Positions 1-64,000 of a stretch of DNA of 64,000 nucleotides are shown here, piece after piece. The DNA comes from an uncultured Pirellulaceae bacterium (GTDB lineage: Bacteria; Planctomycetota; Planctomycetia; Pirellulales; Pirellulaceae), in assembly GCA_937944405.1 (NCBI GenBank), contig CALDYR010000014.1, positions 1-64,000 of the forward strand, in the 5' to 3' direction. A model generated the notes under the pieces. It did no database searches, was not told the DNA's origin, and was given only the letters and a program-made list of their open reading frames with translations. Made by a program: the position numbers and the translations under genes. How positions within the stretch are numbered: the first letter of the stretch is position 1; each line of letters opens with the position of its first letter.

Positions 1-7
1 GAAGACA

Positions 8-424
8 ATGGCGCTGATGCCAAAACGGGTCAAGCATCGAAAGGTCCAAAGAGGTCATATAAAAGGTAATGCGACTCGCGGCAACAGAGTTGTCTTTGGA
101 GATTTCGGATTACAGGCCTTGGAGCCAGGTTGGCTTAAGACGCAGACAATTGAAGCGGGCCGTATTGCTGCTCAACAGTACATTCGCGGCACAGGTAAAC
201 TTTATATTCGCGTTTTCCCGCACCGAAGTGTTACTTCGACTCCTCTGGAAACACGGATGGGAAAAGGTAAGGGTGAGCCAGAATTCTGGGTTGCTACAAT
301 TCGACCTGGCACAATTCTTTACGAGTTGTCTGGTGTAAACGAACAACAGGCGAAGGTCTGTTTCGCACGTTTGGCGCACAAGATGCCTTTCAAGGTGCGT
401 ATGGTTAGGCGCAAAACAATGTAG
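8..424 (+). CDS. rplP: 50S ribosomal protein L16
   Basis: Large-subunit protein L16, which binds 23S rRNA near the peptidyl-transferase centre and the A-site tRNA. The 138-residue product opens MALMPKRVKHRKVQRG and carries the family's GNRVVFGDFGLQALEPGW stretch. Length matches the family (about 137). The start lies only 7 bp into the window, so an earlier start cannot be excluded, but M-x-L-M-PKR is a usual L16 opening. It is the first visible gene of a plus-strand ribosomal cluster in standard S10-spc order. Confidence 0.97.
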   Translation: MALMPKRVKHRKVQRGHIKGNATRGNRVVFGDFGLQALEPGWLKTQTIEAGRIAAQQYIRGTGKLYIRVFPHRSVTSTPLETRMGKGKGEPEFWVATIRPGTILYELSGVNEQQAKVCFARLAHKMPFKVRMVRRKTM

Positions 425-609
425 TTGCGTCGCATGTGGCGCCGCTGCTGACTCAGTGTCGTTGCAATGTAAACTGTTTGCATGCTTGGTTTATGGGTGC
501 ATTGGACTCCGTTTGGACTTAATGTGCGAGCCAACCGTGCCGATGGCCGCGGCGCGACGCCTAGGTAAACAAGTAGATTTTAAGCGAAATTTGATTGGGA
601 CATTTAACT

Positions 610-816
610 ATGGCGTCGATGCACGAACTACGCGACATGAGCGATGAGCAGTTGGCAGCTACTTTGAAAGAAGCTTGCAAAACCTTGTTTACAATGCGGG
701 TTAAGTCGCAAACCGATCGTTTGGAAGTTCCGTCGGAGCTAAATCGCAATCGTAAGTTGATCGCGCGTATTAAGACTTTGCAGACAGAACGAGTGAAAAT
801 TACGGCAGCGGGCTAA
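610..816 (+). CDS. rpmC: 50S ribosomal protein L29
   Basis: L29, a small two-helix protein near the exit tunnel of the large subunit. The 68-residue product starts MASMHELRDMSDEQLAATL and contains the typical helical Arg/Lys-rich middle ending in KLIARIKTLQTER. I chose the ATG at 610 over one five codons upstream because MxxxELRxMSxEQL is the family opening. It sits between rplP and rpsQ, as expected, with a long 185-bp gap upstream. Confidence 0.95.
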   Translation: MASMHELRDMSDEQLAATLKEACKTLFTMRVKSQTDRLEVPSELNRNRKLIARIKTLQTERVKITAAG

Positions 817-928
817 GGTCTTGCTGTAAACACACTCCGTTCAAAGCAGTCGCTCGAGCTTGAGTTCCATTGCGTCGGGTGCGGTACAGTGAAAGCCATT
901 GAACACCTACAATCCAGAGATAAGAGAT

Positions 929-1318
929 ATGCCAAAACGAATGTTAACTGGTCGCGTGAAGAGCGACAAAATGTCAAAGACTCGCGTTGTTGAGATAGCG
1001 CGACTGGTCAAGCACCCTAAGTATAAAAAGTTTTATCGTGATCGGACGACTTGTTATGTTCACGATGAAGGTAACGAATCGGGTGAGGGTGATACGGTTC
1101 AGATTATTGAGTCGGCCCCTGTATCGAAGAAGAAGCGTTGGACTCTGGTGAAGGTCGTCGAAAAGAGCAGCGAGGTTGATGTTGCGGCAATGCGTGCATC
1201 TCGTCGTTTGGAAGACGCCCGTAAGGCAGACATTGCTGATGCGGCTGCCAAGACGGCAAAGGTAGAAACTGCCGGCGCGGCGGGCGGTTCTGTTGCCGAT
1301 ATTTCCGCTGCAGAGTAG
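929..1318 (+). CDS. rpsQ: 30S ribosomal protein S17, with C-terminal extension
   Basis: S17, a primary 16S rRNA-binding OB-fold protein. Residues 1-80 carry the conserved MLTGRVKSDKMSKTRVV and HPKYKKFYRDRT-type segments. The product is 129 residues against about 85 in most bacteria. The excess is a C-terminal tail of about 45 residues, rich in Ala, Asp and Lys, that looks disordered. The start at 929 (MPKRMLTG) was preferred to one ten codons earlier by family alignment. It lies between rpmC and rplN. Confidence 0.95.
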   Translation: MPKRMLTGRVKSDKMSKTRVVEIARLVKHPKYKKFYRDRTTCYVHDEGNESGEGDTVQIIESAPVSKKKRWTLVKVVEKSSEVDVAAMRASRRLEDARKADIADAAAKTAKVETAGAAGGSVADISAAE

Positions 1319-1426
1319 ACGTTGTAGACACTAGTGATAGATTTTGACACCGACGATTCCCACGTCAAGGCAAGTGCGGTTTGTTCAGCTTGCTTTGGCT
1401 GGTCCATTTTTTAAAGTTTTCCAGAC

Positions 1427-1795
1427 ATGATTCAACAAGAAACAAGACTTGAAGTTGCTGACAACACCGGTGCCCGCGAAGTGATGTGCATCAAGGTTCT
1501 CGGCGGTTCACGTCGACGTACCGCGGGGCTTGGTGATGTGATTGTTTGTTCGGTCAAAAGCGTTATCCCTGGCAGCGACGTGAAAAAGAAGTCAGTTGTC
1601 CAAGCAGTTGTTGTCCGCTGTAAGAAGGAGACGCGGCGCGAGGACGGCAGTTACATCAAGTTTGACACCAACGCAGCGGTTTTGATTGATAAGGATCGCA
1701 ATCCACGTGGGACACGGATCTTTGGTGCGGTTGCTCGCGAGTTGCGTGGTAAGAACTTCATGAAGATTGTTTCTCTCGCCAACGAAGTTATTTAG
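1427..1795 (+). CDS. rplN: 50S ribosomal protein L14
   Basis: L14, a five-stranded beta-barrel protein of the subunit interface. It is 122 residues, the exact family length, opening [19 protein letters not shown] and containing the [13 protein letters not shown]-like segment (here [16 protein letters not shown]) and [15 protein letters not shown]. In most bacteria rplX follows directly; here rplE is next. Confidence 0.98.
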
Positions 1796-1907
1796 TCGAT
1801 TGCAATCACCACATTCGGGGTTTCAAAGAACTAGTTGTGGAACCGTAAAATCATTAGACACCGCTGTACTTAACCAGCCTACATTATATGAGGAGTTAGC
1901 AACCAAG

Positions 1908-2468
1908 ATGGCTGCTCGATTAAAAGAAAAATTTGACAAGGAAATTCGTCCTTCATTGGGTGAAAAGTTCGGTCGTAAGAATGTGAACTCACTCCCGAGG
2001 CTCGAAAAGATCGTGCTTAACATGGGTGTTGGTTCAGCGACGCAAGACAAGAAGGATTTAGCGGATGCGAGTGAGGCGATGGGTTTGATCGCGGGACAAA
2101 AGCCGGTGATCACTAAAGCTCGTAAGTCGATCGCTGGATTCCGTCTTCGTGAAGGTCAGGCAATCGGGTGTAAGGTTACCCTTCGTGGTGATCGAATGTA
2201 TGAATTCATGGATCGATTGTTTACACTGGTTTTACCACGTGTTCGTGACTTTCGCGGTGTTAGTTCCAAAGCCTTCGATGGCAAAGGGAATTACAGCCTT
2301 GGACTGAACGAGTACCTAGTGTTTCCAGAGCTTAACCCGGACAAATTCGTTCGGTCGCAGGGTATGAACATCGTGTTCGTTACAACTGCGGAAAGCAACG
2401 AAGAGGGGCGCGAACTGCTGCGTGCGTTTGGCATGCCCTTCAAAGAGAACTCAAAGCAAGGTGTTTAA
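1908..2468 (+). CDS. rplE: 50S ribosomal protein L5
   Basis: L5, the 5S rRNA-binding protein of the central protuberance. The 186-residue product has the family blocks [32 protein letters not shown] and [20 protein letters not shown]. The ATG at 1908 follows an AGGAG ribosome-binding site at about 1891, so the longer open frame upstream (from 1767, overlapping rplN) is not used. The 112 bp between rplN and this start is too short to hold rplX. Confidence 0.97.
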
Positions 2469-2551
2469 GGTTAACGTACTCACTTTTGGGTGCTGAATTC
2501 CTAATCGCCGCGAACCAAGATCAAGAAAAACTTTTTTAACGGGCTACTGCT

Positions 2552-2737
2552 GTGGCAAGAAAATCAAAAATCGCCAAAGCGAATCGACAGCCGAAGTATT
2601 CGGTTCGACGCGAACGACGCTGTAAACTGTGCGGCCGACCTCGTGGCGTCTATCGTAAATTTGGAATCTGTCGTATTTGCTTTCGCAACCTTGCTGACCA
2701 AGGGTTAATCCCTGGTGTTCGCAAGGCAAGTTGGTAA
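2552..2737 (+). CDS. rpsN: 30S ribosomal protein S14, zinc-ribbon type
   Basis: S14 of the short zinc-binding class (61 residues, type Z). It has two CxxC pairs (CKLC and CRIC) separated by [12 protein letters not shown] and the usual C-terminus [11 protein letters not shown]. It starts with GTG. Type-Z S14 carries structural zinc, whereas the longer Cys-less form is typical of E. coli and of zinc-limited cells. It is followed by rpsH after 27 bp. Confidence 0.96.
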
Positions 2738-2764
2738 AGGCAAGGTAAGGGGAACTATAACACG

Positions 2765-3160
2765 ATGATGACTGACCCGATTGCCGATATGCTTACTCGC
2801 ATCCGCAACGCTGTAAGTGTAGAACGGCTGAATGTTGATATGCCGATTTCGAAAATGAAATCGGGAGTCGCTGACGTGCTAAAGCGCGAAGGCTTCATTT
2901 GGGACTGGAAGGCTGAGGAAGCCGCTCCGGTAGGCCAGCTACATATTGATCTTAAATATGGACCTAGTGGTGAAAAAGTAATTCGCCACGTAAAACGGGT
3001 TAGCAAACCTGGTTGCCGCGTTTATCGCAGTGCCAAAGATTTGCGACCTGTCCTCAACGGGCTGGGGATTTCAATCCTCAGCACCAGCAAGGGACTAATG
3101 AGTGATCGCGAAGCCAGACAGGCCAAAGTCGGTGGTGAAGTCATTTGCGAGATCTGGTAA
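2765..3160 (+). CDS. rpsH: 30S ribosomal protein S8
   Basis: S8, a 16S rRNA-binding protein and, in E. coli, the autoregulator of the spc operon. The 131-residue product starts MMTDPIADMLTRIRNA and ends with SDREARQAKVGGEVICEIW, both family hallmarks. Tandem ATGs at 2765 and 2768 leave a one-codon uncertainty in the start. A GGGGA-type ribosome-binding site lies a few bases upstream. Confidence 0.97.
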   Translation: MMTDPIADMLTRIRNAVSVERLNVDMPISKMKSGVADVLKREGFIWDWKAEEAAPVGQLHIDLKYGPSGEKVIRHVKRVSKPGCRVYRSAKDLRPVLNGLGISILSTSKGLMSDREARQAKVGGEVICEIW

Positions 3161-3287
3161 CTTTGCCATCCGGTGAAGTATCCTTGGTTATAATTCGCTT
3201 CGAGCTTCCTGTGCTTTCGGTGAATCTAGTACAAACGAATCAAAGCTGTTAGGCCTTCGTTGGCCTTCATTGTGGGAAAGTAAATTA

Positions 3288-3833
3288 ATGTCACGTATTG
3301 GCAATAAACCGGTTTCGATGGTTGATGGCGTTAGGATTGACGTCACTTCCGACACCATCAACGTGGAAGGCCCAAAAGGAAAGCTCCATTTTCCTCTTGA
3401 TCCGGTTATCACCGTCAAAGTTGATGAAGAAGCGAAAGAGATTAACGTTTCTCGTAATACCGACATCCGTCATGCCCGGGCGATGCACGGACTCACGCGG
3501 GCCGTCATCAGCAACATGATTGTTGGCGTTAAGGACGGTTATGAAAAGAAACTTGAGCTTCAGGGCGTCGGTTACGTTTGCCAGCTAAAGGGGAAGACAC
3601 TTTCTCTTAGAGTCGGTCTGGCGAATGAACTGAGCAAGGATATTCCCGAGGGGTTAGAGGTGACATGTCCGGATCAAACCCATATTGACGTAAAGGGGTG
3701 TGACAAGCAGAAGGTTGGTCAGTTTGCGGCCGAAGTGAGAGCCCTTCGGAAGCCAGAACCTTACAAGGGAAAAGGGATTCGGTATCTCGGAGAACAAGTG
3801 AAGATCAAGCCAGGTAAGTCCGCGAAGGCGTAA
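3288..3833 (+). CDS. rplF: 50S ribosomal protein L6
   Basis: L6, at the base of the GTPase-associated region. The 181-residue product opens MSRIGNKPVSMVDGV and carries VEGPKGKL and the C-terminal KPEPYKGKGIRYLGE motif near residue 165. The ATG at 3288 was chosen because MSRIGxxP is the invariant family start. An in-frame ATG six codons upstream is not conserved. The gap to rpsH is 127 bp. Confidence 0.97.
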   Translation: MSRIGNKPVSMVDGVRIDVTSDTINVEGPKGKLHFPLDPVITVKVDEEAKEINVSRNTDIRHARAMHGLTRAVISNMIVGVKDGYEKKLELQGVGYVCQLKGKTLSLRVGLANELSKDIPEGLEVTCPDQTHIDVKGCDKQKVGQFAAEVRALRKPEPYKGKGIRYLGEQVKIKPGKSAKA

Positions 3834-3953
3834 CCAATGCTTCTTCCTAGTTGAAGCGTGGTTGGCATCGTTGATGAGAGAATCAATCTGTCTGTTTGCG
3901 GAATCGATGCACCGATAACAGTTCAGAACTATGACATTTAAGCGAGTGATACG

Positions 3954-4322
3954 GTGAAACAACAGAAAATAGCGAATAAGCAAAAATGGCGTCGCGCCAA
4001 CCGGGTTCGGAAAACGGTCCGTGGCGACGCGGTTCGTCCTCGTTTGAGCGTTCACCGCAGCAATAAGCACATCTACTGCCAAGTCATTGATGATGAAGCG
4101 GGGAAGACTATTGCTTCGGCAAGTACACGTGACAAAGATTTGGCGTCGCAAGTTAAATACGGCGGTAACTGTGAAGCCGCGAAGTTGATCGGGCAAACGA
4201 TCGCCGAACGAGCAACCGCCGCCGGCGTCAAACAGATACAGTTTGATCGCGGCAGTTTCCGTTATCACGGGCGTTTGGCCGAATTGGCTGATGCGGCGCG
4301 CGAAGGCGGTCTTGAGTTTTAA
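3954..4322 (+). CDS. rplR: 50S ribosomal protein L18
   Basis: L18, the 5S rRNA partner of L5. The 122-residue product begins at GTG and has [20 protein letters not shown] and the C-terminal [20 protein letters not shown] that defines the family. It is followed by rpsE in the usual spc order. Confidence 0.97.
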
Positions 4323-4416
4323 TTCAGTTAAAGAGATAAAAGTTATCCCATCCAAAGGTCAACCCGGCTGGTAATTCCGACGGCTCAATCCTTTGGCGAT
4401 TCATTAAGAGGTTATT

Positions 4417-4899
4417 GTGGCACAAGACAATCAACAATCCGGCACGATCGAGCGTACGGTCAAAATCAAGCGTTGTGCAGCGGTTGTCAAAGGAGGACGT
4501 CGTTTCAGTTTCGCAGCGATGGTCGTCTGTGGGGATGGCGAGGGTAAAGTTGGCTGGGGCTACGGCAAAGCCAACGAAGTCCAACCGTCAGTAGAGAAGG
4601 CAACGAAACAGGCAATGCGTTCGATGGTAAAGGTTCCGCTTGTTGATGGTGCGATCCCTCACCGGGTGGATGGCCAATTCGGTGCCGCTAGGGTAGTGTT
4701 GCTGCCAGCCGGTCCCGGTACCGGTATTATCGCTGGGGCCGCCGTGCGAGCGGTTTGCGAGGCAGCGGGCCTGAAAAACATCCTGACAAAAAGTTTTGGC
4801 AGTAATAACCCTGTCACGCTGGTTAAGGCAACGATCGATGGATTGACGCACCTGCGTACGAAAGAAGACATCGAGAACTTACGAGGAGTCGAACTGTGA
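4417..4899 (+). CDS. rpsE: 30S ribosomal protein S5
   Basis: S5, which acts in decoding fidelity and mRNA unwinding. The 160-residue product starts at GTG and contains [27 protein letters not shown] and [20 protein letters not shown]. The last four bases overlap the GTG start of rplO, indicating translational coupling. No rpmD (L30) lies between the two, although it does in many bacteria. Confidence 0.98.
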
Positions 4900-5387
4900 A
4901 CATTAACGACGTCCATGAAGGCATTGTAAAATTCAAAAAACGTAAGCGACTTGGTCGTGGTACTGGTTCGGGATTGGGTAAGACCTCCGGGCGCGGTCAC
5001 AAGGGCCAGAGATCGCGTGCTGGACACTCCCAGCATCCTACCTTTCAAGGTGGGGCGATGCCGATGATCCGCAGAGTCGCAAAACGAGGCTTCAATAATA
5101 AATACGGCTTGAAAGTCGGTGAGGTGAACGTTGGCGAACTTGAGACTCGGTTTGAGGCCGGTACAGAGGTGACGCCAGAATTGCTGAAGACCAAGAACTT
5201 GGCGAATTACAACTACGGGGTTCTGAAGGTTTTGGGCACTGGGGAAATCACCAAAGCGTTAACCGTTTCGGCTCACAAGTTCAGCGCATCGGCCAAAGAG
5301 AAGATCGAAAAGGCTGGCGGTAAAATCGTCGTCCTTGAACTGGCCAAACCGGTTGTTAAGAATAAGATGAAAGTTCCAACGAAGTAG
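4896..5387 (+). CDS. rplO: 50S ribosomal protein L15
   Basis: L15, a late-assembly protein of the large subunit. The 163-residue product has the Gly/Arg-rich N-terminus [20 protein letters not shown] followed by [17 protein letters not shown] and the C-terminal beta-alpha domain. It starts at GTG within the 3' end of rpsE (GTGA overlap). An intrinsic terminator follows 25 bp after its stop. Confidence 0.97.
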
Positions 5388-5412
5388 TTTGAAAGCTTTC
5401 TCGGTAACAAGG

Positions 5413-5440
5413 GCGGACTTCATACGAAGTTCGCTTTTTT
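5413..5440 (+). terminator. Intrinsic terminator between rplO and secY
   Basis: A 9-bp stem (5413-5421 with 5426-5434, one G-U pair) closes a 4-nt loop and is followed directly by six T residues (5435-5440). This is the classical plus-strand Rho-independent form. It suggests that the ribosomal transcript ends or is attenuated after rplO, and that secY has its own promoter in the 230 bp that follow. Confidence 0.8.
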
Positions 5441-5672
5441 GCTTAGTGAGTCAGCAATCTCTCGGATCGAAACAACACCTGTGGTGCTTACGGGGTGGGA
5501 CTAGACCGGATTTAAGTTGCGAAAATGCTCGAGAAGCGACCTCGGACTTGCTTGACCGGTATTGCCGAAGACGACAAATCATTGGACAATCCAACCTCAA
5601 TTCAAAACATATTACGCTATTAGATTGCCGCAAAGCTGACACAATGCCTTCGGCGGTTTTAGGAACTAGACG

Positions 5673-7046
5673 ATGCTTGAAAAGTTACGTGTCATCTTCA
5701 CCATCCCGGAACTCCGCCGAAAAATCTTTCTAACGATTTTTCTGTTGGCGATCTATCGTATCGGTTGGCAGATTCCATTGCCGGTCATCGATCAACAACA
5801 AGTCGCAGCGTTTTCGGAGAACATGGATTCGACGCTCTCGAATTTCTTCGCGAAGGTTGCGATCTTCAGCGCCAGTTCATTAACCAGCGCCACAATCTTT
5901 GGGCTCGGCATCATGCCATACATTTCGGCATCGATTATTTTGCAGCTTTTAGGGACCGTTTATCCACCGCTGGAAGAACTGAAAAAAGAGGGGGAAGCGG
6001 GCCGTAAAAAGATCACCGAGTACACGCGTTACCTTACGGTGGTTCTGTGTTTGGTCCAAAGCTCGGGCTACCTCTGGTTTATAATGAGTAACAACGAGGG
6101 TGGGCAAAATATGATTGCCGAACAGTTCGAGAATGCGAATGGGCAACTCACGTTCATGTGGGGGCTGACGTCGATCATGATCATGACCTGCGGCAGCGTG
6201 TTTTTGATGTGGTTGGGGGAACAGATTGACGAATACGGAATTGGAAACGGTATTAGTCTATTGATCATGGCGGGAATTGTTGCCCAGATGCCACCGGCGT
6301 TGAACAACTTCTTGAGCAACGCGTCGCTTTCGCTGCAGGGTACATCCAGTGGAAGTGTTGGTTTGGAGAAGATCATCATGTTGATCGGGATGTTTGTTGC
6401 GGTCGTCTTCGGCGTAGTGTTCATCACGCTGGCTCAACGCCGTATCCCCACACAAAGTGCAAAGCATGTACGCGGACGGAAAATGTACGGAGGCACCCGA
6501 CAATACATGCCTTTGAAAATTAACCAGGCCGGTGTAATGCCGATCATCTTTGCTCAAAGTCTGTTGATGTTGCCGCCATTGGTTTTGACGTACTTGGGAA
6601 AAAGTATGGGGACCGGATTTGTCGCTCGTCAGTTTGAAAACTTGGGGTCTGCGTTCCAAAGTCCAGCGTCGGTGATTTATAACCTTGTCTATATTGCGAT
6701 GATTTACTTCTTTTGTTACTTCTGGACTGCTATCATCTTTAACCCCAAAGAGATCAGTGACAACATGAAGGATTCAGGTACTTTTATTCCTGGGCACCGA
6801 CCGGGACGCCGCACCGAAGAATACATCAATGCGGTGATGGAACGAATTACCTATGTCGGTGCAGGATTCCTTGCTTTGATTGCGATTGTACCGACTTTGA
6901 TCTCGACATTAATGTCCGTCGATTTTATGGTCGCCAGTTTTTACGGCGGTACTGGACTGTTGATCGCAGTGAGTGTTGCTTTTGATCTGGTACAGAAAAT
7001 TGACAGCCATCTGGTAATGAGAAATTACAGCGCATTGCTGGATTGA
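5673..7046 (+). CDS. secY: Protein translocase subunit SecY
   Basis: Channel-forming subunit of the Sec translocon in the inner membrane. The 457-residue product has about ten hydrophobic segments, the IFGLGIMPYISASIILQLLG block near residue 80 and the GIGNGISLLIMAGI segment near residue 190. ISDNMKDSGTFIPGHRPG-type sequence precedes the last helices. Length matches the family. It is separated from rplO by 285 bp containing a terminator. The genes that often follow (adk, map, infA, rpsM) are absent; a decayed gene converges from the opposite strand instead. Confidence 0.97.
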   Translation: MLEKLRVIFTIPELRRKIFLTIFLLAIYRIGWQIPLPVIDQQQVAAFSENMDSTLSNFFAKVAIFSASSLTSATIFGLGIMPYISASIILQLLGTVYPPLEELKKEGEAGRKKITEYTRYLTVVLCLVQSSGYLWFIMSNNEGGQNMIAEQFENANGQLTFMWGLTSIMIMTCGSVFLMWLGEQIDEYGIGNGISLLIMAGIVAQMPPALNNFLSNASLSLQGTSSGSVGLEKIIMLIGMFVAVVFGVVFITLAQRRIPTQSAKHVRGRKMYGGTRQYMPLKINQAGVMPIIFAQSLLMLPPLVLTYLGKSMGTGFVARQFENLGSAFQSPASVIYNLVYIAMIYFFCYFWTAIIFNPKEISDNMKDSGTFIPGHRPGRRTEEYINAVMERITYVGAGFLALIAIVPTLISTLMSVDFMVASFYGGTGLLIAVSVAFDLVQKIDSHLVMRNYSALLD

Positions 7047-7720
7047 TTGTTTGCGTTGTGTGGGGCGTCGGTGTCGAGTTTCGTGTTGTTTTGGCGGGTT
7101 CGATCGAAGATCAATTCCGCCACAATGGGCCGCGCGTCATACGATCTGGAGGCAGTGGTTCTGCGGCTTTCGCCAGACAGAAGCGCTGTCCATATGACAG
7201 CAAACACATTCTGTTGGTGTAGGTAACACACGAGCGTTATCAGCGGACATTTCCGACATAAATAACCGGATTTTTCGCGCAGGGCGTTTCGTTAGGAACG
7301 TTTTGATGGTGCACAGATAAGGCGTTATGCTGTAGCGGGGTAACTGCGTCTTTCTTCGGCTATCAGAGTGATCAAGTCACAGTTGTTCGTGCGATTACCC
7401 GCCAGCATTCGATGTGGACATCGTCGCGTTGTGCTTGGACTGCTGTCCGAGCATGCGGCATTCGATTCTGCCCGTAGTTAACCCCACCGAATATGGGTCG
7501 GCCCTATTTGCGGATGACCAAATCAGCCCCTTCGCCTGACGACCATACCTAGCGTTCTTCATGGGTTGGTTTTAGTTTTTGTTGAGCAGATAGATCCGGC
7601 GCTCCGCGCTCTTACCCAATCAAAATGGATAACCAGGGCACAAAGGCGTCGCCGAAGACAATCAAATTGGCGCGTTGTCGTGCGGCTTGTCCGATCATAT
7701 CTTGGATTTTTGCCAATCCG
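7047..7720 (-). pseudogene. Nitrilase-family (carbon-nitrogen hydrolase) remnant
   Basis: Reading the minus strand in shifting frames gives recognisable nitrilase pieces. At 7719-7600 comes AARQRANLIVFGDAFVP, then after a 1-base shift PGYPF with a stop where the family has Trp. At 7485-7400 comes NRMPHARTAVQAQRDDVHI, matching the block around the catalytic Cys, which is replaced by Tyr. At 7400-7320 comes CDLITLIAEERRSYP. At about 7160-7060 comes RPIVAELIFDRTRQN, like the family C-terminus. About 80 residues between the first and second pieces are deleted. The 5' end is missing where the IS1380-like element begins. The last segment is the least certain. It converges on secY. Confidence 0.6.
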
Positions 7721-7734
7721 CGACCGCGTGATAA

Positions 7735-8481
7735 CTAGCCCGGATATTTCATCGCTTTACTTTTAGCCATCTATAAAAAAACCTTTTGCCTTGTAAAACG
7801 TTGGTTCCGACACACATAAGGCCCACAAAAGCAAGAGGCTTTATCGTGAAAGGGTGTACCAGTAAGTCGATGTCTTTTTCAAGCATAGGTCGCCGCGAAG
7901 ATATACCCGACTTCCTTGGTGGCCGCCTAACCAGCGACTCCGGCATTCTGCTGCTGAGGGAGGTCGACCAGAAGATTGGCTTGCCGACGATATTTATGCG
8001 ATGCGAGGCAACATGAAGAATCGAATCAAGAGCACCTGTTGATGTTGTGCGCTGACCGAGTGAACTGCCATGACTTTCTGGCCAACCAATTTCGGTTGCT
8101 GCTTTCGACTTTCGACTTGCGCTTACGTGCTGATGGACGCTTTGCGGCGGGACTATCGCGCGGGCACCGAACTTGAACGGGCCCAGTGCGGCACGATTCG
8201 GTAAAACTGTTCAAGAGCGCAGCGCGCGTTAAAGTCACAGTGCGCCGAGTGTGGCTGCACTTATCCAGCAGCGATCCTCGCCAAGGGTTATTCCAAACGC
8301 TTTCTTCCCGACTGATGCCGGACACAGGTTGACATTCTGACAACCTGAACTGCAAGTGACTCAGCTTTGGGGTAAGGGAGGCCTTGCGCTCGCGACGCCA
8401 AAAAATTGAAAATTTGGGCTGCGAAAACAGGTCGCGCGGAAATTTTACAGAAACAACAGCCCCCTGAAATATTCGGGCTAG
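7735..8481 (+). mobile_element. Degenerate IS1380-like insertion sequence with both ends
   Basis: A 17-bp terminal inverted repeat with one mismatch bounds the element: 7735-7751 at the left (ctagcccggatatttca) and 8465-8481 at the right as reverse complement. Inside are broken pieces of an IS1380-type transposase. The span is 747 bp against roughly 1.6-1.7 kb for intact members, so over half is deleted. No convincing target duplication is visible. The left end abuts the 5' edge of the nitrilase remnant. Confidence 0.7.
7846..8310 (+). pseudogene. IS1380-family transposase remnant, deleted and frameshifted
   Basis: The N-terminal piece (7846-8010, GTG start possible) contains DFLGGRLTSDSGILLLREVD, the conserved opening of IS1380 transposases. 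The sequence then jumps to C-terminal motifs. These are DRVNCHDFLANQFRLLLST (8050-8110), then in another frame AYVLMDALRRDYRAGTELER (8125-8190), then after a stop VKVTVRRVWLHLSSSDPRQG (8230-8290). The central catalytic part is gone and at least two frameshifts occur, so it cannot make an active transposase. Confidence 0.75.
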
Positions 8482-8900
8482 GAAATCTCAACAGGGAATC
8501 AATTAAAGAGGTTGCCAATGAGCTCAACAGGGACACTGAAATACTGACCTTCCCGGCAGCTTCTTACATGGTGTCCGTTTCTGTGTCACTTCGAAAGTAT
8601 TTTTACCTTTTGTATGCTGAGGGGGGGCCGCCATTTTTCACCAATACCATGCTGACTGATGGAAACGCCAAGCAAGGGTGAAGCAACAATTCCTCAGCCG
8701 ACTGCCACCTGATAGCCGAATCCGGTGTGCGTCGCGGTTGCCAGTGGGCATGCAATTTACCGGCGACCGCCATGAAAAATTACGCCCCGCTTCGCAAGCA
8801 AGATTTTATAGATGCAGGGGGCAAAAGCTGACGCCCAATCCGACGCTATACCGGCAAGCTCCCCAAAGCACCGGGGACAGACAAACACGGTAAAAACCGA
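8482..8900. other. Intergenic stretch without a recognisable gene
   Basis: This 419-bp stretch lies between the right end of the IS1380-like element and the tRNA terminator. Short open frames exist but begin inside the element or lack ribosome-binding sites. A segment near 8740 reads LPVGMQFTG, reminiscent of an amidase C-terminus, but the rest does not align. I see no supported gene. Confidence 0.5.
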
Positions 8901-8957
8901 GGAAAACAAAAAAGGTGCGATTTTCCCCGCATTAAAAAACACGGGGAAAATGCACCT
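8901..8957 (-). terminator. Strong intrinsic terminator of the tRNA gene
   Basis: On the minus strand an arm (8957-8942) pairs with a second arm (8929-8913) to give a 16-17-bp stem with a single extra base. The loop is about 12 nt and A/T-rich. A U-rich tract (TTTTTGTTTT, 8912-8903) follows. This is an unusually long and stable terminator directly downstream of the minus-strand tRNA. Confidence 0.85.
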
Positions 8958-8959
8958 GA

Positions 8960-9033
8960 TAGGCCAGGCAGGACTCGAACCCGCGACAAAGGGATTATGA
9001 GTCCCCTGCTCTAACCAACTGAGCTACTGGCCC
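8960..9033 (-). tRNA. tRNA with CAU anticodon, probably tRNA-Ile2 (lysidine type)
   Basis: The minus strand folds as a cloverleaf. The acceptor GGGCCAG/CTGGCCT has G1-U72 and discriminator A. The D arm is AGCTCAGTTGGTTAGAGC. The anticodon stem GGGGA/TCCCT has loop CTCATAA (anticodon CAT), and the T arm reads GCGGGTTCGAGTCCTGC. The 3' CCA is not encoded. The initiator signature (three G-C pairs next to the anticodon loop) is absent, so it is elongator Met or Ile2. The variable region TTTGTC resembles Ile2 genes. A TATAGT at 9060-9055 on the minus strand could be its -10 box. Confidence 0.93.
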
Positions 9034-9133
9034 GCAAGTAATTTGCAGAACAACACTATAAAATAAAATTCGCCGAAAAACTACCGATCCAACGATGTTT
9101 CGTTCGCGCCCCCCCGTTTTTACAATACGCCAA

Positions 9134-9919
9134 ATGCCTAATCCCGAAATTAACGTTGCCAAGTACAATCGTAAAGCCTGGGATCATGTTGCCGATCAGG
9201 GCGATGCGCTCTACCACGCGATGACGCCCGAACAAATTCAGCAGGCCAAGGCCGGGAAATGGCGAATCCGAGTCACTCCAACGGTCGCTGTTCCCCATGA
9301 GTGGATCCTGCCGGTCGCCGGGAAGAAAGTTCTATGTTTGGCCGCTGGCGGGGGACAACAAGCCCCAATCCTTGCCGCGATCGGGGCCGATGTGACCGTC
9401 GTTGATCTAAGTCAAAAACAGTTGCGGCGGGATCAAGAGATCGCCAAACGTGAACGACTGACGATCAATACGATCGTGGCGGATATGGCGTCGATGCCGC
9501 AAGTGGAAGAGGCGTCCTTCGATTTAGTTATCAATCCCTGTAGCGTGATCTTCTGCGCCGATGTGCGACCGGTTTGGGCCGAAGCTTACCGAGTGTTAAA
9601 ACCGGGAGGACGCTTTATTACCGGTTTCATCAATCCGATATATTACCTTTTTGATGCCGCGAAAATGGATCGAGGCAAATTGAAAGCCCGCAACAAAATC
9701 CCTTATTCGGATCTTCAGTTAAGTGAGGAAGAACGTACAAAACTGATAGGTCCCAATCGCCCGCTGGAATTTGGTCATTCACTGTCTGAATTGATTGCCG
9801 GACAATTGGAATGTGGTTTTCAAATGACCGGGTTCTATGAAGACCGTTGGGGAGATGACGATCGGCTTAGTACGTTGATCGATGTGTTTATCGCAACTTG
9901 TGCGATTAAGCGTCGCTGA
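9134..9919 (+). CDS. Class I SAM-dependent methyltransferase
   Basis: The 261-residue product has the Rossmann methyltransferase core. Motif I is VLCLAAGGGQQAPILAAIGA near residue 72, an acidic VVDLS ends strand 2, DMASMP lies near residue 117, and FDLVINPCSVIFC and AYRVLKPGGRFITGF follow. It resembles methyltransferase type 11 enzymes (UbiE/YcgJ-like). The substrate cannot be read from sequence. I chose the ATG at 9134 (MPNPEINVAKYN); thirteen upstream codons in frame look like leader. It stands alone, divergent from the tRNA. Confidence 0.85.
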   Translation: MPNPEINVAKYNRKAWDHVADQGDALYHAMTPEQIQQAKAGKWRIRVTPTVAVPHEWILPVAGKKVLCLAAGGGQQAPILAAIGADVTVVDLSQKQLRRDQEIAKRERLTINTIVADMASMPQVEEASFDLVINPCSVIFCADVRPVWAEAYRVLKPGGRFITGFINPIYYLFDAAKMDRGKLKARNKIPYSDLQLSEEERTKLIGPNRPLEFGHSLSELIAGQLECGFQMTGFYEDRWGDDDRLSTLIDVFIATCAIKRR

Positions 9920-10506
9920 CAACAACGAGCTCAAGGGATGGCAATGGACTAACAGTTGACGACGAACTAACAGGTAACAGCGTTCATTAGAAAAAGTGTA
10001 ACCGTTCACGGGTTTGGGAAAATTGGCCAAAAACTACGGTCTTTTGAAATGGCACGACAGGTACCTGTGGCGTCAATAGACGAGATGTGCCGGCTCGTGT
10101 TATCGAACCGTCCATATGCAGCCCCGCCTTTAAAACCCGTGAACGGTTACGAAAAAGTTGACCACTGCACGCAAGTTTTGAACTTGGGTTAGGCAGGGAT
10201 GGGCTTGAAAATTCGTCAAAGAACTTTGCGGCTACAAACGCTCCGGTGGTTTGTCAGTTCCTATCGATGTCGTGGGATTCGCCCGAATTCCGGTAAACAC
10301 AGCCATCGTGAATTTTGGCCAATCCTACTAAATCCCACTACGATCTGGGAGCTTGCCACTAAAAATCCAGAAAGCGCTTGTTCCAAAGCACCATTTTTAG
10401 ATGCCCGCACCATGTGGAACTTTGTAAGGCCAAACAGCGCCACCGAGGGCCGCGCTACGATCTGGTGGTTTGATGTGATCTGGTTGGGGCGACCGTGACT
10501 TTCGGC
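9920..10506. other. Gene-free stretch containing a MITE
   Basis: This 587-bp stretch holds no supported coding region. Its only clear structure is the 153-bp inverted-repeat element at 9998-10150, described separately. Between 10151 and 10506 short open frames exist without ribosome-binding sites or recognisable motifs. Confidence 0.5.
9998..10150. mobile_element. IS66-like MITE with 8-bp target duplication
   Basis: A perfect 18-bp inverted repeat (gtaaccgttcacgggttt at 9998-10015; its complement at 10133-10150) bounds 117 bp of non-coding sequence. The same 8 bases, gaaaaagt, flank it directly on both sides (9990-9997 and 10151-10158). Ends beginning GTAA together with 8-bp target duplications are hallmarks of the IS66 family. 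The element is therefore best read as a non-autonomous IS66 derivative. A 10-bp palindrome (caggtacctg) lies in its middle. Confidence 0.8.
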
Positions 10507-11535
10507 TTATGGGGTAATGTGTACCATCGCCTTGAGCACCTTTGATGCGGGGTCTAAAAAGGTTGGGAAATCGGCGGCAAGGTCATCCATCGTCGTGCGA
10601 TGAGTAATCCAGGCATCGGTGTCGATTCTGCCAGCCTTCATCAGTTCGATGATCTCGGTGAAGTCTTCGGCGAGCGCGTTGCGCGATCCCATGATTGTCA
10701 TTTCCCGGCGATGCATTAACGGATGCGGGAATTCAACATTATCCGAGGTGACCCCAACATATACTAATTTGCCGGCGAAGGCCACGAATTCCAGCGCCCG
10801 CGACATGCTGAATTTGTTGCCGGTGGCGTCGATGACGGCTTCGCAGAAGTTACCGTCGGTTAAATCCGAAAGCGCTTGTAATTCGGAACCGTCTTTTTGG
10901 ACTTGGACGGTGGCGTCGACGCCCATTTCATTTTTTGCGAAATCCAAACGGTCTTGGTTCATATCCATCATGATCACGCGGCAGCCTCGGATCTTGAGGA
11001 ATTCTACAACCGTCAAACCGATCGGTCCACAGCCGATCACCAGCACATTCTCCCCGGCTTCGGTGGCGGCGCGGTTGACCGCGTGGCAGCCGATGGCCAG
11101 TGTTTCGACCAACGCGAGCTGTTCGAATTTAAGCCCGTTGCCGACGTGCAGTTTATGCGCCGGCAGAATGAATTCTTCGCACATGCCGCCGTTACTGTGG
11201 ACGCCGATGACTTGGAGGTCGTCGCAACAATTTGGGCGTCCGCGTTTGCTGGAGTAGCTGTTGGGATTGTTCATGTACGGTTCGACGCTACATCGATCGC
11301 CGACCTTCACATTAGATACGCCTTCGCCAATTTCGATCACTTCCACGCCAAGTTCATGGCCGGGAGTGCGTGGAAACTGAAAGAACGGGAATTTTCCTAA
11401 GTACGCTGAGGTGTCGGTGCCGCAGATGCCCACGCGATGAACTTTAACTTTGGCTTGGCCAGCCAAGGGGATTCCGGGGGCTTGCACATCAATAACGGCG
11501 ATAGACTGTTTGGCGTCGAAAGAAATGGCTTTCAC
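10507..11535 (-). CDS. Zinc-type sugar-acid dehydrogenase (L-galactonate dehydrogenase-like, MDR family)
   Basis: A 342-residue medium-chain dehydrogenase. Catalytic zinc ligands are visible as GICGTD (Cys38) and PGHE (His60-Glu61). The Rossmann motif VLVIGCGPIGL lies near residue 170. VIDATGN and TIMGSRNALAEDF closely resemble E. coli L-galactonate 5-dehydrogenase (LgoD/YjjN), which yields D-tagaturonate. The structural-zinc loop, normally with four Cys, keeps only the CC pair in GRPNCCDD. I chose the GTG at 11535; the upstream codons read as leader. It is divergent from a tagaturonate epimerase, which suggests a shared pathway. The substrate is inferred, not shown. Confidence 0.8.
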   Translation of the reverse strand: MKAISFDAKQSIAVIDVQAPGIPLAGQAKVKVHRVGICGTDTSAYLGKFPFFQFPRTPGHELGVEVIEIGEGVSNVKVGDRCSVEPYMNNPNSYSSKRGRPNCCDDLQVIGVHSNGGMCEEFILPAHKLHVGNGLKFEQLALVETLAIGCHAVNRAATEAGENVLVIGCGPIGLTVVEFLKIRGCRVIMMDMNQDRLDFAKNEMGVDATVQVQKDGSELQALSDLTDGNFCEAVIDATGNKFSMSRALEFVAFAGKLVYVGVTSDNVEFPHPLMHRREMTIMGSRNALAEDFTEIIELMKAGRIDTDAWITHRTTMDDLAADFPTFLDPASKVLKAMVHITP

Positions 11536-11749
11536 GAGTGACCTACAACAAATAGGGGGAATGTGACGGGGCAGTGTTCTGGTTGATTTGGAATTTTTTG
11601 CTTGAAAATGCGACTTTCTGAGCTTCGCATGAGGAGCAGAAAACACGAATCAGTGACCTGAAATTTTTGTAAACAATGCACTATAGTCTTACACAAGCAA
11701 ATTGAACACTTACCCCTTCAGCTTCCAGAATTTCTGCTAGGTATTTTAA

Positions 11750-13003
11750 ATGGCTCTTATCATCGAAAAGTTTTCCTTTGGCGTCGGCGATCGTTTTGCT
11801 CATCAGGCTAAAGCACAGTTAGCGGCGGTCAAAAACGCCGCTGAACAAGGCGTTGAAGTTGTGCCGGTGTGGAATAAGTCCAACCGCGAACATACGACCA
11901 TCGGTTCGGTGCCACAGAGCACACGCGATGCAGCAGACGCCGCGTGCAGGGCGCTCGATTGGCAGTCTTCGCACTACGTTGACGCCGATCACATCAATTT
12001 GAAATTGGTCGATGGTTTTCTCTCCAGCAGCGATTTTTTCACTTTGGACGTGGCCGACGCTATTGGTTCTCCGGCGTCCGAAGAAGACGTCGCGGCCTTC
12101 ACCGCCAGCGTCAGCGATTTGGTGGGGAGGCTGAAAATCGAGGGGATCGAGGGGGAGTTAGAGATCACCGAAGAACTCGTCACCGCCACCGCCAATAAAT
12201 TTCTCAAAGCGGTCCAGTCCGCCGGCGAAATTTACCGACATATCGTCCAAGCGAAAGGGGAAGGAAATTTCGTGACAGAAGTTTCCATGGACGAAACCGA
12301 CAGCCCGCAAACTCCGCCGGAGCTGTTGGTGATTTTGGCGGCGTTGGCCAAAGAGGAAATCCCATTACAAACCATTGCTCCTAAGTTCACCGGTCGATTC
12401 AACAAGGGCGTCGACTATGTTGGCGACGTAGCGCAGTTTGAAAAAGAGTTCTCTGACGATTTGGCGGTGATTGCCTACGCGGTAAAGAAATACGGGTTGC
12501 CGGAAAATCTGAAGCTTTCGGTGCATTCGGGAAGCGATAAATTTTCAATCTACGGCCCCATTCGACGGTGCTTGGAAAAAACAGGTGCCGGTTTGCACAT
12601 TAAAACCGCAGGCACGACGTGGTTGGAAGAGCTGATTGGTTTGGCAGAAGCCGATGGCGAAGGTTTGCAGTTGGCCAAAGACGTTTATGCCCAAGCGTTC
12701 GAGCACAAAGATGCGTTGTGCGAGCCTTACGCGTCGGTGATCGATATTGACTACGGCCAACTGCCATCGCCTGAAGAGGTTAACGAATGGTCGGCAACAC
12801 AATACGTCAATGCATTACGTCACGATCCCAACCACCCTGAGTTTAACGCTTCGGTCAGGCAACTGCTGCATGTGGGGTACAAGATCGCGGCAAAGATGGG
12901 CGACCGCTATTTGAACATGCTGGTTCAGTGTGAAGATTCGATCAGCCGCAACGTCACCGAGAACCTTTACCAACGCCATTTAAAGCCTCTGTTTCTCTCC
13001 TAA
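11750..13003 (+). CDS. uxaE: Tagaturonate epimerase family protein
   Basis: The 417-residue product matches the family of Thermotoga UxaE, which interconverts D-tagaturonate and D-fructuronate in hexuronate breakdown. Shared blocks are VSMDETDSPQTPPE, GVDYVGDVAQFEKEF, LSVHSGSDKFSIYGP and LHIKTAGTTWLEE, in the same order. The His, Glu and Asp residues in them fit a metal-dependent TIM-barrel isomerase. It is shorter than the roughly 480-residue Thermotoga enzyme, mainly at the N-terminus. It is transcribed away from a dehydrogenase predicted to make tagaturonate. UxaC lies 33 kb away on the other strand. Confidence 0.85.
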   Translation: MALIIEKFSFGVGDRFAHQAKAQLAAVKNAAEQGVEVVPVWNKSNREHTTIGSVPQSTRDAADAACRALDWQSSHYVDADHINLKLVDGFLSSSDFFTLDVADAIGSPASEEDVAAFTASVSDLVGRLKIEGIEGELEITEELVTATANKFLKAVQSAGEIYRHIVQAKGEGNFVTEVSMDETDSPQTPPELLVILAALAKEEIPLQTIAPKFTGRFNKGVDYVGDVAQFEKEFSDDLAVIAYAVKKYGLPENLKLSVHSGSDKFSIYGPIRRCLEKTGAGLHIKTAGTTWLEELIGLAEADGEGLQLAKDVYAQAFEHKDALCEPYASVIDIDYGQLPSPEEVNEWSATQYVNALRHDPNHPEFNASVRQLLHVGYKIAAKMGDRYLNMLVQCEDSISRNVTENLYQRHLKPLFLS

Positions 13004-13117
13004 CCGGCAACCCGTGGCCCGATCGTGGGGAAGGAGATGACAGCGGCGAATTGACGGGCACAAGGACCAACGTGCAACGGACCGCCGAACCTTATGGCCC
13101 CCCGTCGCCCGCGGTCA

Positions 13118-13396
13118 CTACCCCATCAGTCGTTTGGCGCGGTTGGCTTCTTGCATCACATTTCGGATCAGCATGCCCCCGATCAGCAAAGGGATCGCGC
13201 TGGCGATGGCGGCCATGGTCCAAGAATAAGCCCACTCCGTGGGGATCGTACTTTGGGTGTCGCCAGCTTCCGCGTTGGTTGCCGACAAGTGGGTTTTCAG
13301 TTGTAAAGAAAAATTGATCACTCCCCACATCATCAGCAAACACCCCGACAGGACGGTGCTGATGTAGCGGACGATCAGAGTCAAACGAACGGCCAT
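13118..13396 (-). CDS. Small two-helix membrane protein, unknown function
   Basis: A 92-residue product with two hydrophobic segments (about residues 10-30 and 60-78) joined by a polar loop containing NAEAGDTQST. No family recognised. It lies 45 bp downstream of the zinc-ribbon membrane protein on the same strand, so the two may be cotranscribed. Calling it real rests on its hydrophobic pattern and placement. Confidence 0.55.
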   Translation of the reverse strand: MAVRLTLIVRYISTVLSGCLLMMWGVINFSLQLKTHLSATNAEAGDTQSTIPTEWAYSWTMAAIASAIPLLIGGMLIRNVMQEANRAKRLMG

Positions 13397-13441
13397 GAAA
13401 AATGTTGGGCGAAAGAGAGTTGGGTTGATTGGAACGAGCGG

Positions 13442-15238
13442 TTAATTTAATTCCTCGACCATTTTTCCGCTATGCCACCCCGTGACCGCCGCGTACCCCA
13501 AAGTAGCAAATGACAACACGATCGCTCCAAATGCCGAGGTTATGATATTGAGATAGGAGAGCGCAATGGCCATCAACAGCCCCGAAAAGAACGCAAGGCC
13601 GGCTAAAACGAAGACGGCCAACCCGACGGATTTCCACTGGGACCGTCGGCGGTGATAGTTCCCAAATGCGTCAACGCAGATGATGTGAAATGGCGATTGG
13701 GTGTGCCAGACCGACACCAACATCGGTAACGCCAAAACGAAACGCAGCGGAGCGCTAAGCCATGTGGCCCCGAACATCATCAGCGGTGCCCCGGCCACGG
13801 CGAAGCTGAACGCGATCATTAAAAAAGTGCTGGTCCATTCGCTCGATGGCCCTATTTGCCAGGTTTCGATTTGTTGCACTCCGGTGGCCGTTTTTCGAAA
13901 CACCACCCCGGCACAGTACCACAAAAACAAAGTCCCCAAACCGAACAGTGCCCATCCGACACCGATTCGCCAAAACGCCATGACGGCTGTGTCGCCCAGC
14001 GTGGGAGCGTCGATCGCCACGTAGTCGGCAACGGCAACGTGGCTGACGACATTACCCGTGGCCAACAGAATCGCCGCCGCAATACAACGCACCACAACGC
14101 CGGTTTGGGTCACCAAATTTGTCATCGCGCTCAGTAGGCTATCAAATTCGAATTCCGGGAATTCGGATAGCGTTTCCGATCGACCTGAATTCTTCTGGCG
14201 ATTGCTTCGTTTTTTCTGTTTGGCAACCTGGACCGATTGAGGACGATAGGTGGGGATCCAAGGTTGCTTGAGTTCTTCAGCGCTGTGACGTGATGACGTA
14301 GGGCCCTTCGCCGGCAGCGTTTGGGGAAGGGCGTCTATCGGTAGGTCAGTGATCGGTTGGAGCCTTAAACCGTCGGAAGCGGCAAAGGCACCGGATTCGG
14401 TTTTGCCGGTGCCCGCAATCGGCGCTAATAGATCGCGCGAATCGGGAGCTAAACCGAATGAAGGATCGACTTCAATTGCGCTGGTTAGTTGTTCGTTTGA
14501 AGTTTGGTGTGGGAGTGTTTGGGAAAAGTTTGATTCTTGTTTCGCGCTACTTTCGATTTGTTTCTCAGTTGGTTTGGGAACGGTGATCTTCGAAAAACAG
14601 TCAGCACATTTAACTTTCGTACCGACCGCGTGGGTGGCCACAAACAAGTGCGATCCGCACACCGGACATTTCAACGCGCAAGTCTCCGGTGCCGATAGCA
14701 CGTCGGTGCCCCCGTCGATCTCCAGACGTTCATCGTGGTTGACTTTGAACGAGGCTTGCTCTTGATTCAAGTTCATGGTTGCGTCAAGCGGTTGGTGGGA
14801 GGGAACGATATCTGATGCTCGTGGCTGGTCTTGAGTGTCAGGAAAGTGCAAGTTCTCGAAAACAGCAGATGAATTATTTAAATTGTTTCCGCCGAGTATC
14901 GATTCCGATTCTGCGGCGAAACTCCGAACCTGTTCGGCACGGCGGTCGTCTGTACTTTCATCAATCCGTTGATTGGAGATTGTCGGCGGATTGTCTTCGG
15001 CGATAGGGCGGTCGGCAGGCGAGTCGAAAAAGGGGACGGATTGTTCATCACGGCCATCGATTTTGTGATCGGCATTGTCGGTGATGTTGGAACTGCCAAA
15101 TAAGTCGTCCAAGGGCCCTACCGCTGGCGAAGGGACTAAAAGTGTAACCGAGCACCCCGGGCAGTCGATGCTTTGCCCGGGCTGTTGATCCCGCGCGTTG
15201 ATTTGCTGCAAACACTTTGGACAATCAAATTCAATCAT
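13442..15238 (-). CDS. Zinc-ribbon membrane protein, unknown function
   Basis: A 598-residue product with two zinc ribbons in a soluble N-terminal half. One is CPKC...CPGC at residues 5-30; the second is CPVCGSHLFV...VKCADC near residue 205. A long Ser/Asp/Gln-rich low-complexity linker follows. The C-terminal 200 residues hold five or six membrane segments beginning near residue 385. I chose the ATG at 15238 (MIEFDCPKC) because the ribbon begins there. Such ribbon-plus-membrane proteins are common in planctomycetes; a role in sensing or protein interaction is only inference. It is divergent from nadE. Confidence 0.75.
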   Translation of the reverse strand: MIEFDCPKCLQQINARDQQPGQSIDCPGCSVTLLVPSPAVGPLDDLFGSSNITDNADHKIDGRDEQSVPFFDSPADRPIAEDNPPTISNQRIDESTDDRRAEQVRSFAAESESILGGNNLNNSSAVFENLHFPDTQDQPRASDIVPSHQPLDATMNLNQEQASFKVNHDERLEIDGGTDVLSAPETCALKCPVCGSHLFVATHAVGTKVKCADCFSKITVPKPTEKQIESSAKQESNFSQTLPHQTSNEQLTSAIEVDPSFGLAPDSRDLLAPIAGTGKTESGAFAASDGLRLQPITDLPIDALPQTLPAKGPTSSRHSAEELKQPWIPTYRPQSVQVAKQKKRSNRQKNSGRSETLSEFPEFEFDSLLSAMTNLVTQTGVVVRCIAAAILLATGNVVSHVAVADYVAIDAPTLGDTAVMAFWRIGVGWALFGLGTLFLWYCAGVVFRKTATGVQQIETWQIGPSSEWTSTFLMIAFSFAVAGAPLMMFGATWLSAPLRFVLALPMLVSVWHTQSPFHIICVDAFGNYHRRRSQWKSVGLAVFVLAGLAFFSGLLMAIALSYLNIITSAFGAIVLSFATLGYAAVTGWHSGKMVEELN

Positions 15239-15372
15239 GCGGGCCGTTATCAACGAAATAGATGGACCGGTTTCCAGATAGCCGCGTTACGGTAAAAATC
15301 ATGTTTGAGGATTACTTGCCGCTGACGCTATCTTAGTCGGTTATACATTGCATTGAAAGATTCAGGCTGAGT

Positions 15373-17373
15373 ATGAAATTAGTCAAAGTCGCCGCCGGTG
15401 TGCTAAACCAAACTCCAATCCACTGGCGTAATAACCTGCACAACATAAGTGCTGCTATCGCACAAGCGCAGCAAGAGGGAGCGTCCTTGCTTTGCTTGCC
15501 GGAACTGTGCATCACCGGGTATGGCTGTGAAGATGCCTTTCACGCTGCTGGGATACGCCAAAGGGCGGTGGAAGTTTTGATGGAAGTTCTCCCGATGACC
15601 GAGGGGATGGTCGTTTCGGTAGGCCTGCCGTTAATGTATGCCGGCGGGATTTTCAACACCGCGGCGTTGATTGTTGATCGCGCTTTGATCGGTTTTGTCG
15701 CCAAACAACACTTGGCCGGTGATGGCATCCATTACGAACCGCGCTGGTTCAAGGCTTGGCCGGCCGGGGTTCAGGGCGAAATCGAAATTGCTGGCGTCGA
15801 GTATCCCATCGGAGATTTAGTTTTTGATGTGGGCGGAATTCGAATTGGATTTGAAATCTGCGAAGACGCTTGGGTGGGGATAAGGCCGGGGGGAAGTTTG
15901 GCGGCGCGGGGCACCGATATCATTCTCAATCCAAGCGCCAGTCACTTCGCGTTTGGCAAACACGAGGTCCGTAAGCGTTTTGTTTTAGAGGGCAGTCGCG
16001 CTTTCAATGTGACGTACGTCTATTCCAACTTAGTGGGGAACGAATCGGGCCGAGCGATCTATGATGGCGACGCGATGATCGCTTCGGGGGGGCAGTTGCT
16101 GGCGACGGGAAACCGATTGTTTTTTGACACTCACCGGTTAACGACTGCCACGGTGAACATCGAAGCCACACGGATGGCGCGCGCCCGTACCGGCAGTTTC
16201 GAACCATCGGTCGATGGCGATGAAACCGATGTGATCGACGTTAGTTTTCGTTGGCCCGAGAGCCCCTTGATACGTGGGTTGGTGATCGATGAAGACTGGG
16301 AGATCGACACCGATTTAAAGGCTGAGGAGTTTTGCCGGGCCGTCGCCCTGGGGTTGTTTGACTATATGCGAAAAAGTTTTTCGCGCGGGTTTGTGGTTTC
16401 ATTGAGTGGCGGTTGTGATTCGGCCAGCGTCGTGGCAATTGTGTATGCGATGTTTCGATTGGCGGAGCATGAATTGGGATTCGAACAAGTGCTTCAGCGC
16501 ATCGGTCATTGCCTACCCGATGACGTCGTGCCTCAAGACGTTCGGCAACTGACGGAGGTGTTATTGACGACCGCTTACCAAGCCACAGAAAACAGCGGCG
16601 ACGTGACTCGTCAGGCGGCCGCTGGGATCGCCGCGGAGATTGGCGCGACTCACTATTTGTTTGACGTTCAGCCGATGGTGGATGATTATCGGACGGCTGT
16701 TTCCAAAGCGATTGGCTATCCCTTGACTTGGGAAAAACATGATATTACGCTGCAAAACATCCAAGCCCGAGTCCGTTCGCCCAGCGTCTGGATGTTGGCG
16801 AACTTGAACAGGGCGTTGCTATTGTCAACCAGCAACCGCAGCGAAGCGGCCGTGGGGTATGCCACGATGGATGGCGACACCTCCGGTGGCGTCAGCCCGA
16901 TTGCCGGAATTGATAAAGCGTATTTACGGCAGTGGTTGATTTGGATGGAACGTACAGGCCCGCTGCATATTGGCCCGTTGCCGGTCCTGAAGTTGGTCAA
17001 CGATCAACAACCGACCGCTGAACTACGCCCGCCAAGCGAACATCAAACTGACGAAGCCGATCTCATGCCCTACGAGATACTCGACGCGATCGAGGGCTAT
17101 GCGATCGGTGATAAACTCGTTCCGGTCGAGGTCTTTGAACATATGCGGGTCGAATTTCCGGAAATCGCGCCACAACAAATGGGACAGTGGACAATTCGAT
17201 TTTTTACCCTCTGGTGTCGAAATCAATGGAAACGTGAACGTTACGCGCCATCGTTCCATTTAGATGACAAAAACTTGGACCCAAAAACGTGGTGTCGGTT
17301 TCCTATTTTGTCAGGCGGGTTTGAACGCGAACTTCAAGACCTAAGGGGGCGTATGAAATCAGAACCTGTTTAA
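15373..17373 (+). CDS. nadE: Glutamine-dependent NAD+ synthetase
   Basis: Last step of NAD biosynthesis: nicotinate adenine dinucleotide is amidated with glutamine as ammonia donor. The 666-residue product has two domains. An N-terminal nitrilase-type glutaminase shows the triad Glu44 (LPELC), Lys111 (VAKQH) and Cys163 (FEICEDAW). A C-terminal ammonia-dependent synthetase shows the ATP-pyrophosphatase loop SGGCDSA near residue 345 and LLSTSNRSEAAVGYATMDGD. The length fits the two-domain form. Confidence 0.95.
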   Translation: MKLVKVAAGVLNQTPIHWRNNLHNISAAIAQAQQEGASLLCLPELCITGYGCEDAFHAAGIRQRAVEVLMEVLPMTEGMVVSVGLPLMYAGGIFNTAALIVDRALIGFVAKQHLAGDGIHYEPRWFKAWPAGVQGEIEIAGVEYPIGDLVFDVGGIRIGFEICEDAWVGIRPGGSLAARGTDIILNPSASHFAFGKHEVRKRFVLEGSRAFNVTYVYSNLVGNESGRAIYDGDAMIASGGQLLATGNRLFFDTHRLTTATVNIEATRMARARTGSFEPSVDGDETDVIDVSFRWPESPLIRGLVIDEDWEIDTDLKAEEFCRAVALGLFDYMRKSFSRGFVVSLSGGCDSASVVAIVYAMFRLAEHELGFEQVLQRIGHCLPDDVVPQDVRQLTEVLLTTAYQATENSGDVTRQAAAGIAAEIGATHYLFDVQPMVDDYRTAVSKAIGYPLTWEKHDITLQNIQARVRSPSVWMLANLNRALLLSTSNRSEAAVGYATMDGDTSGGVSPIAGIDKAYLRQWLIWMERTGPLHIGPLPVLKLVNDQQPTAELRPPSEHQTDEADLMPYEILDAIEGYAIGDKLVPVEVFEHMRVEFPEIAPQQMGQWTIRFFTLWCRNQWKRERYAPSFHLDDKNLDPKTWCRFPILSGGFERELQDLRGRMKSEPV

Positions 17374-17504
17374 GATTCGCAGGAAAGCTGGGCCAAGACG
17401 TTGGGATTGGATTACGATATAGTGAATTATACCGCTGCAAAAAACGGAACGCCGTTTGTTGATACCAGCGATCCATCCTACAATATTTCTAATTTGGATT
17501 TTGC

Positions 17505-18287
17505 ATGAACACTTTCTCTCGTTGTCTTACCGGCTGTTTTTTATTCGCGACGTTGGCCGTTGCGAACATGGATGGTCCGCGCTGCGTGATGGCGCAAACA
17601 GATTCACCGATGATCGCGCCGGCTGAGACGGGCGACTTTCAATCCATCTTTAACGGAGTTGATCTCACCGGTTGGACCGGTGATGATCGATTGTGGAAGG
17701 TAGAAAACGGTGTGATTCACGGTGAAACAACGAAGGAGACACCTTCCAAAGGCAACACGTTTTTGATTTGGGAATCGGGTGCCACTGCTGATTTTGAGTT
17801 GCGATTAAGCTTCCGCGTTTCGTCGGTAAACAATTCTGGGATTCAATACCGTTCGGCTCACATTACCGATCCATCCCAAAAACCGAAAAACGATTTTGTA
17901 TTGCGTGGCTATCAACACGAGATCCGTAATTCGGGAGACATGCCTGATGTTCCCGGTTTCATTTACGACGAAGGTGGAAAGCGTCGCCGCCTCTGTCTTG
18001 CTGGCGAAAAAGCCACTTACAAAGATGGTGAAAAAGTAGTGGATGCTACCCTCATCACTGGCGAAGAGTTTAAGTCGTTATTCAAGGTTGATCAATTTAA
18101 CGACGTCGTGATCATCGCCAAAGGCAAACACATTCAGCACTTTCTTAACGATCGTTTGATTCTCGACTTCACTGATTCTGATGACGAAGCGCGGCTGTCG
18201 GGGGTGCTGGGATTGCAATTGCACGGTGGCAAACCGATGTGGTGCGAATTCAAAGACATTCGGATTAAGGATCTAAGCGATCAGTAA
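17505..18287 (+). CDS. DUF1080 (3-keto-disaccharide hydrolase) secreted protein
   Basis: A 260-residue exported protein. An N-terminal signal peptide (residues 1-30, hydrophobic core LFATLAVA, cleavage near VMA-QT) precedes a single DUF1080 domain, a concanavalin-like lectin/glucanase fold. The domain starts SIFNGVDLTGW and contains NSGIQYRS and the C-terminal GLQLHGGKPMWCEFKDIRIK. The family is greatly expanded in planctomycetes and some members hydrolyse 3-keto-glycosides. The substrate here is unknown. Its stop codon lies inside a 17-bp tandem duplication. Confidence 0.9.
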   Translation: MNTFSRCLTGCFLFATLAVANMDGPRCVMAQTDSPMIAPAETGDFQSIFNGVDLTGWTGDDRLWKVENGVIHGETTKETPSKGNTFLIWESGATADFELRLSFRVSSVNNSGIQYRSAHITDPSQKPKNDFVLRGYQHEIRNSGDMPDVPGFIYDEGGKRRRLCLAGEKATYKDGEKVVDATLITGEEFKSLFKVDQFNDVVIIAKGKHIQHFLNDRLILDFTDSDDEARLSGVLGLQLHGGKPMWCEFKDIRIKDLSDQ

Positions 18288-18307
18288 ACGAAAGCGATCA
18301 GTAAACG
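18274..18307. repeat. 17-bp perfect tandem duplication across a stop codon
   Basis: The unit aagcgatcagtaaacga occurs at 18274-18290 and again at 18291-18307 without mismatch. The first copy contains the TAA stop of the DUF1080 gene, so the duplication adds a second in-line copy of the gene's 3' end. Confidence 0.9.
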
Positions 18308-18564
18308 ATGATCGGCAGGTACCCAAGGGCGTTAGTATTGAATCAATGAAAGCTCGGAGAGCAACGCAATTTTCTTGCGCCGCCCGCCGGGCTGGTTTTT
18401 CCCTTGGTTACGGTTTCGGCGACGGCCCCCCCAAGCATTTTTGAACTCGTTCGCGGCTTGTGTGGGAGGGCAATTGCTTCGACCGTTCTCAATCTCGATT
18501 ACGCAAAAGTTCTGCGGTTGGTACTTCGGCGGTCTCCCCGATTCGTGAATCACCGTTTTTCCAA

Positions 18565-18852
18565 CTACCGAGCCCAAAGGATGTTTCCGCGTGGACGAGG
18601 GGCAATGCCCGTGCGCTCGGTGCGCTGTTGTTCTTGGCGAATAACAAAGTTGCGGTGCAGGTTAGTGCCGTACCCCGTCACTGGCCGGGCGGTGGCTTTG
18701 GGAGTAACGTTGCGTGGTTGAGCCCACACGTTTTGGTGGTTGATGGTCCGACCGGCGATTCGGTTGCGTAGCCATTGGGCGTGGGCCGATTGTGCCGAAA
18801 GAAATACGACCAAAACAGCCATCGATCCAATGAGCATAAATTTGACGTTCAT
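18565..18852 (-). CDS. Small secreted basic protein, unknown
   Basis: A 95-residue product with a clear signal peptide (MNVKFMLIGSMAVLVVFLSA, cleavage near AHA-QW). A basic, Arg/Asn-rich mature part of about 70 residues follows, with no recognised domain. It ends at a TAG. It is on the same strand as the TPR gene upstream. Confidence 0.6.
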   Translation of the reverse strand: MNVKFMLIGSMAVLVVFLSAQSAHAQWLRNRIAGRTINHQNVWAQPRNVTPKATARPVTGYGTNLHRNFVIRQEQQRTERTGIAPRPRGNILWAR

Positions 18853-18885
18853 AATTGTGTTTTTTCTAAAAAGGATGAAAACCGT

Positions 18886-19194
18886 TTACTGAAGTGACAT
18901 TAAGAATTCTGTCATTTCCCCTGACGCGTGAGCGTTGCCTTGTTCGTTGGCCTGTTGGATGCCTTGTTTGAGAATTTCTTGGGCCTCTGGAATGCGATCA
19001 AGCCCCGCGAGTTGCTGTCCCGCCATGAAGAATGCCGGGACGTGGGGCGGTTTTGCAGCCATCAGGTCGCCGAACAATTTCAGGCTCTCTTCGTGCTCGC
19101 CTTCGCTACGGAGTTCCATGGCCAAAGCGTATTGGAGAAAGGTGTCGCCGGGAGCGTCCTTGAGCATGGATTCGATTTCTGCGCGTCGTGACAT
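18886..19194 (-). CDS. Small TPR-like protein
   Basis: A 102-residue all-helical product with two to three tetratricopeptide-like repeats (AMELRSEGEHEESLKLFGDL and MAGQQLAGLDRIPEAQEIL). No signal peptide, so probably cytoplasmic. Partners unknown. It lies between the anti-sigma pair and a small secreted protein, all on the minus strand. Confidence 0.7.
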   Translation of the reverse strand: MSRRAEIESMLKDAPGDTFLQYALAMELRSEGEHEESLKLFGDLMAAKPPHVPAFFMAGQQLAGLDRIPEAQEILKQGIQQANEQGNAHASGEMTEFLMSLQ

Positions 19195-19400
19195 TGAGTA
19201 AAACGGTCCGTATCAAAATAGTTGCAAAAGAGAAAACCAAGCAGGCTTTGACGATTTAGGGGGGCGTGATCTTTCGACCAACTTGGGGCGAGTTAAATGA
19301 AAAGCGGATTGAGGTGTAGGTATAGGCGTGGGGTGATACCACCTTTGACCGTGGGCAACCGTACACCGCGCGAAGACAAAACAGCCGGTCGCAACCCGAA

Positions 19401-19826
19401 TTAGAAATTCGACTTCGTCTTGGTCAGTGTGACCTTATTGCCGCATTCGTTGAATTCTAAGGAATCGACGAACTCTTTCATCAGCATAACCCCCCGTCCG
19501 GAGGTCTTGCCAAGATTTTCATCTGCTGTGGGATCGGGGATTTGTTCTGGATCAAAGCCACCCCCACTGTCGGTAACGACCGCCTCGAACCGGTCATCGT
19601 TAAATCCAATTTCGATTCCCACCGTCTTGCTGGGGTCGCAATCGTTGCCGTGTTTGATGGCGTTCATGATCGCTTCTTCTAATGCCATGCGAATTGCGAA
19701 TTGATCTTCGGAATTCCAGTTATGCTGTTCAAGGGCGTTTAAAACTTTCGCGATCAGCGGTGCACAAAGGTCGGCCTGAGCCGGAATTTTGCGGACCAAC
19801 GACCAGATCCATGAAAAGCGAGTCAT
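19401..19826 (-). CDS. RsbW-type anti-sigma factor / serine kinase
   Basis: A 141-residue GHKL-fold ATPase of the RsbW/SpoIIAB class. The N-box is MALEEAIMNAIKHGN near residue 46, the G1 box is VVTDSGGGFDP near residue 84, and the G2 box is GKTSGRGVMLMKEFVD. These bind ATP and serve to phosphorylate a STAS antagonist or hold a sigma factor. The partner STAS gene lies 80 bp upstream on the same strand. No sigma factor gene is in the neighbourhood. Confidence 0.85.
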   Translation of the reverse strand: MTRFSWIWSLVRKIPAQADLCAPLIAKVLNALEQHNWNSEDQFAIRMALEEAIMNAIKHGNDCDPSKTVGIEIGFNDDRFEAVVTDSGGGFDPEQIPDPTADENLGKTSGRGVMLMKEFVDSLEFNECGNKVTLTKTKSNF

Positions 19827-19906
19827 GATGAGAGCGTGCTCTTGTAATCCGATTTAGTTTGCGTGTTTGCATCAGTCGGGTGATTGTTCTTCACCCGACT
19901 GCCGAT

Positions 19907-20266
19907 TTATTTTGCCAGTGAATCAATTGCGGCGGTTTGGTCATCCCGAATTTGAAAGACTTGGTCCAAATGGGTGTAGCTGAACAAATCCCTGACCTCT
20001 GGCCGAAGGTTGCTCAACCGGATCTCCCCGCCGCGCGCGGTGACGTGCTTTTCCAGCACAATCAACTTATTGATCGCCGCGCTGGAAAAGAAACTTACAT
20101 TTTCAAAGTTCACAACCACATTTTCGCTGGCCGCGTATTCCAAAAGGGATAGTAGTTCTTGTCCCATTTTTTCAATGCGACTGGGATCCATGACTTTGGG
20201 GTCTATAAACTTTACGACCGCGATTTGGTCAAAAACGTCAATCTCAAGACATTCTAAATTTTCCAT
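19907..20266 (-). CDS. STAS-domain anti-sigma factor antagonist
   Basis: A 119-residue single STAS domain of the SpoIIAA/RsbV type. The phosphorylatable Ser lies in NVSFFSSAAINKLI near residue 61, at the start of the conserved helix. It is transcribed just before the RsbW-like kinase, making a two-gene partner-switching module. Together they likely control a sigma factor or another output encoded elsewhere. Confidence 0.85.
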   Translation of the reverse strand: MENLECLEIDVFDQIAVVKFIDPKVMDPSRIEKMGQELLSLLEYAASENVVVNFENVSFFSSAAINKLIVLEKHVTARGGEIRLSNLRPEVRDLFSYTHLDQVFQIRDDQTAAIDSLAK

Positions 20267-20607
20267 TTTTGGCCCTTTAAAATCGGGGAACCTGAATGAG
20301 GTACTCCAGCGCGGCTGTTCGCTGGCGTAATTGCCATGATATTATAGACAAAGCCAAAGCAAGTTTGTGAATTTTCGTTTCCTTTGTTGGGCGGTTGGAT
20401 CAACAAACGGAATGGTGCTGTCTGCACGCAAATTTTATGTCGATTCTGGCGAACGGGTGGTCAAATAGGCGACTGCTTTTAAAAAAACAGCGGCAGAATA
20501 AAAAACACTAGCCAAAACATCAGCAGATGATAGACCAGACACCCATCCGCTTGCGCTTCGAACTAATGTTTTTTAATCTCGCCGCCGTCGATTCTCGATT
20601 GCCTAAA
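20267..20607. other. Intergenic region upstream of the STAS gene
   Basis: This stretch of about 340 bp probably holds the promoter of the STAS/RsbW pair. No open frame has a ribosome-binding site or recognisable motif, and no strong hairpin terminator is visible. Confidence 0.4.
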
Positions 20608-20637
20608 TTGACTTAAACAGATTTGACTTAAACGGAT
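20608..20637. repeat. 15-bp tandem duplication abutting a stop codon
   Basis: ttgacttaaacagat (20608-20622) is repeated with one mismatch at 20623-20637. It ends exactly at the 3' end of the minus-strand membrane-protein gene. Confidence 0.75.
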
Positions 20638-21006
20638 TTAAGTTCTTAACAGACCTTGTAAAATCATGACCGCCCCCAAAAACAGCACCGGCCAGCAAAT
20701 CCAGCGCGGTGGCTGGAGGGTTCGATTCTCTGCTGAGAAGGTCGTGGCCGACGCTGTGGGTTGAATTTGAACTACGCTGTTCGTATAGGATGCTTGGTAG
20801 TACGGTGAATTGTAGTTTTGGTCGTTGGCGCCAAACTGAGGTAGGTTGGACCGTGCTGCGGCAGCAATCGTACCCTCATCCCCCGGGAAATTATCGGTTA
20901 AAAAATTGCTGACACGCCGAGTCATCGTAAAGGATTCGACAACGTGTAGTTGAATCCCCATAAATAGCAGGAAAAATCCGATCGACATCAATGAAGTGCG
21001 ACTCAT
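20638..21006 (-). CDS. Two-helix membrane protein, unknown
   Basis: A 122-residue product with hydrophobic segments at residues 5-22 and 103-118, separated by a polar, Asn/Gln/Ser-rich region. No family recognised. The ATG at 21006 places the first helix correctly; a longer frame upstream gives an unlikely N-terminus. Confidence 0.6.
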   Translation of the reverse strand: MSRTSLMSIGFFLLFMGIQLHVVESFTMTRRVSNFLTDNFPGDEGTIAAAARSNLPQFGANDQNYNSPYYQASYTNSVVQIQPTASATTFSAENRTLQPPRWICWPVLFLGAVMILQGLLRT

Positions 21007-21261
21007 GGTGTGGTCCGTGATGGAAAAATAGCAGGGGGATGTGTAAACCAAGACGCCTTCCCATGTCATACACACCGACAATTAGCTTATCGTGTCGGTG
21101 CGCGAAAAATCTTGAGCCAGTCACGCTCAAATTGCTATCACGTTTCTGGTATCTTTGTGTTCAACTGTCAGGACCGACATACGCGCTACCGACGGTACAG
21201 ACGGGACAGATTATGCTGACGATCGTTTCTTTTAACCAACCAATGGCCCTTCGTTTGCCCC

Positions 21262-24200
21262 ATGAATCCTGATAATCCTGCTATTGCAGTCAAAAAAACA
21301 AACGGACTTTCTTCGCCAAGCTTTCAAGGGCTTTTGTGGACCAATTGGTTGACCGCGATCAACGATAATGCGTTTCGTTGGTTTGTGATCGGCGCCGGTA
21401 AGACCTACTTCCCGGTAGGCGAAGAAGGCACGGTGCTGATGTTGGCAACGATTTCGTTTGTCATCCCCTATATTCTTCTGGCGTCCCCGGCAGGATGGTT
21501 GGCCGATCGCTTCGCCAAACGTGACGTCATTGTCGGCTGTAAGGTGCTCGAAATCATCGTGATGATCATCGGCATCGCGTCCTTATTACTTGGCAGCATT
21601 ACGTTGTTAATGTCGTCGGTGTTTTTGATGGGAGCTCAAAGCGCGCTCTTTGCGCCCGCTAAAATTGGCACGATCCCGGAACTGCTGGACGAATCGGAAA
21701 TTTCCACCGGCAACGGGATTTTCAATTTAGCCACCCTTTCGGCGGTGATCATCGGCATGGGCATCGGCGGCTATCTGGCGGATAAATCGGGTTTGCTGGG
21801 GCAAGAGAACATTGGACTGACCGGTTCAGTTTTAATTGGGATCGCCGTGGTTGGGACGATCGTTAGTTTATTGATCACGCCCCATCGTGCCGCCAATCCA
21901 ACCGCCAGATTTCCCTACAACGTCCCGGTGGAAACGGCACGCAACATCGGTCAACTGGTTTCATTCAGTCGTTTGTTTCGCGTCGGTTTGGGGATTATTT
22001 TCTTTTGGTCGATTGCCAGCATTTCTCAATTGAACATCGATATTTTCGCTTCCGAGAGCGGGAGCGTGAACGAAGTCGAAAAACTACCGTTGCTGATTTC
22101 ACTGGTGCTTGGTTTAGGCGTGGGCAGCGTGGCGGCGGGAATCGCTTCGGGCGGCAAGATCGAACTGGGGCTTGTCCCTTGGGGGGCTTTAGGGATCGGG
22201 GTCTTTAGCATGTTGTTGTTTTTCACACCGGCCGACTTTATTACCGGCGGTTTCAATTTCAAACTGGTCATTGCCTGCGGCCTGCTGGCGGCCCTAGGAG
22301 CCAGCGCCGGGTTCTTCGATGTCCCGCTGACATCCTATTTGCAAAAGCACAGTCCACCCGAACGATTAGGAGAGATCCTTTCGGCGGTGAACTGTTTGGC
22401 GTTTGCTGGGATTGCGTTTGTTTCGTTGTTGTTGATGCTGCTGACGGTGGGAGTCAGGCAAGGATCGTTTGAAAATTTACCGGTCACGATGCGCGGCGCG
22501 AGTCTCAATCCCGTTCAACGTGAGGCGCTCGAAACGGCGGTTGCGCAGTATCAATCTGCCCTCCGCACGGCCGAGAATTGGGATGAAGTCGATTTGCTGG
22601 AGTTTGCCCCCCCCGTCGACAGCCTGCAACGTTCGCAAGCAATCAATGAATTGGTAAACGCCGAAATCAACTTTCGCAAAGAGAAAGACGAAATCACATC
22701 GATCGTGCGTTATCAAGACGCCGACCGGTTTCCCAAACAACAGCAACGTCAGATAAAGAAAATCCTGCAACAATCGGGGCAGTTGCCCTTATTTTCGGCG
22801 CGCAGCGTATTTTTGATTTTCGGATTGTTGACGTTGCCGGTGTTTGGTTACGCCTTTTGGAGGCTACCGCACGCGATGGTGCGGATGGGGTGGGTGTTGA
22901 TGCTGCGGTTTTTCTATCGCGTTAAAATTCATGGGTTAGAAAACATTCCCGAAACCGGCGGTGGGGTGATCGTGGTTAATCATTCGACGTGGCTTGATGG
23001 AGTGATTTTCCGCGTGTTCGCACCACGGACAGTACGCATCATTGCTTACGCTGGGAACTTCAGTAATCCTATTATGAAAAAATGGGCTAGTTTTTGCGGT
23101 GTAATTTTGATTTCAGGTGGCCCCAAAAGCATCGCCAAAGCCTTCAAAGACGCCCGCCAAGCACTTGATGATGGCGAATTGCTGGGGCTGTTTCCTGAAG
23201 GCGGTATTTCGCGCAGTCAGCAAGTCCGTTCGTTTAAACCGGGTCTGATGAAGATTCTTAAAGGACGCACAGTCCCAATCGTCCCCATGTATTTCGATGA
23301 ACTATGGGGCAGTTTGTTCAGTTTTTCTGGCGGCCGCGCGTTCACTAAAATCCCAAATTCAATCCGGCGGCCTATCTCCATCCATATTGGCCCGCCGATC
23401 AAACCGCACCCCGGTTCAATGGTTCCTATTCAAACCGCAGTCCAAAGATTGAGCTCGACGACCATGAAAAATTACATTGGAAAGTTCGTTTCGCCCGTTT
23501 CTGAATTTGTTTACTCCTGTAAGCGGCAGAAGTTTAAATCGAAGTGTGTCGACTCTTTAAAGTCAGAAGAAAAAGGCGGCACATTGCTGCTGCGGTCGCT
23601 GGTGCTGAGGCGGTTGCTAAAACGAGAAATCTTGGCTGAAGATGAAACCACCGTAGGCGTCTTGATTCCGCCGACGGTGGGAGGAGCGATCGTTAATTTA
23701 GCGTTGGGGTTGGATCAACGAACTGTTGTCAATTTGAACTATTCTTTGTCGCAGGACTTAATCAATCACTGTATCAGAGAAGCCAACATCAAGCGTGTTT
23801 TGACCACAAGAAAGGTCATGGAAAAGTTCAATTTCGAACTCGACTGTGAAGTCGCCTTTCTTGACGATCTCAAAGCCAAAGTGACTTCAGTCGATAAAGC
23901 GGTTGCTGCGACCCAAAGTTTCCTTGTGCCCGGCGTTTTGCTTAATCGGATGCTTGGCCTGCATAAGATCAAATCTGACGACGTGATGACGGTCGTGTTC
24001 ACTTCGGGGTCAACCGGTGTCCCCAAAGGTGTGATGCTGACGCATGAGAATATACTTTTTGACGTCCGCGGTTTTGAGAAAGCGGCCGCTTTCAAAACAT
24101 CGGACACAATCATCGGCGTGCTGCCGTTCTTTCATTCTTTCGGTTACACCATCACGCTGTGGGGGCCGATGATGTGTGATGTGCGCGGTGCCTATCACCT

Positions 24201-25083
24201 GAACCCGCTGGACGCCAAACAGATTGGCAAACTGGTCGAAAACTATGCCGGCACAATCCTCATGGCGACGCCCACGTTCCTGAGAACTTACATGCGGCGT
24301 TGCACCCCAGAGCAATTCAAAACGCTTGACGCGGTGGTGACCGGTGCCGAACGGCTTCCGCCAGAATTGGCTCAACAGTACCAAGAAAAATTCGGCGTGA
24401 CGCCGGTCGAAGGTTATGGGGTCACCGAACTTTCGCCCGCGGTCGCGGCAAATATCCCGCATTCCCGCCAAACGGGTGATTTTCAGGTCGATGACAAAGC
24501 AGGAACCGTGGGCCGCCCGATCGCCAACGTGGCGGTGAAAGTCTGCGATCTGGAAACGGGTACAGAATTGCCGTGCAACGAACCAGGGATGTTGTGGGTA
24601 TCCGGGCCGATCGTAATGAAGGGGTATCTCAATAACCCCCAAGCCACCGATGAAGTTATCGTTGACCGTTGGTATAAAACGGGTGACGTTGCGAAAATTG
24701 ACGAAGATGGCTTCATCACCATTACCGGCCGTATCAGTCGGTTTTCCAAAATTGGTGGCGAAATGGTGCCGCATTTGAAGATTGAAGAAGTGCTCAGTCA
24801 GTTTCTTGATTGCACTCCTGAGGATGATTCTGACGATCATCTGGCGGTAGCGGTGACCGCGGTGCCGTGCGAGAAAAAGGGCGAACGTTTGATCGTGTTG
24901 TACGCCTGCGATCACAAAACGATCGACCAAATGAAGGCGGCCTTGGCAGAAGCAGGGCTGCCTAACGTGTTCATCCCGGCAACCGACAGTTTCTTCAAAG
25001 TGAACGAATTGCCGATTCTTGGCACCGGTAAAATTGACCTCAAAGGCATTAAAGACAAAGCCCAAGCGCTGGTCGCCGGGTGA
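21262..25083 (+). CDS. Fused lysophospholipid flippase / acyltransferase / acyl-ACP synthetase (LplT-Aas type)
   Basis: A 1273-residue membrane protein with three domains. Residues 1-540 are an MFS transporter like LplT, which flips lysophospholipids inward. Residues 545-740 are a PlsC-type acyltransferase with the catalytic NHSTWLD (His574) and FPEGG near residue 647. Residues 770-1270 are an AMP-binding acyl-ACP/CoA synthetase with TSGSTGVPKG at 914, the GYGVTE block and a C-terminal GTGKIDL. Together they would import, activate acyl chains for, and re-acylate lysophospholipids. In E. coli LplT and Aas are separate proteins. A Gln-rich stretch sits between MFS helices near residues 420-520. 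Confidence 0.9.
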   Translation: MNPDNPAIAVKKTNGLSSPSFQGLLWTNWLTAINDNAFRWFVIGAGKTYFPVGEEGTVLMLATISFVIPYILLASPAGWLADRFAKRDVIVGCKVLEIIVMIIGIASLLLGSITLLMSSVFLMGAQSALFAPAKIGTIPELLDESEISTGNGIFNLATLSAVIIGMGIGGYLADKSGLLGQENIGLTGSVLIGIAVVGTIVSLLITPHRAANPTARFPYNVPVETARNIGQLVSFSRLFRVGLGIIFFWSIASISQLNIDIFASESGSVNEVEKLPLLISLVLGLGVGSVAAGIASGGKIELGLVPWGALGIGVFSMLLFFTPADFITGGFNFKLVIACGLLAALGASAGFFDVPLTSYLQKHSPPERLGEILSAVNCLAFAGIAFVSLLLMLLTVGVRQGSFENLPVTMRGASLNPVQREALETAVAQYQSALRTAENWDEVDLLEFAPPVDSLQRSQAINELVNAEINFRKEKDEITSIVRYQDADRFPKQQQRQIKKILQQSGQLPLFSARSVFLIFGLLTLPVFGYAFWRLPHAMVRMGWVLMLRFFYRVKIHGLENIPETGGGVIVVNHSTWLDGVIFRVFAPRTVRIIAYAGNFSNPIMKKWASFCGVILISGGPKSIAKAFKDARQALDDGELLGLFPEGGISRSQQVRSFKPGLMKILKGRTVPIVPMYFDELWGSLFSFSGGRAFTKIPNSIRRPISIHIGPPIKPHPGSMVPIQTAVQRLSSTTMKNYIGKFVSPVSEFVYSCKRQKFKSKCVDSLKSEEKGGTLLLRSLVLRRLLKREILAEDETTVGVLIPPTVGGAIVNLALGLDQRTVVNLNYSLSQDLINHCIREANIKRVLTTRKVMEKFNFELDCEVAFLDDLKAKVTSVDKAVAATQSFLVPGVLLNRMLGLHKIKSDDVMTVVFTSGSTGVPKGVMLTHENILFDVRGFEKAAAFKTSDTIIGVLPFFHSFGYTITLWGPMMCDVRGAYHLNPLDAKQIGKLVENYAGTILMATPTFLRTYMRRCTPEQFKTLDAVVTGAERLPPELAQQYQEKFGVTPVEGYGVTELSPAVAANIPHSRQTGDFQVDDKAGTVGRPIANVAVKVCDLETGTELPCNEPGMLWVSGPIVMKGYLNNPQATDEVIVDRWYKTGDVAKIDEDGFITITGRISRFSKIGGEMVPHLKIEEVLSQFLDCTPEDDSDDHLAVAVTAVPCEKKGERLIVLYACDHKTIDQMKAALAEAGLPNVFIPATDSFFKVNELPILGTGKIDLKGIKDKAQALVAG

Positions 25084-25171
25084 GCCGAGTTAGCCGTCGC
25101 CTAAGTTATGCCTCTGGAATCGTAAAACATCTGTCCGCGCTATTGGAACCAACCGCCATCGGCACAGGCGG

Positions 25172-25221
25172 TTGCCTTATCAGCATTGCCTTATCAGCAT
25201 TGCCTTAGCAGCATTGCCTTA
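25172..25221. repeat. 14-bp tandem repeat, 3.6 copies
   Basis: The unit ttgccttatcagca starts at 25172, 25186 and 25200 (third copy with one change) and a partial copy runs to 25221. It lies in the 325-bp gap between two convergent genes, in which I see no other feature or gene. Confidence 0.9.
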
Positions 25222-25408
25222 ATCGGGGCCCCTTAATCGAGTCCACTCTGGAACGATGGAAAAAACAACTTGGGAATTGGGCGACGTTGCTTTTTTGCGA
25301 GCGTTTTAAAGTTTAACCGTTAAACGAAAGAGATTCCTTGGTTTTAAATTCCGAACCTATAAATCCCAGAATCCTTTTTTGCGTCCCCTTGGGCTGCGAA
25401 AAAAATGT

Positions 25409-26908
25409 TTAATGGCCCTCGGTCGACGGTTCCATGTTTTCAGCCCCGATCAAGCGCTTTGCCAAACTGCCAACGGTCAGCCCTTGGGCGATAATTGAAA
25501 AGATCACAACAATGTAAGTGACCGTGAGAAAAGGGGCGCGGCACTCTTGGGGAAGAATCAGAGCCAGGGCGATCGAGATGCCGCCACGTAACCCGCCCCA
25601 TGTCATGATCGTTGTTGTGTGCGGTACAAACTTTAAACGCTTTGCGAAGAACGCGACCGGCAAAACCAGCGACAAAAAGCGCGAAACCAATACGATCACG
25701 ATTGCGGCCAAACCCGCGACGATAAATTTCTGTTCAACTTCCAGAATCAAAATCTCTAATCCGATCAGCACGAATAGAATCGCGTTTAACAAAATGTCAA
25801 TCAGTTCCCAGAACTTATCGACGTAGGTTTCTGTCTGTTTCGACATCGCGGTGCCTCGGACGGTATCGTTGCCGACGATCAACCCTGCGACAACCATCGC
25901 GAGGGGGGCTGACAGATGTAGGCACTGAGCCAATGAGCATCCGCCCATCACACACGCTAGGGTGATCATGACTTCAATTTCGTAGTCGTCGATTGACCGC
26001 AAAAGCAGATAGGTGCCGTATCCCAAGAGTAATCCCATCACAATTCCGCCGCCAACTTCAACCACAAATAGCTCGACCACCGACCAGACGTCGGCCCCGC
26101 CGTGATGTTCTACTGGCGTTTTATCGTTGGAATTGTTGTCGCCGAAATTGTCGTTGTGGGGAGGTGGCCCCTCGGATGCTGCGTTGTAACTGACCCAATT
26201 AACACTTGCCGATGAAGCGATCGAACTGACCGAAACGCCGTGATTGTCAGCGCTGTGATCGTCAGTGATGTGATCGTCAGTGCTGTGGGCGATAGCGGCG
26301 TGATCGTGATTGGGGGGGCCGTGGCCGGGATCTGCTCCTCCGGTCGCGATGCTGAAAATCGTCAGAAATACGACCACCCCGACGCCGTCGTTGAAGAGCG
26401 ATTCGCCGACGATTTTTGTTTCCAGTTTTTTAGGTACGCCTGCTTGTTTGAGAATCCCCAAAACGGCGATAGGGTCGGTCGGAGAAATCAGTGCTCCGAA
26501 CAAAAGACAATGAATAAACGTTATCGATAGTCCTAGATACCCCAACGTATAATAGGAGATTGTCCCCACCAAAAAGGTGGATGAAAGGACTCCCAAGGTG
26601 GCGAAAACCAGCACCGGCCAACGCTGCACGCGCAGTTGATCAAAATTAGTGTGCATCGCACCGGCGAACAGAAGAAAACCCAACATCACATCCATCAGAA
26701 CTTCTTCGAAATTGATGGCTTGAATCAGGGCTTTGGCCGATTCAATAGGGATCGGCGAAAACAGGCTGCTGATAAACAACGTCGCCGTAAAAAGGATGGC
26801 GATGATCATCAGCCCGATCGTGTTGGGCAGCTTCAGCAGGCGGACGTTGATATAGCCAAACAGCGCTGATAAAGCGATGATAATGGAACTGATTTCAAAA
26901 AGGCTCAT
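25409..26908 (-). CDS. Na+/H+ antiporter (CPA1/NhaP-like) with a His-rich insert
   Basis: A 499-residue cation:proton antiporter with about twelve membrane helices. The helix-5 region FGALISPTDPIAVLGIL and the following GESLFNDGVGVVVF (ion-binding Asp) are classic CPA1 motifs. A cytoplasmic or periplasmic insert at about residues 192-272 is packed with His, Asp and Asn. It is partly built of five-residue units such as TDDHI/TDDHS. The insert could bind metal or sense pH; this is inference. The matching DNA shows a 15-bp repeat (26241-26285). Confidence 0.88.
   Translation of the reverse strand: MSLFEISSIIIALSALFGYINVRLLKLPNTIGLMIIAILFTATLFISSLFSPIPIESAKALIQAINFEEVLMDVMLGFLLFAGAMHTNFDQLRVQRWPVLVFATLGVLSSTFLVGTISYYTLGYLGLSITFIHCLLFGALISPTDPIAVLGILKQAGVPKKLETKIVGESLFNDGVGVVVFLTIFSIATGGADPGHGPPNHDHAAIAHSTDDHITDDHSADNHGVSVSSIASSASVNWVSYNAASEGPPPHNDNFGDNNSNDKTPVEHHGGADVWSVVELFVVEVGGGIVMGLLLGYGTYLLLRSIDDYEIEVMITLACVMGGCSLAQCLHLSAPLAMVVAGLIVGNDTVRGTAMSKQTETYVDKFWELIDILLNAILFVLIGLEILILEVEQKFIVAGLAAIVIVLVSRFLSLVLPVAFFAKRLKFVPHTTTIMTWGGLRGGISIALALILPQECRAPFLTVTYIVVIFSIIAQGLTVGSLAKRLIGAENMEPSTEGH
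26241..26285. repeat. 15-bp coding tandem repeat in the antiporter's His-rich insert
   Basis: Three units (26241-26255, 26256-26270, 26271-26285) of the pattern tgatcgtcagtgctg differ at a few positions and keep the reading frame. Each encodes one five-residue Asp/His unit. Confidence 0.75.
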
Positions 26909-27024
26909 CGTGCGTTGGCTCGCAGAGGTCGTAGAAATTCACTACGACGAATCTTATCCTATCCAATGGATCTATTGGAGTGACCTAAAACTGCGGCGTC
27001 GTTTGTTTCTTAACAAACGGCTGA

Positions 27025-27672
27025 TTACGGGGACAGTCTGACTTTTTTCCATCTTTGAGGCCCGGCGCTGGTGTACACGATCCGGTCGTGCAGTCGGTCC
27101 AACCTGCCCTGCCAAAATTCAAAACGATTGGGTTTCACCAGATAGCCTCCCCAGTTCTCTGGCAGCGGGATTGTTTGGCCTTCAAATTTTTGTTCCAACT
27201 GGTCGCGGTATTGTTCCAGTTGGCCGCGCGATTGAAGAGGGTGGGATTGGCGTGACACCATCGCACCGATTTGCGAACCGCGTGGGCGCGAATGGAAATA
27301 CGCTTCGGAGTCGGCACGGGAAGTTTTCTGCGCGTTTCCTTCGATTCTTAGTTGCCGGCCAAGATAGGGCCAATGGAAGGCTAACGCGACATTCGAGTTC
27401 GCAGCGATTTGTTGCCCTTTGTCGGATTCAAAGTTGGTGTAAAACCGAAAGCCATCAGCATCGACGCCCTTTAGCAGCACCCAACGGCTAGATACGCGCC
27501 CTGACGGCAAACTGGTTGACAGGGCCATCGCGTTGGGTTCGAACCAATCTCCGGGCGACTGATCGGTTGCTTCAGCGAACCAATGTTCGAAGGCTGTGAT
27601 AGGGTTATCCGCAAGGTCTTCGGGGCCAAATCCCGAAGTTTCGTATTCTTTGCGAAGTGTTTTAAAGTCCAT
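27025..27672 (-). CDS. pdxH: Pyridoxamine 5'-phosphate oxidase
   Basis: FMN-dependent oxidase making pyridoxal 5'-phosphate from pyridoxine or pyridoxamine phosphate. The 215-residue product has the split-barrel fold signatures: SSRWVLLKGVDADGFRFYTN near residue 61, ALAFHWPYLGRQLRIEG, and the C-terminal NRFEFWQGRLDRLHDR. The length equals the family norm. It is divergent from the candidate selenoprotein gene. Confidence 0.96.
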   Translation of the reverse strand: MDFKTLRKEYETSGFGPEDLADNPITAFEHWFAEATDQSPGDWFEPNAMALSTSLPSGRVSSRWVLLKGVDADGFRFYTNFESDKGQQIAANSNVALAFHWPYLGRQLRIEGNAQKTSRADSEAYFHSRPRGSQIGAMVSRQSHPLQSRGQLEQYRDQLEQKFEGQTIPLPENWGGYLVKPNRFEFWQGRLDRLHDRIVYTSAGPQRWKKVRLSP

Positions 27673-27723
27673 GGTTCGAAGTTCTTTTTAAGGTTTGCCG
27701 AGCGTTATCATTCAAATTAGCCT

Positions 27724-27757
27724 TACGCAGTGCTACTTGCTACGCAGTGCTACTTGC
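27724..27757. repeat. 17-bp perfect tandem duplication
   Basis: tacgcagtgctacttgc occurs twice in succession (27724-27740 and 27741-27757) in the gap between pdxH and the candidate selenoprotein gene. Confidence 0.9.
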
Positions 27758-27901
27758 ATCCGGCAAGCATCCTTAAAATTAACACAAATTAAAGCCGTAG
27801 CGCAGTGCCGCAGTGCATCATTATGAATTTCGGCGCTGCGTTGGTTGCCACGATTTTCTACTATCGGTTGCCAAACCAATCTTCACAGTGAAACTATTGC
27901 T

Positions 27902-29278
27902 ATGCCATTGTTTAAGCTAAAACCGAGTATCGCCGATGGCGAAAAATCCAGAATTGAATTCTACCTTCAACAAATCAGCCAATGTATCGGCGGCGGTCGT
28001 TTTCAATTGGACGTTTTGAACTCAGAAGCCCTGCTGTATCACGATGTCGAAAACTCAACGCTGCTCGAAGTGGAGGCTCTAGCGCTAAAAATTGGCAAAC
28101 ACTTGTCGCATGACGTTGGTAATATCGCCATTGCGAAACAGATCCAGTCATTGGAAAAGTGCGGCGGTGGAGGTGGCTGAGGCGGCGGATCCTGCGAAGG
28201 GCTCGGCGGTCTGCCGGGGACATATGACGCACATCAACGTTTAATAACACTGCACACGGAGATGAAATCGGAACCCGGTCTAACGGCTGCGGCGCTGATT
28301 CACCATGTTGTTGCCGATCTTCTTCATCAGCAAAAGTTTCCTTACGCCCATTTCCCAGAACTGGTCGATCTGGCGGTCGTGATGACGGGACTGGGGGCGA
28401 TTCGAAGCGGTTTTGAGTTTGTCAAACGGGCTGATATTTTTTGGGATTCGACCTATTGGGGTGTCTTCCCGCGCCCGTTTCTTGATTCGCCGACGCTCAG
28501 TTACGCCCACGCGATGGCCGCGTGGATGCGTGATGAACGAAATCCCGACTGGTTTGCGGAACTGCCGGCAACGCTAAAAGGTGGAATTAAGAAGTCGCTT
28601 AAATTTCTTAACAAAACGAATGACTCGTTTTTCACCCCCACAACGGCCAATCAACCTTTGCTTGACCAGGACCAATCGCAATGGTTGGCGATGGCGATGG
28701 ATCATTCCGTCGCCAAACAAATCATCGCCTTGCGCCATTTCAAAGCCGACGATTCACACACCCACCAGCAGCAGAAAATTTTGCTGGCGAAATTGCGGAC
28801 CGCAAACGGTCCGTTGTTATTACATGCGCTCTCGACAGTCGAATCGCTGAAGTTGAAAGACGATCAGATCGTAGATCAACTTTCAGTTTTAACGGAGAGT
28901 CAAAATGATGAAGTGCGAGCCAAAGCGCTCATTGCGTTAACGAAGCTCGGCGCGGTGGACGAACAAACCGTTGTTACCGCCACCAAGATGATCGATAGCA
29001 CTGCCAAACACGTTATTTATGCGGCAATGTTCGCGCTCAGTTCTCGACCGCGAGTCGATGCGGCGACCTTAAAGCGAGTTGATCGAGGGTTTCTGTCGGC
29101 ATTGCAAACCTGCGACTACGCATTCATTCAGCTTTACACAGCCGCGTACGCGCATTGGATAGATGATCCTCAAGCGTATTTTGATCAATTGCTTGGTGAC
29201 GCTCAGGAGTATCTTGAGATTGCGACCGATTCATTAAAATCGGCGCGTCAACAGGAGGTTGCACTGGGAGAGGATTGA
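27902..29278 (+). CDS. Candidate selenoprotein with CGGGGG-U-GGGSC motif and HEAT-like C-terminus
   Basis: One frame of 458 codons interrupted only by TGA at 28178-28180 (codon 93). Before it stand 92 residues ending Cys87-GGGGG. After it the frame reads GGGS-Cys98 and stays open to 29278. The first later ATG (28262) has GGAG only one base upstream, too close to serve as a ribosome-binding site. The flanking glycine runs and cysteines suggest a redox centre, Cys87/Sec93/Cys98. A SECIS-like hairpin follows at 28202-28218. Residues from about 190 are helical with HEAT-like repeats (EVRAKALIALTKLGA). No family recognised. The alternative is two genes, of 92 and 338 codons. Confidence 0.75.
28202..28218 (+). 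promoter_or_regulatory. SECIS-like hairpin of the first selenoprotein gene
   Basis: A 6-bp GC-rich stem (28202-28207 with 28213-28218, one U-G pair) closes the loop GGUCU. Twenty-seven bases separate the TGA from the loop, within the 16-37 nt typical of bacterial SECIS elements. The loop sequence matches that of E. coli fdhF (AGGUCU). It would recruit SelB with Sec-tRNA. Confidence 0.7.
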
Positions 29279-29610
29279 CCTCGGATCTTAAAAAGCCAAG
29301 TTGTCAATCGAACCAAATTGAAAGGAATCGACACTCGTTACAGGTGTTCACCGGTAATGCTGGTTAGATCATGCTGGGTAAATCATGCCGGGTAAATCAT
29401 GCGCATGTCAAACGTACTTATAATAATGGACGGTGTAAAAAAAGGCGGCACAGTCATTACAATCCGCCACATCGCAATTAATTGTCGCCCATCCAGCATT
29501 TCCCGAATTCATTCAACCGCAGCGGTGCTTTTTGCCTGGATTGCCGATTGTTTCTTTAGATCAGATTCATTAACCACGCGATTAGCAATTGCTGAGCCGA
29601 GAGTCCCGCT
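29279..29610. other. Intergenic stretch with a short tandem repeat
   Basis: A gap of 332 bp after the candidate selenoprotein gene. Near 29361-29403 a 14-bp unit (gggtaaatcatgcc-like) occurs about three times with a few changes. The rest shows no gene; the last 60 bp likely hold the start signals of the next gene. Confidence 0.6.
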
Positions 29611-30411
29611 ATGTCTAACACAATGGAAAACGTAAAAACGATTAACAGTGCCGTCCGCACGGTAATGATGTTGGTGATCGCCGGAGTTTTGGGCTACGGT
29701 GGGTACACCGGGTACACAGAATTTATCGAACCCGGCATCCAGGCCAAACAAGCCATGGCCGATCTTGAAGAGATGAAACGGGTTAACCAAACGCAAGCCC
29801 AACGACTGCGCGAATCGGAAGAGGAAAATGACCGGCTCGCGACAATCAATAAGCTGATGCGGGTCGAGGGCCGTGTCGCGAATTTACAGGTTTTGGAGAA
29901 AGGCGTCGACGAAGACGGACAAGATTATCTCGAAGTTCGTTTCACCGAAGTCGATGAAGGTGGTTACCCAATCGGCACGGCTCGTGATTTTACGCTTGCC
30001 GGTGACACATTCTTTATCGATTGTTGGGTTGCCAAATTTGAAGATAAATACATCGAACAGGTGGACGATCTGCGCGGCCAATCGTTGGTGATGTTCAAAA
30101 GCATTTTCGGTAACGATCAAAAACCCAGCGAAGCTTTTTCGCTTGATGATTCTTCGCAGCGAGTCCCCAAACGCTATCAGACGGAGCGGCAGAGCACATT
30201 TGAGACAAAAATCTGGGCCGATTTCAATACGGTCTGTAACGATCGTGAAAAACAAAAAGAGCTTGGCATTCGCGCGATTCATGGCCAAGCGAATTATCTT
30301 CCGCCAGAAGAAGGAAGGACTTACCAAGTCAATTTACGGTCGACCGGCGATGTGAGCTTAACACCGCTGGCAAGAAAAGACGATCAAAACCAAGGCGGCC
30401 AAGACGACTGA
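29611..30411 (+). CDS. Membrane-anchored coiled-coil protein, unknown
   Basis: A 266-residue product with one N-terminal membrane helix (residues 15-35, TVMMLVIAGVLGYGGYTGY), a coiled coil (about 45-85, rich in Glu, Gln, Arg), and a mixed soluble domain of 170 residues. No family recognised, though similar architectures occur in planctomycetes. It is probably an inner-membrane protein with a periplasmic domain. Confidence 0.7.
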   Translation: MSNTMENVKTINSAVRTVMMLVIAGVLGYGGYTGYTEFIEPGIQAKQAMADLEEMKRVNQTQAQRLRESEEENDRLATINKLMRVEGRVANLQVLEKGVDEDGQDYLEVRFTEVDEGGYPIGTARDFTLAGDTFFIDCWVAKFEDKYIEQVDDLRGQSLVMFKSIFGNDQKPSEAFSLDDSSQRVPKRYQTERQSTFETKIWADFNTVCNDREKQKELGIRAIHGQANYLPPEEGRTYQVNLRSTGDVSLTPLARKDDQNQGGQDD

Positions 30412-30947
30412 AGCTGCGTATTCGCCCCAAGCACTTCTTTCGTATTTTAAATTTTGATAACGCGCTGAGAGCATTCTACCCGGGAATCGAAAGTCGTTCC
30501 ACAAATCCATTGCCAAGGAACCAGATCAACGCCAACATTATAGGGTTGGTTGAATTGTCGTCTTTTGGTTTGTTGCAGGCACGCAAAAATATACCCAAGC
30601 GCTACCGAGGACCGGACTTCGAATTTCGTTTTTGAAGTCCGGTGGTCGGACGCCTCAGTAACATATTTCTTTCGCCAACAAGATTTAAGCTGGGCCGGTA
30701 TCCTAGCAAAATTTTGAAATTCAGACGGCCACGCGCGCTGCCAATCGGTTTAGTAATGTCGAAAACGATAGGCTCAGCGTTTTCTATCACCGCGACTGCA
30801 TCAACCCACCCCAAAGACCCGTCACGCAATTTTCTGCAGAACCAATTGACGGTGTAATTTGGGAAACGATCGCGTTATTGGTGTTGGATTCGAGAACACC
30901 TACAATGTTTGGAGCGTAATTGAATATCTATACTAAAAGTAAACTGG
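30412..30947. other. Intergenic stretch with a perfect hairpin
   Basis: A 536-bp gap. The arms accggacttc (30611-30620) and gaagtccggt (30634-30643) form a perfect 10-bp stem with a 13-nt loop. No T tract follows on either strand, so it is not a standard terminator. Short open frames around it have no motifs or ribosome-binding sites. Confidence 0.5.
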
Positions 30948-30983
30948 ATGATTTCACCAACACGATTTTTGGACGACCCCCAT

Positions 30984-32471
30984 ATGCCGTATCAGAGCTT
31001 GTTGCGCCTTAAATACGATACTTGCAGCGCATTATTGTTCGGTGCGCTGTTGCTGTTTTTGGGAGGTTGCGACCAGAAAAAGGTTCAGCGTCTGGAAATC
31101 GACAATCAAGAATCGACGCCCGCGACGGTTCGCGCCTATCCCTGTACGGTGTTGGTCGTGGGGCAAGAATCCATCAAAGAATCACTGGAACGCCAGTGGT
31201 CGGCGCGGCATGATTCTGAATTCAGTGTTCAAACGATATCCGAATCGGATTTTGCAGCGACCGATTTTCAGATTCAGCAAGGCGTCGACGTTGTCGTGTA
31301 CCCCGCTGGGATGATGATCGAATTGATTCACCGAGGATCCATTGTGGAACTTAAACCCACGATCTACCAAGGTGATTCGTTTAACAAAAGCGATTTACTG
31401 AAACACTTTCGAAAAAGTGGAATTCGGTACGACAGCAAAACGTGGGCAGTGCCTTGCGGGGGCGTTTTGTTCGGCCTGCTGTATCAGCCAGATGCTTTGG
31501 CGATAACAGACTCTGAATTGCCTGAAACGTGGAGCCAGTTGATTCGGTGGGGCGAAAAACTGGCAGCCAGGTCTCAAGAAAACGCTGGCCAGCAAACTAG
31601 AAACAGGCAACCAACGCCAACCAAAATTGCGCTCCCGTTGTCGAAGGGATGGGCGGCGAATTCCTTCGTTGCTGTTGCTGCGGCTTATGCCCGTCAGAAG
31701 GGGCGACTGTCGGTTCTATTTGAACGACGAACGATGAAACCGCTGATCACCTCCGAATCTTTCGTGCGCGCTTTGGATGAAATTAAAGCGCTGGCGAGTT
31801 TGAATCCGGATTGCTTGAAAATGACGCCGGAAGACGTTTTGCAGTCTTTGGTTGATGGAAGGCTTGCCGCCGGTATCACTTGGCCGACCGTTTCGGTGGC
31901 GGCCGTTTCTGATAACGACGCGGTTGGTACTTTGTTGGTTAGCGCGTTGCCCGGTAGTGACAGGTACTTCGACGAATCGACTCAGGCTTGGGGGACCCGT
32001 GCGCGTCGTGAATCGCGCGTGGTGAATCTGCATGGTATCGGAAGCCTGTTGGCATCGCAGACAAAAATTAGTCGCCGTGCTCAGTCGGCGGTGGAATTTT
32101 TGAATTGGTTACCGGAATCAACCATCAGTCAAACGTTGTTTGCCCAGGATCCATTGCGTGGGCCGTTTCGCGTCACGCACTTGGGAGACGTGGAAACTTG
32201 GATCGGCGATGATTACGGACTGGAGTTTGAAACGTCTTTCGCCAGCCACTTAAAAGAAGCTCACGACCAGACATTGATCATGGCGCTGCCGAGCATCCTA
32301 CGGCAGGGGGCCTATATGAAGATTTTAGACGATGAAATCGGCGATTGTCTCAAGTCCGATCTTGGGTCGAAGGCGACTCTTGAGAAGGTCGCCAAATCAT
32401 GGGAGGCGTTAACTGATTCGATCGGGAGAAAAACACAGTCCAACATCCTGAGAAGGAACTCAAACTTCTAA
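30984..32471 (+). CDS. Extracellular solute-binding lipoprotein, family 1-like
   Basis: A 495-residue product starting MPYQSLLRLKY with a lipoprotein signal whose lipobox is FLGGC (Cys near residue 29). The mature part resembles family 1 periplasmic binding proteins. It has PATVRAYPCTVLVVG, a hydrophobic-aromatic hinge (SKTWAVPCGGVLFGLLYQPDAL) and PETWSQLIRWGEKLA. These normally deliver sugars to ABC importers, but no permease or ATPase is adjacent, so the ligand is unknown. It converges with a large TPR gene. Confidence 0.75.
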   Translation: MPYQSLLRLKYDTCSALLFGALLLFLGGCDQKKVQRLEIDNQESTPATVRAYPCTVLVVGQESIKESLERQWSARHDSEFSVQTISESDFAATDFQIQQGVDVVVYPAGMMIELIHRGSIVELKPTIYQGDSFNKSDLLKHFRKSGIRYDSKTWAVPCGGVLFGLLYQPDALAITDSELPETWSQLIRWGEKLAARSQENAGQQTRNRQPTPTKIALPLSKGWAANSFVAVAAAYARQKGRLSVLFERRTMKPLITSESFVRALDEIKALASLNPDCLKMTPEDVLQSLVDGRLAAGITWPTVSVAAVSDNDAVGTLLVSALPGSDRYFDESTQAWGTRARRESRVVNLHGIGSLLASQTKISRRAQSAVEFLNWLPESTISQTLFAQDPLRGPFRVTHLGDVETWIGDDYGLEFETSFASHLKEAHDQTLIMALPSILRQGAYMKILDDEIGDCLKSDLGSKATLEKVAKSWEALTDSIGRKTQSNILRRNSNF

Positions 32472-32499
32472 ATGATGGCGATCAGTGATGGCGATTTCC

Positions 32500-35325
32500 T
32501 TATCGCGCTCGATTACGTGCGGCTTCGTATTTCTGGCGTTGCTTAACGTAGTACGGTTTCTCGGGCTCGATCGATGCAGCGCGGTTGATCGTTTGGATCG
32601 CGGCATCGAAATTGCCCGCCGCGTAGTAGCTTTCGGCTAAGGTGTCGATAAACCCGGGGCTGTTTGGCCGGCGGTCGACCGCAATTTTTGCGTGGCGAAT
32701 TGCCGCATCGGCATACCGTTTGCCACATGCCAACGCCCAGGCGTAATTGTTGCAGTGAGTAGAACTGGTGGGATATTTGGCCAACAAACGATGGTAGAAA
32801 CTGGCCAACTGATCAATCACTCGGTTGGCCATTTCGGTTTGGCCGGCCATGTCAAGTTGCACAACCGTTTTTTCGGCCACCGATGGAGTGCCGCGCGAAA
32901 AATCAAGCAGCCGATTGAGTAATGTATCGGCCAGTTCATATTCGCCTCTTATTACCGCAGCGGTCGCGTCAATCGTGTGAACCGAAATACCCAACCACAT
33001 CAACTGCAACGCGGCGTTGCTGCTGGCGTTGGAAAGAATTTGAATTTTGATACAGTTTGCTGCGACCTCGGGATGAGCGTCTTCTAAGAGGCGCCCGCCG
33101 TAACGGATTAAGAATCTTTGGTCGGAAATTTCACTGGTCGCGAGCCGATATAGAATTTGATCGGCGATCAAGTCGGATCGTTCTTCATCTAAATAGGTTC
33201 CGTAAGTGGCCAGAAAATTGTTGTCGTAAATAAAATCAGGCAACACATAGGCGTGGAATTTCAGGCGTCGTTCTGTCAACGCATCTCCTGTCAAACCGTA
33301 CGCTTCTGCGGCGCGCGAAAGAGGCAGCGGGCTTTTGGTGTGTTGGTGTTCCTGTTCAAACATCAACGCCGCAGCAAGATAATCCCCAGTATCGAACAGT
33401 TCGTTGGCGATTTGTTTGATTGCGCGGGTGTCGCCGTTAATCGCGGCGCGCTGTCGCCATTGTTCGAACTCAGGACGTTGGTGATAGGCGTAAATTTGGC
33501 TGATGTTCCAGCATTCATCGGAGCCAAAACTATGCTCAATTGACGCCACCGCAGCGTCTAAACTGAAAGGGGGGGCGGCGACTGTGGCATCGTTGGGGGA
33601 AGCCAAATCTTTCGGTTTTAGTTGGTAGTTCACCACGTGTGCGACGTGTTTCAAAAGTTTAATTTGGTCGACGATCTGCGGAGAAAGCTTTTGATAAACG
33701 AACAACGCGACATCGTGTTTGAAGCCGAACAGCGCGTATTTTTTGTCATCCGTCAGTCCGCCTAGAGGCCGACTGGTATCGACCAACCATTTCATTTGGG
33801 CGTTCGTAAGGCCCGCGTTTTCAATAAAATCCCATAACGCATCAGCATCGCCATAGTCAGCGACGCGGCCAATCAGATCCAACCGACTGGTGGCCATTTC
33901 TTGAACCGGGTACATCACCTGATACATTTGCCGCACAAACAGGATGGCTTCGTCTTCCAATCCTAATTCTGCCAGCAGGTCGCAGATCTCCAGATAGAGT
34001 TCCAGTTCGCCGTTGACCTTTTTAATGAGTTTGTTGCGTTCTTGGCGGTTGCGGGTCCCGCTGGGTGAAAACTTGCGAGTCAATTTTTTGACAGCGGATT
34101 GCTTTTCAGCGGCCCATTTCTGATGGCTTTCAAAGTCGGTGCCAATTTCGAGTTCGTCCAACAACAGATCGTATTGATTGACGATGCTCAACAGGGAAAT
34201 GGTGTTCCGATCGTCGGTAAACGCCAGCCCTTTCTGTGCTTCCTTCCAATTCAATGTTAACAGGTAAATCTGTTGTAGAATTGGATCGACGGCTAGGGGG
34301 TCCGTTTCTTCCGCTTCGTCGTCTGCTATCGATTTAACGGTGACCTTTTCTAAAGCCTTCTGGAAATCGGCTGCCGAACCGCCCCAGTATTTAATCATTG
34401 GGTAGGTCATGCGGTTACAGGGGTAATAGCGGTCTGATTCGATTGGTTCGTCGTTGAGAACTGCTCGATTGGCCAGTTCCCGCCAATTTCCAGACGCCAT
34501 TAGAATTTGGTTTTCATAAGTGTTCACCAAATCAGCGCTGCCGAATCGTTGGGCATATTGCATCGCGAGCTGATATTCTTTTTCCGATTGAAACAAACCG
34601 ATCAAGGTTGCTAATTGAATTCGGTCAGGGAATTCCGCGTTGTCAATAGATCGTTTCATTTTGTCGATATAGATATTCAGCGTTCCCATGGTCTTGTGAT
34701 ACAACCCGCAAAGATTGGGTTCGTATTTCCAAGTTAATGGGTGCGACAAGATCGTGTCGACGTCATCCCACCGCTTCTTTTCACACAACACGGGGATCAG
34801 TTGTCGCAGACGGTTTTCGCTGAAGATGTCTTCGGCTTGATCTGCGGGCAGGCTTTCGATCAAGCGAAAGTACATTTCGTACTGCTGACCGCTGAGAAGT
34901 TTTTCTAACAGTTGTTTTCGAGTCTCCTTTTCGGCGTGCTCAAAGTTTAAAACCGCATCATAAGTTTCCTTACTTTGGATCGCGTCGGGAGCGACCGCGA
35001 GTAGCTTTTTCAGGTCGCTGACGCGCTGGTTGAGTTCAGGATTCGAAGAAAGCTCAACGGCTTCAAGTTCTGGGAGGATGCTGGGGCCTTTTTCGAACAA
35101 CAACTTGGACGCGCGTTGGCGTTGAATAAAGTCTGGCGATCCGAGACGTTTTACCAACGTCCCCACCGGCGTTAAGTCATTGGACGGTTGCTGGGAGCAT
35201 ACTGGAGCGATAGCACCGGCATACAGTATCGTGAAAACAATCACACGCGCGAAAAGGATATTCGAACTCACTTTGTTTACCGATAGGTTTGACCGAAGGA
35301 GACGGTAAGGCCGAGGACCGATCAA
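32500..35325 (-). CDS. Large exported HEAT/TPR repeat protein
   Basis: A 941-residue product with an N-terminal signal or anchor segment (about residues 22-45). A HEAT-like unit of the planctomycete type (LVKRLGSPDFIQRQRASKLL) follows near residue 57. Many degenerate TPR-like helical repeats come next, ending in clear TPRs (RHAKIAVDRRPNSPGFIDTL, AESYYAAGNFDAAIQTINRA) at 880-930. It is probably a periplasmic scaffold. Partner unknown. Confidence 0.75.
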   Translation of the reverse strand: MIGPRPYRLLRSNLSVNKVSSNILFARVIVFTILYAGAIAPVCSQQPSNDLTPVGTLVKRLGSPDFIQRQRASKLLFEKGPSILPELEAVELSSNPELNQRVSDLKKLLAVAPDAIQSKETYDAVLNFEHAEKETRKQLLEKLLSGQQYEMYFRLIESLPADQAEDIFSENRLRQLIPVLCEKKRWDDVDTILSHPLTWKYEPNLCGLYHKTMGTLNIYIDKMKRSIDNAEFPDRIQLATLIGLFQSEKEYQLAMQYAQRFGSADLVNTYENQILMASGNWRELANRAVLNDEPIESDRYYPCNRMTYPMIKYWGGSAADFQKALEKVTVKSIADDEAEETDPLAVDPILQQIYLLTLNWKEAQKGLAFTDDRNTISLLSIVNQYDLLLDELEIGTDFESHQKWAAEKQSAVKKLTRKFSPSGTRNRQERNKLIKKVNGELELYLEICDLLAELGLEDEAILFVRQMYQVMYPVQEMATSRLDLIGRVADYGDADALWDFIENAGLTNAQMKWLVDTSRPLGGLTDDKKYALFGFKHDVALFVYQKLSPQIVDQIKLLKHVAHVVNYQLKPKDLASPNDATVAAPPFSLDAAVASIEHSFGSDECWNISQIYAYHQRPEFEQWRQRAAINGDTRAIKQIANELFDTGDYLAAALMFEQEHQHTKSPLPLSRAAEAYGLTGDALTERRLKFHAYVLPDFIYDNNFLATYGTYLDEERSDLIADQILYRLATSEISDQRFLIRYGGRLLEDAHPEVAANCIKIQILSNASSNAALQLMWLGISVHTIDATAAVIRGEYELADTLLNRLLDFSRGTPSVAEKTVVQLDMAGQTEMANRVIDQLASFYHRLLAKYPTSSTHCNNYAWALACGKRYADAAIRHAKIAVDRRPNSPGFIDTLAESYYAAGNFDAAIQTINRAASIEPEKPYYVKQRQKYEAARNRAR

Positions 35326-35352
35326 GCGGTCCTCGGCGATGCAAAAAATTAT

Positions 35353-36876
35353 TTACAGATTATAGATCGGCGAAAGTTTTTCGCGCAGGTGTGACATCAA
35401 ATGGTTTTGCGAAAGTGTGGCCCCGGTTACTTTTTCACAAAGTTGGTTAGAAGAATAGCGTCTTCCGTATTGGTGAACTTGCGTGTTTAACCAGTCTTTG
35501 AGCGTGTTAAACTCACCTTGGGCAAATTGTTGGTTTAAATCCCCTAATTGCCGACTGGCGGCGTCGAACAGTTGGCTGGCATATAGATTTCCTAAAGAGT
35601 AAGTTGGGAAATAACCAATCAACCCCGCGCTCCAGTGAACGTCTTGTAGGACCCCATCGACATTGTCGGGCGCGACCACGCCTAAGCTTTCGCGGTACTT
35701 GTCATTCCACGCTTGGGGGAGATCGTCGACCGATAGGGTGCCCTGGATCAGTTCCTGTTCCAATTGAAATCGAATGATGATGTGGAGGTTGTAGGTCGCT
35801 TCATCGGCTTCGACGCGGATCAACGATGGGGTGACCCGGTTGACCGCGGCGTAAAATTGTTCCATCGGAACGTCGGCCAAAGCGGCGGGAAAATGTTCGA
35901 CCGCGGGTTGATAGAAGTGCTCCCAGAAGCTCTTGCTGCGACCGACTAAGTTTTCCCACAATCGCGATTGGGATTCGTGAATTCCCAAACTGCAATATTG
36001 CCCCGCCGGCAGCCCGTATTGTTCCACCGGCAGGCCCTGTTCATAAATCCCGTGCCCGGCTTCGTGGAGCGTTCCAAAAAACGCGGAACTGAAAAACGTT
36101 TCGTCGTAGCGTGTAGTGATACGACAGTCGTTGGGCCCCACCTCGGTGCAAAACGGGTGATGCGTTACGTCCAATCGCCCCCGGTCATAGTCAAAACCAA
36201 TTTTCGCCGACGCATGTTTGGCGAATCGTTTTTGGGCATCAATTGGGTAGGTGCGGTTGAGAATGTTTTCCGGTGGTTGTACGCCGCTGGATTGGATAGA
36301 CTTGACCAAGGGAACCAGCGCGCATCGTAAATCCTCCAAAATCTGGGCCACCTCTGCCGTTTGCGCTCCAGGTTCAAATTCGTCCAGCAGCGCATCGTAG
36401 CGACAGTCAGCAAATCCGATCGCATCGGCCTGTTCTTGTTTGAGTTGGATGATGGTTTTTAATGCCGGAGCAAATTGCGCCCAATCATTGTTTCGCCGCG
36501 CGTCGACCCAAATCTGATGGCCTTTGGAGCAGGCGCGAGCCAATTCCTCTACCAGCGCTGCGGGTAATTTAATTTGCCGATCGTAGTCTCTTTTTACCTG
36601 CGCGATTGTGCCGCCGATCACGGAGTGTGGATCGGCGGTTTGTTGGGAATCGGAAAGTTCTTCGATCCATTGGCTCAACTGTGGGCTCGTGCGGAGCCGA
36701 TGGACTTCGCCGGCGAAAAAAGTGATCTGCTCACTTCGATAGGCTCCGGCGCCACGGGGAAGCTTGGTTTGTTGATCCCACTCTAATAAAGCTGCGGTCG
36801 ATTGCACAATCGCGATTTTTTTTAGGTGCGAACAAAGGTGATCGTACGCAGGTGGGGGGGAGGTCGAACTGGTCAT
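35353..36876 (-). CDS. M32 family metallocarboxypeptidase
   Basis: A zinc carboxypeptidase of the thermostable carboxypeptidase 1 (Taq) family, which trims C-terminal residues. The 507-residue product contains the catalytic HEAGH within TLHEAGHGIYEQG near residue 270. The downstream GIHESQSRLWEN supplies the third zinc ligand. The length matches the family (about 500). No signal peptide, so cytoplasmic. It precedes the large TPR gene by 27 bp on the same strand. Confidence 0.93.
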   Translation of the reverse strand: MTSSTSPPPAYDHLCSHLKKIAIVQSTAALLEWDQQTKLPRGAGAYRSEQITFFAGEVHRLRTSPQLSQWIEELSDSQQTADPHSVIGGTIAQVKRDYDRQIKLPAALVEELARACSKGHQIWVDARRNNDWAQFAPALKTIIQLKQEQADAIGFADCRYDALLDEFEPGAQTAEVAQILEDLRCALVPLVKSIQSSGVQPPENILNRTYPIDAQKRFAKHASAKIGFDYDRGRLDVTHHPFCTEVGPNDCRITTRYDETFFSSAFFGTLHEAGHGIYEQGLPVEQYGLPAGQYCSLGIHESQSRLWENLVGRSKSFWEHFYQPAVEHFPAALADVPMEQFYAAVNRVTPSLIRVEADEATYNLHIIIRFQLEQELIQGTLSVDDLPQAWNDKYRESLGVVAPDNVDGVLQDVHWSAGLIGYFPTYSLGNLYASQLFDAASRQLGDLNQQFAQGEFNTLKDWLNTQVHQYGRRYSSNQLCEKVTGATLSQNHLMSHLREKLSPIYNL

Positions 36877-36966
36877 GGGATTCTCGATGGCAATGGTTGC
36901 AATGGTTCGAATCGGAAATTGTATCCGTGGTAGAAACAGCGCCGCTGGCGAACGTCCGATCGTTGA

Positions 36967-37392
36967 TTATTCGCGTTTTCGATTCTGATCGATCAGTTCC
37001 TTCACACGATCGGGTTGGGGGATACCGGTGACCTGTATTTCTAATCCGCCTTGTCCGGCACTTGAGATTCCGATGGTGCCGACATCGAAGATCCGTTGAA
37101 AAAAAGTTTGGTCCAATTGCACGTTGCGAATATCTTGATGCCAAACTTCGGTGATCGACTTTGAAAGTAACCCTCGACGGAGGCGTGTGCGCTCCTCGGT
37201 CACCGTCAGCGTGGTCGCTTTACATTTAATTAACCAAACGACAAAAATGATGATCCCTACCCCGACTAGGCAGAGAATAATGGTTAAAACAAATAACATC
37301 GGAGAATTGCGAAACATCGAAGTATGGGCTTCGTAGAGCACTTTTTCCGCATTTACCGAGGCGTGATCAGGGGCGTCTGTGTTTGCGTTCAT
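36967..37392 (-). CDS. Bacterial PH-domain membrane protein (YdbT-like)
   Basis: A 141-residue product. Two adjoining hydrophobic segments (residues 30-58) are followed by a bacterial PH domain with LTVTEERTRLRRGLLSKSITEVWHQDIRNVQL, here read as two halves, and GTIGISSAGQGG. The family is tied to membrane-stress functions in some bacteria. The role here is unknown. It is divergent from ribD. Confidence 0.8.
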   Translation of the reverse strand: MNANTDAPDHASVNAEKVLYEAHTSMFRNSPMLFVLTIILCLVGVGIIIFVVWLIKCKATTLTVTEERTRLRRGLLSKSITEVWHQDIRNVQLDQTFFQRIFDVGTIGISSAGQGGLEIQVTGIPQPDRVKELIDQNRKRE

Positions 37393-37499
37393 GGTGCGTA
37401 GGCATAAGTTGAATTTGTTTTAGAATAAAGCCGAAGAAGAGACTCAGACGACGTTACTAATTTGGCACCTTTGAGTGCTTCCATCAAGCCCGCTATTTT

Positions 37500-38624
37500 A
37501 TGGATCAACCTTTAAAAGACGCTTTGCATATGCAGCGCGCGATTGCGATTTCGTGGCACGGGCAAGGGTTCGTTGAGCCCAATCCGATGGTCGGGTGCGT
37601 GATCGTGCAGGGCGCTGACGTAATTGGGGAAGGCTGGCATGCGCACTTTGGTCAACCCCATGCGGAGGTCAATGCGCTCAAGGACGCCACCGACAAAGGC
37701 GCAGATTTGGTGGGTGCCACCGCTTACGTGACGCTGGAGCCTTGTTCGCATCACGGAAAAACCGGGCCCTGTGCCGATGCGTTGATCGCGGCGAAGGTCG
37801 CGCGAGTCGTCGTCGGGGTGTTGGACCCTAACCCTGAAGTTTCCGGGAAGGGGGTAAAACGGTTGGAGGCTGCGGGGATTGAAGTCACCACCGGCGTGGA
37901 GGCGGCCGAAGCCCGCAATAGCTTGGCGCCGTACCTTAAACGAACCCAACGCCAGTTGCCTTGGGTAATCGCGAAATGGGCGATGACCGTCGATGGGAAA
38001 ATTGCGACCGTTCACGGTGACAGCCAATGGATCTCCAATGAACATTCGCGCGAAATTGTGCAGAAAATCCGAGGCCGTGTTGACGGTATTATGGTGGGGA
38101 CGCGCACGGCGCTTCAGGATGATCCGGCGTTGACCGCACGTGGCGAAAAATCGCGCACCCCGACGCGGATTGTGGTCGATTCCAACGTGCGTCTGCGTTT
38201 AAATTCAAATTTAGTGACAACCGCGTTAGAAGTGCCCACGGTGTTGGTGGCGGGGCCCTTTCACGATTATCAACACGCGAAAAAAATAGGCGAACTCGGG
38301 GTGGAAATATGGGTGAGCCAACAATCCGATCCTTGCGAACGTTTGCTTTTGTTTATGAAAGAATTCGTCAGTCGTGGCGGCACCAATCTTTTGGTCGAAG
38401 GGGGCGGTGAACTGTTAGGTTCGCTCCACCGGATGAAACAAATTGACGAAGCCCACGTTTTCATCGGACCCAAAATCTTGGGCGGGCGCAATTCAATAAC
38501 GCCTGTCGAAGGTCAAAATCCTATCTTCATGGAAACCGCCGATCAACTCGCGTTACGGTCGGTGCGGCGTTTAGATGACGATGTGTATATGCAGTATCGC
38601 CGTGTTGCCCAAGGAGCGTCTTAA
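37500..38624 (+). CDS. ribD: Riboflavin biosynthesis deaminase/reductase
   Basis: Bifunctional enzyme for the second and third steps of riboflavin synthesis. The 374-residue product has an N-terminal cytidine-deaminase-like zinc domain (HAEVNAL near residue 53; EPCSHHGKTGPC at 80-91). A C-terminal NADPH reductase domain begins LPWVIAKWAMTVDGKIA near residue 157, with LLVEGGGELLGS near 300. No FMN riboswitch is apparent upstream, and no other rib genes adjoin. Confidence 0.95.
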   Translation: MDQPLKDALHMQRAIAISWHGQGFVEPNPMVGCVIVQGADVIGEGWHAHFGQPHAEVNALKDATDKGADLVGATAYVTLEPCSHHGKTGPCADALIAAKVARVVVGVLDPNPEVSGKGVKRLEAAGIEVTTGVEAAEARNSLAPYLKRTQRQLPWVIAKWAMTVDGKIATVHGDSQWISNEHSREIVQKIRGRVDGIMVGTRTALQDDPALTARGEKSRTPTRIVVDSNVRLRLNSNLVTTALEVPTVLVAGPFHDYQHAKKIGELGVEIWVSQQSDPCERLLLFMKEFVSRGGTNLLVEGGGELLGSLHRMKQIDEAHVFIGPKILGGRNSITPVEGQNPIFMETADQLALRSVRRLDDDVYMQYRRVAQGAS

Positions 38625-38625
38625 C

Positions 38626-39309
38626 ATGTGGGCAAAGATTCGCAAAACGGGGGTGCTTTACTCCGTCGGCATCGTGATAAATCGTATCAATCCGGTGTGG
38701 TTATTCCGGTTTCGGCATTTTCTGGTCTACCAAATGGACGTGGACAGTTTCACCGACCAACGGAAATCAGAGTCACCGATCGACGTTTCGTGGTGTGCGC
38801 AAGCCGATCAGATTCAAGCCGTCGAGAACCTCACTTATGTCGAGGCGCGTAATTTGAATCCGAAACACACTGCTGCGCAGGCAAAATCCGGAGAACATCT
38901 TGCCGGTGCATTGTGGGCGGTGAAGCACGAACTCGCGGAAGTTGATCTGGGGATAAGGTTTGAGCTGGATCCGGATCAGGTCTGGTTGTTCGCGGCTTTA
39001 GTGGACGCCAAGTTTCGCCGCCAAGGCGTCTACCGGAGGGTGCTTAGTTTTGTGTGCCGGCGTTGCGATGCTGATTTTGCAGACAACGAGAACGGCCCTG
39101 CGCAGTTGCTGCTGTGCGTGAACCCTCATAATATCGCCTCCAATCGCGTCCATCAAAAACACGCTCAAGAAACCTTAGGCCGCGTCGTTTGCTTTCGTTT
39201 TTTCAATGTCGGAGTTTGCCTTTGCCAAGGCAAGCGGTTGGTTGCGGGGGCGATGATCACATGGGACGCTAAAAATCAGCCTATTTCGATTCGGTTCCGA
39301 AGTTTATGA
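38626..39309 (+). CDS. GNAT-type acetyltransferase-like protein
   Basis: A 227-residue product. The core FAALVDAKFRRQGVYRRVLS near residue 127 resembles GNAT motif A for acetyl-CoA binding, followed by a VNPHNIASNRVHQKHA-type segment. The substrate is unknown. The ATG at 38626 is preceded by AAGGAG and lies one base after the ribD stop, so it is probably cotranscribed with ribD. A start inside ribD is less likely. Confidence 0.65.
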   Translation: MWAKIRKTGVLYSVGIVINRINPVWLFRFRHFLVYQMDVDSFTDQRKSESPIDVSWCAQADQIQAVENLTYVEARNLNPKHTAAQAKSGEHLAGALWAVKHELAEVDLGIRFELDPDQVWLFAALVDAKFRRQGVYRRVLSFVCRRCDADFADNENGPAQLLLCVNPHNIASNRVHQKHAQETLGRVVCFRFFNVGVCLCQGKRLVAGAMITWDAKNQPISIRFRSL

Positions 39310-39376
39310 AACACTCCGCCCCTCCAAGGCGGTAGGAAAAAAGGGGAGAGGTCCACTGAGGTAAGCCAATTTCGGT

Positions 39377-40741
39377 ATGCCATACACTGCGATCGAGTTT
39401 GAAACCATGAAGCGATCCAACGACATTCGATTTATCGGCGGCATGCTGATTTGGGTTGGTTTGTTCGCCGGCGGCGTGATGTTGTTGAAGCAATCAAGTT
39501 CCACCTCGCCGGTCGCGACGCGGCAGGTTGTCAGTTATTTCGGTTCACAAACAGGAACGCTAGAAGTTCACGCCCCTGCCCCTGTCGTGTTGGGCGTAGG
39601 AGACCCCGTTTTCATCGAATCGGGCGAAGGTCAGACCGAACCGGTGGGAATGATTTCTCAATTGGACTACCCCGTCGAAGCCGGAAGGGATCCGGTAAAG
39701 TTAGCTTGGGTCAACCGAGCCACTATCACCTTTCGCAGCGGCCTTCCGCCAATATCAAAACACGACCACATTGAGTATCACACAACCAGCGAATCTTTAG
39801 GCTGGGTCGGTAAGACAATGCTCAGCCCCAGAAAACGGGCGGAAATTGCCAATTTGATTCTCAACGCTTACTCCGATCATCAAGACGAGTTGCTGGAAAC
39901 GTTTCAACCTTTGATTCAGCAAACGATTGCCCAGAGCGCAAAGATCATTCGGGCTGAAGTCGAAATTGAGATTGGCAAACACCAATCCCAGATCCAAGAG
40001 ATCGGCCGCCGGTATCAATCGGAGGTGTTGGAAAAAAACATCTTGCCGATGATTGAAAAGGAGATCTGGCCGGTGCTCCAACAGCAAAGCGAACCGTTGG
40101 CCAAACAAATTGGAATGGAGATTTGGCGCGAAGTTTCGGTTTGGCGGTTCGGGTGGCGGTACCTTTATGATGTTACCCCGTTGCCAGAAAAGAATCTTTC
40201 GCAGCGCGAATTCGATCGTTTTTTAGAAAGTAAAGCCGTACCGATTTTAAAATCGCATCTCCCCGACGCACTGAAGTTGCAGAAACTGTTGCTAACGAAG
40301 ATTTCAAAGAACGAACAACTCAGGCAAACCTTGGTGGATGTTGGCCATCAAGTTTTCAACGATGAAGAAATGAAATTGGTGATGCAAGAAATCTTTCAAA
40401 ACGCGATTCTAAACAATGAAAATTTGAAACAATCCATCGAATCGACTTGGCGTTCGGACGCGGCGGTTGCGGCGATGAGGATCGCCAACCAGCGTCTGGA
40501 ACCGACGGTGACCGAAATTGGAAAAACGCTGTTTGGCTCACCGTTGGAAGGCATTACGCCAGAATTCGCTCGGGTGCTACGGAATCGAGTGCTACATAAA
40601 GACCAACGCTGGTTAGTCCTGAAAATTAAATCGGATTCAGACAACCGCCCATCCCAGCAATCGGTTAAGTCGTTGTCGCTGAGGTTATCGGTCTCCGATG
40701 CCGAGATCCCCTACTTCCATGCCCGGGGCGTTGATGAATAA
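39377..40741 (+). CDS. Membrane-anchored MCE-like protein of a lipid transport system
   Basis: A 454-residue product. One membrane helix (residues 20-38) is followed by a beta-rich segment, VVLGVGDPVFIESGEGQTEP and VGMISQL, at about 65-100. That resembles the core of MCE domains (G-DPV...VG-I). A long helical, Gln/Glu-rich region (140-440) follows, partly coiled coil. It overlaps by 8 bp the start of a fused ATPase-permease of the Mla type. It may therefore act as the substrate-binding MlaD counterpart. The MCE assignment is tentative; the similarity is short. Confidence 0.6.
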   Translation: MPYTAIEFETMKRSNDIRFIGGMLIWVGLFAGGVMLLKQSSSTSPVATRQVVSYFGSQTGTLEVHAPAPVVLGVGDPVFIESGEGQTEPVGMISQLDYPVEAGRDPVKLAWVNRATITFRSGLPPISKHDHIEYHTTSESLGWVGKTMLSPRKRAEIANLILNAYSDHQDELLETFQPLIQQTIAQSAKIIRAEVEIEIGKHQSQIQEIGRRYQSEVLEKNILPMIEKEIWPVLQQQSEPLAKQIGMEIWREVSVWRFGWRYLYDVTPLPEKNLSQREFDRFLESKAVPILKSHLPDALKLQKLLLTKISKNEQLRQTLVDVGHQVFNDEEMKLVMQEIFQNAILNNENLKQSIESTWRSDAAVAAMRIANQRLEPTVTEIGKTLFGSPLEGITPEFARVLRNRVLHKDQRWLVLKIKSDSDNRPSQQSVKSLSLRLSVSDAEIPYFHARGVDE

Positions 40742-42329
40742 AAGTTTGAGCCAAGAGACTGCGGACCCGGTTGGGGTACAGTTGGCCAATGTTTGCGTTA
40801 CCGCCGGGGGACGCGAATTATTGAAAAATGTTTCGACCCATTTCCAGCCCGGCGAGATCACGCTGATTGTCGGGCCCAGTGGCGTGGGGAAGTCAATTTT
40901 ATTGAAATTGATCGCGGGATTACATTCGAGTTTTGAATCCGCGATCGCTTATACCGGGGACATCAGAATCGGCGATGCCCCTGCCTACGGTGGTTTGGCG
41001 GGGGTCGTGTTTCAAAACTTTGCATTGTTTGATGAAATGTCGCCGTTGGAAAATCTGAATTTTGCGGCATCCAATGCACCGCAACCGGCGAACATCAAAC
41101 CGCAGCAGATGCTGGAACAATTGCGTGTCCCGGTCAATGTACCCACCGCGCGATTGAGCGGCGGACAACGCCAACGATTGGCAATCGCACGGACGTTGAT
41201 GTACAACCCGTCGGTGATCCTTTACGACGAACCGACGTCGGGGTTAGACCCTATGACGGGCAGTCACGTCGCGAACCTTATTCGGCAAACGCACGACCAA
41301 CATGGGAAGACTTCAGTCATTGTGACTCACGATTACCATTCGCTAATCCCGATCGCCGACCGGGTCTTCCTGCTTGACCCCGACCAAAAATACTTGGTCG
41401 AAGCACCTCGGCAACAGTGGCACACGATTGAGGGAATGCTGCTGCCGATGACTCAGCAGGTCCGTTCTCAAGAAGAAGTGGACAGCTACCCGATTGCGCG
41501 GATGTTGCAGGGGAAATTGAATCGATTTTTTGTTTCGACCACCAACGTGTTTGTGCGTTTGGCAACCGGGACTGCCAGTTTGATTCCGATGTGGAAAAAC
41601 CCGTTGTGGGGCGTTCGTTTTTTTGGGCATTTCCTGATGCTTGTGGGGGGGCCGGCAGCGTTTTTATATCTGATCGCTGCAGGGCTGATATCGGGATTTG
41701 TGACAACCTATTTCACGTTCAAATTTTTACCCTATACCAATTACACCGAACCGCTGTTGGTTGAAGACTTGCTCACCGCGCTGGGGTTTGCAACGTATCG
41801 AATTTTTATACCGGTACTGGGCTGTGTTTTGGTCGCTGCCCGTTGCGGCGCGGCGGTGACAGCAGATATCGGCGGTCGACAATACGGAAATCAAATCGAC
41901 GCTTTAAAAACCTTTGGGACGTCACCACGCTGTTACCTGTTGACGCCAATCATCTGGACGTTTTTGATCGCGACGCCGTTGCTGATTGGGGCGGCGTTTT
42001 GGGCGGCGAAATTCATCAGTTTGCTGGTTTTTGTGTATTCCCACCCCCAACGCGGAGCCAATTTTTGGCACTTTCATTTTCACCGTGGATTGGAACTGCC
42101 AGCAGAATATCTCTATCGCGGATTTTGGTGGTTAATGGCAAAATTACTATGCAGTGGATTTGGAATTGCAATCATCGCATACTATCAAGGGCTGTCGCCG
42201 AAGTACTCGTCTTCCGACGTCAGTCGCAGCGTGACGACGACGATCTTGTGGGCGACGTTGTGTGTGTTGACCATTCATTTTGTGTTTGCGTTATTTGAAT
42301 TTGAAAACGTGGTACCCGGCAGCCGTTGA
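40734..42329 (+). CDS. Fused Mla-type ABC transporter: ATPase plus permease
   Basis: A 531-residue product. Residues 1-240 form an ABC ATPase with Walker A GPSGVGKS (near 46), signature LSGGQRQRLAIA (near 140), Walker B VILYDEPTSGLDP and VIVTHDYHS, closest to MlaF. Residues 270-525 form an MlaE-type permease with five to six helices and the family-like GAAVTADIGGRQYGNQIDALKTFG block. MlaF and MlaE are normally separate, so this is a fusion. The start overlaps the upstream MCE-like gene. It probably moves phospholipids between membranes. Confidence 0.82.
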   Translation: MNKSLSQETADPVGVQLANVCVTAGGRELLKNVSTHFQPGEITLIVGPSGVGKSILLKLIAGLHSSFESAIAYTGDIRIGDAPAYGGLAGVVFQNFALFDEMSPLENLNFAASNAPQPANIKPQQMLEQLRVPVNVPTARLSGGQRQRLAIARTLMYNPSVILYDEPTSGLDPMTGSHVANLIRQTHDQHGKTSVIVTHDYHSLIPIADRVFLLDPDQKYLVEAPRQQWHTIEGMLLPMTQQVRSQEEVDSYPIARMLQGKLNRFFVSTTNVFVRLATGTASLIPMWKNPLWGVRFFGHFLMLVGGPAAFLYLIAAGLISGFVTTYFTFKFLPYTNYTEPLLVEDLLTALGFATYRIFIPVLGCVLVAARCGAAVTADIGGRQYGNQIDALKTFGTSPRCYLLTPIIWTFLIATPLLIGAAFWAAKFISLLVFVYSHPQRGANFWHFHFHRGLELPAEYLYRGFWWLMAKLLCSGFGIAIIAYYQGLSPKYSSSDVSRSVTTTILWATLCVLTIHFVFALFEFENVVPGSR

Positions 42330-42350
42330 TATGCGGCCGTAATAAAAATT

Positions 42351-42896
42351 ATGAATCCAAGAAACGCGTTATTGGCTGGTACGGCGGTTGCCGTAGCAGG
42401 ATTGATCAGTTATTGCATAATTGGTCTACCAGGCTGCGATAGCGGGGCAATCGCGCCGGCCAGCGGGTTCACCCGCACCGGGCTCAAAGCAGGACTCCAA
42501 GCACCGAATATCACGGGCCCAGATCTTGAAGGCAACCTGATGGCCTTGGCAGAGTTTAAAGGCAAGGTCGTTGTGTTAGAGTTTTGGTCACCTACCTGAC
42601 CACCCTGCATCGAGATGTTCAAACACGGGCGGTCGCTCGTGAAACAGTACGAAAACTATCCCTTTGCCTTGGTTGGAGTTTGTTGCAGCCCTGACGCCAA
42701 ATTTGGTTTGGCGACGCAGGAAGAACATGAACTCAATTGGCGATCGTTCAACGATGCCAATGCCACAATCGAACGCTACTACGGGCTAATGGCTTATCCC
42801 ACGGTGCTCGTGATCGATCATCAAGGCAAGATTCAGTGGATCGGCCACGAGATCAACGAGGCCCTGGTGGCTAAATTGGTTTATGACATTAAGTAA
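42351..42896 (+). CDS. Candidate thioredoxin-like selenoprotein (UPPC active site)
   Basis: A single 181-codon frame broken only by TGA at 42597-42599 (codon 83). The N-terminus has a hydrophobic signal ending in a lipobox-like GLPGC, so it is likely periplasmic and perhaps lipid-anchored. The fold is TlpA/AhpC-like: LQAPNITGPDLEGNLMALAE, KGKVVVLEFWSPT, then Sec83-Pro-Pro-Cys86, and later YYGLMAYPTVLVIDHQGKI with the cis-Pro. TGA thus occupies the first active-site Cys of CxxC. A SECIS-like hairpin follows at 42624-42641. It lies 21 bp after the Mla-type transporter gene. Confidence 0.82.
42624..42641 (+). promoter_or_regulatory. SECIS-like hairpin of the thioredoxin-like gene
   Basis: A 7-bp stem (42624-42630 with 42635-42641, one G-U pair) closes the 4-nt loop GGUC. 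The loop starts 31 nt after the in-frame TGA, within the usual bacterial SECIS range. Its loop shares GGUC with the hairpin of the other candidate selenoprotein gene. Confidence 0.72.
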
Positions 42897-43024
42897 CCCC
42901 CAGCCCCAGATTGCTAATCTTTGTCGGATTTCGCCCAACCTTTGTTGGTTTCAGAGAATCTACTGGTTTCTGCCAATTGTTCGGGCCACAACGGTCAACA
43001 ATCACCGTGAGTGATAGGAACCGC

Positions 43025-44665
43025 CTACAACAAAAATAAAATCACCAGCGTCACCATCGAATTGTTGAAGGCATGCATCAGGATCGATGTCCAGAGTGAG
43101 TCACGCCACTCGCGCACAAACGAAAACCCAATCGCGAGAGTCGTCAGCAGCGGCACGGCCAAAATTCCTTGCGGATGCAATGACGCAAAGATAACTCCAT
43201 TGACCAACGCGGATATCAGGATGCTGAAGGTTTTACCGTACTTCATACTCAGTCCCCGCAGGTGCCGGTAAAGCACGCCCCGAAACATCGTTTCTTCAAC
43301 GATCGGGGCGGCAACACATGCGGCGATCACCATCGTAGCCCAAGTCAACGTATCGCCGCCAGAAAGAATTTTCTGAATTGGGTGGCCGGGCGTCGACGGT
43401 ACTGCGAATTCCCCTACCGCGGTGGGCAGCGGAGCGGCTAACATCAGCATAAACACGATGAAAAAACCGACCATTACCGCTGGTAACCAAGCCGCATAAG
43501 AGGGGATGCTGAGGAGGGTGTTGCGGAACGTTTGCTTCGGCGTCCAGCCGATATCAGCAAACACTTTAGCGGCTCCGATGCCCCGTAACACGGGCCATCC
43601 CAACACCAGCAGCGAAACAAAAAAGAAGATTGGATTTGCAATCATTCGCTGCGCGTCGGTTTTTAACAGATTGAAATACCCAACCAAGAATTGGGAACCG
43701 AAAAATGAGACCAACCAAAGCGCGAACGTTTCCGCATAAACATTGTGTGCGTCGTTTTGAGCAACAAATTGACTGGGCGAACTGCCGGTCAACACATAGG
43801 TCAAAATGAATAAAAGCGATACGATTCCAAATAGGAAAAACAAAACGGCTAATATCAGACCTACCACCGCCGCAACCGCAGCGGTCTGAGATTGAAGTTC
43901 AAGTTTTTCGCGTTCCGGCGATTCCGCGTTCGGCGGGTTGAGCAAAAGTTCCGCACTAAACCCAAGCCGATCTTGCAGACGTTGCTGTTGTTGGGCGTCA
44001 ATGACATCGGGCGTCGAATTCCCCGCGCGATAATTTTCCATGAGGCGGCGAACCGATGCCTCCATTGCCACTTGATCGTCGGAACGCTGAAAATCGTGTT
44101 TTGAAACTTTTGCGTCCAGTTCGTCTAAATAATCTAAGGCCGTTTGCGGCCCCTGGACTTCGTGAAGGATCGCAGCGTTGCATAATCTCTGTTCATAACT
44201 TCCGGTGTCCAACGCCGATAGGTTGGGCGGCGGCACGTTTACCGCTGGGGCCGCAGCAGGGGCCTGGTTTCCTAAATCACCGCTGACTGAAGCGTCGCCG
44301 TCAACAGTATCGGCGCTGACATCGGCATCGTTCGGGCCACTGTCATCTTCTTTTTTAACTTCCTGCGCGAACGCGGAAAATGCTTTTTGGCCAACGATCA
44401 TTTTGGCCTGTAAATTGATTTGCATCAGGTCGCTTTGAGAAGCTACCGTTTTGGAATCTCGTTTGCCAAACTGTTGCAGTGTCGTGTTGGCCAAAACGAA
44501 GACCGTAAACGCACCGATCACCAACCAACTGATCCAACCGCTGACACTCAAATGGGCAGGGTCTCTCTGGCCAAGCGACTGTGCGCTGAACGAATCGTAC
44601 TGGGGGGGCTGGTGAGGATCGACGGATTCAGTAGAAACGGGATCTTCGAGTGGTTCTTGAGTCAA
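43025..44665 (-). CDS. CPBP family intramembrane metalloprotease
   Basis: A 546-residue multi-pass membrane protein. The C-terminal CPBP (CAAX protease/Abi) domain has the EExxxR motif (VEETMFRGVLYRHL), FASLHPQGI and a final HAFNNS, which supply the glutamate and histidine catalytic residues. The N-terminal half has one helix near residue 45 and a long acidic, Ala/Pro-rich soluble region, which is longer than usual. The substrate is unknown. Confidence 0.85.
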   Translation of the reverse strand: MTQEPLEDPVSTESVDPHQPPQYDSFSAQSLGQRDPAHLSVSGWISWLVIGAFTVFVLANTTLQQFGKRDSKTVASQSDLMQINLQAKMIVGQKAFSAFAQEVKKEDDSGPNDADVSADTVDGDASVSGDLGNQAPAAAPAVNVPPPNLSALDTGSYEQRLCNAAILHEVQGPQTALDYLDELDAKVSKHDFQRSDDQVAMEASVRRLMENYRAGNSTPDVIDAQQQQRLQDRLGFSAELLLNPPNAESPEREKLELQSQTAAVAAVVGLILAVLFFLFGIVSLLFILTYVLTGSSPSQFVAQNDAHNVYAETFALWLVSFFGSQFLVGYFNLLKTDAQRMIANPIFFFVSLLVLGWPVLRGIGAAKVFADIGWTPKQTFRNTLLSIPSYAAWLPAVMVGFFIVFMLMLAAPLPTAVGEFAVPSTPGHPIQKILSGGDTLTWATMVIAACVAAPIVEETMFRGVLYRHLRGLSMKYGKTFSILISALVNGVIFASLHPQGILAVPLLTTLAIGFSFVREWRDSLWTSILMHAFNNSMVTLVILFLL

Positions 44666-44855
44666 ATTTCAGACCGAAAAAAAAGAGCGCGGCAACTGGT
44701 AAACGTTAACCTATTGGAGCAAAGTTTTTCGATTTGTAAATGTAAATGAAAGCGCCATTTTCATAGCGCGGATCAACGGTGTGCCAGTGCACAACGGACA
44801 ACGACGGGCAACGACGGGGCTGGCCGACGAAAACACATCGTCCAAACTACGGCGT

Positions 44856-46271
44856 TTACGCAATAACCAGTCCTAAATAATCTTTTGCGTTTTGGTAACA
44901 GATGCGACTGACCAAATCGCCAATCAATTCCATGTCGTTGGGTAATTCCCCGTTTTCTACATCGGTTCCGATCAAATCGCAGAGAATGCGGCGGAAGTAT
45001 TCATGACGTATGAACGATAGAAAACTTCTTGAATCGGTCAACATCCCGATGAAACGTGACAGCAGCCCCGTGTTGGACAGCGTATTGATCTGCCATTGCA
45101 TGCCCTCTTTTTGGTCCAGATACCACCACCCGGAACCAAATTGCATTTTGCCGGGGACATCCCGTTGAAAGTTTCCGACCATCGAACTGAGCAGATAATT
45201 ATCAGTTGGGTTGAGGTTGTAGACAATGGTTTTGGGAAGCGCGTTTTCTTGGTCAAGTTTGTCTAGGAAGTTCCTCAGCGATTTCCCTTGAGGAGTGTCC
45301 CCCATTGAATCGCAACCCAGATCACGACCGAATTGGTTGAATAAGCGCGTGTTGTTGTTTCGCCAAACACCGGTGTGGAACTGATTGGTCCACCCTTTTT
45401 CCGCGTCCAGTTTAGCCAGGTAGATCAACATGAAGGTAGAAAATTGATCGAACTGAAGCGCCGTTGCCTTTTGGCCATTTCGTGCCGCGTCGAAAATTTG
45501 GGCTGCGGTTTGCTGCGCACAGAATTGGTCGGGCACATACTCCATTCCATGATCCGACAGCCGCGCGCCGCACTGGTGGAAGAAGTCATGCCGCCGACGC
45601 AGGGCGTTGAGGAAATCTTCAAAGCTTTCGATACTGAGGTCGGCGGCGGTCGCTAATTTTTCCACCCACTGATTGAACTCGTTGACGCGGTCGACGAATA
45701 ACGCCCAATCTGGACGGAATGCGGGAAAGACTCCCGTCGCGATCGATTCGTCTTGGGCGATGGCTTGGTGATGCCGAAGGTCGTCGGTTGGGTCATCAGT
45801 GGTACAAAGCGCTGTGACGTTGAATTTTTTTAAAATACCACGCACGGTCAGATCATCAGAAGTGGCAATTTTATGGTTGGCCGCTTCCCAAATTGCCTCC
45901 GCCGTCTTGGGGGATAACAAATCGTCGATGTCAAAGAACCGTTTTAGTTCCAAATGAGTCCAATGATAAAGCGGATTTCTCAACGTGTGTGGGACTGTCG
46001 CGGCGAACGCCAAATACTTTGCTTTCTCATCGCCGGGGCCGGTGACTAAGTCCTCAGAAACGCCGTTGGCCCGCATGGCACGCCATTTGTAATGGTCGCT
46101 GTCCATCCAGATGTCAAATAAATTGCGAAACCTACGGTCCTCCGCGATGTCCCGCGGAGAAAGATGGTTGTGGTAATCAATGATGGGCTGATCAGCGGCG
46201 TAGGTATGGTAGAGTTCGCGCGCGGCCTTATTGGTCAGCATGAAGTCATCATGAATAAAGTTTGCCGTCAT
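44856..46271 (-). CDS. uxaC: Glucuronate isomerase
   Basis: Uronate isomerase converting D-glucuronate to D-fructuronate and D-galacturonate to D-tagaturonate. The 471-residue product matches the E. coli length (470). It has the amidohydrolase-like metal site IIDYHNHLSPRDI near residue 30, RNPLYHWTHLELKRFF, ALCTTDDPTDDLRHH and SFLSFIRHEYFRRIL. I chose the ATG at 46271 (MTANFIHDDFMLTNKAA) from family alignment; an upstream in-frame start adds 21 unlike residues. It is the last gene of a four-gene minus-strand cluster. Confidence 0.95.
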   Translation of the reverse strand: MTANFIHDDFMLTNKAARELYHTYAADQPIIDYHNHLSPRDIAEDRRFRNLFDIWMDSDHYKWRAMRANGVSEDLVTGPGDEKAKYLAFAATVPHTLRNPLYHWTHLELKRFFDIDDLLSPKTAEAIWEAANHKIATSDDLTVRGILKKFNVTALCTTDDPTDDLRHHQAIAQDESIATGVFPAFRPDWALFVDRVNEFNQWVEKLATAADLSIESFEDFLNALRRRHDFFHQCGARLSDHGMEYVPDQFCAQQTAAQIFDAARNGQKATALQFDQFSTFMLIYLAKLDAEKGWTNQFHTGVWRNNNTRLFNQFGRDLGCDSMGDTPQGKSLRNFLDKLDQENALPKTIVYNLNPTDNYLLSSMVGNFQRDVPGKMQFGSGWWYLDQKEGMQWQINTLSNTGLLSRFIGMLTDSRSFLSFIRHEYFRRILCDLIGTDVENGELPNDMELIGDLVSRICYQNAKDYLGLVIA

Positions 46272-46355
46272 CAATTCGCTACTTTCTGTTGCTGGGGGAA
46301 AACAAAAGCAATTGCCTTCGGCATTTAGAAGCAAATCGCATCGTGAATGACGACG

Positions 46356-47135
46356 TTAGATCGTCATCGCAGCGTAACCGCCATCAACGATGGTTTCGGT
46401 TCCTGTCATGAACGAACCGGCATCGCTGGCCAACAGAATCGTAGCCCCAATGAGCTCGTCGGCGGCACCGAACCGATTCATCGGTGTGTGCCCCATGATC
46501 TGCCCAACTCGTTCGGGTGTCAGGACTTTTTTGTTTTGTTCGGCGGGGAAAAAACCTGGCACTAAGGTGTTGACGCGAATGTTCTTTTCGGCCCATTCAC
46601 GAGCGAGATTTTTGGAAAGGTTGTGAACGGCCGCTTTCGTTGTCGAATACGTAAACACGCGCGACAATGGAATGACGCCGGACATCGAACCAACATTGAT
46701 AATCGAACCGCCCTGATTTCGATCGACGAAATACTTCCCGAAGACCTGGCAGGCAAGGAACACGCCTTTAGTGTTGACTTCGTAGATTCGATCCCATTCA
46801 CTTTCGGGAATTTCCAAGAACGGAGTGGCGCTGTTCATGCCGGCTCCGTTGATCAAAACATCAACCTTGCCTGATTGGGCTAAAACGTCGCCTAATAGTT
46901 TTTCCAACTGCTCACGTTGATCGACTTCGCAGGAAAGAAAATAAGCTTTTCCGCCGTTGGCATGGATTTTCGCCAGCCGTGATTGAGCCTTTTCGGCGCT
47001 CCGTCCGACCAGCACCACTTCAGCGCCCGCCCCGGCAAGCCCTTCGGCCATCGCCCCGCACAGTTCGCCGGTGCCGCCGATGACGACGGCTGTCTTTCCA
47101 TTCAGAGAGAAGAGTTTGTTGAGATAATCGGACAT
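46356..47135 (-). CDS. SDR-family oxidoreductase, probably fructuronate/mannonate type
   Basis: A 259-residue short-chain dehydrogenase. It has the NAD(P)-binding [19 protein letters not shown] near residue 15, NGAG near residue 95, catalytic Ser in INVGSMSG and YSTTK (Tyr and Lys) near residue 163. The C-terminal [20 protein letters not shown] is standard. Adjacent uxaC suggests it reduces fructuronate to mannonate or handles a related sugar acid. That is an inference from context. Confidence 0.85.
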
Positions 47136-47335
47136 CGTGGTAACGGGGGATTGAGTGTGATTGTTGAATAAACGGACGAAGCGCTTTTGTTGCTGCGGTT
47201 AAAAAAGAAAAAGTGATAACAAGCGAAACGCGCTAAAATGACGGGGCCGTTGAAAGCGTTGAGGTTATCAGTGAAGCGCGGGGAGCACGGATAGCTTCGG
47301 TCGCGACGGTCAAGTCACTTAGTCGCCCGGGACGC

Positions 47336-48427
47336 TTAGGTCGCTACCGTCAAATCCTCAACATTCCAAGGCGCTTGACCGCACTGGGTGGCGATCGAGT
47401 TGAACTCTTCGATTTCTGCTTTGGTGAATAACAACCCGCCGTTGGCATCGCTGCGTTTGGCTGCGTCGGATTCCATTTGGCCCGGCAACAGGCAGTTGTC
47501 GTTTCCATGTCCCAGAATGTCATCCAAAACGGTCTTAATGTTGTCCGCCTGCGATTTGCCCCTGGCAAAATTATTACCGTTGATAGCATCGGGATGGATG
47601 ACTTGGAAGTAAAACGCGCAGGTGTGTTTGTCACCGTCGTCGGCCCAGCGCGAGCGGAGGGTCGGGGTGCTGCCGCCGATAAACCCGGCCATGATTTCGT
47701 TAATCAGCGACAATCCATAGCCTTTATGGCGCCCGAATGTCGTCAATGCGGCAACTTGATTCGGATCGGTCGTTTCATTTCCGTCTTTGTCGACCGCAGC
47801 CCCCGGCGGAATGGATTTCCCTTCGCGTTTGAGTTGCTGCACCCGTCCCATCGCGACCACCGACGTTGCCCAGTCGATCACGATCGGGTAACCAACGGCG
47901 TCGGTTGTGGGAAACCCCCACGAATGTGGGTTGGTTCCCAAGGTGGGGAAACTACCGCCAAAGGGAACTACCTCGGCAAGCGCCGCAGTGCAGTTGGTGT
48001 ATGCCAGATACCCCCGTGACGCCGCGTCCATGACGTAACCACCGCCCCATAGATAGTGAAATGCATTATCCACCGAGACCTGCCCGATTCCAAATTTATC
48101 GGCCAACGCAATCGCTTCTTCCATCGCAGCATACGCGGTCGCCTGGCCCAGTTTTTTATTGGCGTTCCAAACCTGCGACGCTTCGAACCGGGTTTCCATT
48201 TTTTCGATCTCTGCGTTGGGCACACACCCCCCCGCCTCCGATCCGAACAGGTGATCTAAATGCAACGCCTTGAGGGCGTTATGCGTGCGGATTCCGTGAC
48301 GACTGGCATGAGCCGCGAATCTTGCCGCGGCGGCTCCTTCGGCGGCGCTGTATTTTCGATTCACGTAAGCCGCTTCGACCAGCGTATCGTGTTTTTCAGG
48401 ATCGACGACGTAGAAAGTTTCAGACAT
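47336..48427 (-). CDS. Malate/L-lactate dehydrogenase family (Ldh_2) oxidoreductase
   Basis: A 363-residue member of the malate/L-lactate/ureidoglycolate dehydrogenase fold, which is distinct from classical Rossmann LDH. It has AARFAAHASRHGIRTHNALK near residue 36, FGGSFPTLGTNPHSWGFPT near residue 170, IDWATSVVAMGRVQ and GRHKGYGLSLINEIMAGF. Such enzymes oxidise 2-hydroxyacids with NAD(P). The sugar-acid operon context suggests an aldonate or similar substrate. Confidence 0.88.
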   Translation of the reverse strand: MSETFYVVDPEKHDTLVEAAYVNRKYSAAEGAAAARFAAHASRHGIRTHNALKALHLDHLFGSEAGGCVPNAEIEKMETRFEASQVWNANKKLGQATAYAAMEEAIALADKFGIGQVSVDNAFHYLWGGGYVMDAASRGYLAYTNCTAALAEVVPFGGSFPTLGTNPHSWGFPTTDAVGYPIVIDWATSVVAMGRVQQLKREGKSIPPGAAVDKDGNETTDPNQVAALTTFGRHKGYGLSLINEIMAGFIGGSTPTLRSRWADDGDKHTCAFYFQVIHPDAINGNNFARGKSQADNIKTVLDDILGHGNDNCLLPGQMESDAAKRSDANGGLLFTKAEIEEFNSIATQCGQAPWNVEDLTVAT

Positions 48428-48505
48428 GGATTTCTATATTGGGCAATGATGTTTTTTTAAGAAAGTGAAGAACCGCTGGGGTAAATCGCTGAGCAAATCA
48501 CAGGG

Positions 48506-49480
48506 TTAAACCGCTGGGATTGGAACGTCGTTGACCTGAGCCAAAGGTTTTTCACCTTTGAGCATCAACAAGAGGTTTTCTGTGGCCATGACGGCCTGGC
48601 GTTCGACCGATTCGTACGTGCGCGAACCAATGTGAGGAGTCACCACGCAATTGGGGGCCGAAAGCAGCGGATGATCGGCAGGTGGTGGCTCTTGATCGAG
48701 CACATCTGTGCCCAGTCCACCGACTTGGCCTGAATGTAGCGCTGCGGCGATGTCGGCGGTGTTGATCATTTCCCCACGCGCACAATTGATGATTACGACT
48801 CCCTTTTTCATGGTCGCGATAGAATTGGAGTTGATCATGTCGCGCGTTTCATCGGTCAGATTCGTGTGCAGCGTGACGATGTCGCTGTTCGTAAAAATCT
48901 CTTGGATATTTTCGGCCCGATTGATGCCATGTAGGGCTGCAAAATCGTTGGGCCAATAAACATCGTACCCCAGCACATTCAAACCAAACGCACGTGCCCG
49001 GGTTGCGACTTCTTTTCCAATCCGCCCAAGCCCGATGATGCCGATGGTTTTCCCCATGATTTCATGCCCGGTGTAGCGCTTCCATTGCCCTGTCCGAACG
49101 ACGTTGACTTGATCCACGAAGTTGCGAAACAATGACATCGTCAACAGCATCGTGTGCTCAGCGACGGTCGTATGATTTACCCCCGGGCAGAAACTAAGCG
49201 GAATTCCTTTGGCGGTGCATTCGGCGACATCGATTTTGTCAACGCCGATGCCGTATTTGGCGATCAGTTTTAAACGCGGCAACGATTTTTCGATGACGGC
49301 TTGAGAGATAACATCATCACCGCAGAGGAATGCATCAAAATCGCCCGCCAGTTCCAGCATTTGCGATTCCGAAAGCGGTCCACGTTCGCAATGAATTTCG
49401 GCGCCCGAAGAGGCCAATAAATCGTGATGCGGGCCGGGGGTGTCTTGGTAAGAAGTCGTTGTCAGCAGAATCTTTGTCAT
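48506..49480 (-). CDS. D-isomer-specific 2-hydroxyacid dehydrogenase
   Basis: A 324-residue NAD-dependent enzyme of the phosphoglycerate dehydrogenase/glyoxylate reductase family. It has GKTIGIIGLGRIGKEVATRA near residue 145 for NAD binding, INCARGEMINTADIAAAL (catalytic Arg) near residue 228, LDQEPPPADHPLL (catalytic Glu) and VVTPHIGSRTYES (catalytic His). It begins the minus-strand sugar-acid cluster and may reduce a keto-acid product. Exact substrate unknown. Confidence 0.9.
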   Translation of the reverse strand: MTKILLTTTSYQDTPGPHHDLLASSGAEIHCERGPLSESQMLELAGDFDAFLCGDDVISQAVIEKSLPRLKLIAKYGIGVDKIDVAECTAKGIPLSFCPGVNHTTVAEHTMLLTMSLFRNFVDQVNVVRTGQWKRYTGHEIMGKTIGIIGLGRIGKEVATRARAFGLNVLGYDVYWPNDFAALHGINRAENIQEIFTNSDIVTLHTNLTDETRDMINSNSIATMKKGVVIINCARGEMINTADIAAALHSGQVGGLGTDVLDQEPPPADHPLLSAPNCVVTPHIGSRTYESVERQAVMATENLLLMLKGEKPLAQVNDVPIPAV

Positions 49481-49858
49481 GGGTCAGTGGGATTGGGGAG
49501 GAACAAAATTCTTCGCCATACTCTAACCAATAACTCAACCAGCATCGAGTATGCAATCTGCAACTTTTAAGTGCGTTTTGAATTCGTCCGAAGTTCAGCC
49601 GGCGTCTCTTTTGAACAATGGCGCGACATCCGCGACCACCCATGAAACTACAGCTTCTTAACAAGGCGCTGCTTAACAAATAACGGCTTAACAAGTAACG
49701 GCTTAACAAGTGGCACCTTGAAAGTCCTCCGCGGCGGGCATGTGTTCGGTTGTGGTGATACGATCTTGGAGTTGTTAGAGTATTTAGTAAAAAAACGCGC
49801 GCCGCGACCGTGATTGCGAATTCGACTCAACCACCTCTTCTTGTCTATCGGATACTTT
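49481..49858. other. Divergent intergenic region, probable promoters
   Basis: A 378-bp gap between divergent genes, expected to hold the promoter of the minus-strand sugar-acid operon and that of the membrane protein at 49859. The 15-bp tandem repeat at 49652-49711 is its only clear structure. No gene seen. Confidence 0.5.
49652..49711. repeat. 15-bp tandem repeat, four copies
   Basis: Units begin at 49652, 49667, 49682 and 49697. The last two (aacggcttaacaagt) are identical and the first two diverge at several positions. All keep the core cttaacaa. Confidence 0.85.
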
Positions 49859-50443
49859 ATGTCAAACGTGCCCCCTACTGATAACCCTTACGCTTCGCCG
49901 CTTTTTTCGTCGCGCGCGGCGGTTGATCTAAGCAGTCCCGATGCGGTCAGAAATAAATACTTGAAACACGAAGCCTCTGTGAAATCGGTTGGGCTTTTGT
50001 ATTTGCTCGGCGGTACCGTCTCCCTGATTCTCAGCCTCGTTTACATTGGCATGGGGGCAGGGGTGGTGACGCTATCAGGTGCTGAGCTCTCCCGACGGAT
50101 GCTAATTGTTGTGGGCATCGTTTTTTTTGCGATGTCGATTGTGCAATTGTATAGCGGTATCTCTATCAGGAAGCTGGGATCGACCGGACGGATCATCATC
50201 ACCGTTTTTTCGGTAATTGGTCTATTGGGGGTTCCAGTGGGAACGTTGATCAGTGGATTTATTCTGTATCTTCTTTGGTCGCAAAAAGGAAACTTCGTCT
50301 TCACAACCGAGTACCAAGAAGTTATCAAAGCCACCCCTCACATCAAATACAAAACATCAATCGTTGTGTGGATCTTGCTGGGATTGCTGCTTCTGTTTCT
50401 TGGAGTTGGGTTGTTCGCCACACTGGCCGATAGTAATTATTGA
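49859..50443 (+). CDS. Four-helix membrane protein with N-terminal NPYASP motif
   Basis: A 194-residue product starting MSNVPPTDNPYASPLF. The NPYASP tag before the first helix recurs in many planctomycete membrane proteins. Hydrophobic helices lie near residues 46-66, 80-98, 112-135 and 165-188. Function unknown. The ATG at 49859 was chosen because it places the tag at the N-terminus. Confidence 0.7.
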   Translation: MSNVPPTDNPYASPLFSSRAAVDLSSPDAVRNKYLKHEASVKSVGLLYLLGGTVSLILSLVYIGMGAGVVTLSGAELSRRMLIVVGIVFFAMSIVQLYSGISIRKLGSTGRIIITVFSVIGLLGVPVGTLISGFILYLLWSQKGNFVFTTEYQEVIKATPHIKYKTSIVVWILLGLLLLFLGVGLFATLADSNY

Positions 50444-50464
50444 TTCTGCTGAAGGCCTTGTTTC

Positions 50465-50707
50465 CTAACTCCACAAGGACAAAAGCATTCCGAGCATGAC
50501 AAACATGTTCAGGATTTTGCATCGGGGTATCAGTTTCGGTTTTCTGGTTTTCCATTTTCCTGTTTTTCAAGCGATCTCCGAAGGCGCCTTTGAGTCGCGA
50601 CATTGCGGTTTCAGCGTTGGAGCGGCGATGATAACCAACATGCTCCTTCCACGCTTTGCGACCGTCGCGGCGAATGTGTCGATCTCGCAGCCCGATTGCT
50701 TCACCAA
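50465..50707 (-). mobile_element. IS5-family transposase C-terminal remnant
   Basis: Reading the minus strand from about 50707 gives GLRDRHIRRDGRKAWKEHV and YHRRSNAETAMSRLKGAFGD. RLKNRKMENQKTE follows, then after a 1-base shift CKILNMFVMLGM to a TAG at 50465. These are the conserved last 80 residues of IS5-type transposases, including the YxxR...E region of the catalytic domain. The rest of the element, including the first two catalytic Asp and any end repeats, is not visible here. Confidence 0.7.
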
Positions 50708-51056
50708 ATCCAAGGCTGGAGCCCTGGCATGAACATCATTACCGGTGATGACTTGAGCAACAATCTGATGGGTGTCCGAAAATTTCACAGGCCACGTTGA
50801 TAGCTAGTATCCGATCTTTGGGGCGACCGTGGCTTGTCGAAGCGGCATCAAACCGCGCCAGTCGTTTGTTGATCGCTTTGACTGCGAGAGCTAACAGGAT
50901 TGCTTCGCGATTGGGAAAATGGTTGTAAACCGTTCCTTTGGCGGTATCGAGATCACTGGCCAACCGTTCCATCGACAGCTCACTGAGGGCTTCGGCCAAT
51001 AAGATTTTACCCGCGTTGTCCAATAAACGGGCCTCACGGATCTCGATTTGCTGCAT
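50700..51056 (-). pseudogene. TetR-family regulator, frameshifted and truncated
   Basis: The N-terminal 45 residues form an intact TetR helix-turn-helix: AEALSELSMERLASDLDTAK then GTVYNHFPNREAILLALA. After ACEIF near 50785 the frame is lost. Shifting one base restores plausible TetR-like helical sequence (THQIVAQVITGNDVHARAPA). This then runs into the IS5-family transposase tail near 50707. The C-terminal ligand domain is therefore missing. It lies divergent from the nucleoside genes that follow. Confidence 0.65.
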
Positions 51057-51244
51057 CTTTGTCGTTTACATACATGTAATAGCGACTACGAGTCAACTTT
51101 CTTGCCGTGATATATTTCTGAGTTTAATCTTTTCCGTTGAAAAATGACTTTTTATCAACAAGTTTCGTGAGGTGCGAAGCCTGACAGCCTGCGTTAAGAT
51201 GGTTTGCTTAAACCACGGACTTCCGGCATAAATGAAGGCTCTTG

Positions 51245-52525
51245 ATGAACGTCGCCCACCTCATCGCCCAAAAACGCGATGGCCAAACATTGACTGAAAA
51301 AGACATTCATCACTTAATCGATGGCTTCACCGCCGGCGAAGTCCCGGAGTACCAGATGTCGGCTTTTTCGATGGCCGTTTTCTTCCAAGGCATGACATTG
51401 GAAGAAACAACGTGCCTGACTCAAGCGATGGTCGCATCGGGGGAGATTTTAAAGTGGCGCGGTAGCAAACCGTCGGTCGACAAACACTCCACTGGAGGAA
51501 TTGGCGATAAAATTTCCATTCCTTTGGCACCGTTGTTGGCCTGTTGCGACGTTGAAGTGCCGATGATTTCGGGGCGTGGGCTGGGCATGACAGGCGGTAC
51601 CTTGGATAAACTCGAATCGATCCTCGGCTACCGTGCGGATCTTTCGGTCGATGAATTTACCAGCGTGGTCAATTGGAACGGTTGCTCTATCGCGTCGGCG
51701 TCAGAAACAATCGCGCCCGCCGACCGGAAGCTCTACGCGCTGCGCGATGTCACCGGCACGGTGCCTTCGATTCCGTTGATCACCGCCAGTATTTTGTCCA
51801 AAAAGATTGCCGAAGGCGTCGACGCGCTGATATTGGACGTGAAGTGGGGCAGCGGTGCTTTCATGAAAACACGTGACGATGCCCGCGCCCTAGCACGTTC
51901 GTTGGTCGACGTGGGAAAACTTCTGGGGGTAAAATCAAAAGCCCTCATCACCGACATGAATCAGCCCTTGGGGCGGATGATCGGCAACGCCGTTGAAGTG
52001 GACGAAAGCGTGGATATACTCAGCGGAAACGGGCCACAAGACGCTGTCGAATTGACATTGTCCTTGGGGGCCGAACTGTTAGTGTTGGCGAACGTGGATG
52101 CGGATGTAGGTTCCGCCAAGGCCAAACTTCAAGACAAAATTGATTCTGGTGACGGGCTGAAACGGTTGCGTGAAATGATCAGCAGCCATGGCGGCGATTT
52201 GAATGCGCCGCGCGAACGGGCATTAGAATCAAGCGTGAAAGCCAACCAGTCGGGATACGTGTCGCGCGTCAACACCCAACGGATTGGTTTGGCCGTGATT
52301 GAAATGGGCGGCGGCAGAAAAAAAATGGGGGACCCGATCAATCATACCACTGGAATCGAGTTCCTGGTTCGGATCGGCGATAAGATCGAAGCAGGGCAGG
52401 AAATTGCCAAACTATTTTGTGAGTCTCCGGTTCGGCAATACGCTGCGGAATTGGTCGGCGCTTCGGTTGGAGTCTCCCCAACCCCGACTGAACCACAGAC
52501 GTTGATTGTTGAAACCGTTCAATAG
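51245..52525 (+). CDS. deoA: Thymidine/pyrimidine-nucleoside phosphorylase
   Basis: Phosphorolysis of thymidine (and perhaps uridine) to base and deoxyribose 1-phosphate. The 426-residue product has the family signature SGRGLGMTGGTLDKLESI near residue 115, KHSTGGIGDKISIPLAPLLA for phosphate binding, and SVKANQSGYVSRVNT beginning the C-terminal domain. The ATG at 51245 is preferred to a TTG one codon earlier. The next gene is a cytidine deaminase 37 bp on, making a pyrimidine salvage pair. deoA and pdp are hard to separate by eye. Confidence 0.92.
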   Translation: MNVAHLIAQKRDGQTLTEKDIHHLIDGFTAGEVPEYQMSAFSMAVFFQGMTLEETTCLTQAMVASGEILKWRGSKPSVDKHSTGGIGDKISIPLAPLLACCDVEVPMISGRGLGMTGGTLDKLESILGYRADLSVDEFTSVVNWNGCSIASASETIAPADRKLYALRDVTGTVPSIPLITASILSKKIAEGVDALILDVKWGSGAFMKTRDDARALARSLVDVGKLLGVKSKALITDMNQPLGRMIGNAVEVDESVDILSGNGPQDAVELTLSLGAELLVLANVDADVGSAKAKLQDKIDSGDGLKRLREMISSHGGDLNAPRERALESSVKANQSGYVSRVNTQRIGLAVIEMGGGRKKMGDPINHTTGIEFLVRIGDKIEAGQEIAKLFCESPVRQYAAELVGASVGVSPTPTEPQTLIVETVQ

Positions 52526-52544
52526 ATAAACCGTTCAATAGATA
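52513..52544. repeat. 16-bp perfect tandem duplication across the deoA stop
   Basis: aaccgttcaatagata occurs at 52513-52528 and 52529-52544. The first copy contains the TAG stop of the phosphorylase gene. The pair fills most of the gap to the cytidine deaminase gene. Confidence 0.9.
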
Positions 52545-52562
52545 AATCCAGAAAACGAAATC

Positions 52563-52991
52563 GTGAACAAAGTTGCGGCCCCGCAAATTGATACGCTTGT
52601 TGACCGCGCGATCGCGGTGCGCGGCAATGCCTATGCCCCCTATTCGAACTTTCATGTCGGGGCGGCGGTGCTGCTGTCGGATGGGAAAACGATCATCACC
52701 GGCTGCAACGTTGAAAACGCGTCTTACGGCCTGAGTATCTGTGCCGAACGATCCGCTATTTGCCAAACGATCGCGGCGCACCCAATCGGTGGTGAGCTAA
52801 GTATTGTCGCCATTGCGATTGCCGCTGAACCTTTAGCGACTCCGTGTGGGGCATGCCGCCAGTTCATCGCTGAATTTGGATTAGGCATACTAACAATCTG
52901 TGTCGCGCCCAGCGATCGGTCGACGCGCAGCACGTTTTTGGCCAAAGATTTGCTGCCCCACGGATTCTCCAAAAACGTAATGGACGACTGA
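52563..52991 (+). CDS. cdd: Cytidine deaminase
   Basis: Zinc enzyme deaminating cytidine and deoxycytidine. The 142-residue product starts at GTG and has AYAPYSNFHVGAAVL, then CNVENASYGLSICAERSA (catalytic Glu and zinc Cys) near residue 48, and PCGACRQFIAEFG, which supplies the other two zinc cysteines. Length is the homotetrameric form. It is downstream of, and probably cotranscribed with, the nucleoside phosphorylase gene. Confidence 0.95.
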   Translation: MNKVAAPQIDTLVDRAIAVRGNAYAPYSNFHVGAAVLLSDGKTIITGCNVENASYGLSICAERSAICQTIAAHPIGGELSIVAIAIAAEPLATPCGACRQFIAEFGLGILTICVAPSDRSTRSTFLAKDLLPHGFSKNVMDD

Positions 52992-53157
52992 TTTTACAGC
53001 CCTGTTACCTTCTGGACGAAGCTCAAAATCGTCACCATCTGTAAACGCTGTGTAACAAACTGAGCTTCTGTGGCCCGAATTGTCTCCGGAAGCCGCACAA
53101 AGTTGTAGGTTTTTAGGTGCCTCTCCCCAGCGTCTTAGGGCACGTTTTAGCCCTCCG

Positions 53158-53943
53158 ATGTTTGCGAGCTCCCCCCCGATGTTGCCCCAACCCATCTCTC
53201 AGCCCATCCCCCAGCCCATCACCTCATTCGACCCCGTCAGCCACGATTTGTTGGTTGCGGCGGTGAATCAACATTGCGCGATCGTCGACGCTTCTGTTGA
53301 GATGCGTTTGGGGCTTCCTTTGCCGGAACCGGTAGCCTCCCATTTGAGACGTTTAAGCGATAACGGGACGCGCTTTAACACGGACCGCAACAGTATGCAA
53401 AACGCATTTGAAAAACGTAAGCGCGAATTTTCTGTTGGAAGATTATGCGCCCAACATGCTCTAAGACAGCTCTCTATCACCGCCGAAGTGCCGGTTGACC
53501 ATGATCGCAAGCCGATCTGGCCCGAGGGAGTCGTCGGTTCGATCTCACACAGCGACCGTTACGCGTGGGCGGTTGCGGCACGCCAAAGTTGTGTTCGTCA
53601 CGTTGGTATCGATACCGAAATTATTGTCGATGACGAAACGTTCGAAAATGTTGTTGATGAAATCGCGGTCGAAGCCGAGATGAAATTGCTGTCGAAGATT
53701 CACCGGCATCCTACCACCGCTTTCACCATTTTGTTTTCGGCCAAAGAGTCGATTTACAAATGTCTCTACCCAAGCAATGAACAATACTTCGGATTTCATG
53801 ACGTTCGGTTGATCGACGCGACTGAAACGTCTGTCACTTTCGCGCAGCAACCTTCCAACCCTAACTTCGCCACGGCCCCCAAGCATCTGACGGTGCGATA
53901 TCTAGTCGTTCAACGCGATGTCTTCACCTCGATCTGGGTTTAA
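53158..53943 (+). CDS. 4'-phosphopantetheinyl transferase (EntD type)
   Basis: Transfers phosphopantetheine from CoA to carrier-protein serines, activating NRPS and PKS modules. The 261-residue product has the EntD-type motifs GVVGSISHSDRYAWAVAA near residue 147, HVGIDTE (magnesium-binding Asp and Glu) near 171, and FSAKESIYKCLYP near 218. The N-terminus carries a proline-rich repeat (QPISQPIPQPI). Its stop is 2 bp before the NRPS-PKS start, so it is almost certainly the dedicated activator of that assembly line. Confidence 0.9.
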   Translation: MFASSPPMLPQPISQPIPQPITSFDPVSHDLLVAAVNQHCAIVDASVEMRLGLPLPEPVASHLRRLSDNGTRFNTDRNSMQNAFEKRKREFSVGRLCAQHALRQLSITAEVPVDHDRKPIWPEGVVGSISHSDRYAWAVAARQSCVRHVGIDTEIIVDDETFENVVDEIAVEAEMKLLSKIHRHPTTAFTILFSAKESIYKCLYPSNEQYFGFHDVRLIDATETSVTFAQQPSNPNFATAPKHLTVRYLVVQRDVFTSIWV

Positions 53944-53945
53944 AC

Positions 53946-56900
53946 ATGAACACCATTCGAAAAAAAAATCCCGCCGCCCAATGCAACTATCCGGTTGGTG
54001 TGACGCTGCATCAAATAATCTCAGTGTCGGCGGAACGCTGGCCGGAAAATGTGGCGGTTCAATTTGAAGACGATTCGCTGACGTATCGACAATTGGACCA
54101 ACGTTCAAACCAATTAGCGCACCATCTGATATCTCAAGGCGTTGAAGCCGGAACGTTGGTAGGTTTGTGTTGTCAGAGGAACATTGACACCGCGGTAATG
54201 ATTCTTGGGATACTCAAAACGGGAGCCGGTTATGTGCCGCTGGATCCTGAATATCCTTTGGATCGAATTCAATTTATGGCTTCAGATTCAGATCTAGCAT
54301 ACGTCTTGGGGCACACCCAACAACGGCAGTTGATCGAATCGCTGGGGCCAGATTTTACACTCGTTGATGACAATCGCCAACAGATAGATCTTTGCCAAAC
54401 GACCGTGCCGGCCCGGTCGGTGGACCCTGCCCGAAGCATTGCTTATGTGATTTATACCTCCGGTTCGACAGGGCTCCCGAAAGGTTGCTTGGTTCCGCAC
54501 GCCCCTGCGGTGAATCAAACGTTTGCAATGGGCAGTCGTTTAGGATTCGCTCAGACCGATAGCTTGTTGGCCACGACGACGTTGGCGTTTGATTTCTCGA
54601 TCATGGAAATGTTTGTTCCGTTGTTTCATGGTGGGACGTTGGTAATTGCTGACCGTCAAACCGCGAAAGACAACGACGCGCTGGTAGCGGCGATTGAAAA
54701 ACACCAGGTCACCTTTATGCAGGGGACTCCTGCGATGTGGCGATTGATCTGCCAAACGGATTTTGTTGGCGGCCCAGAGATGACCTTTGTCGCCGGTGGC
54801 GAAGCGTTGCCGCGCGATCTATTACAGCCTTTGCTTGACCGCTGTGGTCGGTTGTTTAATCTCTACGGACCAACCGAAACCTGTGTTGGTTCGAACATGG
54901 GGCAGATCAAAACCGCCCAGGATCGTATCACGGTCGGGCCGACATTTGACAATTACAACGTTTACATTGTCGACCAAGCACGTAACATTTGCCCGCCTGA
55001 GACAACTGGCGAAGTTTGGATTGGTGGTGCCGGGGTCACCGCAGGCTACCAGAATCGTCCTGAACTTACGGCTGAAAAATTTGTGGTCTTCGGTGGCGAA
55101 CGTGTTTACCGCAGCGGCGATTTGGGAAAAATTACTGACGATGGGTTACTGGAGATTGTCGGCCGAATCGACAACCAAGTCAAAATTGCCGGCCACCGAA
55201 TCGAACTTGGAGAAATCGATGCCGCGATGGCGGCGTGCGATAACGTGCGATTGGCCGCGACGGTTGTCCAAGAGTTGGCGCCCGGTGATGTGCGGTTGAT
55301 TGGCTACCTGATTGCACAAGACGATTCGCAAATCGACCTGGGAGAGATAAAGGACACAATCGCACAAACGCTGCCAGAATACATGATTCCCGCTTTGCTG
55401 ACCGAAGTGGACGAATTCCCTTACACGCCCAGCGGTAAGCTTGACCGAAACGCCTTCCCTGATCCATCGTCCGATCGGCCAGATTTACCATCCGCTTACG
55501 TAGCGCCCAAAACGGACAATGAACTGGCCCTGTGTCGCATTTTTGAAGAGGTTTTGGGAATCAAAGGGGTCGGTGTTAACGATAACTTTTTTGAAATGGG
55601 TGGCAATTCCATTCGCGCGATCAAGGTCGTGTCGACTGCCAATGACCGTATGGATATCGCGTTAACAGCGGCTCAGTTTTACGATGCCCCTTCGATCGGT
55701 CAGATTCTGTCAGTCGGAAAAGACGAACAAAAGTTTGCCGGCAGTCAACCGCAAACCCAGCAGCAAAAAAACGATGGCAAGTCGCGGTTTGCGATCATCG
55801 GGATGGCGGCTCGCCTGCCGGGGGCGGATACGGTTGATCAGTTTTGGGACAATTTGCTTCAGGGTAAAGAGTCGATTCGCGTTTTCACGCCAGGGGAATT
55901 GGACCCGCTGATTGTGCCGTCTGTTCAAGAATCCGAAAACTACGTGCCTGCGCGGGGCATCATCGAAGACGCTGATCATTTTGACGCTCGGTTCTTTGGT
56001 ATCCCCCCCCGAGAAGCCGAAATGATCGATCCGCAGCAACGGATCATGCTGGAGATGGTGTGGACAGCGTTGGAGGACGCGGGCTGCGTGCCCGATAATT
56101 TCGCCGGTTCGATTGGTATTTGGGCCGGGACCTACGCGACCAGTTATTATTCGCAAATTCTTCTGCGCAACCCCGACGCGATCGCTCGGTTTGGTGAATT
56201 CCCGACCTTGGTTGCCAACGAGAAGGATTTCATTGCAACTCGGGTCGCGCATCGTCTGAACCTCACCGGTCCCGCGATCAACGTGAACACCGCCTGTAGC
56301 ACGTCCTTAGTTGCGATCATTGAAGCCTGCACGGCTTTGGCGGCAGGGCTCTGTGACGCGGCGATTGCCGGTGGAACGTCTGTTCAATTTCCGCAAAACC
56401 AAGGCCACTTGCATCAGCAAGGTAACATCTTCACCCCCGATGGGCACTGCCGTCCGTTTGACGCCGCCGCTGCGGGCACACTGTTTAGTGATGGAGCGGG
56501 CGCGATCGTGATCAAGCGGTTAGAAGACGCGATCGACCAAGGCGATCATATTTACGCCGTCATCGGTGGGTACGGTATCAACAACGATGGCGGAAGAAAA
56601 GCCAGCTTTTCTGCGCCCAGCATCGATGGACAGGCCGGTGCGATCGCGATGGCGTTGGATCATGCGGGATTCGATGCCGAAAGTATTGGTTACATTGAGG
56701 CCCATGGAACGGCGACGTTGATCGGCGACCCGATCGAAGTTTCGGCGCTGAACAAAGTTTTCACCGCCCGCACCGACAAACGCCAGTTCTGCAAAATCGG
56801 TTCGGTCAAAAGCAACGTCGGTCACACCGTTGCTGCCGCCGGTGTGACGGGATTGATTAAAACGGTACTCTCCCTGCACCACGAACAAATTCCCAAAACT

Positions 56901-59900
56901 CTACATTTCGAGAACCCGAATCCGCAGATCGATTTTGCTAACAGCCCGTTTTCGGTCACCGACCAGTGCACCGATTGGCCCCGTACCGATGTCCCTCGCC
57001 GGGCAGGGGTAAGTGCTTTTGGTGTCGGTGGCACCAACGCTCACATCGTGTTGGAAGAATCCCCGCGAATTTCAGCTCAATCCAACACCGATACTGATAC
57101 TGATACTGAGCAACCGTTGCAGATATTTCCGGTCAGTGCAAAAACGAAAACGGCATTAGAAAGCCGCATGATTCAGATAACCGATGTGCTCAGCGATCGG
57201 CAGATCTTTCACGACATCGCGACCACGTTACAGTTGGGCCGGGAACACCAGAGCTATCGGGCGTTTGTGGTTGCTGAAACTGCGGGCGAAGCCGCTCAAA
57301 AGTTTTCGTCAAAAAAGATGCCTGATGTGGTCTCGGGCAAATCGCGCAGCGACCAAAGAGCGACCGCGTTTATGTTCCCCGGCCAAGGGGCGCAGTACGT
57401 CCGGATGGGACAAAACCTCTATCAATTCAACGACGTATTTAAAAACGCACTTGACCGTTGCAGCGACATTCTTCAGCCGCTGCTGGGTCGGGATTTGCGT
57501 GATGTTCTGTTTCCCACCGATGGCGGAGAGGCAGCATCCGAAGAAATTCTCAAAAACACACGCTTCACACAGCCCGCGCTGTTCGCCCTCGGTTACAGTT
57601 TGGCCCAAGTTTGGGTTGATTGGGGAGTTACGCCTGACCGATTGATTGGACATTCGATCGGTGAATTTGCGGCCGCGTGCGTTGCTGGCGTTTTCTCGTT
57701 AGAGGACGGTTTGGCGATGATCGCTAAACGTGGCGAACTGATGGCGGCACTGCCGGGCGGCAGTATGGTCAGCGTTCGCAAAAACGGACGCGCAATCGAA
57801 CCCTTAATCAGCGGGGATTTGGCCGTCGCAGCCTACAACGGCCCTGAGTTATGCGTGGTCGCCGGTCCGGACGAACAAGTCGCCGCGTTCGTTGCGAAGC
57901 TCGAATCACAAGATATCGTGTGCCGGATACTGCATACCTCTCACGCGTTTCACAGTTCGATGATGGATTCCATTGTCGAACCGTTTGAGCGATTCATTGC
58001 GTCCATCGAGCTCCAACGTCCTCAGATTCCGATCATTTCCACCGTGACTGGAAAACAGATGACCGGCGCAGAAGCGACTTCTGCGGCGTACTGGGCTGAA
58101 CATCTTCGCCGGCCCGTTCGATTCTCAGATGCGGTCGAAACGTTGTGGTCCCAAGACGCCAGTCGGATATTGATCGAACTGGGGCCTAGGAAAACATTAG
58201 CCACTTTGGCGATGCAGCACGCTGAGGATCGAAAGTTGCAAAAAGCGATTCCATCGCTGTCCAGTCACTCAAAGGATCACGAGGAATTTCGCACCATGTT
58301 GGCCGCCGCCGGAGCGCTGTGGTTGGCCGGTGCAGATGTTGCGTGGGATCGGTTGACGGTTCAAAAAGGTAAAAAAATTCCTTTGCCCACTTACCCGTTC
58401 GAACGCAAAAAGTTTTTCGTGGAACCGATGGTCGCCATCCCTCACGCACCTCCGGTAAAACCTGAGTTACCAACTGAATCACCCTTTTCTCAATCCCCCC
58501 CCGTTCCTTTTCAAAACGCAGTCACTTCGATAGAACAAAAGAAAGTACCTATCATGAACCAGCGACGAACTAACATTACTCAATCGATCTATGAAGTCTT
58601 CGAAAACACCTCTGGTTACGATTTAACCGAATTCGAGGGCGATACGACCTTTTTTGAAATGGGGTTGGATTCGCTTGTGCTGACCCAGACCGCGACCGCG
58701 CTGAAGAAAGAGTTTGAAGTCGACATCACTTTTCGGCAATTGCTCGAACAGGTTTCGACCGTCGATGCTTTGGCTGAGTTTTTAGACGACCAGGCGTTGG
58801 GGGATAAATACGCTGCTGCGGCCCCAGTGGTTGTCGAAGCCCCTGCCAGCACGTTGGTCGACGTTGCGCCCACTGAGATCGCGCTGCCGGTTCCGGAAGT
58901 CTCATCAACTCCCGTTGCCCCGCAATCGTCTGCAGTCGCGGTAACGCAAAGTGCCCTCAGTTCGGTCGCGTTATCGGCTGACGCGAATGTGCAATCGGTG
59001 ATTCAAAATCAACTCCAACTGATGGCTACCCAGTTGCAATTGCTTGGCGGTGCGCCGGTGACATCACCGGCGGCTTCGGATTCACCGGTCCAACCGGTAG
59101 CAACAGACAGCAACGCGGAAAAATCCCAGCTAAATGCAACGGCCGACGCCTCCACAGCGCCCGACAACACGCCGACCAGCCATGGAACAGGCGCTCACGA
59201 GCAAGCTGCGACTGATGATGTGAAGGAAGCGCAGAAGCAGGCCTTCGGTGCTGCGGCGCGCGTCACGCTGTCGGCTGAAACGTTGTCCACGGTTCAAGAA
59301 AAAGCGCTCAAAGCGCTGATTCAAATGCAGTGCGACGCAATGCCCAAAAGCAAAGCCTTTGCTCAGGAGCACCGAAAGTATTTGGCCGACCCACGAACGG
59401 TTTCCGGGTTCCGGCCTGACCTCAAGGAGCTCATTTTTCCGGTGGTCGTTGATCGGACCAAAGGCGTCCACCTGTGGGATCTTGATGGAAATCAGTACAT
59501 TGATTTCACCTGTGGTTTTGGTAGCAATTTCCTGGGGCACGTTCCTGATTTCGTTGTGGATGAAATCACCGATCAATTGAAAACCGATTATTCGATCGGC
59601 CCGCAAACTCCGTTGGCTGGCGAAGTTGCGAAACTGGTTCACGAACTCACCGGCAACGAACGCACGGCGTTTGCCAGTACGGGGTCGGAAGCGGTTATGT
59701 GTTGCACGCGGTTGGCGCGGACGTACACCGGGAAAGATTTGATCGTCTACTTCAGTGATGACTATCACGGGATTTTGGACGAAGTGATCGTGCGTGGCAA
59801 CAAAAAACTCAAGAGTTTTCCAGCGGCTACCGGGATTCCTAAAAGCCATGTCGAAAACGCGCTGATTCTTCCTTGGGCCGACCCGAAATCGTTGGACATT

Positions 59901-60785
59901 ATCCGTGATCGTATCGACGAACTGGCGGGAATTTGTTTGGAACCGGTTCAAGGACGCCGCCCCGACTGTCAACCCAAAGAATTTATTGCGGCGTTGCGCG
60001 AAATCACAGAAGACGTTGACACCGCATTGATCTTCGATGAAGTCATTACCGGGTTCCGGATCGCACCCGGCGGTGCCCAAGAGTACTATGGCATTCGAGC
60101 TGATCTATGCAGCTATGGTAAGGTGTGCGGCGGCGGTCTGCCGATCGGTTTGATCAGCGGAAAAGCAAAATACATGGATGGGCTTGATGGTGGGTTCTGG
60201 GAATTTGGTGACGACTCACGCCCCGTAGCGGGGATGACTTACTTTGCCGGCACGTTCTTGAGGCATCCGCCGGCGCTGCGGGCCAGCAAAGCGATTCTCA
60301 GTTATATCAAACAGCAGGGCCAACCGCTTTATGATCGGATCAACGCTCTGGGGGACTACGCTACCGAGCAATTAAACGCGCTGTTTAAGCGGATGGAAGT
60401 TCCCATGGAGGCCGGTAATTTCGGCACGCTGTTTAAGGTCCAGATCAAAGAAGAACTGAACTACAGCGAATTGATCTTCAGTGGACTTCGTCGTCGAGGC
60501 ATGTTTATGTATGACCATCGCCCGAACCTGATGACGACGCAACACACCCGCGCCGATGTCGATGCGATGGTTGCGGCGTTCGAAGCCACCTTGTGCGAAT
60601 TGCAACCGTTGGGCTTTGTGCCGGGCGAAGGTTACAAGAACGTAAAACCTAAATTTGATGCAAACCAGCCGCCAAAATCCGACGCCAAAATTGGTAAGGA
60701 CCGCGCTGGCAAACCGGCGTGGTTTGTCCCTGACATGGCCAACCCCGGCCAGTTCACCCAGGTCAGCCAGAGCAGCATGGGGTAA
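53946..60785 (+). CDS. Hybrid NRPS-PKS with aminotransferase: A-T-KS-AT-ACP-AMT
   Basis: A 2279-residue megasynthase. The adenylation domain (1-500) has YTSGSTGLPKG near 168 and YGPTET near 306; pocket residues read D-F-M-Q-V-G-L-V-G. The carrier has Ser555 (GGNS). The ketosynthase has Cys784, His920 and His960. The acyltransferase has Ser1237 (GHSIGEF). The ACP has Ser1576 (GLDSL). A 200-residue Ala/Ser/Pro-rich linker leads to a class III aminotransferase (1800-2250) with FDEVITGF and PLP Lys2059 (YGKVCGGG). No ketoreductase is present. It would load an amino acid, extend it with a malonyl unit and aminate the beta-keto group, giving a beta-amino acid. Product unknown. Confidence 0.92.
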   Translation: MNTIRKKNPAAQCNYPVGVTLHQIISVSAERWPENVAVQFEDDSLTYRQLDQRSNQLAHHLISQGVEAGTLVGLCCQRNIDTAVMILGILKTGAGYVPLDPEYPLDRIQFMASDSDLAYVLGHTQQRQLIESLGPDFTLVDDNRQQIDLCQTTVPARSVDPARSIAYVIYTSGSTGLPKGCLVPHAPAVNQTFAMGSRLGFAQTDSLLATTTLAFDFSIMEMFVPLFHGGTLVIADRQTAKDNDALVAAIEKHQVTFMQGTPAMWRLICQTDFVGGPEMTFVAGGEALPRDLLQPLLDRCGRLFNLYGPTETCVGSNMGQIKTAQDRITVGPTFDNYNVYIVDQARNICPPETTGEVWIGGAGVTAGYQNRPELTAEKFVVFGGERVYRSGDLGKITDDGLLEIVGRIDNQVKIAGHRIELGEIDAAMAACDNVRLAATVVQELAPGDVRLIGYLIAQDDSQIDLGEIKDTIAQTLPEYMIPALLTEVDEFPYTPSGKLDRNAFPDPSSDRPDLPSAYVAPKTDNELALCRIFEEVLGIKGVGVNDNFFEMGGNSIRAIKVVSTANDRMDIALTAAQFYDAPSIGQILSVGKDEQKFAGSQPQTQQQKNDGKSRFAIIGMAARLPGADTVDQFWDNLLQGKESIRVFTPGELDPLIVPSVQESENYVPARGIIEDADHFDARFFGIPPREAEMIDPQQRIMLEMVWTALEDAGCVPDNFAGSIGIWAGTYATSYYSQILLRNPDAIARFGEFPTLVANEKDFIATRVAHRLNLTGPAINVNTACSTSLVAIIEACTALAAGLCDAAIAGGTSVQFPQNQGHLHQQGNIFTPDGHCRPFDAAAAGTLFSDGAGAIVIKRLEDAIDQGDHIYAVIGGYGINNDGGRKASFSAPSIDGQAGAIAMALDHAGFDAESIGYIEAHGTATLIGDPIEVSALNKVFTARTDKRQFCKIGSVKSNVGHTVAAAGVTGLIKTVLSLHHEQIPKTLHFENPNPQIDFANSPFSVTDQCTDWPRTDVPRRAGVSAFGVGGTNAHIVLEESPRISAQSNTDTDTDTEQPLQIFPVSAKTKTALESRMIQITDVLSDRQIFHDIATTLQLGREHQSYRAFVVAETAGEAAQKFSSKKMPDVVSGKSRSDQRATAFMFPGQGAQYVRMGQNLYQFNDVFKNALDRCSDILQPLLGRDLRDVLFPTDGGEAASEEILKNTRFTQPALFALGYSLAQVWVDWGVTPDRLIGHSIGEFAAACVAGVFSLEDGLAMIAKRGELMAALPGGSMVSVRKNGRAIEPLISGDLAVAAYNGPELCVVAGPDEQVAAFVAKLESQDIVCRILHTSHAFHSSMMDSIVEPFERFIASIELQRPQIPIISTVTGKQMTGAEATSAAYWAEHLRRPVRFSDAVETLWSQDASRILIELGPRKTLATLAMQHAEDRKLQKAIPSLSSHSKDHEEFRTMLAAAGALWLAGADVAWDRLTVQKGKKIPLPTYPFERKKFFVEPMVAIPHAPPVKPELPTESPFSQSPPVPFQNAVTSIEQKKVPIMNQRRTNITQSIYEVFENTSGYDLTEFEGDTTFFEMGLDSLVLTQTATALKKEFEVDITFRQLLEQVSTVDALAEFLDDQALGDKYAAAAPVVVEAPASTLVDVAPTEIALPVPEVSSTPVAPQSSAVAVTQSALSSVALSADANVQSVIQNQLQLMATQLQLLGGAPVTSPAASDSPVQPVATDSNAEKSQLNATADASTAPDNTPTSHGTGAHEQAATDDVKEAQKQAFGAAARVTLSAETLSTVQEKALKALIQMQCDAMPKSKAFAQEHRKYLADPRTVSGFRPDLKELIFPVVVDRTKGVHLWDLDGNQYIDFTCGFGSNFLGHVPDFVVDEITDQLKTDYSIGPQTPLAGEVAKLVHELTGNERTAFASTGSEAVMCCTRLARTYTGKDLIVYFSDDYHGILDEVIVRGNKKLKSFPAATGIPKSHVENALILPWADPKSLDIIRDRIDELAGICLEPVQGRRPDCQPKEFIAALREITEDVDTALIFDEVITGFRIAPGGAQEYYGIRADLCSYGKVCGGGLPIGLISGKAKYMDGLDGGFWEFGDDSRPVAGMTYFAGTFLRHPPALRASKAILSYIKQQGQPLYDRINALGDYATEQLNALFKRMEVPMEAGNFGTLFKVQIKEELNYSELIFSGLRRRGMFMYDHRPNLMTTQHTRADVDAMVAAFEATLCELQPLGFVPGEGYKNVKPKFDANQPPKSDAKIGKDRAGKPAWFVPDMANPGQFTQVSQSSMG

Positions 60786-60800
60786 GCTTTCTTCGTCTTC

Positions 60801-60822
60801 GGTGCGCTGGTGACAGCGCACC
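60801..60822 (+). other. Perfect hairpin between the two megasynthase genes
   Basis: ggtgcgct (60801-60808) pairs perfectly with agcgcacc (60815-60822) around a 6-nt loop, 16 bp after the stop of the first synthase. No T tract follows, so it is not a typical terminator. It may affect mRNA stability or relative expression of the two genes. Confidence 0.45.
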
Positions 60823-60874
60823 ACAAGTCCCGATCGAATTTTCCTTCCTTTTCTGTTCAAAGCAAAATCTTACC

Positions 60875-63800
60875 ATGACTATAAACACAACATTTTCTGC
60901 GCTGAGTGCTTCCTCTATCGCTCCGGTGATTGTCGGCACCGATTCGAACGTAGAGAAAACGTTTCCCGCAACCGATGCGCAGATTGAAGTTTGGCTCGGG
61001 AGCCAGCAAGGCGTGGACGCGTCGTGTTCCTTCAACGAGATGGCGACGATTGTTTTCGAAGGCGCGTTGGACGTCGAAAAATTGCAATCGGCGATTGCAC
61101 AAACCGTAAAACGCAACGACGCCCTGCGCAGTGTTTACTCATCCGATGGCAGTACGGTGAACGTGTTAAAAGAATTACCGCCAAGCTATAAATTTGAGGA
61201 CTGGAGTAGCGAAAACGACCTCAATTTTGCCAAACGCCAAAATGAGTTGATCACCGATCAAGGTAATACCCCGTTTGATTTAGAACATGGTCCTTTGGTT
61301 CGGTTGATTCTTCAAAAGGCGAGCGACAGACGACATTTTCTCACGATCAACGCTCATCATATTTTGCTTGACGGTTGGTCGTTGGCGGTGTTGATCAGAG
61401 ATTTGGGGTACTTCTATGACGTTGAAAATGGCGTGCTGCGCGAGGATCTACCGCCGGCGGTCAGCTACCAGGATTTTTCAGTAGCGATGACGCAATACAA
61501 TCACTCGGAGCAAAGGTCGGTCGACCAAGAGTACTGGGTGGGGAAGTTTTCCGATACGGTCCCGGTGCTGGATCTACCGATCATCGACAAACGTCCACCG
61601 GTCAAGAACTTCGCCGCCGGTCGTTACGATCATCTTTTAAGTTCTGACCTTGTGCAACAATTAAAGCAATTGGGGGCTCGATCGGGGTGTAGTTTGTTCA
61701 ACACAATGTTGGCCGGATTTCAGGCCTACGTCAGCAGAATTTCAGGAAGTGAGGATTTCGCGTTGGGCATTCCCACGTCCGGGCAAGCCACGATGGATTT
61801 CCCAGATTTGCTGGGCATGTGCGTCAACACAATTCCGCTACGTACGACGGTCGATTGCGATCTGCCGTTTACTCAGTACATGAAACAGTCGCGCAAGGAA
61901 TTGCTCGACGCGCTCGAACATCAGCGTTTATCGTTCGCGTCGTTGTTGCGAATTGTTGCCCCGCCGCGTGACCCGAGTCGTTCTCCCATCATTAACGTTT
62001 CTTTTAACCTTGATCCCGAACTGGATTTGGAAGAGATGGGGTTTGATGGTGTCGGTTTGCGTGTCATCGTCGAACCGCGCGCTTATGAGAATTTCGAGTG
62101 GTTTGTGAATGGGGTGATTCAAAAGGACCGTTCTGTAGAACTTCAGATTCAGTACAACTCAGACCTGTTCACTGACGCACGCATGGCCGATTTGATGGAT
62201 GGATTTGAGCGATTCATCAGTGGAATTGTGGAAAAACCAGAATCACCTATCAACAGCCTAGACGTTGTCAGTGTTGATCAACAAAGGCAATTGGCGGTCG
62301 ATTGGAATGCGACCGAGATGGAGTACCCCGCGGATTCAACGTTACACCAGCAATTCTCATTACAGGCCTCGCAATCGCCGGGCAAAGTTTGCGTGCAATT
62401 TGACGACACGAAACTAACGTACGCTCAAGTCGATCAACGGTCCAATCAAATCGCGGCCTACTTGATCGAACATGGTGTCGGCGAAGGTGATCTGGTCGGC
62501 ATCTGCGTCAATCGTTCGGCCGATATGCTGGTGCAGCTGTTCGGGATTCTCAAAACGGGCGCAGGTTACGTGCCTCTGGATCCTGAATATCCCATCGATC
62601 GACTACAGTATATGTGTGACCATTCAGGTTTGACATTAGTTGTGACTGAACGGGCGTTGGCAGGAGTGGTCGCCGAATTTGGCAAACCCAGCATTGAAAT
62701 CGATCGTGTCGCCGATGCTATCGCGGCTCAGTCGTTGGAGTGTCCACCGCAATCGGCGTCTCAGTTGTCGGTGTGCTACGTCATTTATACTTCTGGATCT
62801 ACCGGAAAACCTAAAGGCGTGCGTGTGCCTCATGGCGCGGTTTTGAACTTCCTTTACAGCATGAAAGATACACCAGGTTTTAAAGTCGGCGATTCTGTGT
62901 TGGCGGTAACGACTCTATCGTTCGATATCGCGGTTTTAGAACTGTTTTTGCCGTCGTTATTTGGGGGGACGGTGGTGGTCGCCGATCACCGCATCACATC
63001 CGATGGAATCGAAATGGGCAAAGCCCTTCAACGATACTCGATCGATTTATTACAAGCGACTCCTGCGACGTGGCGGTTGCTGTTGTCGGCGAATTGGGAA
63101 GGGAAGAAGGATCTGAAAATTTTATGCGGTGGCGAACCGCTGCCCGCCGATTTGGTGGCCCCGTTGCTCAGCCGCTGTGGTGAGCTTTGGAATATGTACG
63201 GTCCAACTGAGACCACGGTTTGGTCGTCGGTTTTCCAGATTAAGTCTGCCGACGCCCCGATTTTGATTGGACGGCCGATCGGCAATACGCAAATCTACAT
63301 CTTAGATCGCAATGGGAATCCAGTGCCCGTTGGCAGCGAAGGAGAGATTTATATTGGGGGGGCGGGAGTAACCTTGGGTTACTTAAACAAACCAGAACAT
63401 ACCGCCGAACGCTTTGTCGATCATCGCTGGTTCAATCCGTTTGCAAACTATGTCAGTGACAAGATTTATAAAACGGGCGACATCGGTCGGTACCGCGATA
63501 ATGGGGAAATCGAATTCCTGCGCCGCAATGACAAACAGGTGAAAGTGCGCGGGTTCCGAATTGAACTTGGCGAAATTGAAACCGTTTTAAAGAATCACCC
63601 GTCGGTTGACCAAGGCGTTGTTATTGTTCGTCAGGACACCGTCGGAGACACGCGACTGGTCGCCTACTTCGTTGGCGATGCCGACGGCGCAGCGGTCCGC
63701 GATCACTTACGATCGATCTTGCCCTACTATATGATTCCGCAGCATCTGGTGCCTTTAGATGCCATGCCGCAAACCAACAATGGCAAGATTGACTATCAGG

Positions 63801-64000
63801 CGTTACCGATTCCGCAAAAGACCGTTGCCGAATCAAAAGACCAAGCGGTAGCCGAAAAAAACGCCGGCGAAAAATTGCTGGTTGAGATTTGGAAGGACGT
63901 GTTGGAATTAGATGATGTCTGCGTTCACGATAACTTCTTTGATCTTGGCGGCCATTCATTACTGGTGATGAAGGTGATTACCGAAGTCGAATCACGGACC
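60875..64000 (+). CDS. Nonribosomal peptide synthetase, C-A-T module, 3' end outside window
   Basis: At least 1042 residues, open to the window edge. A condensation domain (about 25-450) has the catalytic HHILLDGW (His162). An adenylation domain (about 480-960) has YTSGSTGKPKG near 639, YGPTETTVW and YKTGDIGRY. Its pocket residues read D-I-L-Q-L-G-M-V-W, very close to the known glycine code. A carrier domain has Ser1028 (LGGHSLLV). It begins 89 bp after the hybrid synthase and should condense that enzyme's beta-amino acyl product with glycine. Further domains lie beyond the window. Confidence 0.93.
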   Translation, partial: MTINTTFSALSASSIAPVIVGTDSNVEKTFPATDAQIEVWLGSQQGVDASCSFNEMATIVFEGALDVEKLQSAIAQTVKRNDALRSVYSSDGSTVNVLKELPPSYKFEDWSSENDLNFAKRQNELITDQGNTPFDLEHGPLVRLILQKASDRRHFLTINAHHILLDGWSLAVLIRDLGYFYDVENGVLREDLPPAVSYQDFSVAMTQYNHSEQRSVDQEYWVGKFSDTVPVLDLPIIDKRPPVKNFAAGRYDHLLSSDLVQQLKQLGARSGCSLFNTMLAGFQAYVSRISGSEDFALGIPTSGQATMDFPDLLGMCVNTIPLRTTVDCDLPFTQYMKQSRKELLDALEHQRLSFASLLRIVAPPRDPSRSPIINVSFNLDPELDLEEMGFDGVGLRVIVEPRAYENFEWFVNGVIQKDRSVELQIQYNSDLFTDARMADLMDGFERFISGIVEKPESPINSLDVVSVDQQRQLAVDWNATEMEYPADSTLHQQFSLQASQSPGKVCVQFDDTKLTYAQVDQRSNQIAAYLIEHGVGEGDLVGICVNRSADMLVQLFGILKTGAGYVPLDPEYPIDRLQYMCDHSGLTLVVTERALAGVVAEFGKPSIEIDRVADAIAAQSLECPPQSASQLSVCYVIYTSGSTGKPKGVRVPHGAVLNFLYSMKDTPGFKVGDSVLAVTTLSFDIAVLELFLPSLFGGTVVVADHRITSDGIEMGKALQRYSIDLLQATPATWRLLLSANWEGKKDLKILCGGEPLPADLVAPLLSRCGELWNMYGPTETTVWSSVFQIKSADAPILIGRPIGNTQIYILDRNGNPVPVGSEGEIYIGGAGVTLGYLNKPEHTAERFVDHRWFNPFANYVSDKIYKTGDIGRYRDNGEIEFLRRNDKQVKVRGFRIELGEIETVLKNHPSVDQGVVIVRQDTVGDTRLVAYFVGDADGAAVRDHLRSILPYYMIPQHLVPLDAMPQTNNGKIDYQALPIPQKTVAESKDQAVAEKNAGEKLLVEIWKDVLELDDVCVHDNFFDLGGHSLLVMKVITEVESRT

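Follow-up and report, generated by a model that had tools for sequence, protein, structure and literature searches.

Bacterial selenoproteins made with SelA, SelB, SelC and SelD and carrying a SECIS element within the gene (the FdhF type) are the closest described systems for the planctomycete gene considered here. With them it shares an in-frame UGA, Cys-containing homologues and the selenocysteine (Sec) machinery, as well as a hairpin in the interval 16-37 nt downstream whose loop has a G within its first two bases. The rule for bacterial SECIS elements, as given in the accessible text of PMC13188914, specifies a loop of 3-9 nt, a stem of 4-16 bp, a G in the first two loop positions, a distance of 16-37 nt from the UGA and an MFE <= -7.5. 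Thioredoxin-fold selenoproteins are a second point of comparison. They too have Sec with a nearby Cys, but the family described below has neither of their motifs (CxxU or UxxC) and matches no thioredoxin family in Pfam or NCBIfam. For the planctomycetes themselves, both Sec machinery and candidate selenoproteins are described in PMC4807772 for two organisms, P1 and P2, the latter a Rhodopirellula.

The window, meaning the whole stretch of DNA analysed, comprises 64,000 nucleotides of contig CALDYR010000014.1 from an uncultured Pirellulaceae bacterium. Positions 27902-29278 form one reading frame that opens with ATG at 27902, closes with TGA at 29276-29278 and is interrupted by a single TGA at 28178-28180 (codon 93); reading through this first TGA gives a protein of 458 residues. 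A mechanical ORF list divides the gene into ORFs of 111 and 338 aa, and the 27 codons between the TGA and the next in-frame ATG, at 28262, are open. The original prediction had described two same-frame ORFs parted by one TGA, with Cys87 (28160-28162) and Cys98 (28193-28195) on either side, the 27 open codons and a hairpin downstream, and all of these particulars, coordinates included, were correct. The features of the gene are as follows.

27902-29278, plus strand: putative selenoprotein gene, 458 residues with TGA93 as Sec; full-length relatives in 50 of 241 family genomes.
28160-28195, plus strand: Cys87-Gly5-Sec93-GGGS-Cys98 loop, absent from the HExxH relatives.
28178-28180, plus strand: predicted Sec codon TGA (codon 93); TGA in 38/38 Sec-form genes, a Cys codon in the 13/13 others.
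28202-28218, plus strand: SECIS-like hairpin, stem 28202-28207 paired with 28213-28218, loop GGUCU at 28208-28212; codon 103 is without synonymous variation.
28262-28264, plus strand: internal ATG belonging to the mechanical 338-aa ORF; as a start it is not conserved (ATG in 5/36 members).
28301-28315, plus strand: residues 134-138, the site of the relatives' HExxH, here HHVVA (motif lost); Glu in 0/36 and the second His in 1/36 members.
28358-28360, plus strand: invariant Glu153 (36/36 members), near the relatives' conserved post-HExxH Glu, with an alignment gap beside it.
28733-29050, plus strand: HEAT-like repeats, limits approximate, from the family profile against alphaRep/HEAT PDB chains and from Pfam HEAT_2.
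29111-29113, plus strand: invariant Cys404 (36/36 members), seen by eye also in the paralogues without Sec (L107-L110).
29276-29278, plus strand: terminal TGA.

It is important to emphasize that a TGA, a hairpin and an open in-frame gap of 27 codons, taken singly, are not rare or remarkable. The hairpin rule is passed by 41 of the 2311 TGA trinucleotides on the two strands of the window, and by 30 of 32 distinct Sec rows. The case exceeds chance because TGA is kept at codon 93 in 38/38 full-length TGA genes, drawn from 37 genomes. These come from a census of all 241 genomes of the window's GTDB family, in which a hit threshold of E <= 1e-30 returned 52 genomes; two (G831 and G844) were dropped as holding partial paralogues, leaving 50 with a full-length relative. 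In 37 of these the relative has one in-frame TGA (38 genes, since one genome, G410, carries two copies, L178 and L119) and in 13 it has none. Read once per gene, codon 93 is TGA in every one of the 38 Sec-form genes and Cys in all 13 open-frame genomes (11 TGC, 2 TGT), which is the pattern of homologues across the site that the original prediction had named as support; neither TAA nor TAG occurs there in any full-length gene of the census.

A search of 60 relatives recovered the full-length gene in the window's own genome and in 25/27 other members of its genus, each hit having a single in-frame TGA ahead of its terminal stop. Scanning GTDB contigs yielded 28 loci: 18 copies of genus loci already found, six further TGA genes in records titled Rhodopirellula, Rubripirellula or Planctomycetaceae, and four open-frame loci (three Rhodopirellula, one Rubripirellula obstinata) in which the codon is TGC, for Cys. 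In a phylum sample of 392 genomes the full-length match is confined to the window's own genome, with partial relatives in six others, and a profile built from 36 members of the Sec family likewise finds partial relatives in other planctomycetes.

The distribution of the two forms was placed on a tree of 49 family rows (a few genomes represented twice) and two paralogues. Sec was entered as Cys in the rows, so the site itself gave the tree no signal. The 12 Cys rows form one clade, with support of 100/99, nested within the Sec rows. A single change on the tree would account for this. Midpoint rooting puts the root on the paralogue branch, and with the root there the direction of the change would be Sec to Cys.

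That the mechanical listing shows two ORFs is the point in favor of two adjacent genes, the first ending at the TGA (28180) and the second starting at 28262 or nearby. Under such an arrangement the invariance of codon 93, always TGA and never TAA or TAG in 38 genes, is unexpected, and in 13 genomes the same region is one open frame with Cys. Full-length members span the site, and Met stands at codon 121, the position of the ATG at 28262, in only 5/36 aligned genes. The intervening codons also behave as coding sequence: pN/pS is 0.176 for codons 1-92, 0.169 for codons 94-120 and 0.131 for codons 121-458, as calculated from 38 moderately diverged pairs out of 630 (36 aligned genes), most of them from one clade of close relatives. 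The junction codons 94-120 are thus under purifying selection, and two separate genes are exceedingly improbable. The original prediction had also noted that the ATG at 28262 lacks a properly spaced ribosome-binding site; this counts for little, since no such site is visible by eye ahead of the start at 27902.

The hairpin itself (CTCGGC-GGTCT-GCCGGG, 28202-28218) has a 6-bp stem and a loop that begins 27 nt after the TGA, and its 17 nt folded alone reach -8.5 kcal/mol; the 17-nt hairpin of one relative is weaker, at -6.9. At 27 nt, 6 bp, GGUCU and -8.5 kcal/mol it conforms to the rule in the accessible text of PMC13188914, and the GC-rich hairpin to which the original prediction had pointed accordingly fits a bacterial SECIS element in spacing, stem length and loop G. 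The 37 Sec loci, a few of them from genomes represented twice, supply 32 distinct 48-mers, and in the alignment of these 97.9% of cells in the six-pair stem are paired. Three pairs are altered on both sides; such double changes total 10 cells, where shuffling gives 1.6 on average, and slid controls reach at most 49.5% paired cells and 3 double-change cells. RNAalifold recovers the same stem unprompted, plus one extra pair. Counted per Sec gene (n=38), the loop is GGTCT in 23, AGTTT in 14 and AGTCT in one, with all six pairs formed in 34/38 and five pairs in 4/38. The loop codon, 103, is GGT or AGT in 38/38 Sec genes, and across the 32 Sec rows it is the sole column with zero synonymous diversity among 442 scored.

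The predicted fold depends on where folding begins. With the UGA as the first codon of the fold, 13/32 rows adopt the hairpin as their minimum-energy structure and the window's 48-mer prefers another; from +12, a start at which the 5' part would be covered by the ribosome, the hairpin appears in 28/32 rows, with pair probabilities in the window of 0.97-0.99. Among the Cys forms the GGT/AGT loop codon is gone in 12/13. The outermost branch of the Cys clade (G206; L128/L179) keeps GGTCT with a broken stem, likely a SECIS remnant; one Cys form retains 6/6 stem pairs, and another (L067, loop GGACT) passes the crude hairpin rule. Rfam at gathering thresholds has no element at the TGA/hairpin site. 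A covariance model of the hairpin, run on the window's own genome, had this gene as its only hit at E below 0.5, and therefore reveals no other selenoproteins.

For UGA to be decoded as Sec the cell needs the corresponding factors, and selA, selB, selC and selD, on whose presence the original prediction had staked itself, are all found in the window's genome, each over its cut-off (SelA 579.8 bits, SelB 343.5 bits, SelD 254.4 bits, tRNA-Sec 66 bits). Across the 28 genomes of the genus, SelA is over cut-off in 22, SelB in 25, SelD in 28 and tRNA-Sec in 24; tRNA-Sec is present in 22/26 TGA genomes of the genus and also in both members that are without the gene (G009 and G013). Four genus members (G021, G023, G024 and G027) have SelD of the Sec type, a selenoprotein already known, with the motif CAGUAGK, and the genus therefore decodes UGA as Sec. 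The SelD of the genus sits in open frames of about 733-792 aa (L087-L106, G000:C29:1788-2708), more than twice the length of the SelD model, which suggests a fusion protein.

Outside the genus, the TGA genomes tested have tRNA-Sec in 6/6 and SelB over cut-off in 5/6. The Cys genomes tested have neither (tRNA-Sec 0/4, SelB over cut-off 0/4), and the SelB model finds instead matches of about 150-160 bits that are taken for EF-Tu. In the family as a whole, SelB at E <= 1e-55 is found in 32/37 TGA genomes and 0/13 Cys genomes, the latter 97-100% complete. Fisher's test on this association gives p 2.4e-8 but counts many times the one evolutionary change on which the association rests. The five TGA genomes without SelB at this threshold are G002, G004, G023 and G823 (71-89% complete) and G880 (98% complete). 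The last appears, judged by size, contig and coordinates, to be the same genome as G065, in which tRNA-Sec is present and the SelB match, at 183.8 bits, falls below cut-off. G004 (80% complete) has no SelA or tRNA-Sec hit and a sub-cut-off SelB match, a lack of machinery that is taken for assembly gaps. SelB occurs without a full-length member of the family in 82 family genomes, and the gene is therefore dispensable.

Near-cognate readthrough of UGA occurs in bacteria, and the codon might be read as another amino acid such as Trp, or the frame might be broken by sequencing error or decay. An identical TGA in 37 genomes speaks against both, as does the conservation of the hairpin; moreover, the residue that replaces it is Cys, in genomes where SelB is not found (0/13) and where tRNA-Sec, when tested, is not found either (0/4). 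Readings of this kind are very improbable. Comparative sequence as a whole upholds the selenoprotein interpretation: the gene almost certainly encodes a genuine selenocysteine protein, with UGA codon 93 a sense codon for Sec.

A selenium switch, in which the full-length protein is made when selenium is available and a 92-residue N-terminal product with a role of its own when it is not, would be compatible with the conservation of codons 1-92 (pN/pS 0.176, as above). Those codons are, however, the front of one homologous domain, and the Cys forms, which are unable to switch, are kept in 13 genomes. The switch is improbable.

The relatives that give the protein a context are planctomycete HExxH (zincin-like) proteins, some of which also have HEAT repeats. 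Ten relatives with an intact HExxH were chosen for comparison (others, e.g. L137, L138 and L147, lack it), and hhalign aligned the Sec family with them at a probability of 99.9, E 1.5e-32, over 432 columns. The homology is full-length, but the HExxH relatives have no Gly-Cys-Sec stretch, and the alignment resumes at a G-x-Y stretch that precedes their HExxH. In the Sec family the motif is lost in 36/36 members, Glu being found at position 135 in none and the second His (138) in one; Asp139, Glu153 and Ala158 are invariant in all 36. The comparison suggests that in the Sec family HExxH was lost and the Gly-Cys-Sec loop arose immediately ahead of the HExxH site, and the Sec protein quite probably descends from an HExxH (zincin-like) plus HEAT protein. 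"Zincin" is a likely label for the HExxH relatives and no firmer than that because their matches are weak: against Pfam peptidases SprT-like (PF10263) is best at E 4e-4, below cut-off, M78 and similar families are weak, and against PDB the hit is IrrE at E 0.018. In the Sec family itself, three members matched the M3 oligoendopeptidase model (best E 0.017, NCBIfam), a result that was not relied on.

The C-terminal part was described in the original prediction as HEAT-like and joined to a Gly/Cys/Sec center, and this was borne out, while the kinship with an HExxH plus HEAT family had been missed. The family profile matches alphaRep/HEAT PDB chains with a best E of 2.6e-9, and Pfam HEAT_2 is found in 24/26 members at E <= 0.1; the HEAT match of the window protein itself is below the Pfam cut-off (18.4 of 27.7 bits). 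Pfam, NCBIfam and PHROGs hold no family for the protein beyond weak HEAT and chance-level hits.

Several related proteins deserve mention in their own right. Planctomycete HExxH proteins, some with C-terminal HEAT, include L143, L136, L139, L140, L035, L036, L038, L144, L146 and L148, and this group, with its weak Pfam peptidase matches, is possibly an undescribed peptidase family. The window's genus also has diverged paralogues (L107, L108 and L109, from G005, G026 and G010) with neither HExxH nor the Sec loop, and the HEAT repeats of L107 are over cut-off.

The loop has the motif C-x5-U-x4-C, and the glycines on both sides of Sec are invariant or nearly so, which suggests a mobile selenol. 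The symmetric flanking by Cys that the original prediction noted holds in the window and is not strictly conserved: an upstream Cys (-7 to -2) is present in 26/38 Sec genes, the Cys at +5 from codon 93 in 36/38 Sec genes and 13/13 Cys genes, and both flanking Cys together in 26/38 Sec genes. Every one of the 13 Cys forms has a loop with three Cys, and in 10 of them there is a Cys-Cys pair. This pattern would fit a selenenylsulfide or disulfide cycle. Flanking Cys are missing altogether from two Sec members, L030 and L034, so a Cys resolver within the loop is not universal; these two must either rely on the thiol of a partner or have a different role.

A mechanism can be proposed on this basis. 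SelB with Sec-tRNA would bind the GGUCU-loop hairpin, its loop 27 nt past the UGA, as expected from established E. coli biochemistry. In the protein, a HEAT-repeat scaffold would be joined to a zincin-like domain with a decayed HExxH site, and the glycine-rich loop, inserted just before that former site, would carry Sec as a mobile selenol. The selenol would most likely take part in thiol/selenol redox reactions with a partner or substrate bound by the HEAT part, Cys98 (or Cys87) being the usual resolving residue. As the best explanation of the whole, a Sec protein with SECIS decoding, a decayed-zincin plus HEAT scaffold and selenol redox chemistry is very likely. For the particular question of role, redox rather than metal or chalcogen carrying has about an even chance of being right. 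A further possibility is a protein of metalloprotease fold that lost its metal site and was re-armed with selenium. Its Sec loop would lie ahead of the strand and helix that once formed the HExxH cleft, and the selenol might work inside that old substrate cleft, where the HEAT repeats would bring it peptides or the thiols of proteins. That more specific proposal is speculative and rather unlikely; if true, it would be a selenoenzyme class without a thioredoxin-like relative.

The main rival to a redox role is a carrier, with the Sec loop as an arm that binds a chalcogen intermediate, in the manner of the SoxY Cys arm, or, jointly with Cys87 and Cys98, a soft metal. The glycine motif of the SoxY arm is GGCGG. 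Holding of intermediates on a swinging-arm Cys, described for SoxY in the accessible text of PMC5336275, offers a likeness, in that a flexible arm bears a reactive chalcogen residue; it is meant as an analogy, and here the loop is internal, not C-terminal, and carries Sec. Besides the glycines flanking Sec, the two further Cys common among the Sec genes (26/38) and the three in all 13 Cys forms (10 with Cys-Cys) would suit a carrier, but L030 and L034 have neither partner Cys and no adjacent gene is conserved within flanks of up to 6 kb. Carrying is possible, if doubtful, and redox chemistry is the role preferred here.

The gene neighborhood was compared over 29 loci (28 relatives and the window; flanks <= 6 kb, many cut by contig ends), and no partner recurs in more than 7 loci. 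Neighbors common to up to 7 loci belong to close relatives. With no conserved neighbor within the flanks, there is no pointer to a substrate. A promoter scan found two promoter-like sites against 2.6 in shuffles, and a terminator scan five terminator-like sites, where shuffles average 2.9 (sd 1.6); neither result is usable. Elsewhere in the window, a 1273-aa open frame at 21262-25083 fuses MFS, acyltransferase and AMP-binding domains, 25409-26908 encodes a sodium/hydrogen exchanger with a His/Asp-rich insertion, and 53946-60785 is an open frame of 2279 aa. Downstream of the gene, two open frames at 29611-30411 and 30948-32471 have no Pfam (E <= 0.001) or NCBIfam (E <= 0.1) match.

The family had not been recognized when the gene was first noted, and the collections searched give it no name as a selenoprotein. 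At E <= 0.1 the 36 members between them hit 13 NCBIfam models, none of which describes a selenoprotein, and no row reads as this family in the 2026 review table of 119 selenoprotein families, as accessible in PMC13188914. Judged by their descriptions, none of the families in the accessible Table 1 of PMC13188914 has a Gly-rich C-G4/5-U-GGGS-C motif, HEAT repeats or a metallopeptidase-like domain. The accessible texts of PMC13188914, PMC12013277, PMC1794560 and PMC4807772 contain no HEAT-repeat or C-G5-U-GGGS-C selenoprotein; this search covered these texts. The family is thus absent from the lists searched, and the gene may be listed in candidate Table S9 of PMC4807772. The route of decoding appears to be standard, and the protein architecture and Sec motif appear to be new among those lists.

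The gene adds to the planctomycetes, in several records titled as marine genera, a selenoprotein family outside the thioredoxin-like world, and it is one that mechanical gene calling cuts in two. Its Sec and Cys pairs, with one Sec-to-Cys change accompanied by absence of SelB and decay of the SECIS element, would provide a natural test of the benefit of selenium.
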